From Melioribacter roseus (GTDB lineage: Bacteria > Bacteroidota > Ignavibacteria > Ignavibacteriales > Melioribacteraceae): DNA of 64,000 nt. Location: NCBI GenBank assembly GCA_020722005.1, contig DYLP01000005.1:1-64000 (forward strand). The letters run 5' to 3'. The position numbers and the translations under genes were made by a program. This document shows, piece after piece, positions 1-64,000 of the stretch (position 1 is its first letter; each line of letters opens with the position of its first letter). Below the pieces are notes generated by a model. The model was not told where the DNA came from. It saw nothing but the letters and a program-made list of their open reading frames with translations, and did not search any database.

Positions 1-122
1 AATAAATCTAAAAACCACTGGTTTTAATAATTAGCTTTTTAGAGCAGACTCATAACTGATATAGAACTCAAAAAGTATTTAATTATTCAGAATTATTAAA
101 TAATAACTTCGGAATATTTATC

Positions 123-1427
123 ATGATTAAACCATTAATTTTCTTCCTTAGCTTTTTTATATTATTGTATAATATATTTCCTCAATCAATATCAGAGAAT
201 TATAAAGTTGCTGACTGGTTCAATTTTAAAGATGCGGCAATAACATACACATTCGACGACAATTGTACCAACCAACTCAAAAAAGTTGTCCCGATATTTG
301 ACGAATACAATTACAAGTTAACTCTTTTTACTGTCACAAATTGGAATCCTGACTGGGAAGGATTAAGAAAAGCCGCTGGAAACGATCATGAGATCGCCAG
401 TCATACTGTAAGCCATCCTTTTCTCGACAAGCTAACAGAAAATGAACTCGAAAGCGAATTGAAAAATTCTGCTGAATTAATTCATGCCAATATCGGAAAA
501 GAAGAGCCTCTTACAATTGCATATCCCTATTGCCGTCCGGGGAAATTATCTTTAATTAAAAAATATTATATAGCGGCAAGAGGTTGCCAGGGTTATATCG
601 AAAAAAAGACACCATCGGATTTCTATAACATAAGTTCTATAATTTGCGGCTCGGAAGGTCCGGTTAAAACTGTTAACGATTTTAATGCAAGAGCTGAAGA
701 AGCGGCAAGACTAAAGGGGTGGTGTGTCTATCTTTTGCACGGAATTGATGACGACGGCGGATATTCTCCTCTGTCATCGGATACTTTACGAAAAAGTCTC
801 GATTATCTGAAAAATAATGAAGACAGATTCTGGGTTGATAATTTTATTAATGTGGTTAAATATATCAGAGAACGAAATAGCCTGATTATTAATGAAACTT
901 ATCAAAGTAACGATACGATAATCTTTACTGTCAACGATACTCTGGATGACAATGTTTACGATTTCCCAGTAACTCTGCGTCGTAAAATTCCAGCTGGATA
1001 TCAGTCATTTTTACTTTTACAAAAAAATAAAGAACTCACTTCAAAGGTAATTCAGGAAAACGAGCAAAATTATGTAGTCTTCAATGTAATACCTGACAGC
1101 TCTGAAATCATATTCATTAAAAATGAAACTGTGAAAATAAAAGACGAATTAAAAGACCGTGATTTTAAGTCAGGCAGACTGAATAATTATCCGAATCCGT
1201 TCAACAATTCAACCAACATTACTTTTTCTTTGAACGAGCCGGATGTTGTAAAGCTTACAATCTATGATATATTGGGCAGACAGGTAGACTCGATATCAAA
1301 AATTTATGCTTCGGGGCTTCACCGTTTAGTCTATTATGCCGATAAATTAACAGGTGGTATCTACTTCTACACACTGGATACAAGCAGAGGCAGACTTGGC
1401 GTTAGCAAGATGTCGCTACTGAAATAG
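123..1427 (+). CDS. Polysaccharide deacetylase (CE4/NodB-like) with C-terminal T9SS-type sorting domain
   Basis: TYTFDDNC and HEIASHTVSH motifs of NodB deacetylases; C-terminus NYPNPFNNSTNITFSL...KLTIYDILGRQV...GIYFYTL is a type A sorting domain. Confidence 0.85.
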   Translation: MIKPLIFFLSFFILLYNIFPQSISENYKVADWFNFKDAAITYTFDDNCTNQLKKVVPIFDEYNYKLTLFTVTNWNPDWEGLRKAAGNDHEIASHTVSHPFLDKLTENELESELKNSAELIHANIGKEEPLTIAYPYCRPGKLSLIKKYYIAARGCQGYIEKKTPSDFYNISSIICGSEGPVKTVNDFNARAEEAARLKGWCVYLLHGIDDDGGYSPLSSDTLRKSLDYLKNNEDRFWVDNFINVVKYIRERNSLIINETYQSNDTIIFTVNDTLDDNVYDFPVTLRRKIPAGYQSFLLLQKNKELTSKVIQENEQNYVVFNVIPDSSEIIFIKNETVKIKDELKDRDFKSGRLNNYPNPFNNSTNITFSLNEPDVVKLTIYDILGRQVDSISKIYASGLHRLVYYADKLTGGIYFYTLDTSRGRLGVSKMSLLK

Positions 1428-1453
1428 AATCTGCCAATTAATCCGGAGATTGC

Positions 1454-2473
1454 ATGTCTCGGAAATTATTATTGAATGCTTTATCAACAGCAAACTCGGA
1501 ACAAAGACGGCTTGTTATGCCGTTGCTCGGTTTCCCGGGAATAAATTTAGTTAGATCAACAATCAAAGTAGCTCAGCAAAATTACATCGAGCATTTCAAA
1601 GTGTTGAATGCTTTATATAACGAATTTCATCCTGATGCAATGTTTCCGTTGATGGACCTGTCGGTAGAAGCAAACGCATTGGGCTGTTATACGCTCTTCC
1701 CTTTAAAAGAATCCGCTACTGTCTTACATTCGGAATTCGATGGAAGCAAACTGGAATTTATGAATAAAATTGAGATTGAAGGAGATTCCAGAGCTTTAAG
1801 CTATTGCGCAACGGTTAATAAAATGTCGGTGAGTTTTGATAATACAATAACCTGTGCTTATGTTACCGGTCCTTATACATTGACAGGTCTGATTTTAGGA
1901 GCAAATAAAGCAGCCGAAATGACATTAATAAATCCAGGTCTGTTGGATAGTTTTTGTCAGACCGCTTATGAAAAAATTAAAGTTTATGCCAGAATGTTAA
2001 CTGATTCGGGTGCAAGAGTGGTATGTGTTCTCGAGCCGAGCGCCGTTATGCTGGGTCCGAATCACTTTATTCGCTTTTCCGCCGAATATGTTAAAAGAAT
2101 AACGAAGATTTATGAGGAATCGGACATCGCTGTTATATACCATATCTGCGGAAATTCGATGCACTTGATTGAAGCAATGTGCAATGCAGGTGTAAATGGA
2201 TTAAGTATTGATTCATCGGAATCGGGTATGAAAATTAAAGAAGTATGCAAACTGGCAGGAGAAAATATAATTGTAATCGGCAATATTAATCCCGCAGGTA
2301 AGATATTAAACGGAACGTACGAAGAAGTATACAAGGAAACAGAAACACTTTTAAAAGAAACTGAAGAATTCCCGAACTTTATATTGAGTACAGGTTGCGA
2401 TTTACCACAGGCAATTCCTTTCGAAAATATCAGAGCTTTTATGGACGCGGGAAGGAAATATAAATTGCCTTGA
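1454..2473 (+). CDS. Uroporphyrinogen decarboxylase / MtaA-like methyltransferase family protein
   Basis: UroD-family pattern (LLGFPG..., DAMFPLMDLSVEANALGC, YHICGNS, GLSIDSSESG, GNINPAGKILNGT, LSTGCDLPQAIPFENIRAFMDAGRKY). Confidence 0.8.
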   Translation: MSRKLLLNALSTANSEQRRLVMPLLGFPGINLVRSTIKVAQQNYIEHFKVLNALYNEFHPDAMFPLMDLSVEANALGCYTLFPLKESATVLHSEFDGSKLEFMNKIEIEGDSRALSYCATVNKMSVSFDNTITCAYVTGPYTLTGLILGANKAAEMTLINPGLLDSFCQTAYEKIKVYARMLTDSGARVVCVLEPSAVMLGPNHFIRFSAEYVKRITKIYEESDIAVIYHICGNSMHLIEAMCNAGVNGLSIDSSESGMKIKEVCKLAGENIIVIGNINPAGKILNGTYEEVYKETETLLKETEEFPNFILSTGCDLPQAIPFENIRAFMDAGRKYKLP

Positions 2474-2477
2474 AAAG

Positions 2478-2794
2478 TTGCAAAACTGCGCATTTGTAGG
2501 AAAGTGGCTACGGAAATATAGTGAATCTATATACGGTACAAGAAAAGGACCTATTGAACTTCACGCATGGGGTGTTCATACTCAAAATGGAATAAGATTT
2601 ATATCCATATATTCGCTCCTTAGAATGAAGTTCTCTTTCTGCCTTATCGTACGAAAGATATCAAGAATATTAAATTATTCGAGTCGAACAAGCAGGTCAA
2701 TTACATTCTGAATGAATTTGGTATTTTAATAAAAATAGACAAAGAAGATTTCCACCTTCTGGATACAATTGTTGTGATTGAAAGGAAACGATAA
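2478..2794 (+). pseudogene. C-terminal relic of a GH29 alpha-L-fucosidase (frameshift and in-frame stop)
   Basis: Frame 1: VGKWLRKYSESIYGTRKGP...WGVHTQNG; then after a -1 shift NKIYIHIFAP*NEVLFLPYRTKDIKNIKLFESNKQVNYILNEFGILIKIDKEDFHLLDTIVVIERKR*; pattern matches the GH29 C-terminal region. Confidence 0.75.
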
Positions 2795-2796
2795 GA

Positions 2797-5700
2797 TTAA
2801 TTTTTGTTTCTGAAGATAATAGTAAAGGTAGTTCCAACACCTTTTTCGCTTTCGACAAAAATATCTGCGCTATTTAACTCGCAATATTTTTTTACCAGTG
2901 CAAGACCTAATCCATTACCTTCAAATTGTCTTGTATAGCCTCTTTGCTCTTGAGTAAAAGGTGAGAAAAGATTGGGTAAATATTCTTTTGATATACCAAT
3001 GCCCGTATCAGTAATTTTAATTATTATTTCTTCTTGATTGTCTCGATACGCGGAAAGTTCTACTTTGCCCTGGAACGTATACTTAATAGCATTATCAACA
3101 AGATTAACAATAATTTGCGTTAACGAAAATTCGTCAGCATAAATAATTATTTCAGAACGAGGAATATTTAAAATAAAGTCGAGATTTTTCTTACTGGCTT
3201 TATGCCTAAATTCTATTGTTAATTCATCCAATAATTTATTGAGATTTATCTGCTGAAAGTGGGGTTCGTATGTACCGGTTTGTAATTCAGACATATTTAG
3301 AATTAGGTCGATGGTTCTTACAATTCTATCGCCGGCTTTATCAATCGACTCGAAGCTTTCTCTAAGTATCTCATCCTTCTTCGTGTCGATTGATTCCCGG
3401 ATTAAATCGACAAAATTCAAAATTGTATTTATTGGCGAGCGAATTTCGTGCGACATTTGTGCCAGGAATTCGCTTTTTAGCTTTTCTGAGCTTTCCGCTT
3501 TTTCTTTTGCTTTTAGTAATTCTTTTTCTATCTCCTTTCGTTCATTAATTTCGCGGATTAACTTTTCATTCAATGTAGTTTTTTCTTTGATGAGAGATTC
3601 AAGTTCGTTTTGCCTTTTCCGTACGGAATTTATTTTAAACCTGTAACTTGTAAAAATCGCAAGCAAAAGCACAAACGCTGCAAGTAACTTGAACCACAAG
3701 GTCTGATAAAATGGTGGATGTATGATAATATTAATCTTGACTCCCTTCTCGTTCCAGTATCCAAAAGAATTAGCGGCTTTTATATGAAGAGTATATTTAC
3801 CCGGCGGTATTTTCGAAAAAACGGCATAGTTCCGATTACCGATATAATACCAGTCATTATCCAGACCTTCCATTTTATATGCATAAGAATTTTTATCGGG
3901 AGCCGAGAAATTCATCGCTGCAAATTTGATTGTAAATACGTTTTGCTTGGATGTAAGGTGTATCTCATTCAGATACGAAATGTGTTGTGGTAAGATAATG
4001 TTACCGTCTATTTCCTCTCCAATCTTAATAGGTGAGTAAAACAATTCAAAATCGGTCAATACAACTTTCGGAGGAATCGTATCGATTATTATTTCGTCAG
4101 GTTTAAACATAACCATTCCCTTATTGCCGCCGAAAATAAACTCGCCAGTAGTTTTAAGTTTAATGGCTGAGCGGACGTAGTATTCATTACTCGGAAGTCC
4201 GTTGCTTTTGTCGAAATTGACAAATGAATTTTTTGATGGATTGAATTTGGAAATACCTTTATTTGTACTTATCCATAAATTTCCTTCGCTATCTTCGAGA
4301 ATGCTCTGAATATTGTTGTCGGGCAGTCCATCGTTCTTTGTATAACTTTTGAACGAAATATTTCCTTTGCCATCTGTAATAACTCTGTTAATTCCCTGTA
4401 CTGTTGCAGCCCATAGGTTACCCTTACTGTCCTCAAATAAACTCAGCACTTTATTGTCGCTTATGCTGCTTGAATTATGAGGAATATGCTTAAAATGTTT
4501 GAAAGTTTTCCTTTTGTAATCGAACAGGTCGAGTCCGCTTTCGTCTGTACCGATCCATATTCTTCCTTTGCTATCCTGGAATGCAATCCATAAATTGTCG
4601 CTTGCAATGCTATTAGTATTTCCGGGATTATGTTTTAAGTATGTGAATGATTTCATCCGTTTATCATAGATATTCAAACCGCCACCGTATGAAGCAAAGA
4701 GAATTTCGCCAGTATTTATTTGAGTTATAGAAAACATAAGATAGCTGCTTAATTGTGGAGTAGTGTAATTAATGAAGTTGTTTTTTAAGGGATTGTATCT
4801 CGATACTCCCTGGTCTGTTGATATCCATATATCCCCATCTCGATCCTGATAAATAGTCCTTATTCTGTTATCGATTAACGAGTGCGGGTCGTCCGCATTG
4901 TTTGTGAACTTAACAAATCGATTGCGCGAAGGATTAAATCTGTAAACACCGTTACCGTAAGTTCCAATCCATAAATATCCCTTCTTGTCTTCGAGGATGG
5001 AATAAATCATTACAGGATTGCCATCTGAGTTGTTGTCTGGCAAAGTAATGAAACGAAAACGGGATTTTTTAAAGTCAAGTTTATTCACCCCTCCGCCGTT
5101 TGTTCCAATCCAAATTATTCCAGCATTGTCCTTGTAAAGTGAGTATACATTATTGCTGTTAAGACTGTAAGGATTATTATGCTGATAATGAAAAGCGGTA
5201 AATTTTTCTGTCGATTTATCGAATTTGTACAATCCGTTTATATTTGTGGCAATCCACAAATTTCCCTCGCTATCTTCAATAATCGACCTTATAGTTTTAT
5301 CCGGGCTTTTCACAGTAAAAGGATTATTATAACGAACGAAGTTATTGTTTATGGGGGAATACCGATTTAGTCCTTCACTTGTACCAAGCCAGAGTTTGCC
5401 TGTTTTATCGACGAAGAGTGCATTAACAAAATTTGCCTCGAGACTGTTATTATCTCCGGGAATGTTAAAATAAAAATCCGAACTGTTATTTTCTGGGTTA
5501 AACTTGATCAATCCGTTCCAGGCGCCCAACCAGATCATCCCTGTACTGTCTTCGGCAAGCGAGGTGATATAATCCGAACTTTCGTATTTATGAAAAGGAA
5601 TTATTTGTGTGTAATCAATGAAGCGGTCGGTTTTAAAGTCGTATCTGCATAAGCCTTTTTCTGTGCCAATCCATAGCCTCCCTTTTGAATCGTATAATAA

Positions 5701-6153
5701 AGCTCTAATACGATTGGATATTAAGGAATTATTACTTCTATCTTCTCTTCGATATCTTAAAAATTTATCCTGAGAACGAATAAATCGATTCAAACCTTCG
5801 CCTAAAGACGCTATCCAGATGTCCTTGTTTTTGTCCTCAACTATAGAATAAAATCCCTGCCCTAAAATGCTGGTAGAATCATTCGGATCTGTTTTGTAGA
5901 CCTTAAACCCAAAGCCGTCGTATCTGTTGAGACCATCGAAAGTACCAAACCATAAAAATCCTTCAGAATCCTGCAAGATACATAATACTGTATTCTGAGA
6001 AAGACCATTCTCCGAGGTCAGATGTTCAAAACGATACTCTTGAGCAGTTGTTATTCCGTAGTTAAAATAGAATGTTAAAAAAAATAATAGATAATCAATG
6101 AATATACTAGAAACAGAAAACCATCGTATCATGTTAGCTGGAAAATTGTACAT
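2797..6153 (-). CDS. Two-component regulator-propeller sensor histidine kinase (Reg_prop repeats, Y_Y_Y domain, HisKA, HATPase)
   Basis: Repeated EDSxGxLWIGT...GLNRY repeats, Y_Y_Y-like domain, TM, FLAQMSHEIRSPINTILNFVDLI H-box, N/G boxes; no C-terminal receiver. Confidence 0.93.
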   Translation of the reverse strand: MYNFPANMIRWFSVSSIFIDYLLFFLTFYFNYGITTAQEYRFEHLTSENGLSQNTVLCILQDSEGFLWFGTFDGLNRYDGFGFKVYKTDPNDSTSILGQGFYSIVEDKNKDIWIASLGEGLNRFIRSQDKFLRYRREDRSNNSLISNRIRALLYDSKGRLWIGTEKGLCRYDFKTDRFIDYTQIIPFHKYESSDYITSLAEDSTGMIWLGAWNGLIKFNPENNSSDFYFNIPGDNNSLEANFVNALFVDKTGKLWLGTSEGLNRYSPINNNFVRYNNPFTVKSPDKTIRSIIEDSEGNLWIATNINGLYKFDKSTEKFTAFHYQHNNPYSLNSNNVYSLYKDNAGIIWIGTNGGGVNKLDFKKSRFRFITLPDNNSDGNPVMIYSILEDKKGYLWIGTYGNGVYRFNPSRNRFVKFTNNADDPHSLIDNRIRTIYQDRDGDIWISTDQGVSRYNPLKNNFINYTTPQLSSYLMFSITQINTGEILFASYGGGLNIYDKRMKSFTYLKHNPGNTNSIASDNLWIAFQDSKGRIWIGTDESGLDLFDYKRKTFKHFKHIPHNSSSISDNKVLSLFEDSKGNLWAATVQGINRVITDGKGNISFKSYTKNDGLPDNNIQSILEDSEGNLWISTNKGISKFNPSKNSFVNFDKSNGLPSNEYYVRSAIKLKTTGEFIFGGNKGMVMFKPDEIIIDTIPPKVVLTDFELFYSPIKIGEEIDGNIILPQHISYLNEIHLTSKQNVFTIKFAAMNFSAPDKNSYAYKMEGLDNDWYYIGNRNYAVFSKIPPGKYTLHIKAANSFGYWNEKGVKINIIIHPPFYQTLWFKLLAAFVLLLAIFTSYRFKINSVRKRQNELESLIKEKTTLNEKLIREINERKEIEKELLKAKEKAESSEKLKSEFLAQMSHEIRSPINTILNFVDLIRESIDTKKDEILRESFESIDKAGDRIVRTIDLILNMSELQTGTYEPHFQQINLNKLLDELTIEFRHKASKKNLDFILNIPRSEIIIYADEFSLTQIIVNLVDNAIKYTFQGKVELSAYRDNQEEIIIKITDTGIGISKEYLPNLFSPFTQEQRGYTRQFEGNGLGLALVKKYCELNSADIFVESEKGVGTTFTIIFRNKN

Positions 6154-6259
6154 ACTGTAAAATAGTTAAATCTTTATTTATTATCGAGTAATATAACAAT
6201 TTATTTAAATGAACTGGATGACCAATTTAAATGTTACAAATTCAACAATGGGAGGAATT

Positions 6260-6799
6260 ATGTTAAGAAAAGTAGTTTTTTTATTTTTTTCGTTCACTCT
6301 GGTTTTTGCACAAACAAAAAGCAATATTTATGATTTCAATGTTAAAGATATCGATGGGAATGAAGTCTCACTAAGTAAGTACAAGGAGAAGGTTCTGTTG
6401 ATAGTAAACGTAGCAAGTAAATGCGGTTTTACACCTCAGTATGAAGGGCTTCAAAAAATATATGAAAAGTATAAAGAGAGAGGATTTGAGATACTGGCAT
6501 TTCCATGCAACGATTTCAAAGGACAGGAACCGGGAACCAACGAAGAGATAAAAGAATTTTGCTCTACCAATTATAATGTTACATTCCCCTTATTCGATAA
6601 AATTCATGTATTGGGGAAGAATAAAGCGCTACTTTATGAGTTTCTGACTAATTATGATGGGATTGAAACCGGCGACGTAAAATGGAATTTCGAAAAATTT
6701 ATTGTTGATAGAAACGGGAAAGTTGTCGCCCGATTTCGCAGCGCTGTAAAACCAGATAGCAGGGAAGTTATCGGACAAATTGAAAAATTACTCAAATGA
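6260..6799 (+). CDS. Glutathione peroxidase family protein (Cys type), exported or lipid-anchored N-terminus
   Basis: NVASKCGFTPQYEGLQKIYEKYKERGFEILAFPCNDFKGQEPGT, KWNFEKFIVD; start moved to 6260 because GGAGGAATT precedes that ATG. Confidence 0.92.
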   Translation: MLRKVVFLFFSFTLVFAQTKSNIYDFNVKDIDGNEVSLSKYKEKVLLIVNVASKCGFTPQYEGLQKIYEKYKERGFEILAFPCNDFKGQEPGTNEEIKEFCSTNYNVTFPLFDKIHVLGKNKALLYEFLTNYDGIETGDVKWNFEKFIVDRNGKVVARFRSAVKPDSREVIGQIEKLLK

Positions 6800-6802
6800 A
6801 AA

Positions 6803-7237
6803 TCAATTAAGTTCCAGTTCATTTTTGACTTCCTGTTTAGCTGCAATCATCTCCCTGTGGCTCAATTTCAGATTGTTTGTTACTATTCTGACAAGGTGAT
6901 CTTCGTAACGATTTAATTCTTTGTCAGCAAATATCAAGTGCCATATTTGTTTGACCAACGTGTATTTTTCATCATCGTTGAGATATTGATTAATAACATT
7001 GGTGAACTCATAAATACTTATGCTTTGTAATACTGCATCTTCGGCAATATCGAGAAGTTCATGAATCTCTTCGTCGTTTAATTTGAATAATTTCTTTATT
7101 GATTTAATTAGGGTTTGTCTTTCATCGTTTGTAAATTGATTATCCGCTTTTGCAATTTCAAGTAAGATAGAAGCGGCTGCTAATTGTAGTTTTTTGTTAG
7201 ATTTTTGATTCTTCAAGATGGAATCGAGATTCGACAT
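6803..7237 (-). CDS. TerB-family (tellurite resistance-like) protein
   Basis: AAASILLEIAKADNQFTNDERQTLIKSI...EKYTLVKQIWHLIFADKELNRYEDHLVRIVTNNL pattern. Confidence 0.8.
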   Translation of the reverse strand: MSNLDSILKNQKSNKKLQLAAASILLEIAKADNQFTNDERQTLIKSIKKLFKLNDEEIHELLDIAEDAVLQSISIYEFTNVINQYLNDDEKYTLVKQIWHLIFADKELNRYEDHLVRIVTNNLKLSHREMIAAKQEVKNELELN

Positions 7238-7518
7238 TTAATTTACTCCAATATTCATTAAAAAAATCGCCAGGCAATATAAAAAAGATAATTGATAGAA
7301 TTTTGATTATTTGCAATCTGAGAGAAAAAATTTTCCCTTACATGTTAAAAATAGCCGAAAAACGAAGGGAGTAAATAAATCAATTGAGTAATTTTATTTT
7401 TTTTGTTTTAGGCAATTGCTAAAAAAAATTTTTTTAATTAAGTTGCCATTCCCACAAGAGAGACAAGAAGCTCTTAATGTAATAAACAAGTTTCGTTCAC
7501 CAATTAATTGGAGAACAT

Positions 7519-10500
7519 ATGAAGATTAATCGTATCTTTACAGTCGAGGGTAAAGACCCTTTTGAATCAATAGAGTTTGTAAAACGGACATCCGAAATTA
7601 AAAATCCGGATGGTTCGATTGTCTTCCGCATGGAAGAAGTTACAGTACCTAAAGAATGGTCGCAGGTAGCCACAGATATTATTGCGCAAAAATATTTCAG
7701 AAAAGCAGGAATACCTAAGCTACTAAAGAAAGTAAAAGAAGAAGGGGTGCCGAAGTGGTTACAGCCGTCTGTGCCCGACCCAAAATTAAGTGAATTGCCT
7801 GAAAAAGACAGATTTACATCCGAAACCGACGCACGACAGGTATTTCATCGTCTGGCTGGCACATGGACTTACTGGGGCTGGAAAGCTAAATATTTCGATT
7901 CCGAACAGGATGCAAGGGCATTTTATGACGAGCTGGCATATATGCTGGTAAAACAGTATGCAGCTCCAAATTCGCCACAATGGTTTAACACTGGTTTAAA
8001 CTGGGCATACGGTATTAACGGACCCGCACAAGGTCATTATTATGTCGATTTCCAAACCGGCGAATTAAAGCAATCTGAAGATGCGTATACACACCCACAG
8101 CCGCACGCATGCTTTATTCAATCGATTAAAGACGACCTTGTCAACGAAGGCGGTATTATGGATCTCTGGGTGCGCGAAGCTCGCCTTTTCAAATATGGTT
8201 CTGGTACGGGCACAAACTTTTCTGATATCAGGGGAGTAAATGAACCTCTGAGCGGTGGTGGTAAATCATCCGGTTTAATGTCCTTCCTGAAAATCGGCGA
8301 CCGCTCAGCCGGAGCTATTAAATCAGGCGGGACTACGCGTCGCGCCGCTAAAATGGTAACTCTCGATATCGACCATCCCGATATTGAGGAATATATAAAC
8401 TGGAAAGTTGTAGAAGAACAAAAAGTTGCAGCGCTTGTGGCAGGTTCAAAAATTTGCAATTTTCACTTAAATAACATAATGAAGGCTTGCTACGAAGAAC
8501 ATCCTGAAAACGACCGTTTTAACAAAAGAACAAACTTAAAACTGAGAAAAGCTGTCATCGAAGCACGCAAAGCAAAAGTTCCCGAAAATTATATTGATCG
8601 CGTTATAAAATTAGCCAAGATGGGCTTTCGCTCTATCGAATTTCCAATTTATGATACCGACTGGAATTCGGAAGCATACGCAACAGTTTCAGGGCAGAAT
8701 TCGAATAATTCTGTACGCGTATCAAATGATTTTATGAAAGCTGTTCTGAACGACGACGAATGGAACCTTTACTGGCGTACCGAAAAAAAGAAAGCTGCGA
8801 AAGAAGGGAGAAGACCAGTACCTTGCAAAACATTGAAAGCAAGAGATTTGTGGGATCAAATTGCATACGCCGCCTGGTCGTGTGCCGATCCTGGGTTGCA
8901 ATTCGATACTACAATTAATGAATGGCATACATGTCCTCAAAGCGGAAGGATCAGAGCATCGAATCCGTGCAGCGAATATATGTTCCTCGATGATACGGCT
9001 TGTAATCTGGCGTCTTTGAACCTTGTCCGTTTTTACGACGAAAAAGAACACAAATTTAACATCGAAGCCTATCGGCACGCTGTAAGACTCTGGACAATTG
9101 TGCTGGAAATCAGCGTACTCATGGCTCAATATCCCAGCAAAGAGGTAGCTATAAACAGTTATGAATTCAGAACACTTGGACTGGGTTATGCAAATCTTGG
9201 ATCGTTATTAATGCAGCAGGGAATTCCGTACGACAGTAAAGAAGCCACAGCAATTACAGGCGCATTGACAGCAATTATGCATATGCATGCTTACGCTACT
9301 TCGGCTGAAATGGCAAAAGAATTAGGTACATTCAAGCGTTATTCAGAAAACAAAGAGGATATGCTGAGGGTAATTCGAAATCATCACCGAGCTGCCTATA
9401 ATGTGCCCGCAAAGGAATATGAAGGACTTTCGATAATTCCAATGGGAATTGATCCTGAATATTGTCCTTCCGATTTATTGAAAGCCGCACGTCAGGATGC
9501 CGACCTTGCTCTGAATATGGGCGAGAAATATGGTTTCAGAAATGCTCAGGTCACCGTTATTGCTCCCACTGGCACAATTGGTCTGGTAATGGACTGCGAT
9601 ACAACGGGAATCGAACCCGATTATGCGCTCGTTAAATTCAAAAAACTTGCAGGCGGAGGTTATTTCAAAATTATTAATCAATCGATTCCTCCTGCGCTCA
9701 GAAAACTCGGTTATAACGAAGACCAGATAAAAGAAATTGTAAAATATGCAAAAGGATCTGGCACACTTGAAGGATGCCCGTTTATCAATCATGAATCCTT
9801 GAAAGCCAAAGGATTTACTGAAGAAATTCTGAACAAAATTGAAAATATTCTTCCGTCGGTATTTGAACTTGGCTTTGCATTCAATAAATATACCTTAGGC
9901 GAGAAATTCTTAAAAGAACAGCTCGGTTTTACCGACGAACAAATTAATGACATTGAATTCGATTTGTTGACTGAACTTGGATTTACACGGGAAGAAATTT
10001 CGGCAGCCAATGATTACGTATGCGGTACAATGACTATCGAAGGTGCACCTTTTCTTAAATACGAGCACTATCCCGTTTTCGACTGCGCCAATAAATGTGG
10101 CAAGAGGGGAACACGTTTTATAAAACCGGAGGCTCACATTCGAATGATGGCTGCAGCTCAGCCTTTTATTTCCGGTGCAATTTCCAAAACTATAAATCTG
10201 CCAAACTCGGCTGAAATTGAAGATGTCAAAAATGCTTACATGATGTCGTGGAAGCTCGGATGTAAAGCCAATGCGCTCTATCGCGACGGCTCAAAGCTTT
10301 CACAACCTCTTAATACTATGACCGAAGAGGAAATTGAGGAAATTCTCGAAAAGAAAGAAGAAAACGATATTGTAAAAATTGCAGAAAAAATTATTCACCG
10401 ATATATTGCCAAAAGAAGAAGACTCCCCGACAGAAGAACCGGTTATACTCAAAAAGTAAAAATTAACGGACAATCGGTTTATCTTCGTACGGGAGAATAT

Positions 10501-11097
10501 GAAAATGGACAACTCGGCGAAATTTTTATCGATATGCACAAAGAAGGAGCTGCATTCCGAAGTCTTTTGAATTGCTTTGCCATTTCAATATCGCTCGGTT
10601 TGCAGCACGGCGTTCCTCTCGAAGAATTTGTTGACGCATTTGTATTTACTCGTTTCGAACCGAGCGGTGTTGTAACTGGTCACCGCAGAATTAAAATGGC
10701 GACCTCTGTAATCGATTATATTTTCAGAGAACTTGCTGTAACTTACCTCGGAAGAAACGACCTCGCACATGTCGACGAAGAAGAAGTACCGGGTAATCGG
10801 AAACAAACCGCAGCTTCCTGCCGTACTATTGTCGAAACCGATTATGTCGACGAGGAAGTGGTAAGCGAAAGAATGGTCGAACTCGATAAAAATTCAGAAA
10901 AAGACAATGGCAGATGGACCTCCACTCCTAATGTGGAAGACAAAATTAAAATGATTTCGCGTAATGATCCTGTAGCTAAAGCACGCCAACAGGGATACAC
11001 CGGCGATATTTGCCCCGAATGCCAGAGTATGACTATGGTACGTAACGGAACTTGTTTGAAATGCACTACTTGCGGTGCTACTACCGGCTGCAGTTGA
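7519..11097 (+). CDS. nrdJ: Adenosylcobalamin-dependent (class II) ribonucleoside-diphosphate reductase
   Basis: [67 protein letters not shown] and C-terminal CPECQ...C..C domain. Confidence 0.95.
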
Positions 11098-11108
11098 TTT
11101 TTTTACGA

Positions 11109-11129
11109 GGGGGCATGTGCCCCCTTTTT
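11109..11129 (+). terminator. Rho-independent terminator after nrdJ
   Basis: Perfect GGGGGCA-TG-TGCCCCC hairpin (11109-11124) followed by TTTTT. Confidence 0.9.
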
Positions 11130-11242
11130 ATTTTTATAAAGGATTACGAGATTTTTTATATTTACCCAGTTCATTCTGATTATGTCATTTTAATTGACTT
11201 TTTACCCTAAAAGGGATAGTTTTTCAGTCTTAATTTAGAATT

Positions 11243-11929
11243 ATGATTGCCGAAAATCTTAAAAATATACTTGATCGAATTGACAGAGTATGCAATCGTT
11301 GCGGGCGCAGTTCAACGGAAATTAAATTAATCGGCGTTTCCAAAACTGTTTCTGAAGAAAGTATTATCGAAGCATATAATGCCGGGCTCAAAGTATTCGG
11401 CGAAAATAAAGCTCAGGAATTAAAAGACAAAGCTGATAATCTTGCCGATTACAACGATATCGAATGGCATTTTATCGGTCATCTGCAGACGAACAAGGTT
11501 AAGTACATTATTGATAAAGCCGAATATATACATTCGGTCGATTCGTTAAAACTTGCTGAAGAAATTGAAAAAAGAGCGCAGAAAATTTCGAAAATCCAGA
11601 ACGTTCTACTTGAAATCAAAACCTCTGAGGAAGTTTCAAAATTCGGATTGACAGATACGGATGAAATCTATCAATTAGCAGAATTTTGTAAAAAATCCGC
11701 CAACTTAAAACTAACGGGTCTAATGACCATTGCTCCTTTTACAGATGACAAAAACATTGTTAGAAATGCATTTATAAATTTGAAAAAGTTAAAAGAAAAA
11801 TTGACTCATGACGGTTTTGAGATGACTGAACTATCGATGGGTATGACGAACGATTTTGAAATTGCAATTGAAGAAGGTGCAACGATGGTACGTATTGGAA
11901 CGGCAATTTTTGGAGAAAGGAGTAAATAA
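11243..11929 (+). CDS. YggS/PLPBP family PLP-dependent protein
   Basis: [72 protein letters not shown]. Confidence 0.95.
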
Positions 11930-11930
11930 A

Positions 11931-12485
11931 ATGAAGTTTACTCCCTACGGCATTAAGAATCAGGAATTTAATAAATCCGTCAGAGGTTACGACCGGGACG
12001 AAGTCAAGGCTTTTTTGGAAAGACTGGCGGATGAATTTGAAAAAATATCAAGTGAAAACGAAAAATTGCAAAAAGAACTCGTGTTGAAGGAGAAACAATT
12101 AACTGAATACAAAAAACTCGAGAAAAATTTGCAGGCAGCGCTGCTGAGTGCCACCGAAACAACATCGAAGGCGGTCGATTCTACCAAAAAGCAAACCGCA
12201 TTAATGATTAAAGAAGCGGAAATTAAAGCTGCACAAATGATCGAAAAAGCAAAAGCAAGCGCCGATGCCTTGAGAGAAGCTATAGTTAAACTGAGAGAAG
12301 AAAAAAAGTTATTGATTTCAAAATTAAAAGCAATGGTCGATACACAATCCAGTCTAATGGAGATGATAGTTAATAAAAATAAAACAATGCCGGATGTTAA
12401 ATTAAAGAGAGAAATAAAAGACGATTCGCAAAAAGAAGAACAAACCGATATTAACATAGACGATATACTGGAGAAGTTGCTATGA
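11931..12485 (+). CDS. DivIVA domain-containing protein
   Basis: [37 protein letters not shown] plus coiled coil; ATG at 11931 preceded by AGGAGTAAATAAA. Confidence 0.88.
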
Positions 12486-13303
12486 GTAAACTTATCGAAA
12501 ATATTAATGAAACTTTGAATGTTATTAAAAAATACACGGATAAGAAATACGAAGTTGGCATTATCTTAGGAACTGGATTGGGCGGTCTGGTGAAAGAAAT
12601 TGAAGTGGAGCATACGATCGACTATGGTGAACTACCTCACTTTCCACTTTCAACGGTAGAGTCGCATCAGGGTAAATTAATCTTCGGCAAAATCGGTAAC
12701 AAAAACGTCGTCGCAATGCAGGGAAGATTTCATTATTACGAAGGATACTCCATGAAACAAATTACTTATCCTGTTCGTGTAATGAAATTCCTCGGAGTTA
12801 AATATTTAATGGTCTCAAATGCATGCGGAGGCATGAATCCTCTTTTCAAAAGAGGAGATATAATGTTGATTGTCGACCATATAAATCTGTTGGGAGACAA
12901 TCCTCTAATCGGTCCAAATGAAGACGAGTTGGGACCGAGATTCCCCGACATGAGCGAACCTTACAGCAGGGAATTAATAAAACTGGCGGAAGAAGCGGCG
13001 CTCAGGAATAAAATACGCATTCAAAAAGGAGTTTATGTGGCTGTGCCCGGACCTAATCTGGAAACGAGAGCCGAATATAGATTTTTGCGAACGATTGGAG
13101 CTGACGTTGTGGGTATGTCTACCATTCCTGAAAATATTGTGGCTAATCACATGGGAATGAAGGTACTGGGTATTAGTATTATCACAGACGAATGTTTTCC
13201 CGAAGCGCTCAAACCTGTATCGTTGAATGAAATACTGGAAGCTGCAAACGAAGCTGAACCAAAAATGACATTGATTATGAAGGAAGTAATTGAAGCAATA
13301 TGA
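12482..13303 (+). CDS. Purine-nucleoside phosphorylase (PNP class I, trimeric type)
   Basis: GIILGTGLGGL, GRFHYYEGYSMKQITYPVRVMKFLGV, SNACGGMNP, GPNLETRAEYRFLRTIGADVVGMSTIPE. Confidence 0.95.
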   Translation: MSKLIENINETLNVIKKYTDKKYEVGIILGTGLGGLVKEIEVEHTIDYGELPHFPLSTVESHQGKLIFGKIGNKNVVAMQGRFHYYEGYSMKQITYPVRVMKFLGVKYLMVSNACGGMNPLFKRGDIMLIVDHINLLGDNPLIGPNEDELGPRFPDMSEPYSRELIKLAEEAALRNKIRIQKGVYVAVPGPNLETRAEYRFLRTIGADVVGMSTIPENIVANHMGMKVLGISIITDECFPEALKPVSLNEILEAANEAEPKMTLIMKEVIEAI

Positions 13304-13914
13304 CAGAAAGAAAAAATATCTATTATGCAACGCCGGGCTTATTGGCTGTAATTATTTTTGCGTCGGATTTCCTGAGTACTGAAATATTCAAGTCGGGTTA
13401 TCAGGATTTTTCGGTGTGGTTTCTTCTCTCGCTCTTTGCATTTGTGTGCGGATGGCTTATTAATAAGACGCTCGGTTATAATCATGGTGGCAAAGTTATT
13501 TTTGCAGTGATAATCTCCGTTTCATTCATAAGCGTGGTTATGATAACGATGTTCAGGGAATATTTCGGCTTGAACGATCTGTTGGTGGAAAACATGATTC
13601 TTTATTTGTTGCGAAACGTTATGCTCGGCTCGATGGCATTATTCGGGATGGTGACGTGTGAACTTTTGATTATGCAGCGCGAAAAAATTGCTTCTTCAAA
13701 AAGCAGGAATGAAATTAAAAATATTCTTGAATCTGCCAAAAGAGAGGCTGATGTTATTATCGACGAAGCAAAAATTGGTGCCGACAAAATTATTTACGAA
13801 GCTCAAAAAACAGCCGACGAAATTATCAGTCGAAAAAATCAGCTCGAAATGCAATTGAAAGAATTAATTACAGCAGAAAAAGAATTAATCAAAAAATACG
13901 AAGCAGAAGAATAG
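13300..13914 (+). CDS. Hypothetical membrane protein with C-terminal coiled coil
   Basis: About four predicted hydrophobic segments, then hendecad-repeat coiled coil; ATGA overlap with PNP. Confidence 0.65.
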   Translation: MTERKNIYYATPGLLAVIIFASDFLSTEIFKSGYQDFSVWFLLSLFAFVCGWLINKTLGYNHGGKVIFAVIISVSFISVVMITMFREYFGLNDLLVENMILYLLRNVMLGSMALFGMVTCELLIMQREKIASSKSRNEIKNILESAKREADVIIDEAKIGADKIIYEAQKTADEIISRKNQLEMQLKELITAEKELIKKYEAEE

Positions 13915-13939
13915 TTACTCATAAATATAGAGATAAAAG

Positions 13940-16900
13940 ATGTTCAAACAATTTGATGAAAAAATAAGTTACCCTAAAATCGAAGAAAAAATTCTCAAGT
14001 ACTGGAAGGAGAATAAAATATTCGAGAAAAGTATCGAAACAAGAGATAAATATTTTCATTTTACATTTTACGAAGGTCCTCCAACTGTAAACGGAAAGCC
14101 GGGCATTCATCACGTGATGGCACGTACGCTGAAAGACCTCGTCTGTCGTTATAAAACGATGAAAGGATTTCGAATACAACGTAAAGCCGGCTGGGATACT
14201 CATGGTCTGCCTATCGAAATAGCACTTGAAAAAGACCTCGGATTTACTCAAAAGTCGGATATCGAGAAATACGGCGTAGGCAAATTCAACAAAAAGGCAA
14301 AAGAACTCGTTTACCATCATATCGAAATGAAAGAAGGATGGCGAACACTTACTGAAAGAATGGGCTACTGGATTAATCTCGACGACCCGTATATTACATG
14401 TACAAATGAATATATCGAATCGGTATGGTGGGCGTTAGCAGAATATTTTAAAAAGGGATTGATTTACAGGGGCTTCAAGATCGTTCCACAATGTCCACAT
14501 TGCGAAACTCCGCTATCGTCGCACGAACTTGCGCTTGGTTATAAAGATGTACGTGACCCGAATGTTTATGTAAAGTTCAAACTGAAAGACGAGGATGCAT
14601 CAGTACTTGTATGGACAACTACACCGTGGACGCTTATTTCGAACGTAGCTTTAGCAGTTGGAGAAGAGATCGATTATGTCAAAATTAAAACAGAAAACCA
14701 CGGTGTACTCTACCTGGCAAAAGCTCGTCTCTCGGTTATAACCGAAAATTATGAAATACTGGAAGAGCTGAAGGGTAAAGACTTGCTCAACAGAGAATAT
14801 ATTCCGTTATTCAATTACATAAAGGTTAATAAAAGAGCGTGGTATATTATAGCAGGAGATTTTGTGAGTACAGAAGACGGTTCTGGAGTGGTGCATATAG
14901 CTCCTGCTTTCGGCGCTGACGACTATGAAGTTTCTATTAAATACGACCTTCCATTTATTCAACCTGTTACTAAAAACGGTCGTTTTACTGACGAGGTAAC
15001 AGATTTTGCAGGTAGACTGATTAAGTCAATTAAATTTGAAACGCACGAAGAAAGAGGAGTCGATCCGGATATTATAAAAAATCTTAAAGAAAGAGGATTA
15101 ATCTACAGAGCGACAACGGATTATCTTCACTCTTATCCTCATTGCTGGCGGTGCGACAATCCTTTAATTTATTATGCCCGAGACAGCTGGTATATCAGGA
15201 CTACTCAGGTGGCTCAAAGAATGATAGAACTCAACAAAACAATTAACTGGCATCCACCAGAAGTAGGCGCCGGTCGATTTGGAAATTGGCTGGAAGAAAA
15301 TAAAGACTGGTCGCTATCGAGAGATAGATATTGGGGAACTCCGCTTCCAATCTGGATTAACGAAGATGGAGATATGTTTGCCGTTGGCTCAATTGCTGAA
15401 TTGAAGGAAGGCTTTGTAATCAGGGACGGCAAGAAGATAGCTGTCAAAGATTTACCAGCCGAAGAAATCGACCTGCATAAACCGTTTGTGGACGAAATCA
15501 AGTTCGAAAAAGAAGGGAAAATTTATTCCAGAACTCCGGAATTGATCGACGTCTGGTTCGATAGCGGTTCTATGCCCTTTGCACAATTTCATTATCCCTT
15601 CGAAAATAAAGAATGGTTCGAACAAAATTACCCTGCAGATTTTATTTGCGAAGGCATCGATCAAACCCGTGGCTGGTTCTATACTTTGCACGCAATCGGT
15701 ACAATGTTATTCGATAGTATTACTTTTAAGAATGTTATTGTAAATGAACTTGTACTCGATAAAAATGGACTTAAAATGTCCAAATCGAGAGGCAATACAG
15801 TCGATCCATTTGCTTTATTCGAAAAATACGGAGCCGATTCAACCCGATGGTATCTGGTGACCACAAGTCCACCCTGGAAACCAACTTTGTTCGACGAAGA
15901 TGGAATTGTAGAAGTACAGAGAAAGTTTTTCGGAACGCTTGTCAATACATATTCGTTCTTTGCTCTCTATGCGAACATCGACAAATTTACTCATCAAGAA
16001 GACACAATTCCTTACGAAGAACGACCCGAAATCGATAGATGGATTATATCCAAATTGAATGCGCTCGTGGAGGACTACGAAAAATATATGGAAGATTACG
16101 AGGTTACCAAAGCTGCAAGAGCCTTATCGAATTTTACAATCGACCAATTATCCAACTGGTATGTACGGAGGAACAGACGCAGATTCTGGAAATCGGAAAT
16201 CAATAAAAATAAATTGTCGGCTTATCAAACGCTTTATGAATGTTTACTTACCGTTTCGAAATTAACAGCTCCATTTGCTCCCTTTATAGCCGAAGAAATA
16301 TATCTAAATTTGAATTCAGTAACGAAGAAAGAAGAGTTTGAATCGGTACATCTGGCATATTATCCAAAATCGGGTTACAGAGACAAAACGCTCGAAATAA
16401 AAATGGACGTAGCTCAGAGAGTTGTTTATCTGGCGCGTTCAATCAGAGCAAAAAATAATCTTAAAGTACGTCAACCGCTACAGAAGATGATGGTCTATGT
16501 CGATAGAGATTTACGTGATGCACTCGCTAAAATGAAAGATGTTGTTCTTGAAGAGGTTAATATCAAGGAAATGGTAATTCTCGAAGACGACGCCGGCATA
16601 GTAAACAAAAGCGCCAAACCGAATTTCAAAACCATCGGTCCAAAATTTGGAAAACTCGTAAAGAAATTGGCTGAAAAAATTAAAGAACTCGATAAAGAGT
16701 CGATTACACTCATTGAAAAAGGAAAAACAGTTGAGATTGACGTCGATGGTGAACACGTTTCGGTTGGTAAGGAAGACGTGGAAATTGTAAGCAGCGAGAT
16801 TGAAGGCTGGCTCGTGGAGTCGGAAGAAGGAGTAACCGTTGCAATTGATACTGAACTGACAGAGGAACTTATTGCAGAAGGGTATGTAAGAGAATTCGTC

Positions 16901-17131
16901 AATAGAGTTCAGAACATGAGAAAAGATCTCGACTTCGAGGTAACCGACAGAATCGATCTTTATGTTGACGGCGACGAAAAGTTAATTAAATATTTGAGCG
17001 ATTTTAACGATTATATTTCAAATGAAGTTCTTGCAAGAACAATTAAATTTAATTCTGAAGGCGGTAGTGTTCAGGAATGGGAATTGGGTGATTACAAGTG
17101 CAAGATCGGTATTGAAAAAGCAATAACTTAG
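13940..17131 (+). CDS. ileS: Isoleucyl-tRNA synthetase, type 2 (IleRS2-like)
   Basis: GPPTVNGKPGIHHVMARTLKD, GWDTHGLPIE, KMSKSRGN, C-terminal type-2-like NRVQNMRKDLDFEVTDRIDLY. Confidence 0.95.
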   Translation: MFKQFDEKISYPKIEEKILKYWKENKIFEKSIETRDKYFHFTFYEGPPTVNGKPGIHHVMARTLKDLVCRYKTMKGFRIQRKAGWDTHGLPIEIALEKDLGFTQKSDIEKYGVGKFNKKAKELVYHHIEMKEGWRTLTERMGYWINLDDPYITCTNEYIESVWWALAEYFKKGLIYRGFKIVPQCPHCETPLSSHELALGYKDVRDPNVYVKFKLKDEDASVLVWTTTPWTLISNVALAVGEEIDYVKIKTENHGVLYLAKARLSVITENYEILEELKGKDLLNREYIPLFNYIKVNKRAWYIIAGDFVSTEDGSGVVHIAPAFGADDYEVSIKYDLPFIQPVTKNGRFTDEVTDFAGRLIKSIKFETHEERGVDPDIIKNLKERGLIYRATTDYLHSYPHCWRCDNPLIYYARDSWYIRTTQVAQRMIELNKTINWHPPEVGAGRFGNWLEENKDWSLSRDRYWGTPLPIWINEDGDMFAVGSIAELKEGFVIRDGKKIAVKDLPAEEIDLHKPFVDEIKFEKEGKIYSRTPELIDVWFDSGSMPFAQFHYPFENKEWFEQNYPADFICEGIDQTRGWFYTLHAIGTMLFDSITFKNVIVNELVLDKNGLKMSKSRGNTVDPFALFEKYGADSTRWYLVTTSPPWKPTLFDEDGIVEVQRKFFGTLVNTYSFFALYANIDKFTHQEDTIPYEERPEIDRWIISKLNALVEDYEKYMEDYEVTKAARALSNFTIDQLSNWYVRRNRRRFWKSEINKNKLSAYQTLYECLLTVSKLTAPFAPFIAEEIYLNLNSVTKKEEFESVHLAYYPKSGYRDKTLEIKMDVAQRVVYLARSIRAKNNLKVRQPLQKMMVYVDRDLRDALAKMKDVVLEEVNIKEMVILEDDAGIVNKSAKPNFKTIGPKFGKLVKKLAEKIKELDKESITLIEKGKTVEIDVDGEHVSVGKEDVEIVSSEIEGWLVESEEGVTVAIDTELTEELIAEGYVREFVNRVQNMRKDLDFEVTDRIDLYVDGDEKLIKYLSDFNDYISNEVLARTIKFNSEGGSVQEWELGDYKCKIGIEKAIT

Positions 17132-17144
17132 TAACGGAGGAAAC

Positions 17145-17843
17145 ATGGCAAAGAAACAGACTCAAAAGAAGAGTTCTGCCAATTCAAAAAAAACGTCAAG
17201 CAGGAGCGCTAAAACGAAAAAAACTGTCTCGGCTGCTTCAAAAAAGAAGACGCTCGATAAAAAGGCGGCAACTAAAACTTCGAAAAAAGCAACAATCAAG
17301 AGAAACGTTGCTTCGAAGAAAGCTAATGTTGAAACAAAGACAAAGAAGAAAGTCCCGAAAACTACGGAGCAAGAAAAAATGAGATCTGAAAATAAAGTTG
17401 AAATAATGTCCCCAACCAAAAGAATAAGAAAAATTCAAGGATATTCGAAAGCTGAACTCGAAGAATTCAAACAAATTATTCTTCAAAAAAGAAATGAAAT
17501 AATCGAACAGCTTCAGACTCTTAAAGAACAAATGATGGATCCAACTACGGGTCAATACGTAAATGAAAATTCGCCTTATTCGCTTCACATGGCAGAGCAG
17601 GGAACCGACGCCATGGAACGAGAAAAACTCTATCTCTGGGCTCAGCGCGAAAACAAATTTTTGGGCTACCTCGACGAAGCTTTACAAAGAATCGAAGATG
17701 GAACTTACGGCATCTGCATCGAGTGCATTGACGAGCCGAAGCATCTTTGCCCAACATGTCCATTGATTCCTAAAGAAAGACTAAAAGCTGTGCCACATAC
17801 CCAGCATTGCTTACAGGTAAAACAAAAAATGCAATCCAAATAA
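17145..17843 (+). CDS. TraR/DksA-family C4 zinc-finger protein with Lys/Ala-rich N-terminal tail
   Basis: EAL.RIEDGTYGICIEC...IPKERLKAVPHTQHC; about 85-residue K/A/S/T-rich N-terminal extension. Confidence 0.88.
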   Translation: MAKKQTQKKSSANSKKTSSRSAKTKKTVSAASKKKTLDKKAATKTSKKATIKRNVASKKANVETKTKKKVPKTTEQEKMRSENKVEIMSPTKRIRKIQGYSKAELEEFKQIILQKRNEIIEQLQTLKEQMMDPTTGQYVNENSPYSLHMAEQGTDAMEREKLYLWAQRENKFLGYLDEALQRIEDGTYGICIECIDEPKHLCPTCPLIPKERLKAVPHTQHCLQVKQKMQSK

Positions 17844-17858
17844 TTTACGGAATATTAA

Positions 17859-18515
17859 GTGAAAGCACTTTATGTAACTTTGTCGGTAATAGTAATTGAC
17901 CAGATAACTAAATTAATCGTAAAGGGAATGTCGATCCCCTTTTTGAATCTACATTTCCAAGGCATGTCGTATGGCGAAAGTATCAACGTAATTGGTGATT
18001 TTTTTAAGATAACTTTTGTTGAAAATCCCGGTCTGGCATTTGGAATCGACGTAAATAGTAGTGCTAAACTATTTCTTTCGATCTTTTCTTTAATTGCCAG
18101 TGTTGGAATCTTCTATTATTTGTATAAATCGAAACACCAGAAACTAGTTGTACGTGCTGCTCTTGCTTTGATACTTGGTGGTGCTATCGGTAATTTAATA
18201 GACCGCACGTTTTACGGTGTTATTTATGGGTACGCACCAATATTTTACGGCAGAGTAGTCGACTTTTTCAACGTCGATTTCTTTGACTTTACAATTTTGG
18301 GAAGGACGTATGATCGCTGGCCTATTTTTAATATTGCGGATGCATCTGTTACGATAGGTGTAATTTTGCTGGTAATCTTTCATAGTAATGTAAAAGAGGA
18401 CGTTCAGATAAAGCAAGCAACCGATTCAGATGAGAGAGTAAAAAAATATGATGAACTATCGACAATAAACCTGTCTGTGGCTGATGTCAAGGATAGTAAC
18501 AGAAAAGAAAATTAG
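17859..18515 (+). CDS. lspA: Lipoprotein signal peptidase (signal peptidase II)
   Basis: VIDQITKLIVKG, FVENPGLAFGI, GGAIGNLIDRTFYG, GRVVDFF, FNIADASVTIGV; GTG start. Confidence 0.93.
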   Translation: MKALYVTLSVIVIDQITKLIVKGMSIPFLNLHFQGMSYGESINVIGDFFKITFVENPGLAFGIDVNSSAKLFLSIFSLIASVGIFYYLYKSKHQKLVVRAALALILGGAIGNLIDRTFYGVIYGYAPIFYGRVVDFFNVDFFDFTILGRTYDRWPIFNIADASVTIGVILLVIFHSNVKEDVQIKQATDSDERVKKYDELSTINLSVADVKDSNRKEN

Positions 18516-19470
18516 GTTTGAAATACCTCCGGGCAAAAAAAAAGAAAGAATAGACGTATTTCTATCAAATTCAGTCGAACATTCCACTCGATCCAAAATT
18601 CAGAAATTAATTAAAGCTGAACTCGTCTTGGTAAACGCTAGAATTGTTAAAGCCAATTATCTTGTTAACCCTGGAGATATTATTGACATAACAATTCCGA
18701 TTTCTCCTCGCCCTGAAGAAACAATTCCGGAGGAAATTCCGCTGGATATTGTCTACGAAGATGAATATTTATTGATTGTAAATAAGCCGGCTGGAATGGT
18801 AACGCATCCTGCATTTGGCAATTACACGGGTACGCTTGTAAATGCTTTGCTTGCTTATACGAATAAATTAAGTCAGTTGAACGACAAAGGAAGGCCGGGA
18901 ATAGTTCATCGGCTTGATAAAAACACAAGCGGACTTCTCCTGATTGCCAAAGACGAATGGACACATGCCCAACTGGCAAAGCAATTTTCCTCGCATACCA
19001 TCGATAGGGAATACTGGGCGGTATGTTGGGGATTATTTAAAGAAAAAAAAGGTGAAGTAATCGGAAATATCGCGCGGTCAACGAAGGACAGAAAAAAATT
19101 TGCCGTAACTGAAAATCAAGGGAAATATGCCCATACTTTTTATGAAGTCATTGAAGAATATGATTTTGCATCGCTTGTAAAATTAAGATTGAAAACTGGC
19201 AGAACGCACCAAATTAGAGTGCATATGTCGTATATAAACCATCCCATCTTTGGCGATCCTACATATGGCGGTAGAAAAATTGTATATGGTGCAGAACTTC
19301 CAAAAATGAAAAGCAGGGTGGAAAATCTCTTGAATATTATGGAGCGCCAGGCACTTCACGCTAAAACGCTTGGATTTATTCATCCACATACTAAAGAAAA
19401 AATGTTTTTCACCTCCGAGTTAACGGAAGATTTTCAATTGCTTTTGCAAAAACTTAAAAATGAATCCTAA
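18484..19470 (+). CDS. RluA-family pseudouridine synthase with S4 domain
   Basis: GRPGIVHRLDKNTSGLLLIAKDE, LKTGRTHQIRVHMSYINHPIFGDPTYGG; exact start uncertain because it overlaps lspA. Confidence 0.93.
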   Translation: MSRIVTEKKIRFEIPPGKKKERIDVFLSNSVEHSTRSKIQKLIKAELVLVNARIVKANYLVNPGDIIDITIPISPRPEETIPEEIPLDIVYEDEYLLIVNKPAGMVTHPAFGNYTGTLVNALLAYTNKLSQLNDKGRPGIVHRLDKNTSGLLLIAKDEWTHAQLAKQFSSHTIDREYWAVCWGLFKEKKGEVIGNIARSTKDRKKFAVTENQGKYAHTFYEVIEEYDFASLVKLRLKTGRTHQIRVHMSYINHPIFGDPTYGGRKIVYGAELPKMKSRVENLLNIMERQALHAKTLGFIHPHTKEKMFFTSELTEDFQLLLQKLKNES

Positions 19471-19536
19471 ACTTTGTTCATTTTTTTACGATAATAAATT
19501 GCCCTAAGGAACCATACCTACCAATCTTTTGAAAGG

Positions 19537-19572
19537 GGTTGTCTAAAAAGTAATTGTTCAATTTAGACAACC
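19537..19572. terminator. Inverted repeat between convergent genes, candidate bidirectional terminator
   Basis: GGTTGTCTAAA (19537-19547) / TTTAGACAACC (19562-19572), 11-bp perfect stem, 14-nt loop. Confidence 0.5.
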
Positions 19573-19586
19573 TCCCATCTTTAAAT

Positions 19587-21542
19587 TTATTTTTTAATCA
19601 CATTATGGATAATTTCCAGAAGGTCATCCTGTTCATAAGGTTTAGCAATATAATAGTCGAAACCTTCCTTAAGGAGTTTTTTCTCGTCACGAAGAAGTGC
19701 GTACCCGGTTATTGCAATAAGTGGCAGATTTTTGTATGCTGGATTTTTCCTTACTTTTCTTGCAAAATCGATTCCCGAAGGTCCGCTTCCAAGGTTGATG
19801 TCGACAAGAATGGCAGTATAAGTGCCATGCTTTAATTTTTCAATAGCTTCATAATAATCGAATGCGGTATCGACTTCACAAGTTTCTTTTAGATAGAGGC
19901 TTACAAGTTCGGCATTGAGAATATTGTCTTCAATACTGAGAATTTTGGGTTTGCTTTCTTCAGGTGAGATAATTTTATTTTTGTCTGCCTGTCGTGATCT
20001 TTTTTCGGTAGGAGCATGATCTTTATTGTTAAATGTGCCAGGCAGTGTGATTGTAAAAATCGAGCCTTTGCCTAACTCACTTTCGACGTTAATGTCGCCG
20101 TTCATCAAATTTGCCATTTTTTTTGCAACTGCAAGCCCGAGTCCACTGCCTTCGAAATTTCTTCTAATGCCTTCACTTATCTGGCGGAATTCTCTGAATA
20201 TTTTTTCCTGATCCCTTTTAGCTATGCCAATTCCGGTATCAATTACTCTTATGATTGCCAGTGTCTGGTTATCCTTACTAATTTTTGAATCGACGTCTAC
20301 TGTCACTCCGCCTTTTTGAGTAAATTTAATTGCATTGTCGACTATGTGCATTAAAATTTGTTTAAATAAATTTTCGTCTGCTACAGCATTAATTTCGTTG
20401 TTAAGTACTTTTATATCGAACGAAAGAGATTTCTCAGCTGCGGTTTTGTTATAATTAGTAAGAAAATATTTTGTATACGAGCCGAGATTGAATTCTGTTA
20501 TATTGATTGGTATTGTACCGGATTCAATTTCCGATAAATTCAGGATTGAATTGAGGGTAATCAGTAATCGCTTGCCGGATTTCAAAATTTTATCGACCAT
20601 TTCCACCTGGTCGGTATTTTTGAGGTCGTCTCTCAATAAACTGGCAAAACCGATTATTCCAGTCAATGGAGTTCTCAATTCGTGACTCATATTAGAAAGC
20701 AAAGTGGATTTAAGTCGATTGGCTTCTTCCGAACTGTCAAGGGCTCTCTTGAGCTCAAATTCCATCTCTTTCTTTTCGGTTATATCTTCTTTGATGGCGA
20801 GGAAATTCGTAATTTCGCCGTCTTCATTACGGATAGGAGAGATGCTAACTGATTCCCAATATAATTCGCCGTTTTTCTTTTTGTTCTTAAATTCGCCTCG
20901 CCATTCTTTCCCCGATAATATATTTTCCCACAGGTCTTTATAAATGTGGTCGGCAGTATATCCCGATTTTAAAATGCTCGTCTTTTTACCATAAACCTCT
21001 TCGAAAAAATAACCCGTTACTTCGGTGAATTTGGGGTTCGTGTATTCAATTTTCCCTTCGAGGTCGGTTATAATGATAATTGAAGAACTCTGGTCAACAA
21101 TACGGGAAAGTTTATTTATTTGTTCGGAAATTTTCTTCTTTTCAGTAATGTCTCTAATAAATATTAAATCATAGACTTCGTTGTCTGACGTAATAGTTTT
21201 AAGATTAATTTCTATGTCGAACTCTGTCATATCTTTTTTAATTCCGTGAAGATGAAAATTCTTCAGTTCGGTCGAATTGGTTCTACATTCTTCTACTTTG
21301 TCCTTGAAGCGCTTTATAGATTTCTCGTGAAGGAATTCTGTGAATTGCCGGTTAATAAACTGGTCTCTATCGATGTAACCGAATGTATGACGAAATACTT
21401 TGTTGTGATAAATAATCGAGTAATCTTTTAAGATAACAATGGCATCGAATGAGTGATCGAAGGCATTGAGCAGGAGAGAATCAATATTTGTAGATTTCAT
21501 GCTGTTGAATGATTCCAAAATTTTTGAGAAGTTATTATTCAT
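19587..21542 (-). CDS. PAS-domain hybrid sensor histidine kinase / response regulator
   Basis: Two PAS regions, LLSNMSHELRTPLTGIIGFASLL, HATPase boxes, C-terminal receiver AILVDINLGSGPSGIDFARKVR. Confidence 0.93.
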   Translation of the reverse strand: MNNNFSKILESFNSMKSTNIDSLLLNAFDHSFDAIVILKDYSIIYHNKVFRHTFGYIDRDQFINRQFTEFLHEKSIKRFKDKVEECRTNSTELKNFHLHGIKKDMTEFDIEINLKTITSDNEVYDLIFIRDITEKKKISEQINKLSRIVDQSSSIIIITDLEGKIEYTNPKFTEVTGYFFEEVYGKKTSILKSGYTADHIYKDLWENILSGKEWRGEFKNKKKNGELYWESVSISPIRNEDGEITNFLAIKEDITEKKEMEFELKRALDSSEEANRLKSTLLSNMSHELRTPLTGIIGFASLLRDDLKNTDQVEMVDKILKSGKRLLITLNSILNLSEIESGTIPINITEFNLGSYTKYFLTNYNKTAAEKSLSFDIKVLNNEINAVADENLFKQILMHIVDNAIKFTQKGGVTVDVDSKISKDNQTLAIIRVIDTGIGIAKRDQEKIFREFRQISEGIRRNFEGSGLGLAVAKKMANLMNGDINVESELGKGSIFTITLPGTFNNKDHAPTEKRSRQADKNKIISPEESKPKILSIEDNILNAELVSLYLKETCEVDTAFDYYEAIEKLKHGTYTAILVDINLGSGPSGIDFARKVRKNPAYKNLPLIAITGYALLRDEKKLLKEGFDYYIAKPYEQDDLLEIIHNVIKK

Positions 21543-21556
21543 CTACGTATTCCTGT

Positions 21557-22753
21557 TTATTCTGCTTTGGGAAATAAAACAAAGAATGTAGTTCCTTTAT
21601 CGATTTCGCTTTCAAACCAAATTTTACCGTTATTTAACTCTACCATCTCTTTTGATAACAATAATCCGAGTCCTGAACCGGGCTCATTTTCGGTACCAAG
21701 CATATTTACCTGCTCACCCAATTTGAATAATTTTTCTTGCGTTTCTTTATCCATGCCGATACCCTGATCACTTATGGAAATTTCAATGTTGCCGTTAGTT
21801 CTTTTGCCATTGATAATAATTGTACCGCCTCGATGAGAAAATTTAATTGCATTCGAAAGAAGATTGCGAAATACAGTATGCACCATATTTTCATCTGCAT
21901 AGGCAATAAGATTTTCGCTCAGATAATTAATTACAGTCAGCTTTTTGTTATTGAGAGCGTATTTGTTTAGTTCAATTATATTGTTGTAAATATCTGTCAG
22001 ATTTATTTTGGTTGGATTTACTTTCACCTGTCCGAGCAATAGCCTCGACCAGTTAAGAAGTTCGTCGACAAGATTGTAGAGATTTTTTACGGACGATTTA
22101 GCATATCCAAGATAACGTCTGAGTTCCTCAGGATTTAATTCGTCGAATGTCTCTGAAATAATATCAAAAATTCCGAGCAATCCCTGAAATGGGCTTTTTA
22201 AATCGTGTGCAATTACAGAAATAAATTTATCCTTTGCGTTTAGTTCTTCTCTTAGTTCCTTGTTTTCTTCTTCGAGTTTATTGAGGCTATCTTTGTCTTC
22301 AATTTTTTCTAATCGGTCTTCGACATCAACGGAAAGTAAATTTACCGGTAAAGTTAAGCCTCCTCTTAATTTTTCGGAAATATCAAAAAAAGTCCATAAT
22401 CTCATTTCTTGTGATAAACCAATGAAAGGATACGTTACCAATTTGATAAAACTATTGCCTCTTGCGGGTAATATCGTACTGAAATTCTGAGTGAAATCAT
22501 ATTTGAATTTTTCGACAGGTTCAATATTGAATAAATTACTGATAAAGTTCTCTTTTATATATTCGAAAAATTTATCTGTTTCCGACGTTACGTACGAATC
22601 GAATCCGATATTAAATAAATTATAAAGCGAGCTGTTTGCATTGATTATTTTACCGCTTTTGTCAGACACAAAATAAGCCACATCAAAATGGTTAAGCAGT
22701 GAAAATAAAGTTTGAATGTAGCTGTTATCGATATTTCTTGAATTAAATGTCAT
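21557..22753 (-). CDS. PAS-domain sensor histidine kinase
   Basis: FISVIAHDLKSPFQGLLGIFDIIS H-box, NLLSNAIKFSHRGG, DQGIGM, GSGLGLLLSKEMVELNNGKIW. Confidence 0.92.
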   Translation of the reverse strand: MTFNSRNIDNSYIQTLFSLLNHFDVAYFVSDKSGKIINANSSLYNLFNIGFDSYVTSETDKFFEYIKENFISNLFNIEPVEKFKYDFTQNFSTILPARGNSFIKLVTYPFIGLSQEMRLWTFFDISEKLRGGLTLPVNLLSVDVEDRLEKIEDKDSLNKLEEENKELREELNAKDKFISVIAHDLKSPFQGLLGIFDIISETFDELNPEELRRYLGYAKSSVKNLYNLVDELLNWSRLLLGQVKVNPTKINLTDIYNNIIELNKYALNNKKLTVINYLSENLIAYADENMVHTVFRNLLSNAIKFSHRGGTIIINGKRTNGNIEISISDQGIGMDKETQEKLFKLGEQVNMLGTENEPGSGLGLLLSKEMVELNNGKIWFESEIDKGTTFFVLFPKAE

Positions 22754-22950
22754 TATAGTAATTCTAATATAAAAAAGTTATCTCATTTTTCCGCAAATAT
22801 GCCCAGATTTTTGCCATCTTAAAAGATAATCGATTACATCATATGAACATTTCTATAAACACTATTATTATCGGAAAAAATTTTTAATTATTTAATTTTA
22901 TTCGAAAAAAGTTTTTGAAGAATAACAGACAAAATATATTCAATTTTCCC

Positions 22951-22977
22951 TAAAACTTTTGATAAATAGTTCGATAA
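22951..22977 (+). promoter_or_regulatory. Sigma-28 (FliA)-type promoter upstream of the chemotaxis operon
   Basis: TAAAACTT-N11-TTCGATAA versus consensus TAAAGTTT-N11-GCCGATAA. Confidence 0.65.
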
Positions 22978-23112
22978 TAAAATGAAGAATTTTTGACAGC
23001 TGGCTAATATTCAACATACATAAAAGAAAAATCGATTAAATAGAGATAAAAAAGGTGCTGCAAAAAGAGGCATATTTTTTGTCTCAATTAAGCAAACAAA
23101 ATATAAAACAAT

Positions 23113-24489
23113 ATGGCAAAAGACATTTATAATCAAACTGCACATCCAGAAAATAAGTCTGCTGACGACATTATACAGGAACTCTATTCTCTTGTAGATA
23201 AAGAAAATTTGGAGAATGACCTTGAATTTATATGCGGGCTGATTTCTCATGAAGATAAAGGAGTCCGTAATGCGGCGAGTATGCTTCTTTTGAGCAGAAA
23301 ACCAGAGAAAGCGCCAAAATGTATAGTGCCTTTTATTTCCTCTGAAGATATAGCCGTACGCAATCTTGCTGGCGAAATTCTGGTAAAATTTGGAAGTCTA
23401 GCCGTAGAATCGCTAATCGAGTACAATAACGATAAAAGCGACGACGACCAGAAATTTATTATCGATTTGCTTGGATTGATAGGCGACCCAGCTGCGGGAA
23501 ATCATATTATGGAAGTGTTAAGCGCAACAGATAACGATAATGTTATTCTTGCATGCATCGAGGCGCTTGGAAACATCAAGTTCGAAGAATCAATCGATAT
23601 TTTACTTCTCTTATATGAAAGAAATGAATTGTATAAACCTACGATTGTCGAAGCGCTTGGTAAAATTGGCTCGCAAAAAGCTCTCGATTTCCTCCTCTCG
23701 AAATTCAACAAAGAAGACGACCTGACAAAATATTCAATTATCGAAAGTCTCGGCACGATAGGGGATATAAACACATATTTCTTTTTATTAGAACAAATTC
23801 CTGATGTACATGGACCGCTCGTATGTCCATTAATTACATCGATTTACCAGTTAAAAGAAAAGTTTAGTCTCGATATTCCATACGAAGACAAAATGAAAAG
23901 CCTTCTTTTATACACGCTTAATGAAGGCAGTGCTGACCACAAAAAAATTGCCTTGAAAATGGTTAAGATTTTTAACGATAAAGATATCCTTATGGCGAGT
24001 CTAAAATTCCTGGGCGATGATTACGAACTGGATGATATGGTGCGTGAAAAAATTTACAACAATACTGGATATTTTCTCGAAGAAATTCCGCATTTACTCG
24101 ACTCGAAACCCGAAAATATAAAACATATATTAAACCTTTTAATGAGCATTATTTCATCACTTAGTGAAGAACAAAAAGAAGCGATACCACTGCTTTTGAT
24201 TCGCAATATACTGCACTCGGTAAGCAATTATCTGAATCATCCGGATGAAGAAGTAAGACGTACAAGTATGGAAATCCTTTTCTATCTCGATGTAGAAACT
24301 GCTTTTCTTTTTGTAGATACGATGGTGGCAGACGAGAATATCTGGAATAAAATGAGACTGATTGAAATTCTCGAATTACTCGAAATTGATGCATCGACCG
24401 AGACACTTGCTAGGTTGAGCAATGACGAGGATGAGATGGTACGTGAACGTGCCGCTGAAATTGTTAATTACAGAAAATCCACTATTTAA
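23113..24489 (+). CDS. HEAT-repeat protein
   Basis: Successive HEAT-like helices (e.g. GVRNAASMLLLSRKPEKAPKCIVPFISSEDIAVRNLAGEILVKFG, EEVRRTSMEILFYL, EMVRERAAEIVNY). Confidence 0.8.
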   Translation: MAKDIYNQTAHPENKSADDIIQELYSLVDKENLENDLEFICGLISHEDKGVRNAASMLLLSRKPEKAPKCIVPFISSEDIAVRNLAGEILVKFGSLAVESLIEYNNDKSDDDQKFIIDLLGLIGDPAAGNHIMEVLSATDNDNVILACIEALGNIKFEESIDILLLLYERNELYKPTIVEALGKIGSQKALDFLLSKFNKEDDLTKYSIIESLGTIGDINTYFFLLEQIPDVHGPLVCPLITSIYQLKEKFSLDIPYEDKMKSLLLYTLNEGSADHKKIALKMVKIFNDKDILMASLKFLGDDYELDDMVREKIYNNTGYFLEEIPHLLDSKPENIKHILNLLMSIISSLSEEQKEAIPLLLIRNILHSVSNYLNHPDEEVRRTSMEILFYLDVETAFLFVDTMVADENIWNKMRLIEILELLEIDASTETLARLSNDEDEMVRERAAEIVNYRKSTI

Positions 24490-24500
24490 TTGAAAAGATT

Positions 24501-25418
24501 ATGAATCAGCCATCAGATTTGAAATTATCGGACTTCAGAAAAAACTTGGGCAGTGTACTTCCCAAGCCAACGACAATATCCCTCCCGTTATTTCAGGAAA
24601 TACGGAAATATATATATGAAAATACGGGAATTTATTTCCAGGATAATAAAAAATATCTTCTCGAAAGCAGACTTCAGAGACGCATAAATTATCTCGGGCT
24701 AAAGAGTTTCGATGAATATTTTTTGCTTCTTAAGCGGAATTCCAACCCAGAAGAAAAACGATATTTTTACGAAGCAATTACGATCAACGAAACTTTCTTT
24801 TTTAGAAATCAACCTCAGCTCGATGCGATGGCATCGAAAATATTCCAGGAAATTATCAACAATAAAAAATTTCAGCCTGGCTTACTGCCTGCTCAGAAAA
24901 ATAAGATTCGAATATGGAGTGCAGCAAGCTCCTCTGGTGAAGAAGCTTATTCGGTTGCAATGGTTTTCCATGATTTAATTAAACCGAAATTTCCCGATGT
25001 TAATCTGGAAATTGTGGGTACGGATATTAACGCAAGTGTCGTTGAAACTGCCAAAGAAGGAGTTTACAAAGAATACTCAATTCGGAACATTCCACCTTAT
25101 TATCTCAAAAAGTATTTCAAAATAAATGGAAATTCGTATGAAGTGATACCTGAAATTAAGCAGATTGTCTCATTTAAAGTAATGAATCTTTATGACGATA
25201 TAATGATGCGTACAATGACTGGTTACGATGTTATTTTTTGTGCGAACGTCTTAATTTATTTCGACACTGCTTCGAAAATAAAGGTGGTCTCACATTTATA
25301 TAATTCTCTCAATCGCGGAGGTTATCTCTTTATTGGATATTCTGAAACATTGCAGGGAATTTCGAAAGCTTTTAATGTGGTTAGTTTTCCCAAAACCGTT
25401 GGATATAAAAAGGAGTAG
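24501..25418 (+). CDS. cheR: Chemotaxis protein methyltransferase CheR
   Basis: INETFFFRNQPQLDAM, RIWSAASSSGEEAYSVAMV, EIVGTDINASVVETAKEGVYKEYSIRNIP, DVIFCANVLIYF. Confidence 0.95.
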   Translation: MNQPSDLKLSDFRKNLGSVLPKPTTISLPLFQEIRKYIYENTGIYFQDNKKYLLESRLQRRINYLGLKSFDEYFLLLKRNSNPEEKRYFYEAITINETFFFRNQPQLDAMASKIFQEIINNKKFQPGLLPAQKNKIRIWSAASSSGEEAYSVAMVFHDLIKPKFPDVNLEIVGTDINASVVETAKEGVYKEYSIRNIPPYYLKKYFKINGNSYEVIPEIKQIVSFKVMNLYDDIMMRTMTGYDVIFCANVLIYFDTASKIKVVSHLYNSLNRGGYLFIGYSETLQGISKAFNVVSFPKTVGYKKE

Positions 25419-25426
25419 TTTTATAA

Positions 25427-25792
25427 ATGAGACGAGTAATATTGATAGCAGACGATTCTCCCACTATTAGAAAGTTTGTTAGCGTAGCATTAAGTACGAA
25501 GGGATACGAAATCATTGCCTGTGCCGATGGTATGGAAGCTCTTGAAAAATTACCCGGTAATAAAATCGATCTGCTGATAACAGACCTTAATATGCCTAAT
25601 GTTGACGGCTTTCAGCTGATTAAATCGATAAGGGAAAACGAGGAATATAAAGAACTTCCTATCATTGTGCTTTCTTCACTAGGCAGCAGCGAAGACATCC
25701 ATCGCGGACTTGAATACGGAGCAAATTCATATTTAATTAAACCGTTTGACCCCAAAAGAGTACTATACGAAGTTTCAAAATATTTGAATTAG
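25427..25792 (+). CDS. Single-domain response regulator (CheY-like)
   Basis: ILIADDSPTIRKFVSVAL, DLLITDLNMPNVDGF, LSSLG, LIKPFDPKR. Confidence 0.92.
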   Translation: MRRVILIADDSPTIRKFVSVALSTKGYEIIACADGMEALEKLPGNKIDLLITDLNMPNVDGFQLIKSIRENEEYKELPIIVLSSLGSSEDIHRGLEYGANSYLIKPFDPKRVLYEVSKYLN

Positions 25793-25802
25793 GAGTAATA
25801 AA

Positions 25803-26180
25803 ATGGCATTAAAATTCTTAGTTGTGGACGACTCTGTTACAATGAGGAGAATTGTTGCAAATTCCCTCAAATCGATAGGGTATGATAATTTCGTCGAAGC
25901 CAGCGACGGCAAAGAAGCTTTGACGAAATTGAATTCCGATGACTCAATCAATTTTGTAATTACCGACTGGAATATGCCCGAAGTCTCGGGGCTCGAACTG
26001 GTTAGAGCAATTCGTTCGGACGAAAAGAGACAAGCGATCCCCATTTTAATGGTTACTACAAGGGGATTAAAAGAAGATATTCTCGAAGCTTTGCAGGCAA
26101 AAGTGAACAATTATATTGTAAAACCTTTTACTCCTCAAATTCTACGTGAAAAAATAGAACAAATTTTAGCAAGCGCATAA
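25803..26180 (+). CDS. cheY: Chemotaxis response regulator CheY
   Basis: KFLVVDDSVTMRRIVANSLKSIGYDNFVEASDGKEAL, VITDWNMPEVSGLELVRAIR, VKPFTP. Confidence 0.92.
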   Translation: MALKFLVVDDSVTMRRIVANSLKSIGYDNFVEASDGKEALTKLNSDDSINFVITDWNMPEVSGLELVRAIRSDEKRQAIPILMVTTRGLKEDILEALQAKVNNYIVKPFTPQILREKIEQILASA

Positions 26181-26193
26181 TCAGAGGTACATA

Positions 26194-26982
26194 ATGGAAA
26201 ATAAACTCAGCATGGAACAGGTATTTGAAAAATTAGGGGACTTAAAACAGTTTTTTATATTCGGTCAAAAAATTGTTCCCCTCTTCAAAAAAATAATCGA
26301 TTTTATGACCGACATAGTTCCACTACTTGAAAATGTAAACAATTCAATACAGGATACCACAAGTAAAATTCCAAAAGCTGCTCATCAAATTAACAGCGTT
26401 ACAAGTGCAACTGAAATTGCTACCAGTGAAATACTCGATATTGTGGATTCAATGTCGAATGATATGACAAAAATAAAAAATGAATTGAGCGATTTAAAAA
26501 ATGGATTCCTCAATCAAAGAGTAGCCCTCGATGCGTTTGCACAAAAAGTTCCTGCTTCGAGCGAAACGCTGGAAGAGTTGAAATCTAATTTAAGTATCGA
26601 CGAGCTGGAAAGTAAAGTTATTTCGCTCGAGGAAGTTATTAATAAAATCGAATTGGATGCTACAAACATTACGATTTCCTTGCAGGTACAGGATATAACG
26701 GCTCAGCAACTTGCTTCTGTTAATCATCTTATCCATTCTGTACAGGAAAAATTATCTTCGTTGATGGTCGATTTTAATAAACAGGAAGGATTTGTTTTGC
26801 TCGATACAGAAACTCCAAAAGTTGACCCCAAAGTATTTAATCCCAATGCTAAGTACGACAGAAGCGAAGCTCATCAATCTGTTGCCGACCAACTAATTGA
26901 GCAGGCAAAAAGAAATAATAACGACAATGGAAATAAAACGTCGCAGGAAGAAATAGACAAACTTTTTCGGAACAATGGCTGA
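26194..26982 (+). CDS. cheZ: CheZ-like CheY-P phosphatase
   Basis: Coiled coil with SLQVQDITAQQL (cf. CheZ QDLTGQ with catalytic D/Q) and C-terminal SQEEIDKLF peptide; between cheY and cheA. Confidence 0.75.
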   Translation: MENKLSMEQVFEKLGDLKQFFIFGQKIVPLFKKIIDFMTDIVPLLENVNNSIQDTTSKIPKAAHQINSVTSATEIATSEILDIVDSMSNDMTKIKNELSDLKNGFLNQRVALDAFAQKVPASSETLEELKSNLSIDELESKVISLEEVINKIELDATNITISLQVQDITAQQLASVNHLIHSVQEKLSSLMVDFNKQEGFVLLDTETPKVDPKVFNPNAKYDRSEAHQSVADQLIEQAKRNNNDNGNKTSQEEIDKLFRNNG

Positions 26983-28804
26983 TATAACACAAAATCCAAT
27001 GCTCGTAGATCCGGAGATGAAAGAAATTGTCGACAGCTTTTTGCTGGAGACAAAAGAAATTCTTGAAAATCTCGATGTCGACTTGATGGAACTCGAAAAG
27101 TCTCCCGAGGAGCTTGACCTCCTGAACAAAATTTTCAGATCTTTTCATACCATCAAAGGAACCTCCGGCTTTTTAGGACTCGAAAAATTACCGGAAGTCA
27201 CGCATAAATGCGAAGATATCTTAAATAAGTTAAGAAAAGGGGAAGCTAAACTTACCACCGAATTGATGGACGGTATCCTCCTTGGATTCGATACGATCAA
27301 AGAATTGCTCGTGAAAATTGAGAATGATAAAAACGAAGACGTAGATATAACTAATGTAATCAATGTTTTGCAAGGCCTTCTTGCTGTCTTAAATTCGGAT
27401 GGTACTCCGAACGAAACCTCCAGCCCTTCCGAAACAAAGGGAAAAAATTCAAGTATTCCTACGGAACAGACAGCCACAGAGGAGGAAAACAACGCTACTT
27501 CTGCAGATGGTAATAATCAAAAAACTGACGAAACGGTAGAGACTGCCCAACAGAAAAAAGTTGCAATACCGAAAGCAACTCCAAAATCGGAGTCCAAGAA
27601 AACAGACAATACAATTCGTGTCGAAGTTGAACGCCTGGATGCACTCTTAAATATAGCGTCGGAGCTGGTATTGGGACGGAACAGACTGACGCAGGTCAAC
27701 AATCAATTCGCTTTGGAGTATGAAGGCACTAACTACGCAAAAGACCTTGCCGACGCCACCAAGCAAATCGACCTTATGACTACAGAGTTGCAGCTTGTGG
27801 TAATGAAACTGAGAATGATTAAAATTGGTAAAGTCTTCAATCGATTTCCACGTTTGGTCAGGGATCTGTGCAAAGAATTAAATAAAGAAGTGGAATTGAA
27901 AATCTTTGGCGAGGATACCGAAGTAGATAAAAATCTGATCGAAGAAATTAACGACCCTCTTGTTCACCTGATTCGTAATGCCGTCGATCATGGAGTAGAA
28001 AAGCCAGAGGTTCGCAAAGCTGCTGGTAAGCCGCCTACGGGAACGGTTATCCTTTCGGCTGACCACGAAGGCAACAATATCGTAATTACAATCGAAGACG
28101 ACGGGAAAGGAATCGATCCCGAAGTGATAAAAGATAAAGCAATTAAGAAAGGATTCCTTGCTCCCGAAAGAGCTAAAGAACTCTCCAAACAGGAAGCTTA
28201 TAATTTGATTTTCCACCCCGGGTTTTCGACCGCTGAACAGGTCAGTAATGTCTCCGGTCGAGGAGTGGGAATGGATGTGGTTAAAACGAATGTAACAAAA
28301 CTAAGAGGAACAATTGCTGTAGAATCTGAAGTCGGAAAAGGAACGAAAATCATATTACGTCTTCCCTTAACGCTTGCAATTATATCCGGCATGATTGTGG
28401 AAGCCTGTGGTCAAAAATTAGTAATCCCACTCCATTCCGTTATTGAAGTTATCAGGGTAAATAAAGAACAAATCGAAACCATAAGGGGCAAAGAGGTAAT
28501 CAATCTGAGGGATACAGTTTTACCAATTATTGGCCTCGACGAATTAATCAATCATTCGAGCAACGGCAACGGCAAAGAGAAGCAATGGCAATATATCGTT
28601 GAAGTGGGAATTGCCGAAAAGAGATTTGGTATTAAAGTAGATAACCTCGTCGGTCAGCAGGAGGTGGTAATTAAATCGCTCGGAAATTATCTCGGTAAAA
28701 TTGATGGCATTGCAGGTTCAACGATTATGGGGGACGGCACCGTTGTCATCATTCTTGATATTAACGAATTATTCAATAAAATGGAAAAACGGTTAGATGC
28801 ATAA
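26975..28804 (+). CDS. cheA: Chemotaxis histidine kinase CheA
   Basis: Hpt FRSFHTIKGTSGFLGL, NDPLVHLIRNAVDHGVE, GRGVGMDVVKTNV, C-terminal CheW-like domain. Confidence 0.96.
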   Translation: MADITQNPMLVDPEMKEIVDSFLLETKEILENLDVDLMELEKSPEELDLLNKIFRSFHTIKGTSGFLGLEKLPEVTHKCEDILNKLRKGEAKLTTELMDGILLGFDTIKELLVKIENDKNEDVDITNVINVLQGLLAVLNSDGTPNETSSPSETKGKNSSIPTEQTATEEENNATSADGNNQKTDETVETAQQKKVAIPKATPKSESKKTDNTIRVEVERLDALLNIASELVLGRNRLTQVNNQFALEYEGTNYAKDLADATKQIDLMTTELQLVVMKLRMIKIGKVFNRFPRLVRDLCKELNKEVELKIFGEDTEVDKNLIEEINDPLVHLIRNAVDHGVEKPEVRKAAGKPPTGTVILSADHEGNNIVITIEDDGKGIDPEVIKDKAIKKGFLAPERAKELSKQEAYNLIFHPGFSTAEQVSNVSGRGVGMDVVKTNVTKLRGTIAVESEVGKGTKIILRLPLTLAIISGMIVEACGQKLVIPLHSVIEVIRVNKEQIETIRGKEVINLRDTVLPIIGLDELINHSSNGNGKEKQWQYIVEVGIAEKRFGIKVDNLVGQQEVVIKSLGNYLGKIDGIAGSTIMGDGTVVIILDINELFNKMEKRLDA

Positions 28805-29897
28805 TATTTCTGTTCTTGTGGTAGACGATTCGGCTTTCATGCGAAAATCAATATCTTTGATGCTTGAAAGCGACCCTTCAATTAAAGTTGTGGCTACTGC
28901 GCGTAACGGTCAGGAAAGTGTTGAATTGGCTCAGAAATTACGACCCGACTTGATAACGATGGATATTGAAATGCCGGTTATGGACGGGCTGACGGCTCTA
29001 AAAAAAATAATGGATACTGCTCCTACATCTGTAATAATGATTAGCTCGCTTACAACGGAAGGTGCCGAAGCCACTATCAAAGCAATGGAATTGGGCGCTG
29101 TCGATTTTATCCCTAAAGAACTTTCGTACGTAAATGTCAATATCGGAAAAATTAGAGAAGATCTTATTACGAAAGTTAAAGAGATTACGCGCCATAAACT
29201 AATTACGTCCCGGTTGGACCGTATCCGTAATTTAGAGAAAAAGAAAACTGTATATACTCCGGGAAAAGAACTGCCCAAATTAAATTACAATGCAGTTTCG
29301 ATCGGTATTTCAACTGGCGGTCCACTTTCGCTGCAAAAAATAATACCCAATTTTTCTGGAGATATTAACATACCGATATTCGTCGTACAACACATGCCGC
29401 CTAAATTTACCAAATCACTGGCTGATAGGCTTAATACTCTTTCCCAGCTCGAAGTTAAAGAAGCTGAAGATGGAGAATTGGTCAGAGGAGGCGTTGTTTA
29501 TATAGCACCAGGTGGTATGCATATGAAATTGGAAAATGAAAGCAATCTGAAATATGCCATAAAAATTACGCCGGAACCTGCCACTACTTTGCTTCGTCCT
29601 TCGGTCGACGTTACAATGACTTCCGTAATCGAACATTATGGAAAATTTACTCTCGCAGTTATAATGACCGGCATGGGCAAGGACGGACTCGAGGCTGTCA
29701 AATTATTAAAATCAAAAGGCGGCGTTGCAATTGCTCAGGACGAAGAAACCTGTGTGGTTTACGGAATGCCAAAAGCTATTGTAGAAGCGGGACTTGCTGA
29801 CCTAATTTTACCACTCGAAAAAATACCAGCTACAATTAACGGAGCATTAGTAAATGGAAAAGAACCAGTTCCAAGATATAGTAATGAGAGACTTTAA
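28797..29897 (+). CDS. cheB: Protein-glutamate methylesterase CheB
   Basis: Receiver VLVVDDSAFMRKSISLML plus GISTGGPLSLQKII, VQHMPPKFTKSLADRL, IMTGMGKDGLEAVKLLK. Confidence 0.96.
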   Translation: MHNISVLVVDDSAFMRKSISLMLESDPSIKVVATARNGQESVELAQKLRPDLITMDIEMPVMDGLTALKKIMDTAPTSVIMISSLTTEGAEATIKAMELGAVDFIPKELSYVNVNIGKIREDLITKVKEITRHKLITSRLDRIRNLEKKKTVYTPGKELPKLNYNAVSIGISTGGPLSLQKIIPNFSGDINIPIFVVQHMPPKFTKSLADRLNTLSQLEVKEAEDGELVRGGVVYIAPGGMHMKLENESNLKYAIKITPEPATTLLRPSVDVTMTSVIEHYGKFTLAVIMTGMGKDGLEAVKLLKSKGGVAIAQDEETCVVYGMPKAIVEAGLADLILPLEKIPATINGALVNGKEPVPRYSNERL

Positions 29898-30099
29898 TAT
29901 TACTTCTGCCAGATCGGGTAATTTAATTAAAGCCAGGGACGTCAAATTCAATGGCTATTCTAAAATTACCGTCGAAGACGACGAGAACGAAGACGTAAAA
30001 ATTTATCTGAAAAAAGATGTTAACGACGTTGTCAAAGAAATCAAATTTGTCTGCTCATGCGGTCAGACCAAAACAGTTATACTCGATTATAATGAGTAA
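29854..30099 (+). CDS. Small conserved-looking protein with CSCG motif, overlapping the cheB 3' end
   Basis: 81-aa ORF; alternative ATG at 29884 (MRDFNITSARSGN...) would reduce the overlap. Confidence 0.55.
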   Translation: MEKNQFQDIVMRDFNITSARSGNLIKARDVKFNGYSKITVEDDENEDVKIYLKKDVNDVVKEIKFVCSCGQTKTVILDYNE

Positions 30100-30177
30100 T
30101 AATTGTCAACTGTCTAATTTTAGCCAGTCGCGAGCGTTCATATCACATAAAACGTTTGTTTTTTAAGCCTTTCGAAA

Positions 30178-30194
30178 TGGCACTTGTTTTGGAT
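30178..30194 (+). promoter_or_regulatory. Candidate sigma-54-like -24/-12 element upstream of flgB
   Basis: TGGCAC-N5-TTGGAT; -24 element perfect, -12 departs from TTGCA/T. Confidence 0.4.
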
Positions 30195-30221
30195 AGTTTT
30201 ATATAAGATTATCCAGGATAA

Positions 30222-30623
30222 GTGGAAATGGAAAATTCAATTAAGCTTCTCGAAAATTTATTAGACTATTGCGCTGTAAAGAATAAAGTAATTTCAAATA
30301 ACATTGCAAATATTCAGACCGAGAATTACAAGCGAGAAGACGTTGAATTCAAAAACCTCCTTGAAGAAAATTCCAACACACTATTGAGAACAACCGAATC
30401 GAAGCATTTACGCTCGTTAAATGATCCTTTTGACAGACAAAATCGATTTAGAATTGTTACAGACGATACAACGGAAAGTCTATCGGGTATAAATAATGTA
30501 AATATTGAACAGGAAATGGCTGAGCTGGCGGAAAATACATTGCGTTTTAAGTTTGCTTCTAAAAAGGTGAGCGAATACTACAAAATGATTCAAAAAGTAA
30601 TAAGCGGAGGAGGTAGAATTTGA
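30222..30623 (+). CDS. flgB: Flagellar basal-body rod protein FlgB
   Basis: Position directly before flgC; NKVISNNIANIQTENYKREDVEF rod-protein N-terminal motif. Confidence 0.93.
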   Translation: MEMENSIKLLENLLDYCAVKNKVISNNIANIQTENYKREDVEFKNLLEENSNTLLRTTESKHLRSLNDPFDRQNRFRIVTDDTTESLSGINNVNIEQEMAELAENTLRFKFASKKVSEYYKMIQKVISGGGRI

Positions 30624-31123
30624 AATTATCAGGTAGTATGTTCGGGCTCGGTATTAGTGCACGGGGAATGAGTATCCAGAGAAAAAAAATGGAACTCATA
30701 TCGCAGAACATTGCAAATGCCGACACGGTGCGAACTATCGACGGGCAACCATATCAACGTCAATTTTTACAAGTAAGACAGGAACAAAATAGTTTTTCTT
30801 CCAGACTGAAATTAGAAGAAGGCGAATTGATCAGGTTGAATACTACCAATCCGAATCATTTAGTCAGGGAAGATGGTAATTCAGTTGGATTGCCACCTAT
30901 AAATAACGATGTTGAAGTTAATGTCGCTACGGATTCCAAACCCGGCGATCTTGTTTATATGCCAGACAATCCCGACGCAGATGAAAACGGATATGTACGC
31001 CTGTCGAATGTAAATATTATTAACGAAATGGTAGATATGATTGCAGCCACTCGTGCTTACGAAGCCAATTTAACAGCTCTAAATTCATCGAAGCAAATGA
31101 TTAAAGATTCTCTGGAGATATAA
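30620..31123 (+). CDS. flgC: Flagellar basal-body rod protein FlgC
   Basis: LISQNIANADT, NEMVDMIAATRAYEANLTALNSSKQMIKDSLEI. Confidence 0.95.
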   Translation: MKLSGSMFGLGISARGMSIQRKKMELISQNIANADTVRTIDGQPYQRQFLQVRQEQNSFSSRLKLEEGELIRLNTTNPNHLVREDGNSVGLPPINNDVEVNVATDSKPGDLVYMPDNPDADENGYVRLSNVNIINEMVDMIAATRAYEANLTALNSSKQMIKDSLEI

Positions 31124-31124
31124 C

Positions 31125-31358
31125 ATGAAGATTACTACAAATTCATTTGGCAATTATTCTCTCAATCGTATTAATCAAAATCATCAAATTCAAAAAACAC
31201 AAATAGATAAAAAAAACGAATTAACCAGTGCCGAAAAGCAATTCTTCGCCAATCTTTATCCGGAAAAAACGGATGAAATTCTCAAATACGAATTTTATAA
31301 TGCCAAAGGGAAAGTTAGCGGAGTAGTTGTCGGTTCATTATTTGATAAAAGAGGTTAA
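31125..31358 (+). CDS. Hypothetical 77-aa protein between flgC and fliE
   Basis: Tightly packed ORF (1-2 nt gaps on both sides). Confidence 0.6.
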   Translation: MKITTNSFGNYSLNRINQNHQIQKTQIDKKNELTSAEKQFFANLYPEKTDEILKYEFYNAKGKVSGVVVGSLFDKRG

Positions 31359-31360
31359 TC

Positions 31361-31642
31361 ATGAAAATTGAAGGATTAAGCGGATTTATTGCCAATGCTA
31401 TTAACCAGGAGCAGAAAAAGCAGGTCGATTCGGGGAATGTTTTTGCTGAACTGCTAAAAAGTGTAAATCAAGCGCAAGCCGAATCGGCAAAAGCTATTGA
31501 AGACTTTGTTGCAGGCAACGGCGTCGAACTCCACGAAGTTATGATTGCCGGCGAAAAAGCCAAAACAAGTCTCGAGTTGCTAATGGAAATCAGAAACAAA
31601 ACAATTGATATGTACAAAGAATTAACTAAAATACCGATATAA
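31361..31642 (+). CDS. fliE: Flagellar hook-basal body complex protein FliE
   Basis: ELHEVMIAGEKAKTSLELLMEIRNKTIDMYKELTKIPI. Confidence 0.95.
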   Translation: MKIEGLSGFIANAINQEQKKQVDSGNVFAELLKSVNQAQAESAKAIEDFVAGNGVELHEVMIAGEKAKTSLELLMEIRNKTIDMYKELTKIPI

Positions 31643-31644
31643 TT

Positions 31645-33273
31645 ATGAATTCAAGTCCATTACAAGCTTTACTCGGAATAATTAACAAACTTAATCCAAA
31701 GCAGAAATTCATGTTAGCCGGTGGTGTGATTTCCACCGTGATTTTGCTCATCGTAATGATCTTTTTTCTTAACGAACCAAATTATACTACGCTTTATACA
31801 GGATTATCAGCCGAAGATGCCTCGAAAGTTGTCGAATACTTGAACAGCCAGAAAATTCAATATAAAATTGACGATAACGGACAGACAATTAAAATTGCCA
31901 GAGAAAAAGTTTATGAAACACGTCTGGCACTTGCCGGAAGAGGAATACCGAGTTCGGGTGTTATTGGATATGAAATATTCGATAAATCTACGATGGGTAT
32001 GTCGGAGTTTATGCAAAAATTGAATTATAAAAGAGCTCTGGAAGGTGAACTAGCGAGAACAATTACTCAAATAGACGGTGTGGAAGGTGCGCGTGTTCAT
32101 ATTGTCATCCCGCAAAAAACAATTTTCAAAGAGGAAGAAAAATTACCTTCGGCGTCTGTCGTTCTTAAATTGCGTAACAATAATTTTATCGGTAAAGAAA
32201 ATATTTCTTCCATTGTTAATCTGGTTTCGAGCAGTGTAGAGGGATTGCCACCCAGCAGAGTATCGATTATCGATACCAAAGGAAGAATTCTTTCCAACGA
32301 CTCGGAAGAAGGACCACTTGCATTTGCTTCGACAAAACAATACGAAGTTAAGCAATCAGTCGAAAATTACCTTGCGAAAAAGGCTCAATCGTTGCTCGAC
32401 AATATTCTGGGTTATGGAAATTCGGTAGTCAAGGTAAATGCAGATCTTAATTTTGATCAGGTTGAAAAAACGATGGAGCAATACGACCCTGAGTCGCAGG
32501 TTGCAATAAGCGAGCAAACAATCAAGTCGAATAATGCTGGCAGCTCGCTGAAGGACACAACCGTTCAATCGAGCGAAAACTCTCTTACTAATTATGAAAT
32601 AAGCAAAACCATTCAAAAAGTTGTTGAAGGCAGTGGAAATATAATACGTCTGAGCGTTGCAGCTGTGGTCAATGATATTCCAAAAGAAGTAGAAAAAGAA
32701 GGTAAGAAAGAGATCGTTTACGAACCTCGCTCCCCGGAACAGTTAAAAAAACTGGAAGAACTCGTTAAAAATGCAGTTGGAATCGACCCTCAGCGCAACG
32801 ATCAATTTTCTCTTGTTAGTATTCCGTTTGAAGTGAATCAAATTGAAGAAATGCAAGAAGAGAAAGGTGCGTTCGGTAGCATCCCGAATGCCGACGAATG
32901 GATGAATGTATTGATTATGCTCTTCGCTATTATCTCTGCAATCTTTGTACTTAAGAGTCTGATGAAGAAACTGAAAAACGAAAAAATAATAATAGGAACA
33001 ATTAACACTGCAGCGGCAGCCGATTCACTTGCACTTAGCGGGGGCAGCAGCGCCGGCGCATTGACTCAAGCGCGTGCATCGTCCAATTTGATGAATCAAT
33101 TAGCTCAACCGCGAAAGAGACCAATGCTTAAGATTAATGACATCGAAGATGAAATTTCAGATGAAGCCGTTGCTAAAAAAACACAGCAGGAAAAAATCAT
33201 CAATTACGTCACTAAAAATCCGGGTGAAGCAGCTAAATTAATAAACGCATGGATGCACGAAGATGAAATCTGA
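31645..33273 (+). CDS. fliF: Flagellar MS-ring protein FliF
   Basis: YTTLYTGLSAEDASKVVEYL, NYKRALEGELARTITQIDGVEGARVHIVIPQ. Confidence 0.96.
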   Translation: MNSSPLQALLGIINKLNPKQKFMLAGGVISTVILLIVMIFFLNEPNYTTLYTGLSAEDASKVVEYLNSQKIQYKIDDNGQTIKIAREKVYETRLALAGRGIPSSGVIGYEIFDKSTMGMSEFMQKLNYKRALEGELARTITQIDGVEGARVHIVIPQKTIFKEEEKLPSASVVLKLRNNNFIGKENISSIVNLVSSSVEGLPPSRVSIIDTKGRILSNDSEEGPLAFASTKQYEVKQSVENYLAKKAQSLLDNILGYGNSVVKVNADLNFDQVEKTMEQYDPESQVAISEQTIKSNNAGSSLKDTTVQSSENSLTNYEISKTIQKVVEGSGNIIRLSVAAVVNDIPKEVEKEGKKEIVYEPRSPEQLKKLEELVKNAVGIDPQRNDQFSLVSIPFEVNQIEEMQEEKGAFGSIPNADEWMNVLIMLFAIISAIFVLKSLMKKLKNEKIIIGTINTAAAADSLALSGGSSAGALTQARASSNLMNQLAQPRKRPMLKINDIEDEISDEAVAKKTQQEKIINYVTKNPGEAAKLINAWMHEDEI

Positions 33274-34297
33274 GAAACAACAGGAAGCATTTCTCGAAGA
33301 CGTCAGCGGAGTACAAAAAGCCGCAATGCTAATGGTGGCATTGAATGTCGAAGCCGCCTCGGCTGTACTGAAGTATCTCGATCCAAGCGACATAGAAGTT
33401 ATTTCCGCTGAAATCACGAGAGTTAAAAATATACCTTCAAAGGTTGCCGATAAAGTTATTGAAGAATTTTATGGTATGGTTACAGCACGCGAATATGTGC
33501 TCGAAGGAGGTATCGATTATGCACAGGCAATACTTGAAAAAACTTTTGGACCACCAAAAGCAGCCGAGATTATTGATAAAGTTAAAAGGCTGACTACATT
33601 AAAAGGTTTCGATGTTCTTAAAAAAGCCGAACCGACACAGCTTATTAACTTCCTCAGTAAAGAACATCCACAAACAATGGCATTAATTCTTTCGCAGCTG
33701 AGTCCAGATCAAACTGCGGCTGCGTTGAAAGAATTACCTGAAGACCTCAGAATCGACGTTGCACACCGAATTGCCACATTGGGTAAAATTGCTCCTCAAA
33801 CACTCAAACAAATTGAGCATGTAGTAGATGAAATTGCAGGGCTTTCGATGAGTCAATCGGTAGGCAAACTCGGAGGGGCAAAATGCCTGGCTGGCATTTT
33901 GAATCGATTGAATGTCACACTTACTAAAGATATACTCAATAAAATGGAAGAAATTGATCCGGAAACAGCTTACGAAGTTAAAAGATTGATGTTCATCTTC
34001 GACGAAATTATAAACATCTCAGATAAAGACCTTCAAAAAATATTGCGCGAGGTCGACCGTAAGGATCTTGCGTTATCACTAAAAATTGCCGACGAAAGAT
34101 TAAAAGAAAAAATCTTTAGAAATATGTCCGAACGTGCTGCTGACCTTCTCAAAGAAGAACTTCAATATATGGGTAAAGTTAAATTGAAAGAAGTTGAAAC
34201 TGCCCAGGGCAGAATAATCGACATAATTAAAAATCTTGAAGAAGCAGGTGAAATATCATTGAACATGAGGGGTGGTCCGGAGGAAGTTTATGTCTAA
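33263..34297 (+). CDS. fliG: Flagellar motor switch protein FliG
   Basis: EHPQTMALILSQLSPDQTAAALKELPEDLRIDVAHRIATLG, MSERAADLLKEEL. Confidence 0.97.
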   Translation: MKSEKQQEAFLEDVSGVQKAAMLMVALNVEAASAVLKYLDPSDIEVISAEITRVKNIPSKVADKVIEEFYGMVTAREYVLEGGIDYAQAILEKTFGPPKAAEIIDKVKRLTTLKGFDVLKKAEPTQLINFLSKEHPQTMALILSQLSPDQTAAALKELPEDLRIDVAHRIATLGKIAPQTLKQIEHVVDEIAGLSMSQSVGKLGGAKCLAGILNRLNVTLTKDILNKMEEIDPETAYEVKRLMFIFDEIINISDKDLQKILREVDRKDLALSLKIADERLKEKIFRNMSERAADLLKEELQYMGKVKLKEVETAQGRIIDIIKNLEEAGEISLNMRGGPEEVYV

Positions 34298-34913
34298 CGT
34301 CCTTAAAATTAATGCTGGTAAAGCAATTCCGACTGTTAAAGTTTCTTCGAAAACCCAGGTGGTTGAAGAAGTTAATAATTATGATTCTGCCCAGCAACGT
34401 ATTGAAGAAGCTTATAAGAAAGGCTTCGATGAAGGACGCAAAAAAGGACGCTTTGAAATCGAAAAGGACTATTCCGAAAAACTTTTTCAAAAGTACGAAG
34501 AAATTTATCATATACTTACTGCGTACGAACAAAAAATGGAAGAATATGAAACGGCTTTCGAATTATTGGTAGTAAACACCGCCGTTGAAATAGCTCGCAA
34601 AATAGTACGCCATGAAGTAGAAAAAGAAACTTTGATTAACGAAAATCTCAAAGATGCCATTTCAAAAATTATCGGTGCAAACGAAGTAATTATAAAACTT
34701 AATCCTTCAGACAAAGATGAGCTGAACGAATACAGTAGAAATCTATTGAACAACAGTTCATTCAATAAAATAAAATTTGAGTCAGACGAAAGAATTGAAA
34801 AAGGAGGTTGCCTCGTAGAAACTGAAATTGGTAACGTGGATGCGCGTATTTCGAGCCAGCTTGAGGAACTCCGATTAAAATTAGAAGAATCGATAAATAA
34901 GAAAAACCAATGA
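34290..34913 (+). CDS. fliH: Flagellar assembly protein FliH
   Basis: Between fliG and fliI; KKGFDEGRKKGRFE, VNTAVEIARKIVRHEVE; ATG at 34290 with upstream GGAGGAAG. Confidence 0.9.
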   Translation: MSNVLKINAGKAIPTVKVSSKTQVVEEVNNYDSAQQRIEEAYKKGFDEGRKKGRFEIEKDYSEKLFQKYEEIYHILTAYEQKMEEYETAFELLVVNTAVEIARKIVRHEVEKETLINENLKDAISKIIGANEVIIKLNPSDKDELNEYSRNLLNNSSFNKIKFESDERIEKGGCLVETEIGNVDARISSQLEELRLKLEESINKKNQ

Positions 34914-36235
34914 TCGAACTGGAAAGCGTAGTCGAAAATTATCGTCGTGTTATTGAAATAACCGATCCATTGAAAGTTAACGGACGCGTGCTAGACGTGG
35001 TCGGTTTAATAATAGTTTCTGTTGGACCTAATGCAGTTATGGGCGAAGTGTGCAGTATTGTAGACAGGGACGGCAACGAAATATGCAAATCGGAAGTTGT
35101 CGGTTTCAAAGAAGGGAAAGTATTGTCGATAGCATTGGGAGAAGTACACTCAATTTCTCCGGCATGCGAAATTAAAGCTACAGGCAGAGGTTTTTATGTA
35201 GGCGTTGGGCATGAATTACTGGGCAGGGTTATAGATGGACTGGGCAATCCAATCGACGGTAAAGGAGAAATTAATTTTACTGCATACCGCGAAGCGCATC
35301 GAGAAGCTCCAAATCCACTAACAAGAAAAAGAATTACAACACCACTGCAAACAGGAATACGGGCTATCGACGGATTGTTAACAATTGGTAAAGGACAGAG
35401 AATTGGAATTTTTGCTGGTAGCGGTGTCGGTAAAAGCGTTACTCTCGGTATGATTGCAAGAAATACAAGCGCTGATATCAACGTTATTTCATTAATTGGC
35501 GAACGAGGAAGAGAAGTAAGAGAATTTATTGAACGTGACCTCGGTGAAGAGGGATTAAAACGTTCAGTAGTCGTAGTTGCCACCAGCGATAAATCACCAT
35601 TGATTAGAATGAAAGGTGCCTATGTGGGCACCACTATTGCTGAATATTTCAGAGACCAGGGACTCAACGTACTGCTGATGATGGATTCCGTTACACGTTT
35701 TGCAATGGCTCAACGTGAAGTTGGTCTTACGATTGGCGAGCCGCCTACAACTAAAGGATATACTCCATCCGTCTTTGCATTATTACCAAAATTACTCGAA
35801 AGAGCCGGCAATTCCGACAAAGGATCAATTACCGGAATTTATACGGTACTTGTAGACGGAGACGATATGGTCGAACCGATTGCCGATGCTGTTCGGTCGA
35901 TTCTCGATGGACATATAGTACTTTCCAGAAAACTTGCAAACAAAGGACATTATCCTGCAATTGATACTCTTCAAAGTGTAAGCAGAGTTATGCCCGATAT
36001 TATCGATTCCGAACATTATAAAAAAGTCATGTCTTTTAACGAGCTACTGGCTACTTATCGCGAAGCCGAAGACCTGATTAATATTGGTGCTTATGCAAAA
36101 GGAAGCAATCCCAAAATTGACCTTGCAATTGGTAGAATTGAAGCTTTGAACGCTTTCCTTAAACAGGGAATATTCGAAAAAGCAAATTATCCGGATAGCA
36201 TTGAAAAACTACGTCATTTGATCGATTATAATTAG
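34910..36235 (+). CDS. fliI: Flagellum-specific ATPase FliI
   Basis: GIFAGSGVGKSVTLGMIAR Walker A, LLMMDSVTRFAMAQREVGLTIGEPPTTKGYTPSVFALLPKLLERAG. Confidence 0.97.
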   Translation: MIELESVVENYRRVIEITDPLKVNGRVLDVVGLIIVSVGPNAVMGEVCSIVDRDGNEICKSEVVGFKEGKVLSIALGEVHSISPACEIKATGRGFYVGVGHELLGRVIDGLGNPIDGKGEINFTAYREAHREAPNPLTRKRITTPLQTGIRAIDGLLTIGKGQRIGIFAGSGVGKSVTLGMIARNTSADINVISLIGERGREVREFIERDLGEEGLKRSVVVVATSDKSPLIRMKGAYVGTTIAEYFRDQGLNVLLMMDSVTRFAMAQREVGLTIGEPPTTKGYTPSVFALLPKLLERAGNSDKGSITGIYTVLVDGDDMVEPIADAVRSILDGHIVLSRKLANKGHYPAIDTLQSVSRVMPDIIDSEHYKKVMSFNELLATYREAEDLINIGAYAKGSNPKIDLAIGRIEALNAFLKQGIFEKANYPDSIEKLRHLIDYN

Positions 36236-36244
36236 GAAAAATGA

Positions 36245-36676
36245 ATGTCTGAATTTAAATATAAATTCGAGTCGATTTTACGCATTAAAAATATACTTGA
36301 AAAAAAAGTATTGAAAGAAATAGCATCAATCGAACTAGAAATAAGCAAAGCTGAAGACTATAAAAAAAAACTGATACAAAAATTAAAAAATTTGAATGAT
36401 TCCACATTGAAAGGGAAAATAAAAGCACTCGAATACCAGAGTCTAAAAGCTCATTGTAAACTTATTGAAAAAGAGATTGAGAGTGCAGAGCGTAGAATAC
36501 TTGATCTAAACAATAAAAAAAAGTTGAAGTACGAGGAATTGAAAGAAAGAACCAAAGAAAGACGCATAATCGAGAAGTTAAAGGAAAAGAAGTATGAAGA
36601 ATTTATGATGGAAAGTAATAGAAAAGAACTGAAGTATCTCGATGAAATCGCAATAAATAATTTTAACAGGAAATAA
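36245..36676 (+). CDS. fliJ: Flagellar export protein FliJ
   Basis: KFESILRIKNILEKK..., all-helical coiled coil directly after fliI. Confidence 0.85.
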   Translation: MSEFKYKFESILRIKNILEKKVLKEIASIELEISKAEDYKKKLIQKLKNLNDSTLKGKIKALEYQSLKAHCKLIEKEIESAERRILDLNNKKKLKYEELKERTKERRIIEKLKEKKYEEFMMESNRKELKYLDEIAINNFNRK

Positions 36677-36678
36677 AA

Positions 36679-37275
36679 GTGAACGGCAAAGTAATAATAT
36701 CATTTATTCTTGCATTTATAATAGTCACCGTTTTAATGATTTACGGCGCTACAAATTATCGAAATATATTCGCTTTCGACTTTACGCCTGTTTCAGAACT
36801 TAAAGCTGCACAAGCAAAAGTGGCAAAAAACGCCGTACCAAAGAAAAAAGAAAAATTCAACCCATTTAATAATAAAGAAGAAAAAAAAGCGTATGACTTC
36901 TCCGATAACGGAGCATATGATACTATGACAGTCAGTCTTAAAGATTCTTCTACGTTAATAGACAGTATCAACGTATTGCTTGCCGAAATACGCAAATTGA
37001 AAAATGAGAAAGAAAAACTTCTTGAAAATCAGAAAACTATAAAAGAAGACAAAAATTTGCAGGTTCCAAATGACCAGCAAAAGTACAAAGAATGGATAAA
37101 AAATACGGTAAAACTGTATGAGGCAATGGATACAAAAAAAGCAGCTAAAATAATTCAGAATTATTCCGATAATATAGCGAGAGACATAATATTTTCTATG
37201 AAAAAGAAAAAAGCAGCAGAAATTATTGCAGAACTTAAACCTGAAATCGCAAACAGAATCATAAGTTTACAATGA
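36679..37275 (+). CDS. Flagellar MotE/MgtE-N-like membrane protein
   Basis: N-terminal TM, coiled coil, KLYEAMDTKKAAKIIQNYSDNIARDIIFSMKKKKAAEIIAELKPEIANRI; GTG start. Confidence 0.75.
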   Translation: MNGKVIISFILAFIIVTVLMIYGATNYRNIFAFDFTPVSELKAAQAKVAKNAVPKKKEKFNPFNNKEEKKAYDFSDNGAYDTMTVSLKDSSTLIDSINVLLAEIRKLKNEKEKLLENQKTIKEDKNLQVPNDQQKYKEWIKNTVKLYEAMDTKKAAKIIQNYSDNIARDIIFSMKKKKAAEIIAELKPEIANRIISLQ

Positions 37276-39437
37276 TGAACTTCAATCCGTTATTTATTGA
37301 TAATAATTTAAGCCATCTCGGACTCGGTGCTCTTCAGCAAAGCGGGAAAGTGTCTGTGGGTCAGGGAACTAAAAATTATCTGTTTGCGGATATCATTAAA
37401 GTTTATGGAGAGGAATTAAACGTAGAAAACTCTGTGCTGAACAATGATCTGCTGGTAAACCTCGAAGGTCTTAAAGATTTTATCGTTACTAAAACGGATA
37501 CGAAAATTATTGAAGGATTCCAGAATAGTCTTAACAATCTCGAAGACATCTCTTTAGTGTCCAACTCAAATTCAGTTAATATTGACGACGCAAAAATTTC
37601 CTCGAAAGTATTTGTGCTAACCGCGGATAATTTGCTTGCTTTCCTCGGAAGTATAAATAACATCATTTCGGAATCTGAAACTGCACAGACAAATAACCCG
37701 TCCGGGAGTATTTTATTTTATCTGAATGACTTTAAAAATACCCCGACGGCAGGCATCGATTCGAACAAACAGCTACTCGATATCAAAAAATTGTTCTCCG
37801 TTATGTCGAATAAAGAACCCATTAAATTCAATTTTACTACAAACGGAGAAAAATTAACGGTTGTCATAAGTCAGTTATACGAAAAAGAAAATAAATCCGA
37901 ACATAAGGAACACAATGTTAGTGGCGAAGACGATAGAGCAACAGATACTGAGAAATTGGCTCTGTCTCAAAATCTGTTGCTGAATATACCCGGATTCAGC
38001 GAGATTGAAAAAGCCGACACGGAATATTATAAAATAGAAATTGTGCATATTCATAAAGGCGAACAAAAGATCTTTGATATAAAGACCGGCGAAATGAGGC
38101 AACCGGAAATTGATAATTCTGAAATTATTCCTGATAAGAGTGAACAAAAAAATGGAAACGGGGCAAAACTCTATCCTTCAGAAAATAATAAAGAATTTAG
38201 TACGGATAAAATTGTCGGCGAGATAAAACCCGCTGTTAAAAGTGATAAAAGTCCAGAGCTGCAGGAAACGGGAGATACTGGGATTGACCTTACAAAACTC
38301 AATCTTGATGACCTGAATACAAAACTGACAAAAGAAGAATTTCGTAAGTTACAGGAAGCCCTTAATTCGAAAGAAAGGAAAGTCGATTCTTCAGGAAAAG
38401 TAAATTCAAAAATTGTTATAGTCGACAATAATAAGAGCATTACTGAATTTAATCCACCAGTAATTAAGAAAGAGATACCGACCAGGAATAAATTATCCAG
38501 CGATGATAAAGAAGGCTTACACTTAAAAGAAAATCTATATAATATAAATGACAATATTAATAACGTATCAACAGGGAAGAGCAATAAATTTAATGATGGT
38601 GTATTAATTGACATTGATAAAAAAGTAAGCGATACGACTTCGTTCGAAAAAATAACTCATACAGATAAACCTGAAACTGTAACGCAAGTAAAAATTAATC
38701 CTGAAATTAAGACAGAGAAAGTTGTTGAAACGAATTTGACATTGTCAACTAATGGCGAAGCGAACTACGTACGTAAACCAGAAATGAATCTGAATAAGGA
38801 CGATAAGGACAACGACCAGCAAAAAGAACAATATGTCGAAGCAAAAGAAACTACGGTAAAAGAACAAAAAGAAACCGACAAAAAACATTTCCTGAACGAG
38901 CAATTCAACAAAGAATTTAGTAAACAACAGGAAAGTGTGTTTAATAAACCTGAAATTGAGTCCGGAAAAGTTATCTCTAACGACAGTCATGCAAAAGTTG
39001 AGTACAGTAGTTACAGAACTGAAAACATGGAAGAATTCTTCAAAACTATAAAAGCATCAGAAATAATATCTGAAATTGTAAAGAACGTTGACGGTTCGAA
39101 ACAACATCTCAGCTTCAAACTTGAACCTGAGACTCTCGGGAAATTGACCGTATCCATCGACTACGTCAATAATAAATTACACGCAAACATAGAAGTTGAA
39201 AACGAGCAGATTAAACAATTTGTCCAATCCAATCTCGAGCAGCTTAAAAGTAATTTACAGAATAACGGCATCCAGGTAAGCAGTCTAAATGTGGGTCTTA
39301 ATAACAGCGAACAAAAAAATACAAAGTATGTAAATCCCAAAAGAAAGTTTTATGGAAAAATTGCAGAAATTAAAACAGAAAATTCTTCTGAAGTGAAGAA
39401 AATGATGGGTTACAACACATACGACTTTTTAGTATAG
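37272..39437 (+). CDS. fliK: Flagellar hook-length control protein FliK
   Basis: Long low-complexity N-terminus; C-terminal [55 protein letters not shown]. Confidence 0.92.
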
Positions 39438-39447
39438 GAGAAATAAC

Positions 39448-40134
39448 ATGGTATCGGATGTAAGTTCAAGTAGTGCGGTCAGTACGAGTTCAAATGTATC
39501 TGCCAATAAGAGTGTTTTGGGCAAGGATGATTTTTTGAAATTAATGATTGCGCAATTAAAAAATCAGGACCCGCTTAATCCAATGGATGGTACTGAGTAT
39601 GCTTCGCAGCTGGCTCAATTCAGCTCGCTTGAACAACTTACTAATCTGAACGATTATCTGAAACAGAGTGTCGATGCGAATTATCTTCTTACACAATCGA
39701 TCAACAATACAATGCTGGCAAATCTTATTGGTAAGGAAGTAAAAATTAGCGGGAATTCAATTAAAGTCGCAGGTCAGGATTCGATTACTTTAGGATACGA
39801 TATTCCAGACGGTGTAAAATCAGTAAAAATTAATATTTATAACCAATACGGTACACTGGTTAAAACAATTGAGTCACCGAATAAAAAAGGAAGTAATTAT
39901 GTCGACTGGGATTTAATCGACGGCAACGGCTATCGCGTTGCAGACGGAGATTATACTTTCGAAGTAAAGGCATACAATTACAATAATGAAGAAGTTGAAG
40001 TAACTCAGTATAAATCCGGTCCGATTGACGGAATAAAATATACCGAATCCGGCACATTATTGATTATAAACGGAGTAGAATATTCGGCTGGAGATATTCT
40101 TGAAATCATAAACAAAAAAGGAGGTGATAGTTAA
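39448..40134 (+). CDS. flgD: Flagellar hook assembly protein FlgD
   Basis: [41 protein letters not shown]. Confidence 0.96.
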
Positions 40135-40526
40135 TGGCCGAAATTAATGGCATTTCGGTTCCTTTTGTTCCGATTGTTGGGAATAACACTGCGGTCAGGA
40201 ATGCTCGTGATCCTGTTAAAGCCTCGTTCGATGCGATTTTTCAGCAGGAACTCGAAAAGGTTAAATTTTCCAATCATGCACTAAAGCGCCTGGAATCGAG
40301 AAACATTCAACTGGGCGAGGAAGATTTGACAAAGATTCAAAATGCTGTTGAAAAAGCCGAATCGAAAGGCGCACGTGACTCATTGATTCTGATGGACCTT
40401 TCGGCAAACGAACGCAAGGCAGCTTTTATTGTAAATATTCCGAACCGTACGGTTGTTACTGCAATCGAGGTCGAAAACGCTGAAGAAAATGTATTTACTA
40501 ACATCGACAGCGTAGTTTTTGCTTAA
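40134..40526 (+). CDS. Flagellar operon protein (TIGR02530-like)
   Basis: FSNHALKRLESRNIQLGEEDLTKIQNAVEKAESKGARDSLIL between flgD and flgE. Confidence 0.88.
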   Translation: MAEINGISVPFVPIVGNNTAVRNARDPVKASFDAIFQQELEKVKFSNHALKRLESRNIQLGEEDLTKIQNAVEKAESKGARDSLILMDLSANERKAAFIVNIPNRTVVTAIEVENAEENVFTNIDSVVFA

Positions 40527-40537
40527 ACATAATAATT

Positions 40538-40593
40538 CGGAGCGGGACCTTCCAAGGACGCTCCGGACCTGGCGGACTGACTGAAGCCGGGTC
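40538..40593 (+). promoter_or_regulatory. Tandem GC-rich hairpins in the flgE leader
   Basis: CGGAGCG/CGCTCCG (40538-40544/40559-40565) and GACCTGGC/GCCGGGTC (40566-40573/40586-40593, one GU). Confidence 0.6.
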
Positions 40594-40634
40594 AACTAAA
40601 ATTAAAATAATAATTTAAGTCCAAGGAGGTTAAA

Positions 40635-42311
40635 ATGGCACTTCTTAATTCTCTTTTTGCAGGCGTTTCCGGTCTGCGCAATCACCAATCGATGATGGAT
40701 GTTATTGGTAACAATATCTCGAACGTAAACACCATTGGCTTTAAAGGCTCGCGCGTTACGTTCAGCGATACTTTTAATCAGTTCGTTAAATCGGGTACAA
40801 ACCCGACAAGTACTTCCGGCGGTACTAACTCTTTTCAGGTTGGTCTTGGAATGAAGATTAACTCAATTGACCGAAATTGGAACCAGGGCACATTCGAAAG
40901 AACCGGAATTACTACAGATTTAGCATTGCAGGGTCAGGGTCTCTTTATATTAAAAAGTAACGGTCAACAATTCTACTCAAGAGCCGGTGCTTTTATTTTT
41001 GATGCCGATGGGAAATTAGTAAATCCTCAAAACGGAGCTGTAGTTCAGGGTAAAATTGCAAATGGTCTAGGAGAGATACCCGCTGGTACAACTTTGCAGG
41101 ATATAGTGATTGACAAAAATCTTAGGCTCCCGGCTGTTAAAACAACTGAAGTTGCTTGGGGTGGTAATTTGCAAAGTAGTTCCACAACGATTAGAACAGA
41201 TATTGTTGAACTTGTTGGAAATCTTAAAAAAGAAACTCCTACATCCACGCAATATTTCCCGGGTCCTGCGAATACCGATTGGAGTGTAAGTACGATATAT
41301 AACAAAGATGGTAAGCAATACCAGCTTTGGAGCAGGTATGAAGAAGATACCAGCGGTGCCTGGACATATTACTATGAAATAAGGGACGATGCTGGTAATC
41401 CACTCGGAACTCCGATTACGGGAAGTCAAGCTCTTACGTTTGATTCTCTGACTGGAGCTTGCACTACAAATCAAATAGTTATACAGAATACGAACGAAAA
41501 AATCGAATATAAACTGAATTTTTCTTCTTTAAGTAACTTAATTGCAGACAGCAATGTAGTAACACGAGTCGATAAAGCTGAAGTTCCTGAACCTGTACTC
41601 GGCGCTGTTACTATATTTGATTCTTTGGGTAATCCGCATACATTGTCCGTTAAATTCGAGCACATTGATAATAACCGTTGGAGCTGGAGTGTCTCTATTC
41701 CGTCTACCAGCGGTTCTTTGAGTCCGAATTCCTATGGAGAGATTTATTTTGATCCTAATGGACAAATACAAAGCGTATGGCAAGCAGGCAGCCAGGTAAC
41801 ATCATCCCCGCCAATTCCCAAAGTTACTTTCACTCCGGCAAGCGGCGCTGAAGCCCAGATTATTGATATCGACTTCGGAAGTGGCACTGCAGGCGTTACA
41901 CAAACCAATCTGACTTCACAAATTGCAGCTTTATCGCAAAACGGTTCTGCCTCGGCTGCATTGTCGAATCTTAATATTGACCAGTATGGAAACATTATCG
42001 GCATTTTCTCCAACGGGAATTCAAGAACATTGGCACAGATTATGGTAGCCACATTTAAGAATCTGAATGCTCTCGTAAGTGTAGGCGACAATATGTACAA
42101 TGTGGCAGCCAATAGTGGTGACCCACGTATTGATACTCCTGGAGAAAATTCAGTTACAACAATTCAATCCGGTGCGCTCGAACAATCGAATGTCGACCTG
42201 TCGGAAGAATTTACCAAAATGATTATTTCTCAGAGAGGTTTCCAGGCTAATGCACGCGTTATTACAACCGCTGATAATCTTCTCCAGGAAATAACAAATC
42301 TAATCAGATAA
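40635..42311 (+). CDS. flgE: Flagellar hook protein FlgE
   Basis: SLFAGVSGLRNHQSMMDVIGNNISNVNTIGFKGSRVTFSDTF and C-terminal FTKMIISQRGFQANARVITTADNLLQEI; AAGGAGG RBS. Confidence 0.95.
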   Translation: MALLNSLFAGVSGLRNHQSMMDVIGNNISNVNTIGFKGSRVTFSDTFNQFVKSGTNPTSTSGGTNSFQVGLGMKINSIDRNWNQGTFERTGITTDLALQGQGLFILKSNGQQFYSRAGAFIFDADGKLVNPQNGAVVQGKIANGLGEIPAGTTLQDIVIDKNLRLPAVKTTEVAWGGNLQSSSTTIRTDIVELVGNLKKETPTSTQYFPGPANTDWSVSTIYNKDGKQYQLWSRYEEDTSGAWTYYYEIRDDAGNPLGTPITGSQALTFDSLTGACTTNQIVIQNTNEKIEYKLNFSSLSNLIADSNVVTRVDKAEVPEPVLGAVTIFDSLGNPHTLSVKFEHIDNNRWSWSVSIPSTSGSLSPNSYGEIYFDPNGQIQSVWQAGSQVTSSPPIPKVTFTPASGAEAQIIDIDFGSGTAGVTQTNLTSQIAALSQNGSASAALSNLNIDQYGNIIGIFSNGNSRTLAQIMVATFKNLNALVSVGDNMYNVAANSGDPRIDTPGENSVTTIQSGALEQSNVDLSEEFTKMIISQRGFQANARVITTADNLLQEITNLIR

Positions 42312-42325
42312 TTCTTGAAAAATTG

Positions 42326-42355
42326 AAGGGATTGCTCCTTTCTGGGCAGTCCCTT
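42326..42355 (+). terminator. Candidate terminator after flgE
   Basis: AAGGGATTGCTC-ctttct-GGGCAGTCCCTT 12-bp stem (2 GU); weak following T-tract. Confidence 0.6.
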
Positions 42356-42401
42356 CCTCTTAGTTTAACGTCAATTTACCTGACTGCTGCAGTATGAACA
42401 G

Positions 42402-42499
42402 GTGACTAATATTAGCCAGACATTAAGCCTACTTTTATCACTATTTAGTGAATTTTAAGGCTTTAATGGATGGCATATTTATTGAAAAATATTAGTCAC
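42402..42499 (+). repeat. Nested inverted repeat ending 1 nt before the fliL start codon
   Basis: GTGACTAATATT (42402-42413)/AATATTAGTCAC (42488-42499); CATTAAGCCT (42421-42430)/AGGCTTTAATG (42458-42468); TCACT/AGTGA (42438-42442/42447-42451). Confidence 0.8.
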
Positions 42500-42500
42500 T

Positions 42501-43040
42501 ATGGCACAGGAAAATGAAAATATCTTAGAACAGTCTGAAAATTCCGGAACCAAAAAGGGTTCCAGTTCAAAAATCCTCGTTATAGGATTGCCGCTTTTTG
42601 TTGTTCAACTTGTCGCGGTCTATTTTATAACCGCCAACATTTTGCTACCCAAAATTCAATCCCACTACGTAGCCACGCAGGAAGAACAAGCCCAAACAGG
42701 CGATTCTTCGGCTTCGGAGAGCGAAGGCGTGGAATTCGGAAAATTTATTTACGTAGTTGAAGACCTAATTATCAATCCTGCCGGAACAGACGGTAAACGT
42801 CTTTTGCTTGCTTCGATCGGGTTCGATATCGCCAGCGAACAAAATAAAAAGGAACTCGAGGAAAAGGAAGTGCTGGTAAAAGACGCAATTATTTCTGTGA
42901 TGGGCAGTAAAGATATGACTCAGCTGAGTGACGCACTTTATCGGGACTCGCTTAAAATTCAGATTTCCGATCAAATTAAACAATTAATGCCAGATATAAA
43001 AATTAACAATATTTATTTCAGTAAATATATTCTTCAATAG
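42501..43040 (+). CDS. fliL: Flagellar basal body-associated protein FliL
   Basis: Single N-terminal TM, FIYVVEDLIINPAGTDGKRLLLASIGFDI, directly before fliM. Confidence 0.92.
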   Translation: MAQENENILEQSENSGTKKGSSSKILVIGLPLFVVQLVAVYFITANILLPKIQSHYVATQEEQAQTGDSSASESEGVEFGKFIYVVEDLIINPAGTDGKRLLLASIGFDIASEQNKKELEEKEVLVKDAIISVMGSKDMTQLSDALYRDSLKIQISDQIKQLMPDIKINNIYFSKYILQ

Positions 43041-43042
43041 TT

Positions 43043-44029
43043 ATGGCGGAGATACTCTCACAACAAGAAATTGACCAACTGCTCGATAATATAAAGAGCG
43101 GCCAGAAGCAGAAACCTGAAGAGCAGAGCGATAAAGATAAGGAGGCGGTGCTTTTTGACTTCCGCCTTCCAAATCGTATTTCAAAACACCAACTTCGTAT
43201 TATTCGGAGTATCTGCGATAACTTTGGCGAAAGTTTTACATCGTTTCTTGTAACCAAACTTCAAACTAATGTAAACATTAATGTTGCTTCAATCGATCAA
43301 ATTTATTATTCGGAATACGTACTGTCGGTATCGAATCCAGCTTGCCTTTATACGTTTAATATCAAGAACACAGATATCAAAGGAATACTGGAATTAAACA
43401 ACGACCTGGCATTCCTATTCGTCGATAAGTTGCTGGGTGGAAATGGATTAACAACAAAACAGATAAAAGTTATTACACTGATTGAACAAAAAGTGCTGCA
43501 GGTTATTGTCGACCGTATAATGTATGACTTAAAAAAATCGTGGCAAATTATTGACGACCTTGAATTCGAAGTCGAAAAATTCGAATCAGACATCGATTTT
43601 GCTCAAATTACGTCTCAAAGCGAATCTGTGCTCCTTATTTCTTTCGAATTAATTATCGGCGACCAGTCGTACATGATGAACATTTGCTTTGCTACTTTTG
43701 CGTTTGATGCAATTCTGGCTAAGATGACCACTCAAAAATTATCTTCGATTAGAGCCACAAAATATTATGGCGTTACATCCCGAGAAGTTCTCTCGAAACA
43801 TCTTGCGCAAACAGCCGTTCCGATTACCGTGGAATTCGGCACGACAAAACTTACGGTAAAAGAAATTATGGAACTCGAAGTAGGGGATATTATCAAATTG
43901 AAAAATAAAGTTCATGAAGAACACAAAGTTAGAACCGGCAACAGATTGTTGTTCTTAGGCAGAGCCGGTGTGTTGAACAATCATAAAGCAATTAAAATAA
44001 CCGAAAAAATATTCGAAAAAAAACTCTAA
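43043..44029 (+). CDS. fliM: Flagellar motor switch protein FliM
   Basis: N-terminal [13 protein letters not shown] CheY-binding motif; [26 protein letters not shown]. Confidence 0.96.
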
Positions 44030-44039
44030 AGAGGGAATT

Positions 44040-44423
44040 ATGAGTGAAAATATCAACAATCCCGATGCATTGGAAAATATGGGGAATCCGGAAGATGAAT
44101 TTACTGCTTCTCTGGCTCAGTTCGACGAATTTGACGATTCTACACGTACCTTAGGTGGAGCCGAAGAAAAACTGAATCTCTTGAAAGATCTCCAGATGAA
44201 TGTTTATATCGAATTGGGCAGAACCCAAATGCAAATAAAAGATATACTCGAACTCGAAAGAGGATACGTTATTGAACTGGAAAAACTTGCCAGTGAACCC
44301 GTTGACGTGTTCGTTAATAATAAAAAAATTGCCGAAGGTGAAGTGGTGGTTATCGATAAACATTTCGGCATCAGAATTACTTCATTGGTTGACCCGGCAC
44401 AAAGAATTAAGGATATCTATTAA
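44040..44423 (+). CDS. fliN: Flagellar motor switch protein FliN
   Basis: [60 protein letters not shown]. Confidence 0.96.
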
Positions 44424-44767
44424 TGTCCGCATTCGATATAACACAGGCTTTTTTGCCGCTAATACTAGTAATAATTATTCTGGGTATAACTCTCTACTTT
44501 GTAAAACGTTATACTTTTACGATGAAAGGTGGAAAGCGAATACCATTGAAGATAGAAGTACTGAGTAACCAGCTAATTATGCCGAAAAAATATCTTTCAA
44601 TAGTACGCGTGGAAAATAAAATTATATTGCTTGGTGTTAGCGAAGCTGGGATTACTTTAATTAAAGAATTTGACAGTATCGACTTGCCGGAGGATACCCT
44701 CCCTCACAATAGCGCTCAGAAAAAATCTTTCTATGAATTACTCAAGCAGAACTTAGGAATGCGATGA
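44423..44767 (+). CDS. fliO: FliO-like flagellar biosynthetic protein
   Basis: Single TM then [38 protein letters not shown]; between fliN and fliP. Confidence 0.8.
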
Positions 44768-45519
44768 AAAAGTGGATAATTATTGGCATTATATTGTTAA
44801 GCGGTTTTTCTTCTCTTTATGCACAATCTCAGTCGACTACAATCCCGATTCCCAAAATCGACCTCGGAATCGGAACTGCAACTTCGGGAAAAGATGTTTC
44901 GGTAACTCTCCAGATTTTATTGTTAATGACAATTCTGGCACTTGCGCCTTCAATTGTTATAATGACAACGGCGTATCTGCGTATTATAATAGTATTCCAT
45001 TTTCTCAAAAGTGCGCTCGGCACCCAGCAAATGCCGCCGTCTCAACTTCTTGCAGGTATTGCGCTCTTTATAACATTTTTTATAATGGCACCCACCTGGT
45101 CTCGAGTTAACGATAGTGCAATTTCTCCTCTAATGGATAATAAAATAACCGTAGAAGAAGCTTACAACAAAGGAATCGAACCAATCAGAGAATTCATGTT
45201 CAAAAATACGAGAGAAGAAGACCTCGAGTTGTTTGTAGGACTTTCGAATTTGCCACGACCCGAAACCAGAAACGATGTACCGACTTATGTATTGATCCCA
45301 GCATTTGTATTGAGCGAGCTTAGAGTTGGCTTTATTATCGGATTTTTCCTCTTTATTCCATTCCTGATGGTCGACATGATTATTTCGAGTATCTTGATGT
45401 CGATGGGAATGATGATGATGCCGCCGATGATGATTTCTCTCCCATTTAAAATATTGTTATTCATACTCGTCGACGGGTGGAATTTAATAGTTGGTTCTCT
45501 TGTAAGGAGCTTTCATTAA
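44764..45519 (+). CDS. fliP: Flagellar type III export protein FliP
   Basis: [49 protein letters not shown]. Confidence 0.97.
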
Positions 45520-45785
45520 TGTCCGAAGAATTAATTATAGAAATATTAAAAGAAGCGTTCTATACGTCTTTTATAATTTTGCTGCCCATTCTGGGAGCCT
45601 CGTTAATAATCGGTATCTTAATATCGATATTTCAGGCTGCTACGTCGTTGCAGGAGATGACTCTTACGTTTGTGCCGAAATTAATTGTAACTGTGCTTGT
45701 TATTATTTTCCTGCTGCCATGGATTGCCGAAAAAATGATGTCGCTTACTCATAAAATGTTTACAATGTTCCTTAATGTGATATGA
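45519..45785 (+). CDS. fliQ: Flagellar type III export protein FliQ
   Basis: ILKEAFYTSFIILLPILGASLIIGILISIFQAATSLQEMTLTFVPKL; start adjusted to ATG overlapping fliP stop (TAATG). Confidence 0.96.
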   Translation: MSEELIIEILKEAFYTSFIILLPILGASLIIGILISIFQAATSLQEMTLTFVPKLIVTVLVIIFLLPWIAEKMMSLTHKMFTMFLNVI

Positions 45786-46579
45786 TTGCCAATATTTTGG
45801 TCTCGGATTTTATATTGTTCATTTTTGTTTTTATGAGAATCGGTGGATTAATATTTACAGCACCGATTCTCTCATTTAGAGGTTTTCCAATACTTGCAAG
45901 GATATTTCTATCAATTGTAATTGCATATATTGTATTTTTTACGTTGAATAAGTCAAATATAAATATCAATCTCGATCTTACAAATCAATCGGGATTAATT
46001 ACTCTGATTCTTTATTCGGTACGCGAACTTTTGATTGGTATAATACTCGGCTTTGTAATGAACTTCATTTTCTGGGCTGTTTCGTATGCCGGGCATTATA
46101 TCGGATTCGATATGGGACTCATGCTGGCGGAAGCTCTGAATCCCGTACAGGAAATACAAACGAACATTGTGGGCGAATTTCTATATTATGCTGCGCTTAT
46201 GATTTTTCTTATGATTAACGGGCATCATTATTTAATTAGTGGACTGGTGGCGTCGTTTAGCGTAGTACCGATTGGTAAATACGTAATTAACGAACCAGTT
46301 TACACTTTGTTGATTAAATATTCGTTTCTCGTTTTTACCATTGCAATTAAAATAGCGTCGCCTGTAATAGTATCGTTTTTCCTGGTCCATCTCGCAGAAA
46401 GCATTATTGCAAGAGTAATTCCCAACATGCAAATAATATATATAACGCAGCCGTTGAAATCGTTATTGGGACTTTTTATGATATTGTCTTTAATACCATT
46501 TTACGTCTATGTATTAAAAAATTTACTTGAAGGCTATGAATATCGATTACTTGATTTAATAAAAGCTATGGGGCAATAA
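45782..46579 (+). CDS. fliR: Flagellar type III export protein FliR
   Basis: FIFVFMRIGGLIFTAPILSFRGFPILARI, YIGFDMGLMLAEALNPV. Confidence 0.95.
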   Translation: MIANILVSDFILFIFVFMRIGGLIFTAPILSFRGFPILARIFLSIVIAYIVFFTLNKSNININLDLTNQSGLITLILYSVRELLIGIILGFVMNFIFWAVSYAGHYIGFDMGLMLAEALNPVQEIQTNIVGEFLYYAALMIFLMINGHHYLISGLVASFSVVPIGKYVINEPVYTLLIKYSFLVFTIAIKIASPVIVSFFLVHLAESIIARVIPNMQIIYITQPLKSLLGLFMILSLIPFYVYVLKNLLEGYEYRLLDLIKAMGQ

Positions 46580-46582
46580 AAA

Positions 46583-47668
46583 ATGCCGAACTTGGAAGGA
46601 CAGGAAAAGACTGAGCAACCAACTGGTAAGAAACTCGAAGATGCGCGTCAAAAAGGACAGGTTGCAAAAAGTAGTGAAATTAATTCGCTCGCAATTTTCG
46701 GCAGCGGTTTGATTATAGTATTTTTATTTAAGAGTTACATCGGTGGGCAATTCTATGAATTTTCGACAGATATATTCTCAAAGCTCAATCATGTAGAAAT
46801 GAATAATACTGTGCTACAGACATACGCATTAAAATGGGGGATTTTTTATTTAATGCTATTGTTGCCAGTACTTTTAGCTGTTTTTATTGCTTCGATAGTC
46901 AGCAATGTATCGCAAGTAGGTTTCAAAATTACGCCCAAGGCAATTTCTTTGTCGCTCGATAAATTCAATCCTTTTAATGGTATTAAAAGAATTTTATTCT
47001 CAACGCGCTCATTCGTTGAATTGGGTAAGTCGCTTCTCAAACTGTTGGTTATAAGTATTTTTACTTACTTCATCATTTCTGAACTAATTAAAAAGAGTAT
47101 TCAGTTAATTGATTTGAGTATTGAAGACACAGTCAACTTTATGCTCGATTCCTCTTTTTCGTTAATATGGAAAATAGTGCTCTTTTTTGTAGTTATTGCA
47201 GCTGTGGATTATATTTTTCAGCGTTTTAAATTTAGAAAAGATATGATGATGACTAAAGAAGAAGTTAAAGAAGAATTGAAGCAGACAGAAGGCGACCCGA
47301 TAGTTAAAGGAAGGATAAAGAAAGAGATGATTTCGGCGGTGCGTCGCAGAATGATGCATGAAGTACCAAAAGCCGATGTGGTTATAACAAACCCGACACA
47401 CGTGGCAGTGGCTCTAAAATACGAAATGGGCAAAGACAACGCTCCTAAGGTTATTGCCAAGGGCTTGGATTTAGTGGCTCAACAAATTAAAAAGATTGCA
47501 CAAGAAAATAATGTGCCACTATACGAAGACGTTGAACTGGCACGCGCTCTATACAAAGCATGTGAAATCGGAGACGAAATTCCAACGAACCTGTTCAAAG
47601 CAGTTGCTCAAATTCTGGCTTACATTTATCAAATGAAAAAGCTCAAAAAACAAAAGAGCATAATCTGA
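46583..47668 (+). CDS. flhB: Flagellar export switch protein FlhB
   Basis: EKTEQPTGKKLEDARQKGQVAKS; NPTH autocleavage motif in VVITNPTHVAVALKY. Confidence 0.97.
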   Translation: MPNLEGQEKTEQPTGKKLEDARQKGQVAKSSEINSLAIFGSGLIIVFLFKSYIGGQFYEFSTDIFSKLNHVEMNNTVLQTYALKWGIFYLMLLLPVLLAVFIASIVSNVSQVGFKITPKAISLSLDKFNPFNGIKRILFSTRSFVELGKSLLKLLVISIFTYFIISELIKKSIQLIDLSIEDTVNFMLDSSFSLIWKIVLFFVVIAAVDYIFQRFKFRKDMMMTKEEVKEELKQTEGDPIVKGRIKKEMISAVRRRMMHEVPKADVVITNPTHVAVALKYEMGKDNAPKVIAKGLDLVAQQIKKIAQENNVPLYEDVELARALYKACEIGDEIPTNLFKAVAQILAYIYQMKKLKKQKSII

Positions 47669-47669
47669 T

Positions 47670-49730
47670 ATGAAACTCTTTGGCAAAAATAGCGATATTG
47701 TCCTTGCATTCGGTTTGATACTAATGCTCGGTTTAATGCTTATTCCTTTGCCAGCAGGGATCCTCGATTTTTTACTCTCCATGAATATAACACTTGCAGT
47801 CCTTGTTTTAATTGTATCGTTGTATATACAATCACCACTCGATATTTCAGTTTTCCCCGGACTTCTACTTGTCCTTACTCTATTTCGTTTGGCACTCAAT
47901 ATTTCTTCGACCCGTTTGATATTGATTGACGGTTATGCCGGTCAGGTGATCGAATCTTTCGGTTCCTTTGTTGTCGGCGGAAATTATGTAGTTGGTTTTA
48001 TTGTCTTCATAATTCTTGTTGTTATTCAGTTCATAGTAATCGTAAAAGGTTCGGGTAGAATTTCGGAAGTTGCTGCCCGCTTTACACTCGATGCCATGCC
48101 GGGCAAGCAAATGGCTATCGATGCAGATTTGAATACAGGTTTGATAAACGAAGCCGAAGCAAGAAGAAGAAGAGCACAGATTGAAAGAGAAGCTGAATTC
48201 TATGGAGCTATGGATGGCGCCAGTAAATTTGTAAAAGGAGACGCTATTGCGGGACTAATAATTAATGCAATTAACATTGTGGGTGGATTTATAATAGGTG
48301 TAGCTCAAAAAGGAATGTCGTTCCAGGATGCCGTCCATACTTATACAATATTAACCATAGGTGACGGATTAGTATCGCAAGTACCTGCATTGCTTATTTC
48401 TACAGCCGCTGGTTTGGTCGTGACGCGTAGCGCAGCCGGCACAGCTCTCGACTACCAGATGAAAACTCAATTGTTTTCTAATCCGAGAGTACTGGCTACA
48501 GTTTCGGGTGCGGTCTTCTTATTTGCATTTATTCCCGGAATGCCTACAATACCTTTCTTAATTCTGAGTGGTGTGCTCGGAACTACTTCTTATATGAACA
48601 GAAAAGGGACAGCTTCCGATACTGTTATTGAAGAAGCAGAAGGCGAACAATTAAAAGAAGAATCGAAACCTGCAGAAGAAAAAGTAGAGCAATATTTACA
48701 AGTTGACCCAATAGAAGTTGAAATTGGATATGGACTAATCAGTCTTGTTGACGAAAAACAGGGTGGTAATTTGTTTCAGAAGATATCATCGACGCGAAAA
48801 GTTATTGCACTCGAATACGGGGTTTTAATTCCGCCAGTAAGAGTAAGAGACAATTTACAGCTTTCTCCAAATGAATATGTAATCAAGATTAAAGGAAATG
48901 TTGTCGCAACTTATGAATTGTATCCCGATCGATATCTGGCAATGAATCCAGGAGTTACTGAAGAAGAATTGTCGGGTATTCCCACGAACGACCCTGCTTT
49001 CGGGCTACCGAGCTACTGGATAACTCACGATGAAAAGGAAAAAGCCGAAATGCTCGGTTATACAGTTGTGGATGCTATTTCTGTTCTCGCAACGCATTTG
49101 CAGGAATCGCTTAAACGGAATTTCGACAAAATACTTTCACGGCAGGAAGTCAAACAATTGCTCGAAAATCTCAAAAAAGAATATCCCGCTGTTGTAGAAG
49201 ATATTAATCCAGATATTCTCAACCTCGGTATGATTCAAAAAGTGCTTCAGAATCTTTTGAAAGAAGGGATCCCTATTAAAGATTTCGTGAGAATTCTCGA
49301 AGCATTGATCGATTATTCAAAAACAACGAAGAATATCGATGTGCTTACTGAATACGTAAGACATTCAATTGGTGACACTATTGCAAGTCTGTATAAAGAT
49401 TCCAACGGTGTGATACACGCTGTTGCTTTGGGCGAAAATCTTGAGACGATGATAACCAAATCGCTCCAGGCTCAAAAAGACAGTATAATTACACTTGGAC
49501 TTTCGACCGAAGTGTTGCGCGAGTTGAATATCAGGATTCAGCAGGAAATAGAAAAATTCAACAATATGGGATATCCTCCAATCATTATAACTTCGGCGGC
49601 AATAAGACCATATTTTTATCGCCTGGTCAATTCGAGTTTCCCCGACCTAGTTTTGCTTTCTTATAGTGAATTGCCGTCTAATATCGAAATCGAATTTATA
49701 GGAAAAGTAGAGGTGGGTAATGCAAATTAA
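47670..49730 (+). CDS. flhA: Flagellar export protein FlhA
   Basis: FPGLLLVLTLFRLALNISSTRLIL, RFTLDAMPGKQMAIDADLNTGLI. Confidence 0.97.
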   Translation: MKLFGKNSDIVLAFGLILMLGLMLIPLPAGILDFLLSMNITLAVLVLIVSLYIQSPLDISVFPGLLLVLTLFRLALNISSTRLILIDGYAGQVIESFGSFVVGGNYVVGFIVFIILVVIQFIVIVKGSGRISEVAARFTLDAMPGKQMAIDADLNTGLINEAEARRRRAQIEREAEFYGAMDGASKFVKGDAIAGLIINAINIVGGFIIGVAQKGMSFQDAVHTYTILTIGDGLVSQVPALLISTAAGLVVTRSAAGTALDYQMKTQLFSNPRVLATVSGAVFLFAFIPGMPTIPFLILSGVLGTTSYMNRKGTASDTVIEEAEGEQLKEESKPAEEKVEQYLQVDPIEVEIGYGLISLVDEKQGGNLFQKISSTRKVIALEYGVLIPPVRVRDNLQLSPNEYVIKIKGNVVATYELYPDRYLAMNPGVTEEELSGIPTNDPAFGLPSYWITHDEKEKAEMLGYTVVDAISVLATHLQESLKRNFDKILSRQEVKQLLENLKKEYPAVVEDINPDILNLGMIQKVLQNLLKEGIPIKDFVRILEALIDYSKTTKNIDVLTEYVRHSIGDTIASLYKDSNGVIHAVALGENLETMITKSLQAQKDSIITLGLSTEVLRELNIRIQQEIEKFNNMGYPPIIITSAAIRPYFYRLVNSSFPDLVLLSYSELPSNIEIEFIGKVEVGNAN

Positions 49731-50817
49731 AAAATTTATTGCACCTACATTACGAGAAGCCAAAGAACAAATGAAAAACGAACTAGGCGACGAAGCAATA
49801 ATTCTGGGAACAAGGGTTATTGAAAACGACAGAAGATTTAACTTTAGAAAAATGTTCGAAATAACCGCTGGAGTGGATGAAGAAATTAAAAAAATTCCCT
49901 CGCTGGATAACGATTCCGACTCCGAAAAAATTGATATCGATGTTGAATTGTCCAAACTGACAAAAAAAATATTCGAGGCTAAGGAAAATAAAAAAGTTAT
50001 TTCTGAAGAGGTGCTTACAAAAACCAGAAAATTGACCACATCGCAGTTAGACGAATATTTTGAAAAATTACTCGATCTGGAAATTAGCCGTCTGCTTGCA
50101 AAAGAACTTATAGAACAATTAAAGAATTACGACGGTCTGGTCGGCGAATCGAATTTGGAAAGTTATCTAATTGCAGGTATGGCTTCGATGATTCCTACAA
50201 AAGAATTCAAAGTCAAAAAAAATCGAAATACTAAAGTTGCGCTTGTAGGTCCTACTGGCGTCGGTAAAACTACCTGTATAGCTAAACTGGCAGTGATTTC
50301 GAAAATAATTCATAAACTTAAAGTCGGACTAATTTCGATTGATACGTACCGTTTGGGTGCTATCGATCAACTAAGAATATTTTCGGAAATCAGCGATATC
50401 GAAATGAGCGTTGCATATGAGCCTTCGGATATGCCCCGGCTAATTAAGAAATTCAAAGATAAAGACCTGATATTCATCGATACAGTTGGAAGAAGCCAGA
50501 AAAACAGAGAGAATTTGAATAAGATCAAAGAATATCTCGACTCCGCTGAAGTGGACGAAACTATATTGGTCGTAAGTGCAACGAGTTCTATGAAGACACT
50601 ATTTGATGTGGCTGAGAAGTTCAAAGTGCTCAACTACGGCTCGGTTATTTTTTCAAAAGCCGACGAAGCAGTAACTTATGGAAATATTTTAAACCTGACG
50701 AATAAATTTAATTTACCAGTTATGTTTCTTACGAATGGTCAGGTAATACCCGATGATATTTTATCCGTCAATCCGGAATACCTTGCAAATGTAATTTATA
50801 AAGGAAAGCTCTACTGA
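49720..50817 (+). CDS. flhF: Flagellar SRP-type GTPase FlhF
   Basis: VALVGPTGVGKTTCIAKLAV, ISIDTYRLGAIDQLRIFSEI, FIDTVGRSQKN. Confidence 0.95.
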   Translation: MQIKKFIAPTLREAKEQMKNELGDEAIILGTRVIENDRRFNFRKMFEITAGVDEEIKKIPSLDNDSDSEKIDIDVELSKLTKKIFEAKENKKVISEEVLTKTRKLTTSQLDEYFEKLLDLEISRLLAKELIEQLKNYDGLVGESNLESYLIAGMASMIPTKEFKVKKNRNTKVALVGPTGVGKTTCIAKLAVISKIIHKLKVGLISIDTYRLGAIDQLRIFSEISDIEMSVAYEPSDMPRLIKKFKDKDLIFIDTVGRSQKNRENLNKIKEYLDSAEVDETILVVSATSSMKTLFDVAEKFKVLNYGSVIFSKADEAVTYGNILNLTNKFNLPVMFLTNGQVIPDDILSVNPEYLANVIYKGKLY

Positions 50818-51683
50818 TGAACGATCAGATAAAGCGTTTGCTGGAATTGCGTCGTCTGCAAAATAAGAGGGAAACAAACTCTACACTTGTAGTTTCCGTG
50901 TGTTCAGGAAAAGGAGGTACCGGCAAATCGTTTGTGTCGTTAAATCTGGCATATAAACTATCGCGCCTGAACAAAAAAGTACTTGTGATCGATTTCGACT
51001 TCAACTTATCGAATTTGCATTTGCTATTAAATGAAACAGTAAAAGAACCGCTTTCCAATTTTTTCCATCAAAAAGTTACATTCGATGAGCTGATCTTTAG
51101 ATATAACGAAAATATGCATCTGATATTTGGAGATTCTGGCAGTAATGATTTCCCGAAAATTACAAATGATCTGATCGAATATTTCTTTATCCATCTCGAA
51201 AAAGCGTCTCGGAATTACGATTTTATCTTTATCGATTCCTCTGCCGGCGCCGATTCGAATACAATGTATCAAATTAGTCGGTCGGATTTGAATTTAATTG
51301 TTGCTTCGCCAGAACCGACTGCAATTATGGATGCCTATGTATTGATTAAAATGATTACTGAACATGGTATCGAAAAGCGTTTCATGAATATGCCGCAAGA
51401 TATAGTGATTATTAATAAAGCCGAAGACAAAGAAGAGGGCGAACAGGCATTTCAAAATCTAAGCACTGCTGTACGTCATTTTCTAAAGAAAGAAATAGTA
51501 CTTCTCGGAGTTATCGGACACGACAGAACCGCATATAAATCAATTACAAACCAGGAATTACTGCTCGAACACTATCCAAATTCTATGGCTGCCCTCCAGA
51601 TCGATGACCTGGCACATCGCTTCCTGAATATTGCACAGATGGCTAATAATAGCCAGCTTCTTAGTCAAAAACCCTCATTATAG
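50817..51683 (+). CDS. flhG: MinD/ParA-like ATPase FlhG
   Basis: VCSGKGGTGKSFVSLNLAYKLSRLNKKVLVIDFDF, directly after flhF. Confidence 0.94.
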   Translation: MNDQIKRLLELRRLQNKRETNSTLVVSVCSGKGGTGKSFVSLNLAYKLSRLNKKVLVIDFDFNLSNLHLLLNETVKEPLSNFFHQKVTFDELIFRYNENMHLIFGDSGSNDFPKITNDLIEYFFIHLEKASRNYDFIFIDSSAGADSNTMYQISRSDLNLIVASPEPTAIMDAYVLIKMITEHGIEKRFMNMPQDIVIINKAEDKEEGEQAFQNLSTAVRHFLKKEIVLLGVIGHDRTAYKSITNQELLLEHYPNSMAALQIDDLAHRFLNIAQMANNSQLLSQKPSL

Positions 51684-51705
51684 CCTAAAAATAAAGCTTT
51701 TCGGA

Positions 51706-51722
51706 TGGTATAGTCTTTGCAT
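51706..51722 (+). promoter_or_regulatory. Sigma-54-type promoter upstream of the ORF51749-fliA unit
   Basis: TGGTAT-N5-TTGCAT; invariant GG and GC dinucleotides correctly spaced. Confidence 0.6.
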
Positions 51723-51748
51723 CTCTCTTAATCAAAATAATTGGAGAG

Positions 51749-51979
51749 ATGATGAACAAAATAATAATACAGTTTGGGCTGCTCGTTTTCTTTTTCTCTG
51801 TGATTTATTTTGTTCAAAAGGGGCTCGATGTCACACGGGTAATACTAAATTCCCTTTCAATATTTCTCCTTTTGACGATAATGTTAAGTTTCGTTACAAT
51901 CAGTCTAATCAAAGCCATCAATCGTAATTCTTTGGAAAAAATAAAAGAAGAATCATCAGGAAAAGATAATAATGAATAA
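51749..51979 (+). CDS. Small two-TM membrane protein upstream of fliA
   Basis: IIIQFGLLVFFFSVIYFVQKG and ILNSLSIFLLLTIMLSFVTISLI hydrophobic segments; overlaps fliA start. Confidence 0.7.
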   Translation: MMNKIIIQFGLLVFFFSVIYFVQKGLDVTRVILNSLSIFLLLTIMLSFVTISLIKAINRNSLEKIKEESSGKDNNE

Positions 51980-52598
51980 AAACGAACAATTATGGGAAAC
52001 CTTCAAGGCGCATCCTTCGCCTGAATTGAAGAAAAAGATAATACTCAACTACATCAATCTTGTCCATTATGTAATCCACAAAACAAATCTCAATCAAAGC
52101 GAATTATTCGACAGGAGAGATTTTTTTCAATTTGGTATCGAAGGTTTAAGCGAAGCAATCGACCGTTTTGACCCGGATTACGGGACAAAGTTCGAGACTT
52201 ATGCAATTCAAAGAATTCGAGGGAAAATTTACGACGAAATTCGCAAGTACAGTCATAAATACGAAATGATTGGCGAACCTGAACCTGTTGCAACAATTAG
52301 CAGCGGAACGGTTTCGCTCAACAGCAATTATATCGAAGAAGAGGGAATGCAGGTCTATGAGATGATGGCAGACGATAGCGAGGAGCCTCTCCAGATACTT
52401 GAAAAAAATGAATTGAAAGAAAGACTCGTTAAGATAATCAAACAATTGAGTGACCGCGATAGAATGTTAATTACTCTTTATTATTATGAAGAACTCAACT
52501 ATCAGGAGATCGCAAAAGTTTTAAATATTACCGTATCGCGCGTATCTCAATTGCATTCTAAGATAATGAAAATACTAAAACAAAAACTTACAGAATAA
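51972..52598 (+). CDS. fliA: Flagellar sigma factor FliA (sigma-28)
   Basis: FFQFGIEGLSEAIDRFDPDYGTKFETYAIQRIRGKIYDEIRK; region 4 DRDRMLITLYYYEELNYQEIAKVLNITVSRVSQLHSKIM. Confidence 0.95.
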   Translation: MNKNEQLWETFKAHPSPELKKKIILNYINLVHYVIHKTNLNQSELFDRRDFFQFGIEGLSEAIDRFDPDYGTKFETYAIQRIRGKIYDEIRKYSHKYEMIGEPEPVATISSGTVSLNSNYIEEEGMQVYEMMADDSEEPLQILEKNELKERLVKIIKQLSDRDRMLITLYYYEELNYQEIAKVLNITVSRVSQLHSKIMKILKQKLTE

Positions 52599-52599
52599 A

Positions 52600-53472
52600 A
52601 TGGTTGAACAGGGAACAACAGATATCAAAGAAAAGATACGTAAGCAGCTTTCAGGGATTGGCAACATACCTGCTGTACCACAGGTAATAGCCGAAGTTTC
52701 TCATATGCTCGATAATGAAATGACCAGTGCTTCGGACCTTTGTAGAGTAATTTCCAGGGACCAGGCTCTGGCAGCCAAAATTCTTGCAGTTGCGAATTCT
52801 CCTCTCTACGGATTGCCCCGCAGAGTTTCTACAATAGAATTTGCTGTTGTAATTATTGGTTTTGACCACATCAAAAATATTCTTCTGGCGCTTTCCCTCC
52901 TCGATACCTTTAAAGTAAGAAATGCAAAAGATTGGAATCATCAGGATTACTGGCGCCATTCGATTCTAACGGCTACTGGCGCTAAACGAATTGCAGACGA
53001 TTTGCGTTATCCAAAATCGGGCGAAGTTTTTACTGTCGGTCTGTTGCACGATCTGGGATTGGTTGTTCTTTATAAATACATGAATTACGATTACAAACAA
53101 ATAATTGAAATGGTCGAAAATCAAGGATTGAGTTTTCTCGAAGCTGAAAATAAAATTCTTGGTTATACTCATAGTCAGATAGCCGAATTTTTACTGGAAA
53201 AATGGAATTTCCCGCGCAATATAATCGATGCGGTGGTTAATCATCATACACCATCTGAATCGGAATATAATCCCGTATTGACTTCGCTGGTTCATTTAAC
53301 TGACTATATGACCCAAAAATTTGATATCGGGGCTTTTAGGTGCGACGATAATATGTCTCTGGACGAAAATATTCTCGATATACTTCAATTCGGAAATATG
53401 GAATATCTCGAACAATTTATTGAAAGTTATAGAACTTTATTTAATCAACATTTTGAATCACTAAACAGATAA
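52600..53472 (+). CDS. HDOD domain protein (copy 1)
   Basis: IPAVPQVIAEVSHML, KILAVANSPLYGLPRRVSTIEFAVVIIGFDHIKNI. Confidence 0.93.
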   Translation: MVEQGTTDIKEKIRKQLSGIGNIPAVPQVIAEVSHMLDNEMTSASDLCRVISRDQALAAKILAVANSPLYGLPRRVSTIEFAVVIIGFDHIKNILLALSLLDTFKVRNAKDWNHQDYWRHSILTATGAKRIADDLRYPKSGEVFTVGLLHDLGLVVLYKYMNYDYKQIIEMVENQGLSFLEAENKILGYTHSQIAEFLLEKWNFPRNIIDAVVNHHTPSESEYNPVLTSLVHLTDYMTQKFDIGAFRCDDNMSLDENILDILQFGNMEYLEQFIESYRTLFNQHFESLNR

Positions 53473-53477
53473 GAGCA

Positions 53478-54359
53478 ATGAATACAATAGTATTTGACCA
53501 GGCGCAAAAAAGGGAACGTACACAACTCGTATTGAAGCGCGTAACGACGCTCTCGCCGGTACCTAAAATACTTTCCGAAGTTCTGGAATTATTGAAAGAC
53601 CTCAACACAAGTCCACAAAAACTGGCTAAAGCTATTTCAAAGGACCAGAGCATAGTGGTTAAAATTCTGACGATAGCCAATTCGCCTTTTTATGGACTTG
53701 CCAAAAGGGTATCGTCTATCGAATATGCCATTATGATTTTGGGTTTCAACGAAATCAGAAATATTGTTATGGCGCTTTCGTTGATGGAAACTATGAAAAA
53801 TAAAAACGATGAGTATATGAACCAGAAAAACTTCTGGCTCCATTCATATATTACTGCAACAACGGCAAAAAAGATTGCCGACGATATGAATATTCGTGAA
53901 AGCAACGATGTATTTATTGGCGCGTTGCTTCATGACCTGGGCATATCGGTTATCCATCGATATATGCATTCAGACTTTGTAAAAATCAAAGAAAGCGTCG
54001 AAAAAGGCTCGAAATATTCTGAAGCCGAAAATCAACAACTCGGTATGGACCATCAGATGGTCGGCTATACTCTGTTACGCAACTGGAATATTCCAGAGCA
54101 TATTTGCGAAATGGTAAAATATCATCACAATCCCAATCAATCGACCAATACAAAAATTTTATCCTCAATTATTCATCTGAGCGATTACATGACTCAAAAA
54201 CTCGACATCGGAAAATTTGATTGGGATAACGACCTCGAATTAAATGCCGAAGCCGCTACTATTCTGCAGTTCAAGGATATCAGCGAAATTGAAGTATTTA
54301 TTGAGAGTTACAGAGAGCCAATTTCATCACAAATAGAATCACTGAGGAATCTGCTTTGA
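53478..54359 (+). CDS. HDOD domain protein (copy 2)
   Basis: LSPVPKILSEVLELL, KILTIANSPFYGLAKRVSSIEYAIMILGFNEIRNI; paralogue of the upstream gene. Confidence 0.93.
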   Translation: MNTIVFDQAQKRERTQLVLKRVTTLSPVPKILSEVLELLKDLNTSPQKLAKAISKDQSIVVKILTIANSPFYGLAKRVSSIEYAIMILGFNEIRNIVMALSLMETMKNKNDEYMNQKNFWLHSYITATTAKKIADDMNIRESNDVFIGALLHDLGISVIHRYMHSDFVKIKESVEKGSKYSEAENQQLGMDHQMVGYTLLRNWNIPEHICEMVKYHHNPNQSTNTKILSSIIHLSDYMTQKLDIGKFDWDNDLELNAEAATILQFKDISEIEVFIESYREPISSQIESLRNLL

Positions 54360-55666
54360 GAGTAATTAAAGATAATACCGCGCGATTCGAATCGTTTTCG
54401 AAATCGCTTCAGTACTATACGAAAGGAAATTCCTCAGGGGATTTCCAGCTGATTAATATTGAAACCCATCGTTCGAAAAACAATCTGTTCGAAAAGTACA
54501 ACTATATTGTTCAATCACTTTTTACTTTTCAGAAAAAATTTGCAGGTCTGAAGAATATCGATGAGATCCATTATTTGTTCAGTCACCATGTTAAAATGAT
54601 CATTTCTTCCAAAGAAGTCGATTTATTCATGTTTGACGATTCGCGTACAATCTTAAACTCTGTAAGTACAAACTCGTCGATGCTCCAGAATAAGTTGGTA
54701 AATAAAGCCTTCAAAAACGGAATACTGGACTGGATTTTCGAAACACAAAAGCCGACGCTGATTCCAGATTTAAGTTCAATTACAGGTGAAGGCTCGAAAT
54801 TATATCAAACAATCTTTCCGGTTTATTTTCAGAAAAATCCAATTGGAGTGGTATCGCTTTTAGGACCGGCTTACAAGATATCCGAGGACTCGCTCGAAAA
54901 TCAGGCTATCTATATTTTGCTGAGCGCTGTTGTCCCACAAATTATATCAATACAGCAGAAAAATAAAATAAACAAACTGTACGACGATTTACACACTTAC
55001 GAATCTAAATTAAATAATGATTTCAGACTTTATGCCGTCGGAGAATTTGCCGAAGGCATTATCCACGATATGCTTAACTCTCTGCAGGTTATTCTGAGTA
55101 ATGTTGATTATATCGAAAGTTTGAATACAGGAGTTGATGCCGAGATTTTCGAAAAAATAAGAGAACGAGTAGAACGACTCAGCGGACTTTCTCAAAAGCT
55201 GTTCAAATTCAACGAAATTAATCAAAATGGTGAAAAGCAAAATTTGCCGTGCGACCTCAATACTCTGGTAAAAGATTTCTATGGTGTTGTTGTGGCAACT
55301 CTCAAAAGTCTCGAACTTGAATGCGAACTCGACCTGGAAGACAATATCCCACCAGTGCTTGGAAACTCTAAGGAGATTAAACAAATTCTGACGAATATCT
55401 TTTCAATGATTAAAAAGAAATCAAGACGCGGCAGTGGTATTGTAATCCAGACCAAATATATAAATGAAGTCATTGTCCTCTCTGTTTTTGTTACTGATTA
55501 CTGGGAAGATTTCGGAAATTCGACAGACTACATATCCAATCTGACTATAAAGATTGTCGGTGAATTAATGAAAAAATGTGACGGTAAAATTGAATACGAC
55601 TCGATGCCTCTGAAAGGTACTTCTATTCATTTGTTATTCCCATTAAAAAGGAAGTTAACAAAATGA
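54356..55666 (+). CDS. GAF/histidine-kinase-like protein with degenerate ATP-binding domain
   Basis: H-box-like FAEGIIHDMLNSLQVILSNVDYI; divergent N-box QILTNIFSMIKKKS and no DxGxG box; TTG start overlapping upstream stop. Confidence 0.75.
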   Translation: MRVIKDNTARFESFSKSLQYYTKGNSSGDFQLINIETHRSKNNLFEKYNYIVQSLFTFQKKFAGLKNIDEIHYLFSHHVKMIISSKEVDLFMFDDSRTILNSVSTNSSMLQNKLVNKAFKNGILDWIFETQKPTLIPDLSSITGEGSKLYQTIFPVYFQKNPIGVVSLLGPAYKISEDSLENQAIYILLSAVVPQIISIQQKNKINKLYDDLHTYESKLNNDFRLYAVGEFAEGIIHDMLNSLQVILSNVDYIESLNTGVDAEIFEKIRERVERLSGLSQKLFKFNEINQNGEKQNLPCDLNTLVKDFYGVVVATLKSLELECELDLEDNIPPVLGNSKEIKQILTNIFSMIKKKSRRGSGIVIQTKYINEVIVLSVFVTDYWEDFGNSTDYISNLTIKIVGELMKKCDGKIEYDSMPLKGTSIHLLFPLKRKLTK

Positions 55667-56250
55667 AAATTCTGGTTGCAATATTGGTACTCTTAACTGG
55701 CTTCTCTACTCAGGCACAGGACGATACCCTCTCGTTGCAAGCAGTTTATGAAGGCGACATTCAGGATACGATTGACGTAAGAGAACTTGTCGCTCAGCAA
55801 ATTTTGATGGCAAAAATAAAAAACGAGAAAAATGAAGTTAAACAACCCGATATCATTCAGGCAGCTCCTCAATATAAAACCGATGTGCCTGTAGTGATTA
55901 AAAAGAAAAAGTCGTTGTATCAATTGTTCGTGGACTTGCCATTCAATATAAAACTATTGATTTCCTTCTCGGCGTTTTTGTTCGTTCTAATCATCATTCG
56001 AAGAGCCGTGCTTAAAGCACAGCAAAAGTCGAAGAAGAAACTGAAAATTAATATCGGCAAGATGCGGGAAGAAAAATTGCAGCCCGTTACCGATTACAGG
56101 AGAAGTAAATTCAGAAAAGAATTATTGAGCAATCCTGTAATAAATAAATTGAACGATAAAAATATTACCAAGAAAGCGAAGGAACTTAAAGTGGCACAGG
56201 GTGAGTTGATGCTGGCAGCCAGGCTAAAATATTACGAGTTTCATAATTGA
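55663..56250 (+). CDS. Hypothetical signal-peptide-containing single-TM protein, basic cytoplasmic tail
   Basis: MKILVAILVLLTGFSTQAQ; internal TM LLISFSAFLFVLIIIRRAVL; co-operonic with flgF. Confidence 0.7.
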   Translation: MKILVAILVLLTGFSTQAQDDTLSLQAVYEGDIQDTIDVRELVAQQILMAKIKNEKNEVKQPDIIQAAPQYKTDVPVVIKKKKSLYQLFVDLPFNIKLLISFSAFLFVLIIIRRAVLKAQQKSKKKLKINIGKMREEKLQPVTDYRRSKFRKELLSNPVINKLNDKNITKKAKELKVAQGELMLAARLKYYEFHN

Positions 56251-56259
56251 GGAGTTTAT

Positions 56260-56970
56260 ATGATTAAAGGAATTTATACAGTCGCAAGGGGAATGGTACA
56301 GAGAGCGCAGAATATCGACATTATTGCCAATAATATTGCCAATATCAACACAACTGCATATAAAAGAGAAATACCATTCTCCGAGTATATCGACGAAGCA
56401 GGCGAAGCTCAGTTCAAAAAATTAACCAGCATGCAGCAAGGCGAAGCAGTACTTACTTCAAATCCACTCGACGTTGCTATTTATGGAAAAGGTTTTTTCA
56501 TGATAAAAAACAATTACGGCGGATATGAATTGACACGTGACGGTCGATTTCGAATTTCAGACGATGGATATCTTGTGGACGAACAGGGAAATAAAGTACA
56601 GGGCAAGAGTGGCGAAATTTACATGGGTGAATTAATCAGGAATAAAGACTCGGAAATTAAAATCTCCAACAACGGAGAAATCAGAGTGGGCAACCAGTAC
56701 ATCGATACAATCCTCGTTGTAGACGTAGAATTTCCTGAAAGTTTAAATCGGATTGGTGCTTCGAACTTTTTGTTGGGAAGCCAGCCCTTTAAGGAATTGA
56801 ATGAAAATGATTTCAAACTGGCACAGGGGTATCTGGAAGAATCGAATACAAATCCGATTCTCGAAATGGAAGCGATGATTTCATTGAACAAATCGTATGA
56901 AACGTCGCAAAAAATAATAAATGTGCTTGATCAGTCACTCGACCAAGCAAATCAAATTGGTAAAATATAA
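56260..56970 (+). CDS. flgF: Flagellar basal-body rod protein FlgF
   Basis: IYTVARGMVQRAQNIDIIANNIANINTTAYKREIPF; precedes flgG. Confidence 0.93.
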   Translation: MIKGIYTVARGMVQRAQNIDIIANNIANINTTAYKREIPFSEYIDEAGEAQFKKLTSMQQGEAVLTSNPLDVAIYGKGFFMIKNNYGGYELTRDGRFRISDDGYLVDEQGNKVQGKSGEIYMGELIRNKDSEIKISNNGEIRVGNQYIDTILVVDVEFPESLNRIGASNFLLGSQPFKELNENDFKLAQGYLEESNTNPILEMEAMISLNKSYETSQKIINVLDQSLDQANQIGKI

Positions 56971-56982
56971 ACGAGGTAGATT

Positions 56983-57783
56983 ATGCCGACGAGAGCTTTG
57001 AGAACGGCTGCATCTGGAATGTATGCGCAACAGATTAATATCGAAGTTATATCGAACAATATAGCAAACATCAACACTACCGGTTTCAAGAAAAACCGAG
57101 CCGACTTCCAGGACTTAATGTATCAGGAGGTCAACATTAATCCTTTGACAAGTTCTACACCGGGTATTTACGAAACGACCAATAATAAGGTTCAGGTAGG
57201 AAATGGTGTCAAACCGGCTTCGACTCAAAAAATTTTCAAACAGGGGGACCTGATAGCCACAAACAATCAGATGGACCTGGCAATCTACGGCGACGGATTT
57301 TTTCAGGTACGCAAAAGCGACGGAACTTTTGCTTATACTCGTGACGGATCATTCAAGCTGAATGCCGACGGCAGAATTGTAACTTCAAGCGGATACGAGC
57401 TCGACCCGGGTTTTGTTATCAATAATGACGTGGTGAATTTAATGATTGCCAAAGATGGTACTGTCGAAGCTGAATTGGTGGACGGTTCACGAGTTACACT
57501 TGGCAGCATAGAAATAGCCCGATTTATGAATAACGGTGGTTTGGTAGCGCTCGGTGACAATTTGTATGGCGAAACCCCCGCTTCCGGGCAGCCTATTCTC
57601 GGCACACCAGGGAAAGACGGCTATGGCGAAATTCATCAGGGTTATCTCGAAACTTCCAATGTCGATATAGTTGAAGAAATGATTGCGATGATTGCCGCCC
57701 AACGTGCTTACGAAATCAATTCCAAAACCGTTAAAACAGTCGAAGATATGATGACTATGGCAAATAATCTTAAGAGGGGATAA
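56983..57783 (+). CDS. flgG: Flagellar distal rod protein FlgG
   Basis: RALRTAASGMYAQQINIEVISNNIANINTTGFKKNRADFQDLMYQ, LETSNVDIVEEMIAMIAAQRAYEINSK. Confidence 0.96.
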   Translation: MPTRALRTAASGMYAQQINIEVISNNIANINTTGFKKNRADFQDLMYQEVNINPLTSSTPGIYETTNNKVQVGNGVKPASTQKIFKQGDLIATNNQMDLAIYGDGFFQVRKSDGTFAYTRDGSFKLNADGRIVTSSGYELDPGFVINNDVVNLMIAKDGTVEAELVDGSRVTLGSIEIARFMNNGGLVALGDNLYGETPASGQPILGTPGKDGYGEIHQGYLETSNVDIVEEMIAMIAAQRAYEINSKTVKTVEDMMTMANNLKRG

Positions 57784-58430
57784 TGTTAGCAATATTCTTA
57801 ATCATATTGCTTCAATTATTTCCGGAGGATTCGTTCAAATCGAAATTGCAAAATTATTTATCAGAAAAATTGTCCGGGTATTCCAGATTTTCTTTCAAAG
57901 TTAACGATCTTCCTGTAAACAATAGTAGAATTGAAATTGACAATAGCCGGCAAATGAGGATTAGTAATAGATATGCTTTTTTACCAGTCCAGGTATACGA
58001 CGCATATGACAATGTCAGCAATTCATTTATAACCATTGAAATCGAACTTTATAAAACAGTGCTTATTGCAAGCAGAAAAATTAAAAGAGGAGAGATACTG
58101 AGCGCCGATATGTTCGATTCTTCAGAAGTCGAAATAACGTCAATTAAAGGAACTCCTCTCTTTGAAATTGATGAAATTGAAGGCAAAAGAAGCAGAATAG
58201 AAATTAATAAAGGTGCAGTTGTGACGGAAGAAATTATTGAACCTGTCCCCGACATTTACCCTGATAGTAAAGTTACGCTGCATGTTATAAAAGGAAATGT
58301 AGACGTTTCGGTTGAAGCAACAGCGCGTCAGGAAGGAAGAATTTGGGGGATAATTAGAGTAATTACTGCTGATAATAAAATATTCAATGCAAGAATAATC
58401 GACAAGAAAAACGTAATACTGGAAGACTAA
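57783..58430 (+). CDS. flgA: Flagellar P-ring assembly chaperone FlgA
   Basis: SAF-like ASRKIKRGEILSADMF...INKGAVVTEEIIEPVPDI; between flgG and flgH. Confidence 0.9.
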   Translation: MLAIFLIILLQLFPEDSFKSKLQNYLSEKLSGYSRFSFKVNDLPVNNSRIEIDNSRQMRISNRYAFLPVQVYDAYDNVSNSFITIEIELYKTVLIASRKIKRGEILSADMFDSSEVEITSIKGTPLFEIDEIEGKRSRIEINKGAVVTEEIIEPVPDIYPDSKVTLHVIKGNVDVSVEATARQEGRIWGIIRVITADNKIFNARIIDKKNVILED

Positions 58431-58431
58431 T

Positions 58432-59001
58432 ATGAAAAATTTAACGATTTTTTTAATAGTTATGACAGCAACTCTATTCGGTCAGAATATGCGACAGAAT
58501 TCGCTCTATTCTCTTTTTGCAGATAACAAAGCTGTTGGAATCGGCGATGCAATTACAATTATTGTTATGGAATCTTCTCAGGCATCGAATAACGCTGAAA
58601 CAACAACTGGTAGAACGAGCAGTATCGGAGGTAATTTTTCCGGTAATATGGACAGCACTCCTTTACCGAAAGCAGAGGGCAGTTTGGGTACAACTAATTC
58701 TTTTGAAGGTACCGGTTCTACAAAAACTACTGGGCTTGTAAGAACTAAAATAAGTGCTCTGGTCGATACAGTTTATGCAAATGGCAACATGTTAATTACT
58801 GGCAGCAGAAAAATTATCATCAACGGAGAAGAGCAGGTCATTAAAATAAAAGGAATTGTAAGACCGAGCGACATAATGCCGGACAATTCCGTCTATTCAT
58901 ATAATATATCGGAAGCAGAAATTATATTCGAAGGTAGCGGTATGATCGACCGCTCTCAAAGACCGGGCTGGCTAACCAGGTTATTCCATTGGTTATTTTA
59001 A
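58432..59001 (+). CDS. flgH: Flagellar L-ring protein FlgH
   Basis: SLYSLFADNKAVGIGDAITIIVMESSQASNNAET, NGNMLITGSRKIIINGEEQVIKIKGIVRPSDI. Confidence 0.95.
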   Translation: MKNLTIFLIVMTATLFGQNMRQNSLYSLFADNKAVGIGDAITIIVMESSQASNNAETTTGRTSSIGGNFSGNMDSTPLPKAEGSLGTTNSFEGTGSTKTTGLVRTKISALVDTVYANGNMLITGSRKIIINGEEQVIKIKGIVRPSDIMPDNSVYSYNISEAEIIFEGSGMIDRSQRPGWLTRLFHWLF

Positions 59002-59010
59002 GGTGCTACA

Positions 59011-60099
59011 ATGAAAGTTAAGGCAACAATATTATTGCTTATTCTAATGACGACCTTGAATGCACAGCGCATCAAGGATATTGCTTATTTAAATGGAAAT
59101 GACGCCGAACAAATAATCGGGTATGGATTGGTTGTCGGTCTTGCTGGAACGGGTGACAGTTATAGGTCGTCGTTTACGATTCAATCGGTTACAAGTATGC
59201 TAAAACGGTTTGGAATTACAGCCCCGCAGGAAGATATTCGGACCAAGAATGTAGCTGCGGTAATGGTTACTGCTACGTTAAATGCAAATTTGAAACCTGG
59301 CGCAGAATTCGACGTAACCGTCTCTTCAATAGGTGATGCTACAAGTCTTCAAGGCGGGACGTTGCTCATGACTCCATTATCTGGAATTAACGGTCGGATC
59401 TACGGTTTTGCTCAGGGTTCAATTTCAGTAGGTGGTTACGATATCAATACTTTTTCAGGCAATAGAATTTCAAAAAATCACTCACTTGCCGGTAGAGTGC
59501 CACGCGGAGGTAGATTAAAAGAAGCCGTCTCTTTTACTGATTTATATGAATCAGAGGTATCCGTCTATCTTAAAGACCCAGACCTTACGACGGCAAATAA
59601 TATTAGTAACGCTATTAATACAACATTCGGCGGTAACATAGCAAAAGCAGTCGATGCAGCCGAAGTAAGAGTGTCGGTGCCGCAGGAGCGCCAGAATAAT
59701 TTAATCGGTTTCCTGGCGGAATTGGAAAACATTAACGTAGAAGTGGATGAAGTGGCTCGTGTTGTGCTCAATGAAAGGACAGGTACAGTTGTAGCAGGGA
59801 GCAATGTTAAAATTCAGCCGGTTTCAATAACGCACGGCGGTTTGAATATACAAATCCGTTCTTATCCAATTATTTCTCAGCCCAATGCATTCTCGGGAGG
59901 GGAGACGATCTTCTTTAATAATCTTGTGCCGTATGTTTCACAGGATTCAACTAAAACCGTAGCCATACAGGGTGCAACTAATGTTCAGGAAGTTGCTGCT
60001 GCATTGAACTCGCTCAAAGTATCGCCGCGGGATATAATCGCTATTTTCCAGGCACTTAAAGAAGCCGGAGCTTTAATCGCAGAATTGGTGATAATGTAA
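59011..60099 (+). CDS. flgI: Flagellar P-ring protein FlgI
   Basis: RIKDIAYLNGNDAEQIIGYGLVVGLAGTGDS, LNERTGTVVAGSNVKIQPVSITHGGL. Confidence 0.97.
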   Translation: MKVKATILLLILMTTLNAQRIKDIAYLNGNDAEQIIGYGLVVGLAGTGDSYRSSFTIQSVTSMLKRFGITAPQEDIRTKNVAAVMVTATLNANLKPGAEFDVTVSSIGDATSLQGGTLLMTPLSGINGRIYGFAQGSISVGGYDINTFSGNRISKNHSLAGRVPRGGRLKEAVSFTDLYESEVSVYLKDPDLTTANNISNAINTTFGGNIAKAVDAAEVRVSVPQERQNNLIGFLAELENINVEVDEVARVVLNERTGTVVAGSNVKIQPVSITHGGLNIQIRSYPIISQPNAFSGGETIFFNNLVPYVSQDSTKTVAIQGATNVQEVAAALNSLKVSPRDIIAIFQALKEAGALIAELVIM

Positions 60100-60100
60100 T

Positions 60101-60949
60101 ATGAATAATCTGAGTGTAAAAATAACGGAGCTAGGCAAGCATCTCAATCAGATGCAAAATGTCAATGAACGCTACGACAGTAAACAGAAATCAAAAATTG
60201 CTCAAGCGGCATTGCAATTCGAAGCGCTCTTTACATCGATGCTACTTCGCTCGATGAATAGCGCTACTGATGAAATATTTGATAACGGTGAAAATGAATT
60301 CGGCGTAAAAAATAATTCCAACTTATTCGGTTTGCCCGACGGTTTCGATGCAATCTTTGAACAACAGTTTGCTGACTTTATGGCCAGAGGTAAAAGTATT
60401 GGCATTGCCGATGCAGTCTACAAAAAAGTCACAGGAGAAGAGTTGCCAAAAAATATTCAAAAAAGCTCTTTCAAGCGTACAGTTGATGTGGATACAAGAA
60501 AATATGATTCTGAATTCAAAAGTATTAAGCCTGCCTCGGATTCTTTGAATCGCCTCAGAAAATATGAAGAAATTATCGAAAAAGCATCGAACGAATTTGG
60601 AGTTGATAAAAATTTAATCAGGTCAGTTATACTGGCTGAGTCGGCTGCCAATCATAATGCGATATCGCCGGCAAAGGCAAAAGGACTTATGCAATTGGTT
60701 GATTCAACTGCAACCGAGATGGGAGTAAAAAACAGTTTTGATCCCGTACAGAATATCTTTGGAGGCACTAAATATCTGGCTAAAATGCTTCGACAATATA
60801 ATGGGAATTTGAAGCTTGCTCTGGCTGCATATAATGCAGGACCGACGAATGTCGAAAAATACAACGGTATTCCCCCTTTCAAGGAAACACAAAGATATAT
60901 TGAAAAAGTAATTTCTTATTTAAATCATTTTAATGAGAATGAATCATGA
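60101..60949 (+). CDS. flgJ: FlgJ-like rod-binding protein fused to SLT lytic transglycosylase domain
   Basis: N-terminal AALQFEALFTSMLLRSMNSA; C-terminal ILAESAANHNAISPAKAKGLMQLVDSTATEMG...AAYNAGPTNVEKY. Confidence 0.9.
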   Translation: MNNLSVKITELGKHLNQMQNVNERYDSKQKSKIAQAALQFEALFTSMLLRSMNSATDEIFDNGENEFGVKNNSNLFGLPDGFDAIFEQQFADFMARGKSIGIADAVYKKVTGEELPKNIQKSSFKRTVDVDTRKYDSEFKSIKPASDSLNRLRKYEEIIEKASNEFGVDKNLIRSVILAESAANHNAISPAKAKGLMQLVDSTATEMGVKNSFDPVQNIFGGTKYLAKMLRQYNGNLKLALAAYNAGPTNVEKYNGIPPFKETQRYIEKVISYLNHFNENES

Positions 60950-61386
60950 ACTTAGAAAAGTTAATTGAATCTCTAAGCAAGCAGGAAAAAAATTTCAGCG
61001 AGCTTCTTGATACAATCAAAACCAAAAAAGAAGCATTGCTAGAAAACGACATTGCCAAACTCGATAAGGCTGTCGACAGTGAGCAAAAACTGCTCTACTT
61101 GATTCAAAAAGAAGAGCGGGAAAGGAAAAAACTAACTTATGTTTTGGCTACCGAGAACTCGATTGAATTAAAAAATGCATCGATAGAAGAACTATTAAAT
61201 AAAATGCCACAGGTAAGCAGTCAATTGAAAAGTGTTAGGGATTCAATTAAATCTAAAGCTGCTGAAATCATTAAAATCAATTCACAATTGACAGTTCTGG
61301 TAGGGGTATCGCGTAATCTAATTCGGGATACAGTAACTACATTGCTGAGCAAAAGTAAAAGATCGCTTGTTAATAAAAGAGTTTAG
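60946..61386 (+). CDS. flgN: Flagellar export chaperone FlgN-like
   Basis: All-helical ORF directly upstream of flgK; LIESLSKQEKNFSELLDTIKTKKEALLENDIAKLDKAVDSEQKLL. Confidence 0.82.
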   Translation: MNLEKLIESLSKQEKNFSELLDTIKTKKEALLENDIAKLDKAVDSEQKLLYLIQKEERERKKLTYVLATENSIELKNASIEELLNKMPQVSSQLKSVRDSIKSKAAEIIKINSQLTVLVGVSRNLIRDTVTTLLSKSKRSLVNKRV

Positions 61387-61388
61387 TT

Positions 61389-62780
61389 ATGGGTATTGGT
61401 AAAATATTTGATATATCCGTGCGTACGATGGCAACATACCAACGTGCTCTGGATGTGACTTCTCAAAACGTATCGAATGCTGGCAATGAAGAATATACAC
61501 GTCAGAAAGTTGTATTCGGCACAGAACAAACCCAGGCTGGTATCGGAATGGGTGTTAAAATTCAGGATGTAATTCGTGTAAAAAACGATTTGATAGATAA
61601 GCAAATTTATCAATATCAATCCACTAATTCGGATGCCAATAAACGTTCAGAATTACTTCAACAGGTCGAAACCATTTTAGCTGAACCCGGCGATTATGGA
61701 TTGTCGAGCTATTTCAATCAATTCTTTAATTCATGGAGTCAACTGGCTACAAATCCAACATCGATTCAGTACCGTACGCAAATTGTTCAAAATGCTCAAC
61801 GGCTCAGCGAACGTTTTAAGGAGGTATACGATAGTATCAGCTCCCTTCAACATCTACTAAAAAATGAAACCGTATCGAAAGTAAACCAGATGAATTCTTA
61901 CTTAAAAGAAATATATGATTTGAATCGTAAGATTTATGATAATGAAGCAGTTGGAATCAAAGCCAGTGAGCTTAAGGATAGAAGAGATTTACTGTTGAGT
62001 GAATTAAGTAAACTGGCAAACATTACCATTAATAATAATGAATATGGCACTGTGACGGTTAGCGTTGGTGGCGTCCTTGCTGCCGACCGTAATGTATATA
62101 CTGAATTTACAGTAAAACTTGATGGAACAAAATTAAAAGTCGTACCTAAGTCGGATGAAAGTAGTTCAGTCGTACTTAATAACGGTGAATTGTATGCACT
62201 GACAGACCTTTATTCTAATCAAATTCCAGCATATAAAACTGACCTGGAAAATCTTGCCAATGTATTCATCGACAAAGTAAATGAATTACACAGACAAGGC
62301 TATACACTGGTTCAAAGCGGTTCGTCGTCTACCGATGTTCCTTTTTTTGGAACGCTTAGTGGCGGTTCTGTAGTTGATGCTTTCGTTGACGGAAAGATTA
62401 ATATTAATCCGGATATATTAAACAATCCAAAAAATATTGCAGCTTCGGGTGTGGCAAATAACGATGGAAATTCTGATAATGCAATAAATATTGCAAACCT
62501 TGCAAATACAAAATTTGCTGAACTTGGCGACCAGACGATGCTCGAAGCCTATTCGACATTCCTGAATAACTTCGGGCTGGAAAAAGTTCAAAGCGACAAT
62601 CGTGTTGAAACAAGCGAGATGGTGCTGCAACAGTTGAACCTTCAAAAGTCATCTTACTCGGGCGTATCGATTGACGAGGAGATGACTAATGTGATTAAAT
62701 ACCAGCGTTCCTACGAAGCAGCTGCTCGATTAATACGTGCAGCTGATGAAATGCTTGCAACTATAATTGAAATGGTCTAA
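61389..62780 (+). CDS. flgK: Flagellar hook-associated protein 1 FlgK
   Basis: ALDVTSQNVSNAGNEEYTRQKV, SSYFNQFFNSWSQLATNPTS, C-terminal EEMTNVIKYQRSYEAAARLIRAADEML. Confidence 0.96.
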   Translation: MGIGKIFDISVRTMATYQRALDVTSQNVSNAGNEEYTRQKVVFGTEQTQAGIGMGVKIQDVIRVKNDLIDKQIYQYQSTNSDANKRSELLQQVETILAEPGDYGLSSYFNQFFNSWSQLATNPTSIQYRTQIVQNAQRLSERFKEVYDSISSLQHLLKNETVSKVNQMNSYLKEIYDLNRKIYDNEAVGIKASELKDRRDLLLSELSKLANITINNNEYGTVTVSVGGVLAADRNVYTEFTVKLDGTKLKVVPKSDESSSVVLNNGELYALTDLYSNQIPAYKTDLENLANVFIDKVNELHRQGYTLVQSGSSSTDVPFFGTLSGGSVVDAFVDGKININPDILNNPKNIAASGVANNDGNSDNAINIANLANTKFAELGDQTMLEAYSTFLNNFGLEKVQSDNRVETSEMVLQQLNLQKSSYSGVSIDEEMTNVIKYQRSYEAAARLIRAADEMLATIIEMV

Positions 62781-62783
62781 CAA

Positions 62784-63659
62784 ATGAGAATAACTGAAAA
62801 CATATTGACAAATAAATATCTTTATAATCAAGATAAGATTAACAACGAAAAAGTAAAGATTCAGAATCAGTTGATAACGAACAGTCGCATTGAAAAATTG
62901 AGCGACGATTTGTTTAGCTCGCTTGAAATTATCAATATCGATTCTCAAATAAAAAAAATAGAAACCTATCAAAAGAATATCGAGTATTCGAAAGAATTTG
63001 TAAAATCCACTATCAATTCGTTAGATAATATTGTAGGCGAGACACAAAAAATAATTAGCCAGGTTGTTAACATAGACAACGCTGTTAATGCTAATTTCAG
63101 TACAGTTGCTCAGTCTGTACGTGCCTCGTTAGAGGCGATTGTGCAAAATTTGAACGCAAAATATAACGATATGTATTTATTTGCCGGTACAAATTATTCG
63201 ACAGATCCATGGTCAATTGATGCTAATGGGAAGGTGGTTACAAATTCTGCAGATATGGGTGGCGAGGTCAAAGTGCAGCTCGCCAGTGGTATTAAAGACA
63301 GTATCAATGTCCCCGGCACCAAAATCGAAAGCAGCGATTTACTCTCTACGATTAACGACATCATAGACTCGCTCGATTCAGGCAACGTACCAAGTCAGAC
63401 GTTAAAAGAGAGATTGAATGCAGCATATAAAGAAATCCTTTCGATACAGTCGTTGACCGGTGAAAAATACAATAGATTGGAAGATATCTATACAATTCTT
63501 GATAACCAGAAACTTGATGACCAGGATATGCTTTCGAAAAGAAAAGAAATCGATCCTGCTGAATTGTCGATCAACCTGCAGTATCAAGATTATCTACTGC
63601 AATTGTCCTATAAATTAGCTTCATCCATTTTACCAAAATCAATTTTGGACTATTTGTAA
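62784..63659 (+). CDS. flgL: Flagellar hook-associated protein 3 FlgL
   Basis: MRITENILTNKYLYN..., NAKYNDMYLFAGTNYSTDPW. Confidence 0.93.
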   Translation: MRITENILTNKYLYNQDKINNEKVKIQNQLITNSRIEKLSDDLFSSLEIINIDSQIKKIETYQKNIEYSKEFVKSTINSLDNIVGETQKIISQVVNIDNAVNANFSTVAQSVRASLEAIVQNLNAKYNDMYLFAGTNYSTDPWSIDANGKVVTNSADMGGEVKVQLASGIKDSINVPGTKIESSDLLSTINDIIDSLDSGNVPSQTLKERLNAAYKEILSIQSLTGEKYNRLEDIYTILDNQKLDDQDMLSKRKEIDPAELSINLQYQDYLLQLSYKLASSILPKSILDYL

Positions 63660-64000
63660 TGCGGAAATCGGGAGCTTTTATTGGTTTAACATTAGGAGTT
63701 TTTTCAATATTCGGAGCTTTTGTAATCGAAGGTGGTTCGATAAAAGCTCTTTTTATCATTCCGTCACTCGTTATTGTCTTTGGCGGTACATTCGCTGCGG
63801 TTATTATTGGGTTCGGTCTGGATAATTTCAGCAAAATATTTCAATTAATCCGACTTGCATATTTCCCGCCCAAGTACGACATAAAAAAGATTGTGGATAT
63901 ATTCATTGAATTGTCGATTAAAGCCAGAAAGGAAGGACTTCTTGCCATTGAAAAAGATATTGTTAAATTTCCTTACAGCTTTCCCAGGAAAATGACAAAA
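63659..64000 (+). CDS. motA: Flagellar motor stator protein MotA (truncated by window end; not in ORF track)
   Basis: Translated manually from ATG overlapping flgL stop (TAATG): MRKSGAFIGLTLGVFSIFGAFVIEGGSIKALFIIPSLVIVFGGTFAAVIIGFGLDNFSKIFQLIRLAYFPPKYDIKKIVDIFIELSIKARKEGLLAIEKDI. Confidence 0.9.
   Translation, partial: MRKSGAFIGLTLGVFSIFGAFVIEGGSIKALFIIPSLVIVFGGTFAAVIIGFGLDNFSKIFQLIRLAYFPPKYDIKKIVDIFIELSIKARKEGLLAIEKDIVKFPYSFPRKMTK

Follow-up and report, generated by a model that had tools for sequence, protein, structure and literature searches.

The window analysed here is a stretch of 64,000 nucleotides of Melioribacter roseus DNA, and the open reading frame at 13940-17131 on its forward strand, which begins with an ATG start codon, is ileS. 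The features discussed below are collected in Table 1. The surroundings of ileS are a housekeeping neighbourhood. The order ileS, DksA/TraR and lspA is also found in Riemerella, and the order divIVA, ileS and DksA/TraR in Bacillus velezensis. An RNA leader or T-box upstream of ileS was looked for and rejected: the window gave no Rfam match, and neither gene end showed inverted repeats.

Elsewhere, the window carries a B12-dependent (class II) ribonucleotide reductase of 1192 residues (7519-11097; NF005736, 2041 bits). A CheA-like kinase (26975-28804) lies ahead of a long one-strand gene run (31645-62780) that includes flagellar FliF, FliK, FlgE-like, FlhB, FlhA (FHIPEP), FlhF, FlgI and FlgK.

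Table 1. Coordinates of ileS, its sequence features and the neighbouring genes in the window.
Feature	Position	Strand	Basis
YggS-family PLP protein, upstream	11243..11929	+	TIGR00044 221 bits
DivIVA, upstream (printed ORF start overlaps the preceding gene)	11856..12485	+	PF05103 101 bits
Purine-nucleoside phosphorylase, upstream	12482..13303	+	NF006054 382 bits
204-aa protein directly upstream of ileS, without Pfam match	13300..13914	+	Pfam search
ileS, type 2 isoleucyl-tRNA synthetase (IleRS2), 1063 aa	13940..17131	+	TIGR00392, Pfam, PmIleRS2 structures
Swapped class I signature GIHH, residues 55-58, replacing HXGH	14102..14113	+	codons, phmmer alignment
Adenine-loop residues N602-E603-L604	15743..15751	+	alignment
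Intact KMSKS, residues 612-616	15773..15787	+	translation, alignment
C-terminal domain PF19302 (DUF5915), residues 866-1060	16535..17119	+	217 bits
DksA/TraR-type C4 zinc-finger protein, downstream (below curated cut-offs)	17145..17843	+	PF01258 21 bits, TIGR02890 72 bits
LspA, signal peptidase II, downstream	17859..18515	+	PF01252 124 bits; TIGR00077 above cut-off
RluD-type S4-domain pseudouridine synthase, downstream	18484..19470	+	PF00849, PF01479

Type and copy number of the synthetase

The ileS product scores 958.6 bits with TIGR00392, the equivalog model for IleRS, and passes its cut-off of 621.4; Pfam matches to tRNA-synt_1, Anticodon_1 and DUF5915 are also present. The last is the type 2 C-terminal domain, found here instead of a zinc-binding C-terminus. 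In phmmer comparisons the protein scores 930-936 bits with the structures of Priestia megaterium IleRS2 (PmIleRS2), the alignment extending to residue 1036, 841 bits with Thermus IleRS2 (TtIleRS2), and 650-723 bits with eukaryotic cytoplasmic IleRS, whereas the scores with IleRS1 structures, 278-363 bits, are far under those with IleRS2. A maximum-likelihood (ML) tree splits it from IleRS1 with a support of 100/100. The first-pass annotation had described the C-terminus as IleRS2-like, and both the position of DUF5915 and the higher bit scores with IleRS2 bear this out.

The genome holding the window measures 2.66 Mb and is 99.35% complete. The window ileS is its single TIGR00392 match above the cut-off; the other matches are weaker, partial and under the cut-off, as is expected of related class I synthetases. 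The search for another ileS that the same annotation had proposed thus revealed no second full-length IleRS by this profile in the 99.35% complete genome. Its reading of the gene as the housekeeping copy holds, since it is the only IleRS of the genome and lies among housekeeping genes. The window ileS is the sole, essential, type 2 IleRS of this genome, with a housekeeping role.

The signature motif and its published counterparts

The codon of residue 55 starts at 14102 (13940+162), and the codons GGC ATT CAT CAC at 14102-14113 encode G55, I56, H57 and H58 within EGPPTVNGKPGIHHVMARTLKDL. GIHH had been reported in place of the expected HIGH at exactly these positions, with KMSKS intact, and both observations are confirmed. 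An alignment to characterised IleRS1 and IleRS2 had been suggested as a check. In the phmmer alignment to PmIleRS2, of which two of the four chains were displayed residue by residue, the motif stretch is aligned gap-free and in register, residue for residue, with NGLPHVGHALGRT in 8c8v, which has the wild-type motif, and with NGLPGVHHALGRT in 8c8w, the GVHH mutant; the type is IleRS2. The swapped motif is natural in the window protein and engineered in 8c8w. With Gly first and His third in register and an intact KMSKS, the window IleRS carries the sequence features of a G/AXHH IleRS2.

Brkic et al. found G/AXHH in 86 of 163 IleRS2 sequences and never in IleRS1 (2023; PMC10485003). Its presence increases the Ki for mupirocin by a factor of about 170 to 800, giving values of 35 uM-6.6 mM, with retention of catalysis (PMC10485003). 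Conversion of the ALHH of D. radiodurans IleRS2 to HVGH lowered the Ki 823-fold, from 6.6 mM to 8.1 uM, and GVHH put into the IleRS2 of Thermus and P. megaterium gave Ki values of 35 uM and 460 uM, respectively, with kcat of 6-7 per second (PMC10485003). GXHH engineered into IleRS1 yielded inactive enzyme (PMC10485003). The IleRS2 structures reveal a shifted motif, in which the third His can substitute for the first and leaves the adenine undisturbed, while mupirocin would clash (PMC10485003). A separate second origin of the G/AXHH motif was also reported (PMC10485003). The name “Bacteroidota” is absent from the main text of that paper. The first-pass annotation had pointed to published work that links the swap to extreme mupirocin tolerance with catalysis kept; this work exists and says so (PMC10485003). 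The swap and its meaning for mupirocin are therefore already published, and the window IleRS provides no new mechanism. By analogy with the assayed enzymes, we strongly infer that the window IleRS itself would be hyper-resistant to mupirocin.

The swapped protein could instead be a non-catalytic or specialised paralogue, with tRNA-Ile charged by another enzyme, as other class I synthetases become about 1000-fold slower when the first His is mutated (quoted in PMC10485003). We consider this extremely improbable: the genome is without a second IleRS, KMSKS is intact, and published assays of G/AXHH IleRS2 found activity, with kcat of 6-45 per second (PMC10485003).

Distribution of the motif

The window belongs to the Ignavibacteria, on the Melioribacteraceae side. 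Relatives at 75-80% identity are found in Ignavibacteriales, Melioribacter and Stygiobacter genomes, and a long homologue is present in 28 of the 29 genomes of the relatives search, the exception being G004. A same-genus genome encodes a protein that is 94% identical and carries the same motif. Across the phylum, a loose DNA pattern for the motif region, which allows G/D/E/H/Q/R at both exchanged positions and so admits non-GXHH sequences, matches 296 of 297 genomes, whereas the canonical HXGH pattern matches none of the 297 genomes of this sample. Among the loose-pattern matches listed, about 150 or roughly half of all, every one is GXHH save one that arose by chance at another site of genome G185. 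Reading the residues around the motif in 140 IleRS proteins gave GXHH for 130 (113 GIHH, 11 GLHH, 5 GVHH and 1 GMHH); the ten HXGH rows are without exception from records of plasmids, phages or viral contigs, and none belongs to a genome of the phylum. The presence of the motif in the same-genus genome and in 130 of the 140 IleRS read means that GIHH is neither a chance occurrence nor a sequencing error.

An ML tree of 38 IleRS places every GXHH row on the same side of a single branch, which has a support of 91/89 and occurs in 92% of bootstrap trees; this support is not decisive, and a very long branch, L154, sits at the base of the group. The clostridial sequence L144 adjoins the phylum, and HXGH IleRS2 lie outside. 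The tree contains no actinobacterial or Deinococcus sequences and is thus silent on the second origin of the motif (PMC10485003). From the absence of HXGH in the 297 genomes, the loose motif in 296 of them and GXHH in every IleRS read from the phylum, it follows that GXHH has been inherited by the lineage as a whole, and is neither an acquired resistance gene nor a peculiarity of one genome.

An origin as an acquired mupirocin-resistance gene, either MupA/MupB-like or brought in by a mobile element, has also been weighed. MupA and MupB are IleRS2 enzymes, their NCBIfam models match the window protein at 882 and 876 bits, and plasmids do carry IleRS2 genes. These scores are, however, far under the exception cut-off of 1900, so that neither model assigns the protein to its family, and the plasmid and phage collections contain no match of at least 60% identity. 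Absence of this ileS from the nearest relatives, or HXGH at their corresponding locus, would have favoured acquisition; instead they carry ileS with the swapped motif. With the gene being the only IleRS, flanked by housekeeping neighbours and with orthologues throughout the phylum, the likelihood of acquisition is close to nil.

Three other records deserve mention. Genome G139, a member of the phylum, has two stretches with GIHH IleRS motifs on separate contigs (L162, C1; L163, C10). As the latter contig measures just 5.6 kb, its stretch may represent either a gene duplication or contaminating DNA. A 430-kb viral contig (IMGVR_UViG_3300044796_000657; L154:4204-7041) encodes a 945-aa IleRS2-like protein with GIHH; nearby lie a tRNA-Leu, RtcB, NAD synthetase and what by eye resembles a glutamate dehydrogenase. 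A terminase match was found on this contig and a ribosomal protein S12 match was not, which suggests a huge phage that encodes a motif-swapped IleRS of its own. The Pseudoalteromonas plasmid pTML1 (L147) carries an IleRS2 with an unusual HHGH and with KMSKRLRN in place of KMSKSxGN, which we take to be the self-resistance gene of a thiomarinol producer.

The adenine loop was also compared. Leu604 aligns with His582 of PmIleRS2, the equivalent of Phe586 in PmIleRS1. As a compensating marker of the swap it was rejected, as Thermus IleRS2, which has HVGH, likewise has Leu. Asn is present at position 602 in 117 of 122 GXHH rows and in one of ten HXGH rows, the latter mostly having Leu, His or Thr; the rows are non-independent and include near-duplicates, and the association is confounded by shared ancestry. 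Exceptions occur both ways, with T, H or L beside GXHH and N beside the HHGH of the pTML1 enzyme. Asn602 is common with GXHH but neither exclusive to it nor independent of ancestry, and was rejected as a marker of the swap as well. As a second site accompanying the swap it may be regarded as a lead and not as a finding.

Interpretation and comparison with known systems

The window ileS very probably encodes the sole, essential IleRS2 of an ignavibacterium, with GXHH fixed early in the phylum and an expected mupirocin Ki in the high-micromolar to millimolar range. Sequence, register, type, sole copy, context and phylum distribution are observed, while catalysis and hyper-resistance would carry over by analogy from other IleRS2. 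The proposed course begins with early fixation of the GXHH form of the signature in the phylum (Bacteroidota in the broad sense). By homology, H57, the third motif residue, would act in the transition state where the first His normally does. IleRS2 can accommodate the swap because the tip of helix alpha1 lies farther from the adenine than in IleRS1, with a displacement of ~1.7 A at the third residue of the motif. H57 should also collide with mupirocin, which would lift the Ki to the range given above. How large the effect is varies with the enzyme background, since the swap alone gives only 35 uM in Thermus IleRS2, and the natural non-canonical enzymes with measured values (S. griseus; D. radiodurans, ALHH) all come from outside this phylum. 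Intrinsic tolerance would then belong to the lineage as such and would not point to recent selection by mupirocin.

The swap might also be neutral or have been fixed for another cause, such as the adenine loop or ATP handling, with mupirocin tolerance as an accidental by-product. Fixation in the whole phylum sample and the bias toward Asn602 are in its favour, but the loop difference carries the confounding and exceptions described above, and we find this possible though rather unlikely. It is compatible with hyper-resistance and differs from the main explanation, early fixation in a sole housekeeping IleRS2, only in the cause of fixation. A narrower proposal, for which we see a small chance, is that the swap was fixed a single time, in an ancient ancestor of Bacteroidota and of the clostridial branch related to them, together with an adenine-loop change from L/H/T-G to N-[EDG], an undescribed second-site adjustment that would let the third His work. 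If true, mupirocin resistance would be a side effect.

Throughout the phylum, the housekeeping IleRS normally has the GXHH form already described in the literature, and intrinsic mupirocin tolerance is therefore to be expected there. Resistome scans that call such an ileS acquired resistance would mislead.

The G/AXHH IleRS2 of D. radiodurans (ALHH) and S. griseus (PMC10485003) share with the window IleRS the type 2 class, the exchange of first and third residues, the intact KMSKS and the housekeeping role, and no material sequence difference was found. The IleRS2 of Priestia megaterium (PDB 8c8u/8c8v/8c8w/8c9d) is a full-length homologue (about 930 bits) whose mutant 8c8w has GVHH; its wild type has HVGH, and its residue 582 is His in contrast to Leu604. 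Thermus thermophilus IleRS2 (1ile, 1jzq, 1jzs) has the same type 2 fold and Leu at the position of L604 but differs in its HVGH motif and a Ki of 0.2 uM. Staphylococcal MupA and MupB are likewise type 2 and linked to mupirocin resistance; they are acquired second copies, however, and the window protein reaches under half of either cut-off. IleRS1 (S. aureus 1ffy/1qu2, P. megaterium 8c9e) catalyses the same reaction with a shared catalytic core, but has HXGH only, is mupirocin-sensitive and scores far lower against the window IleRS.
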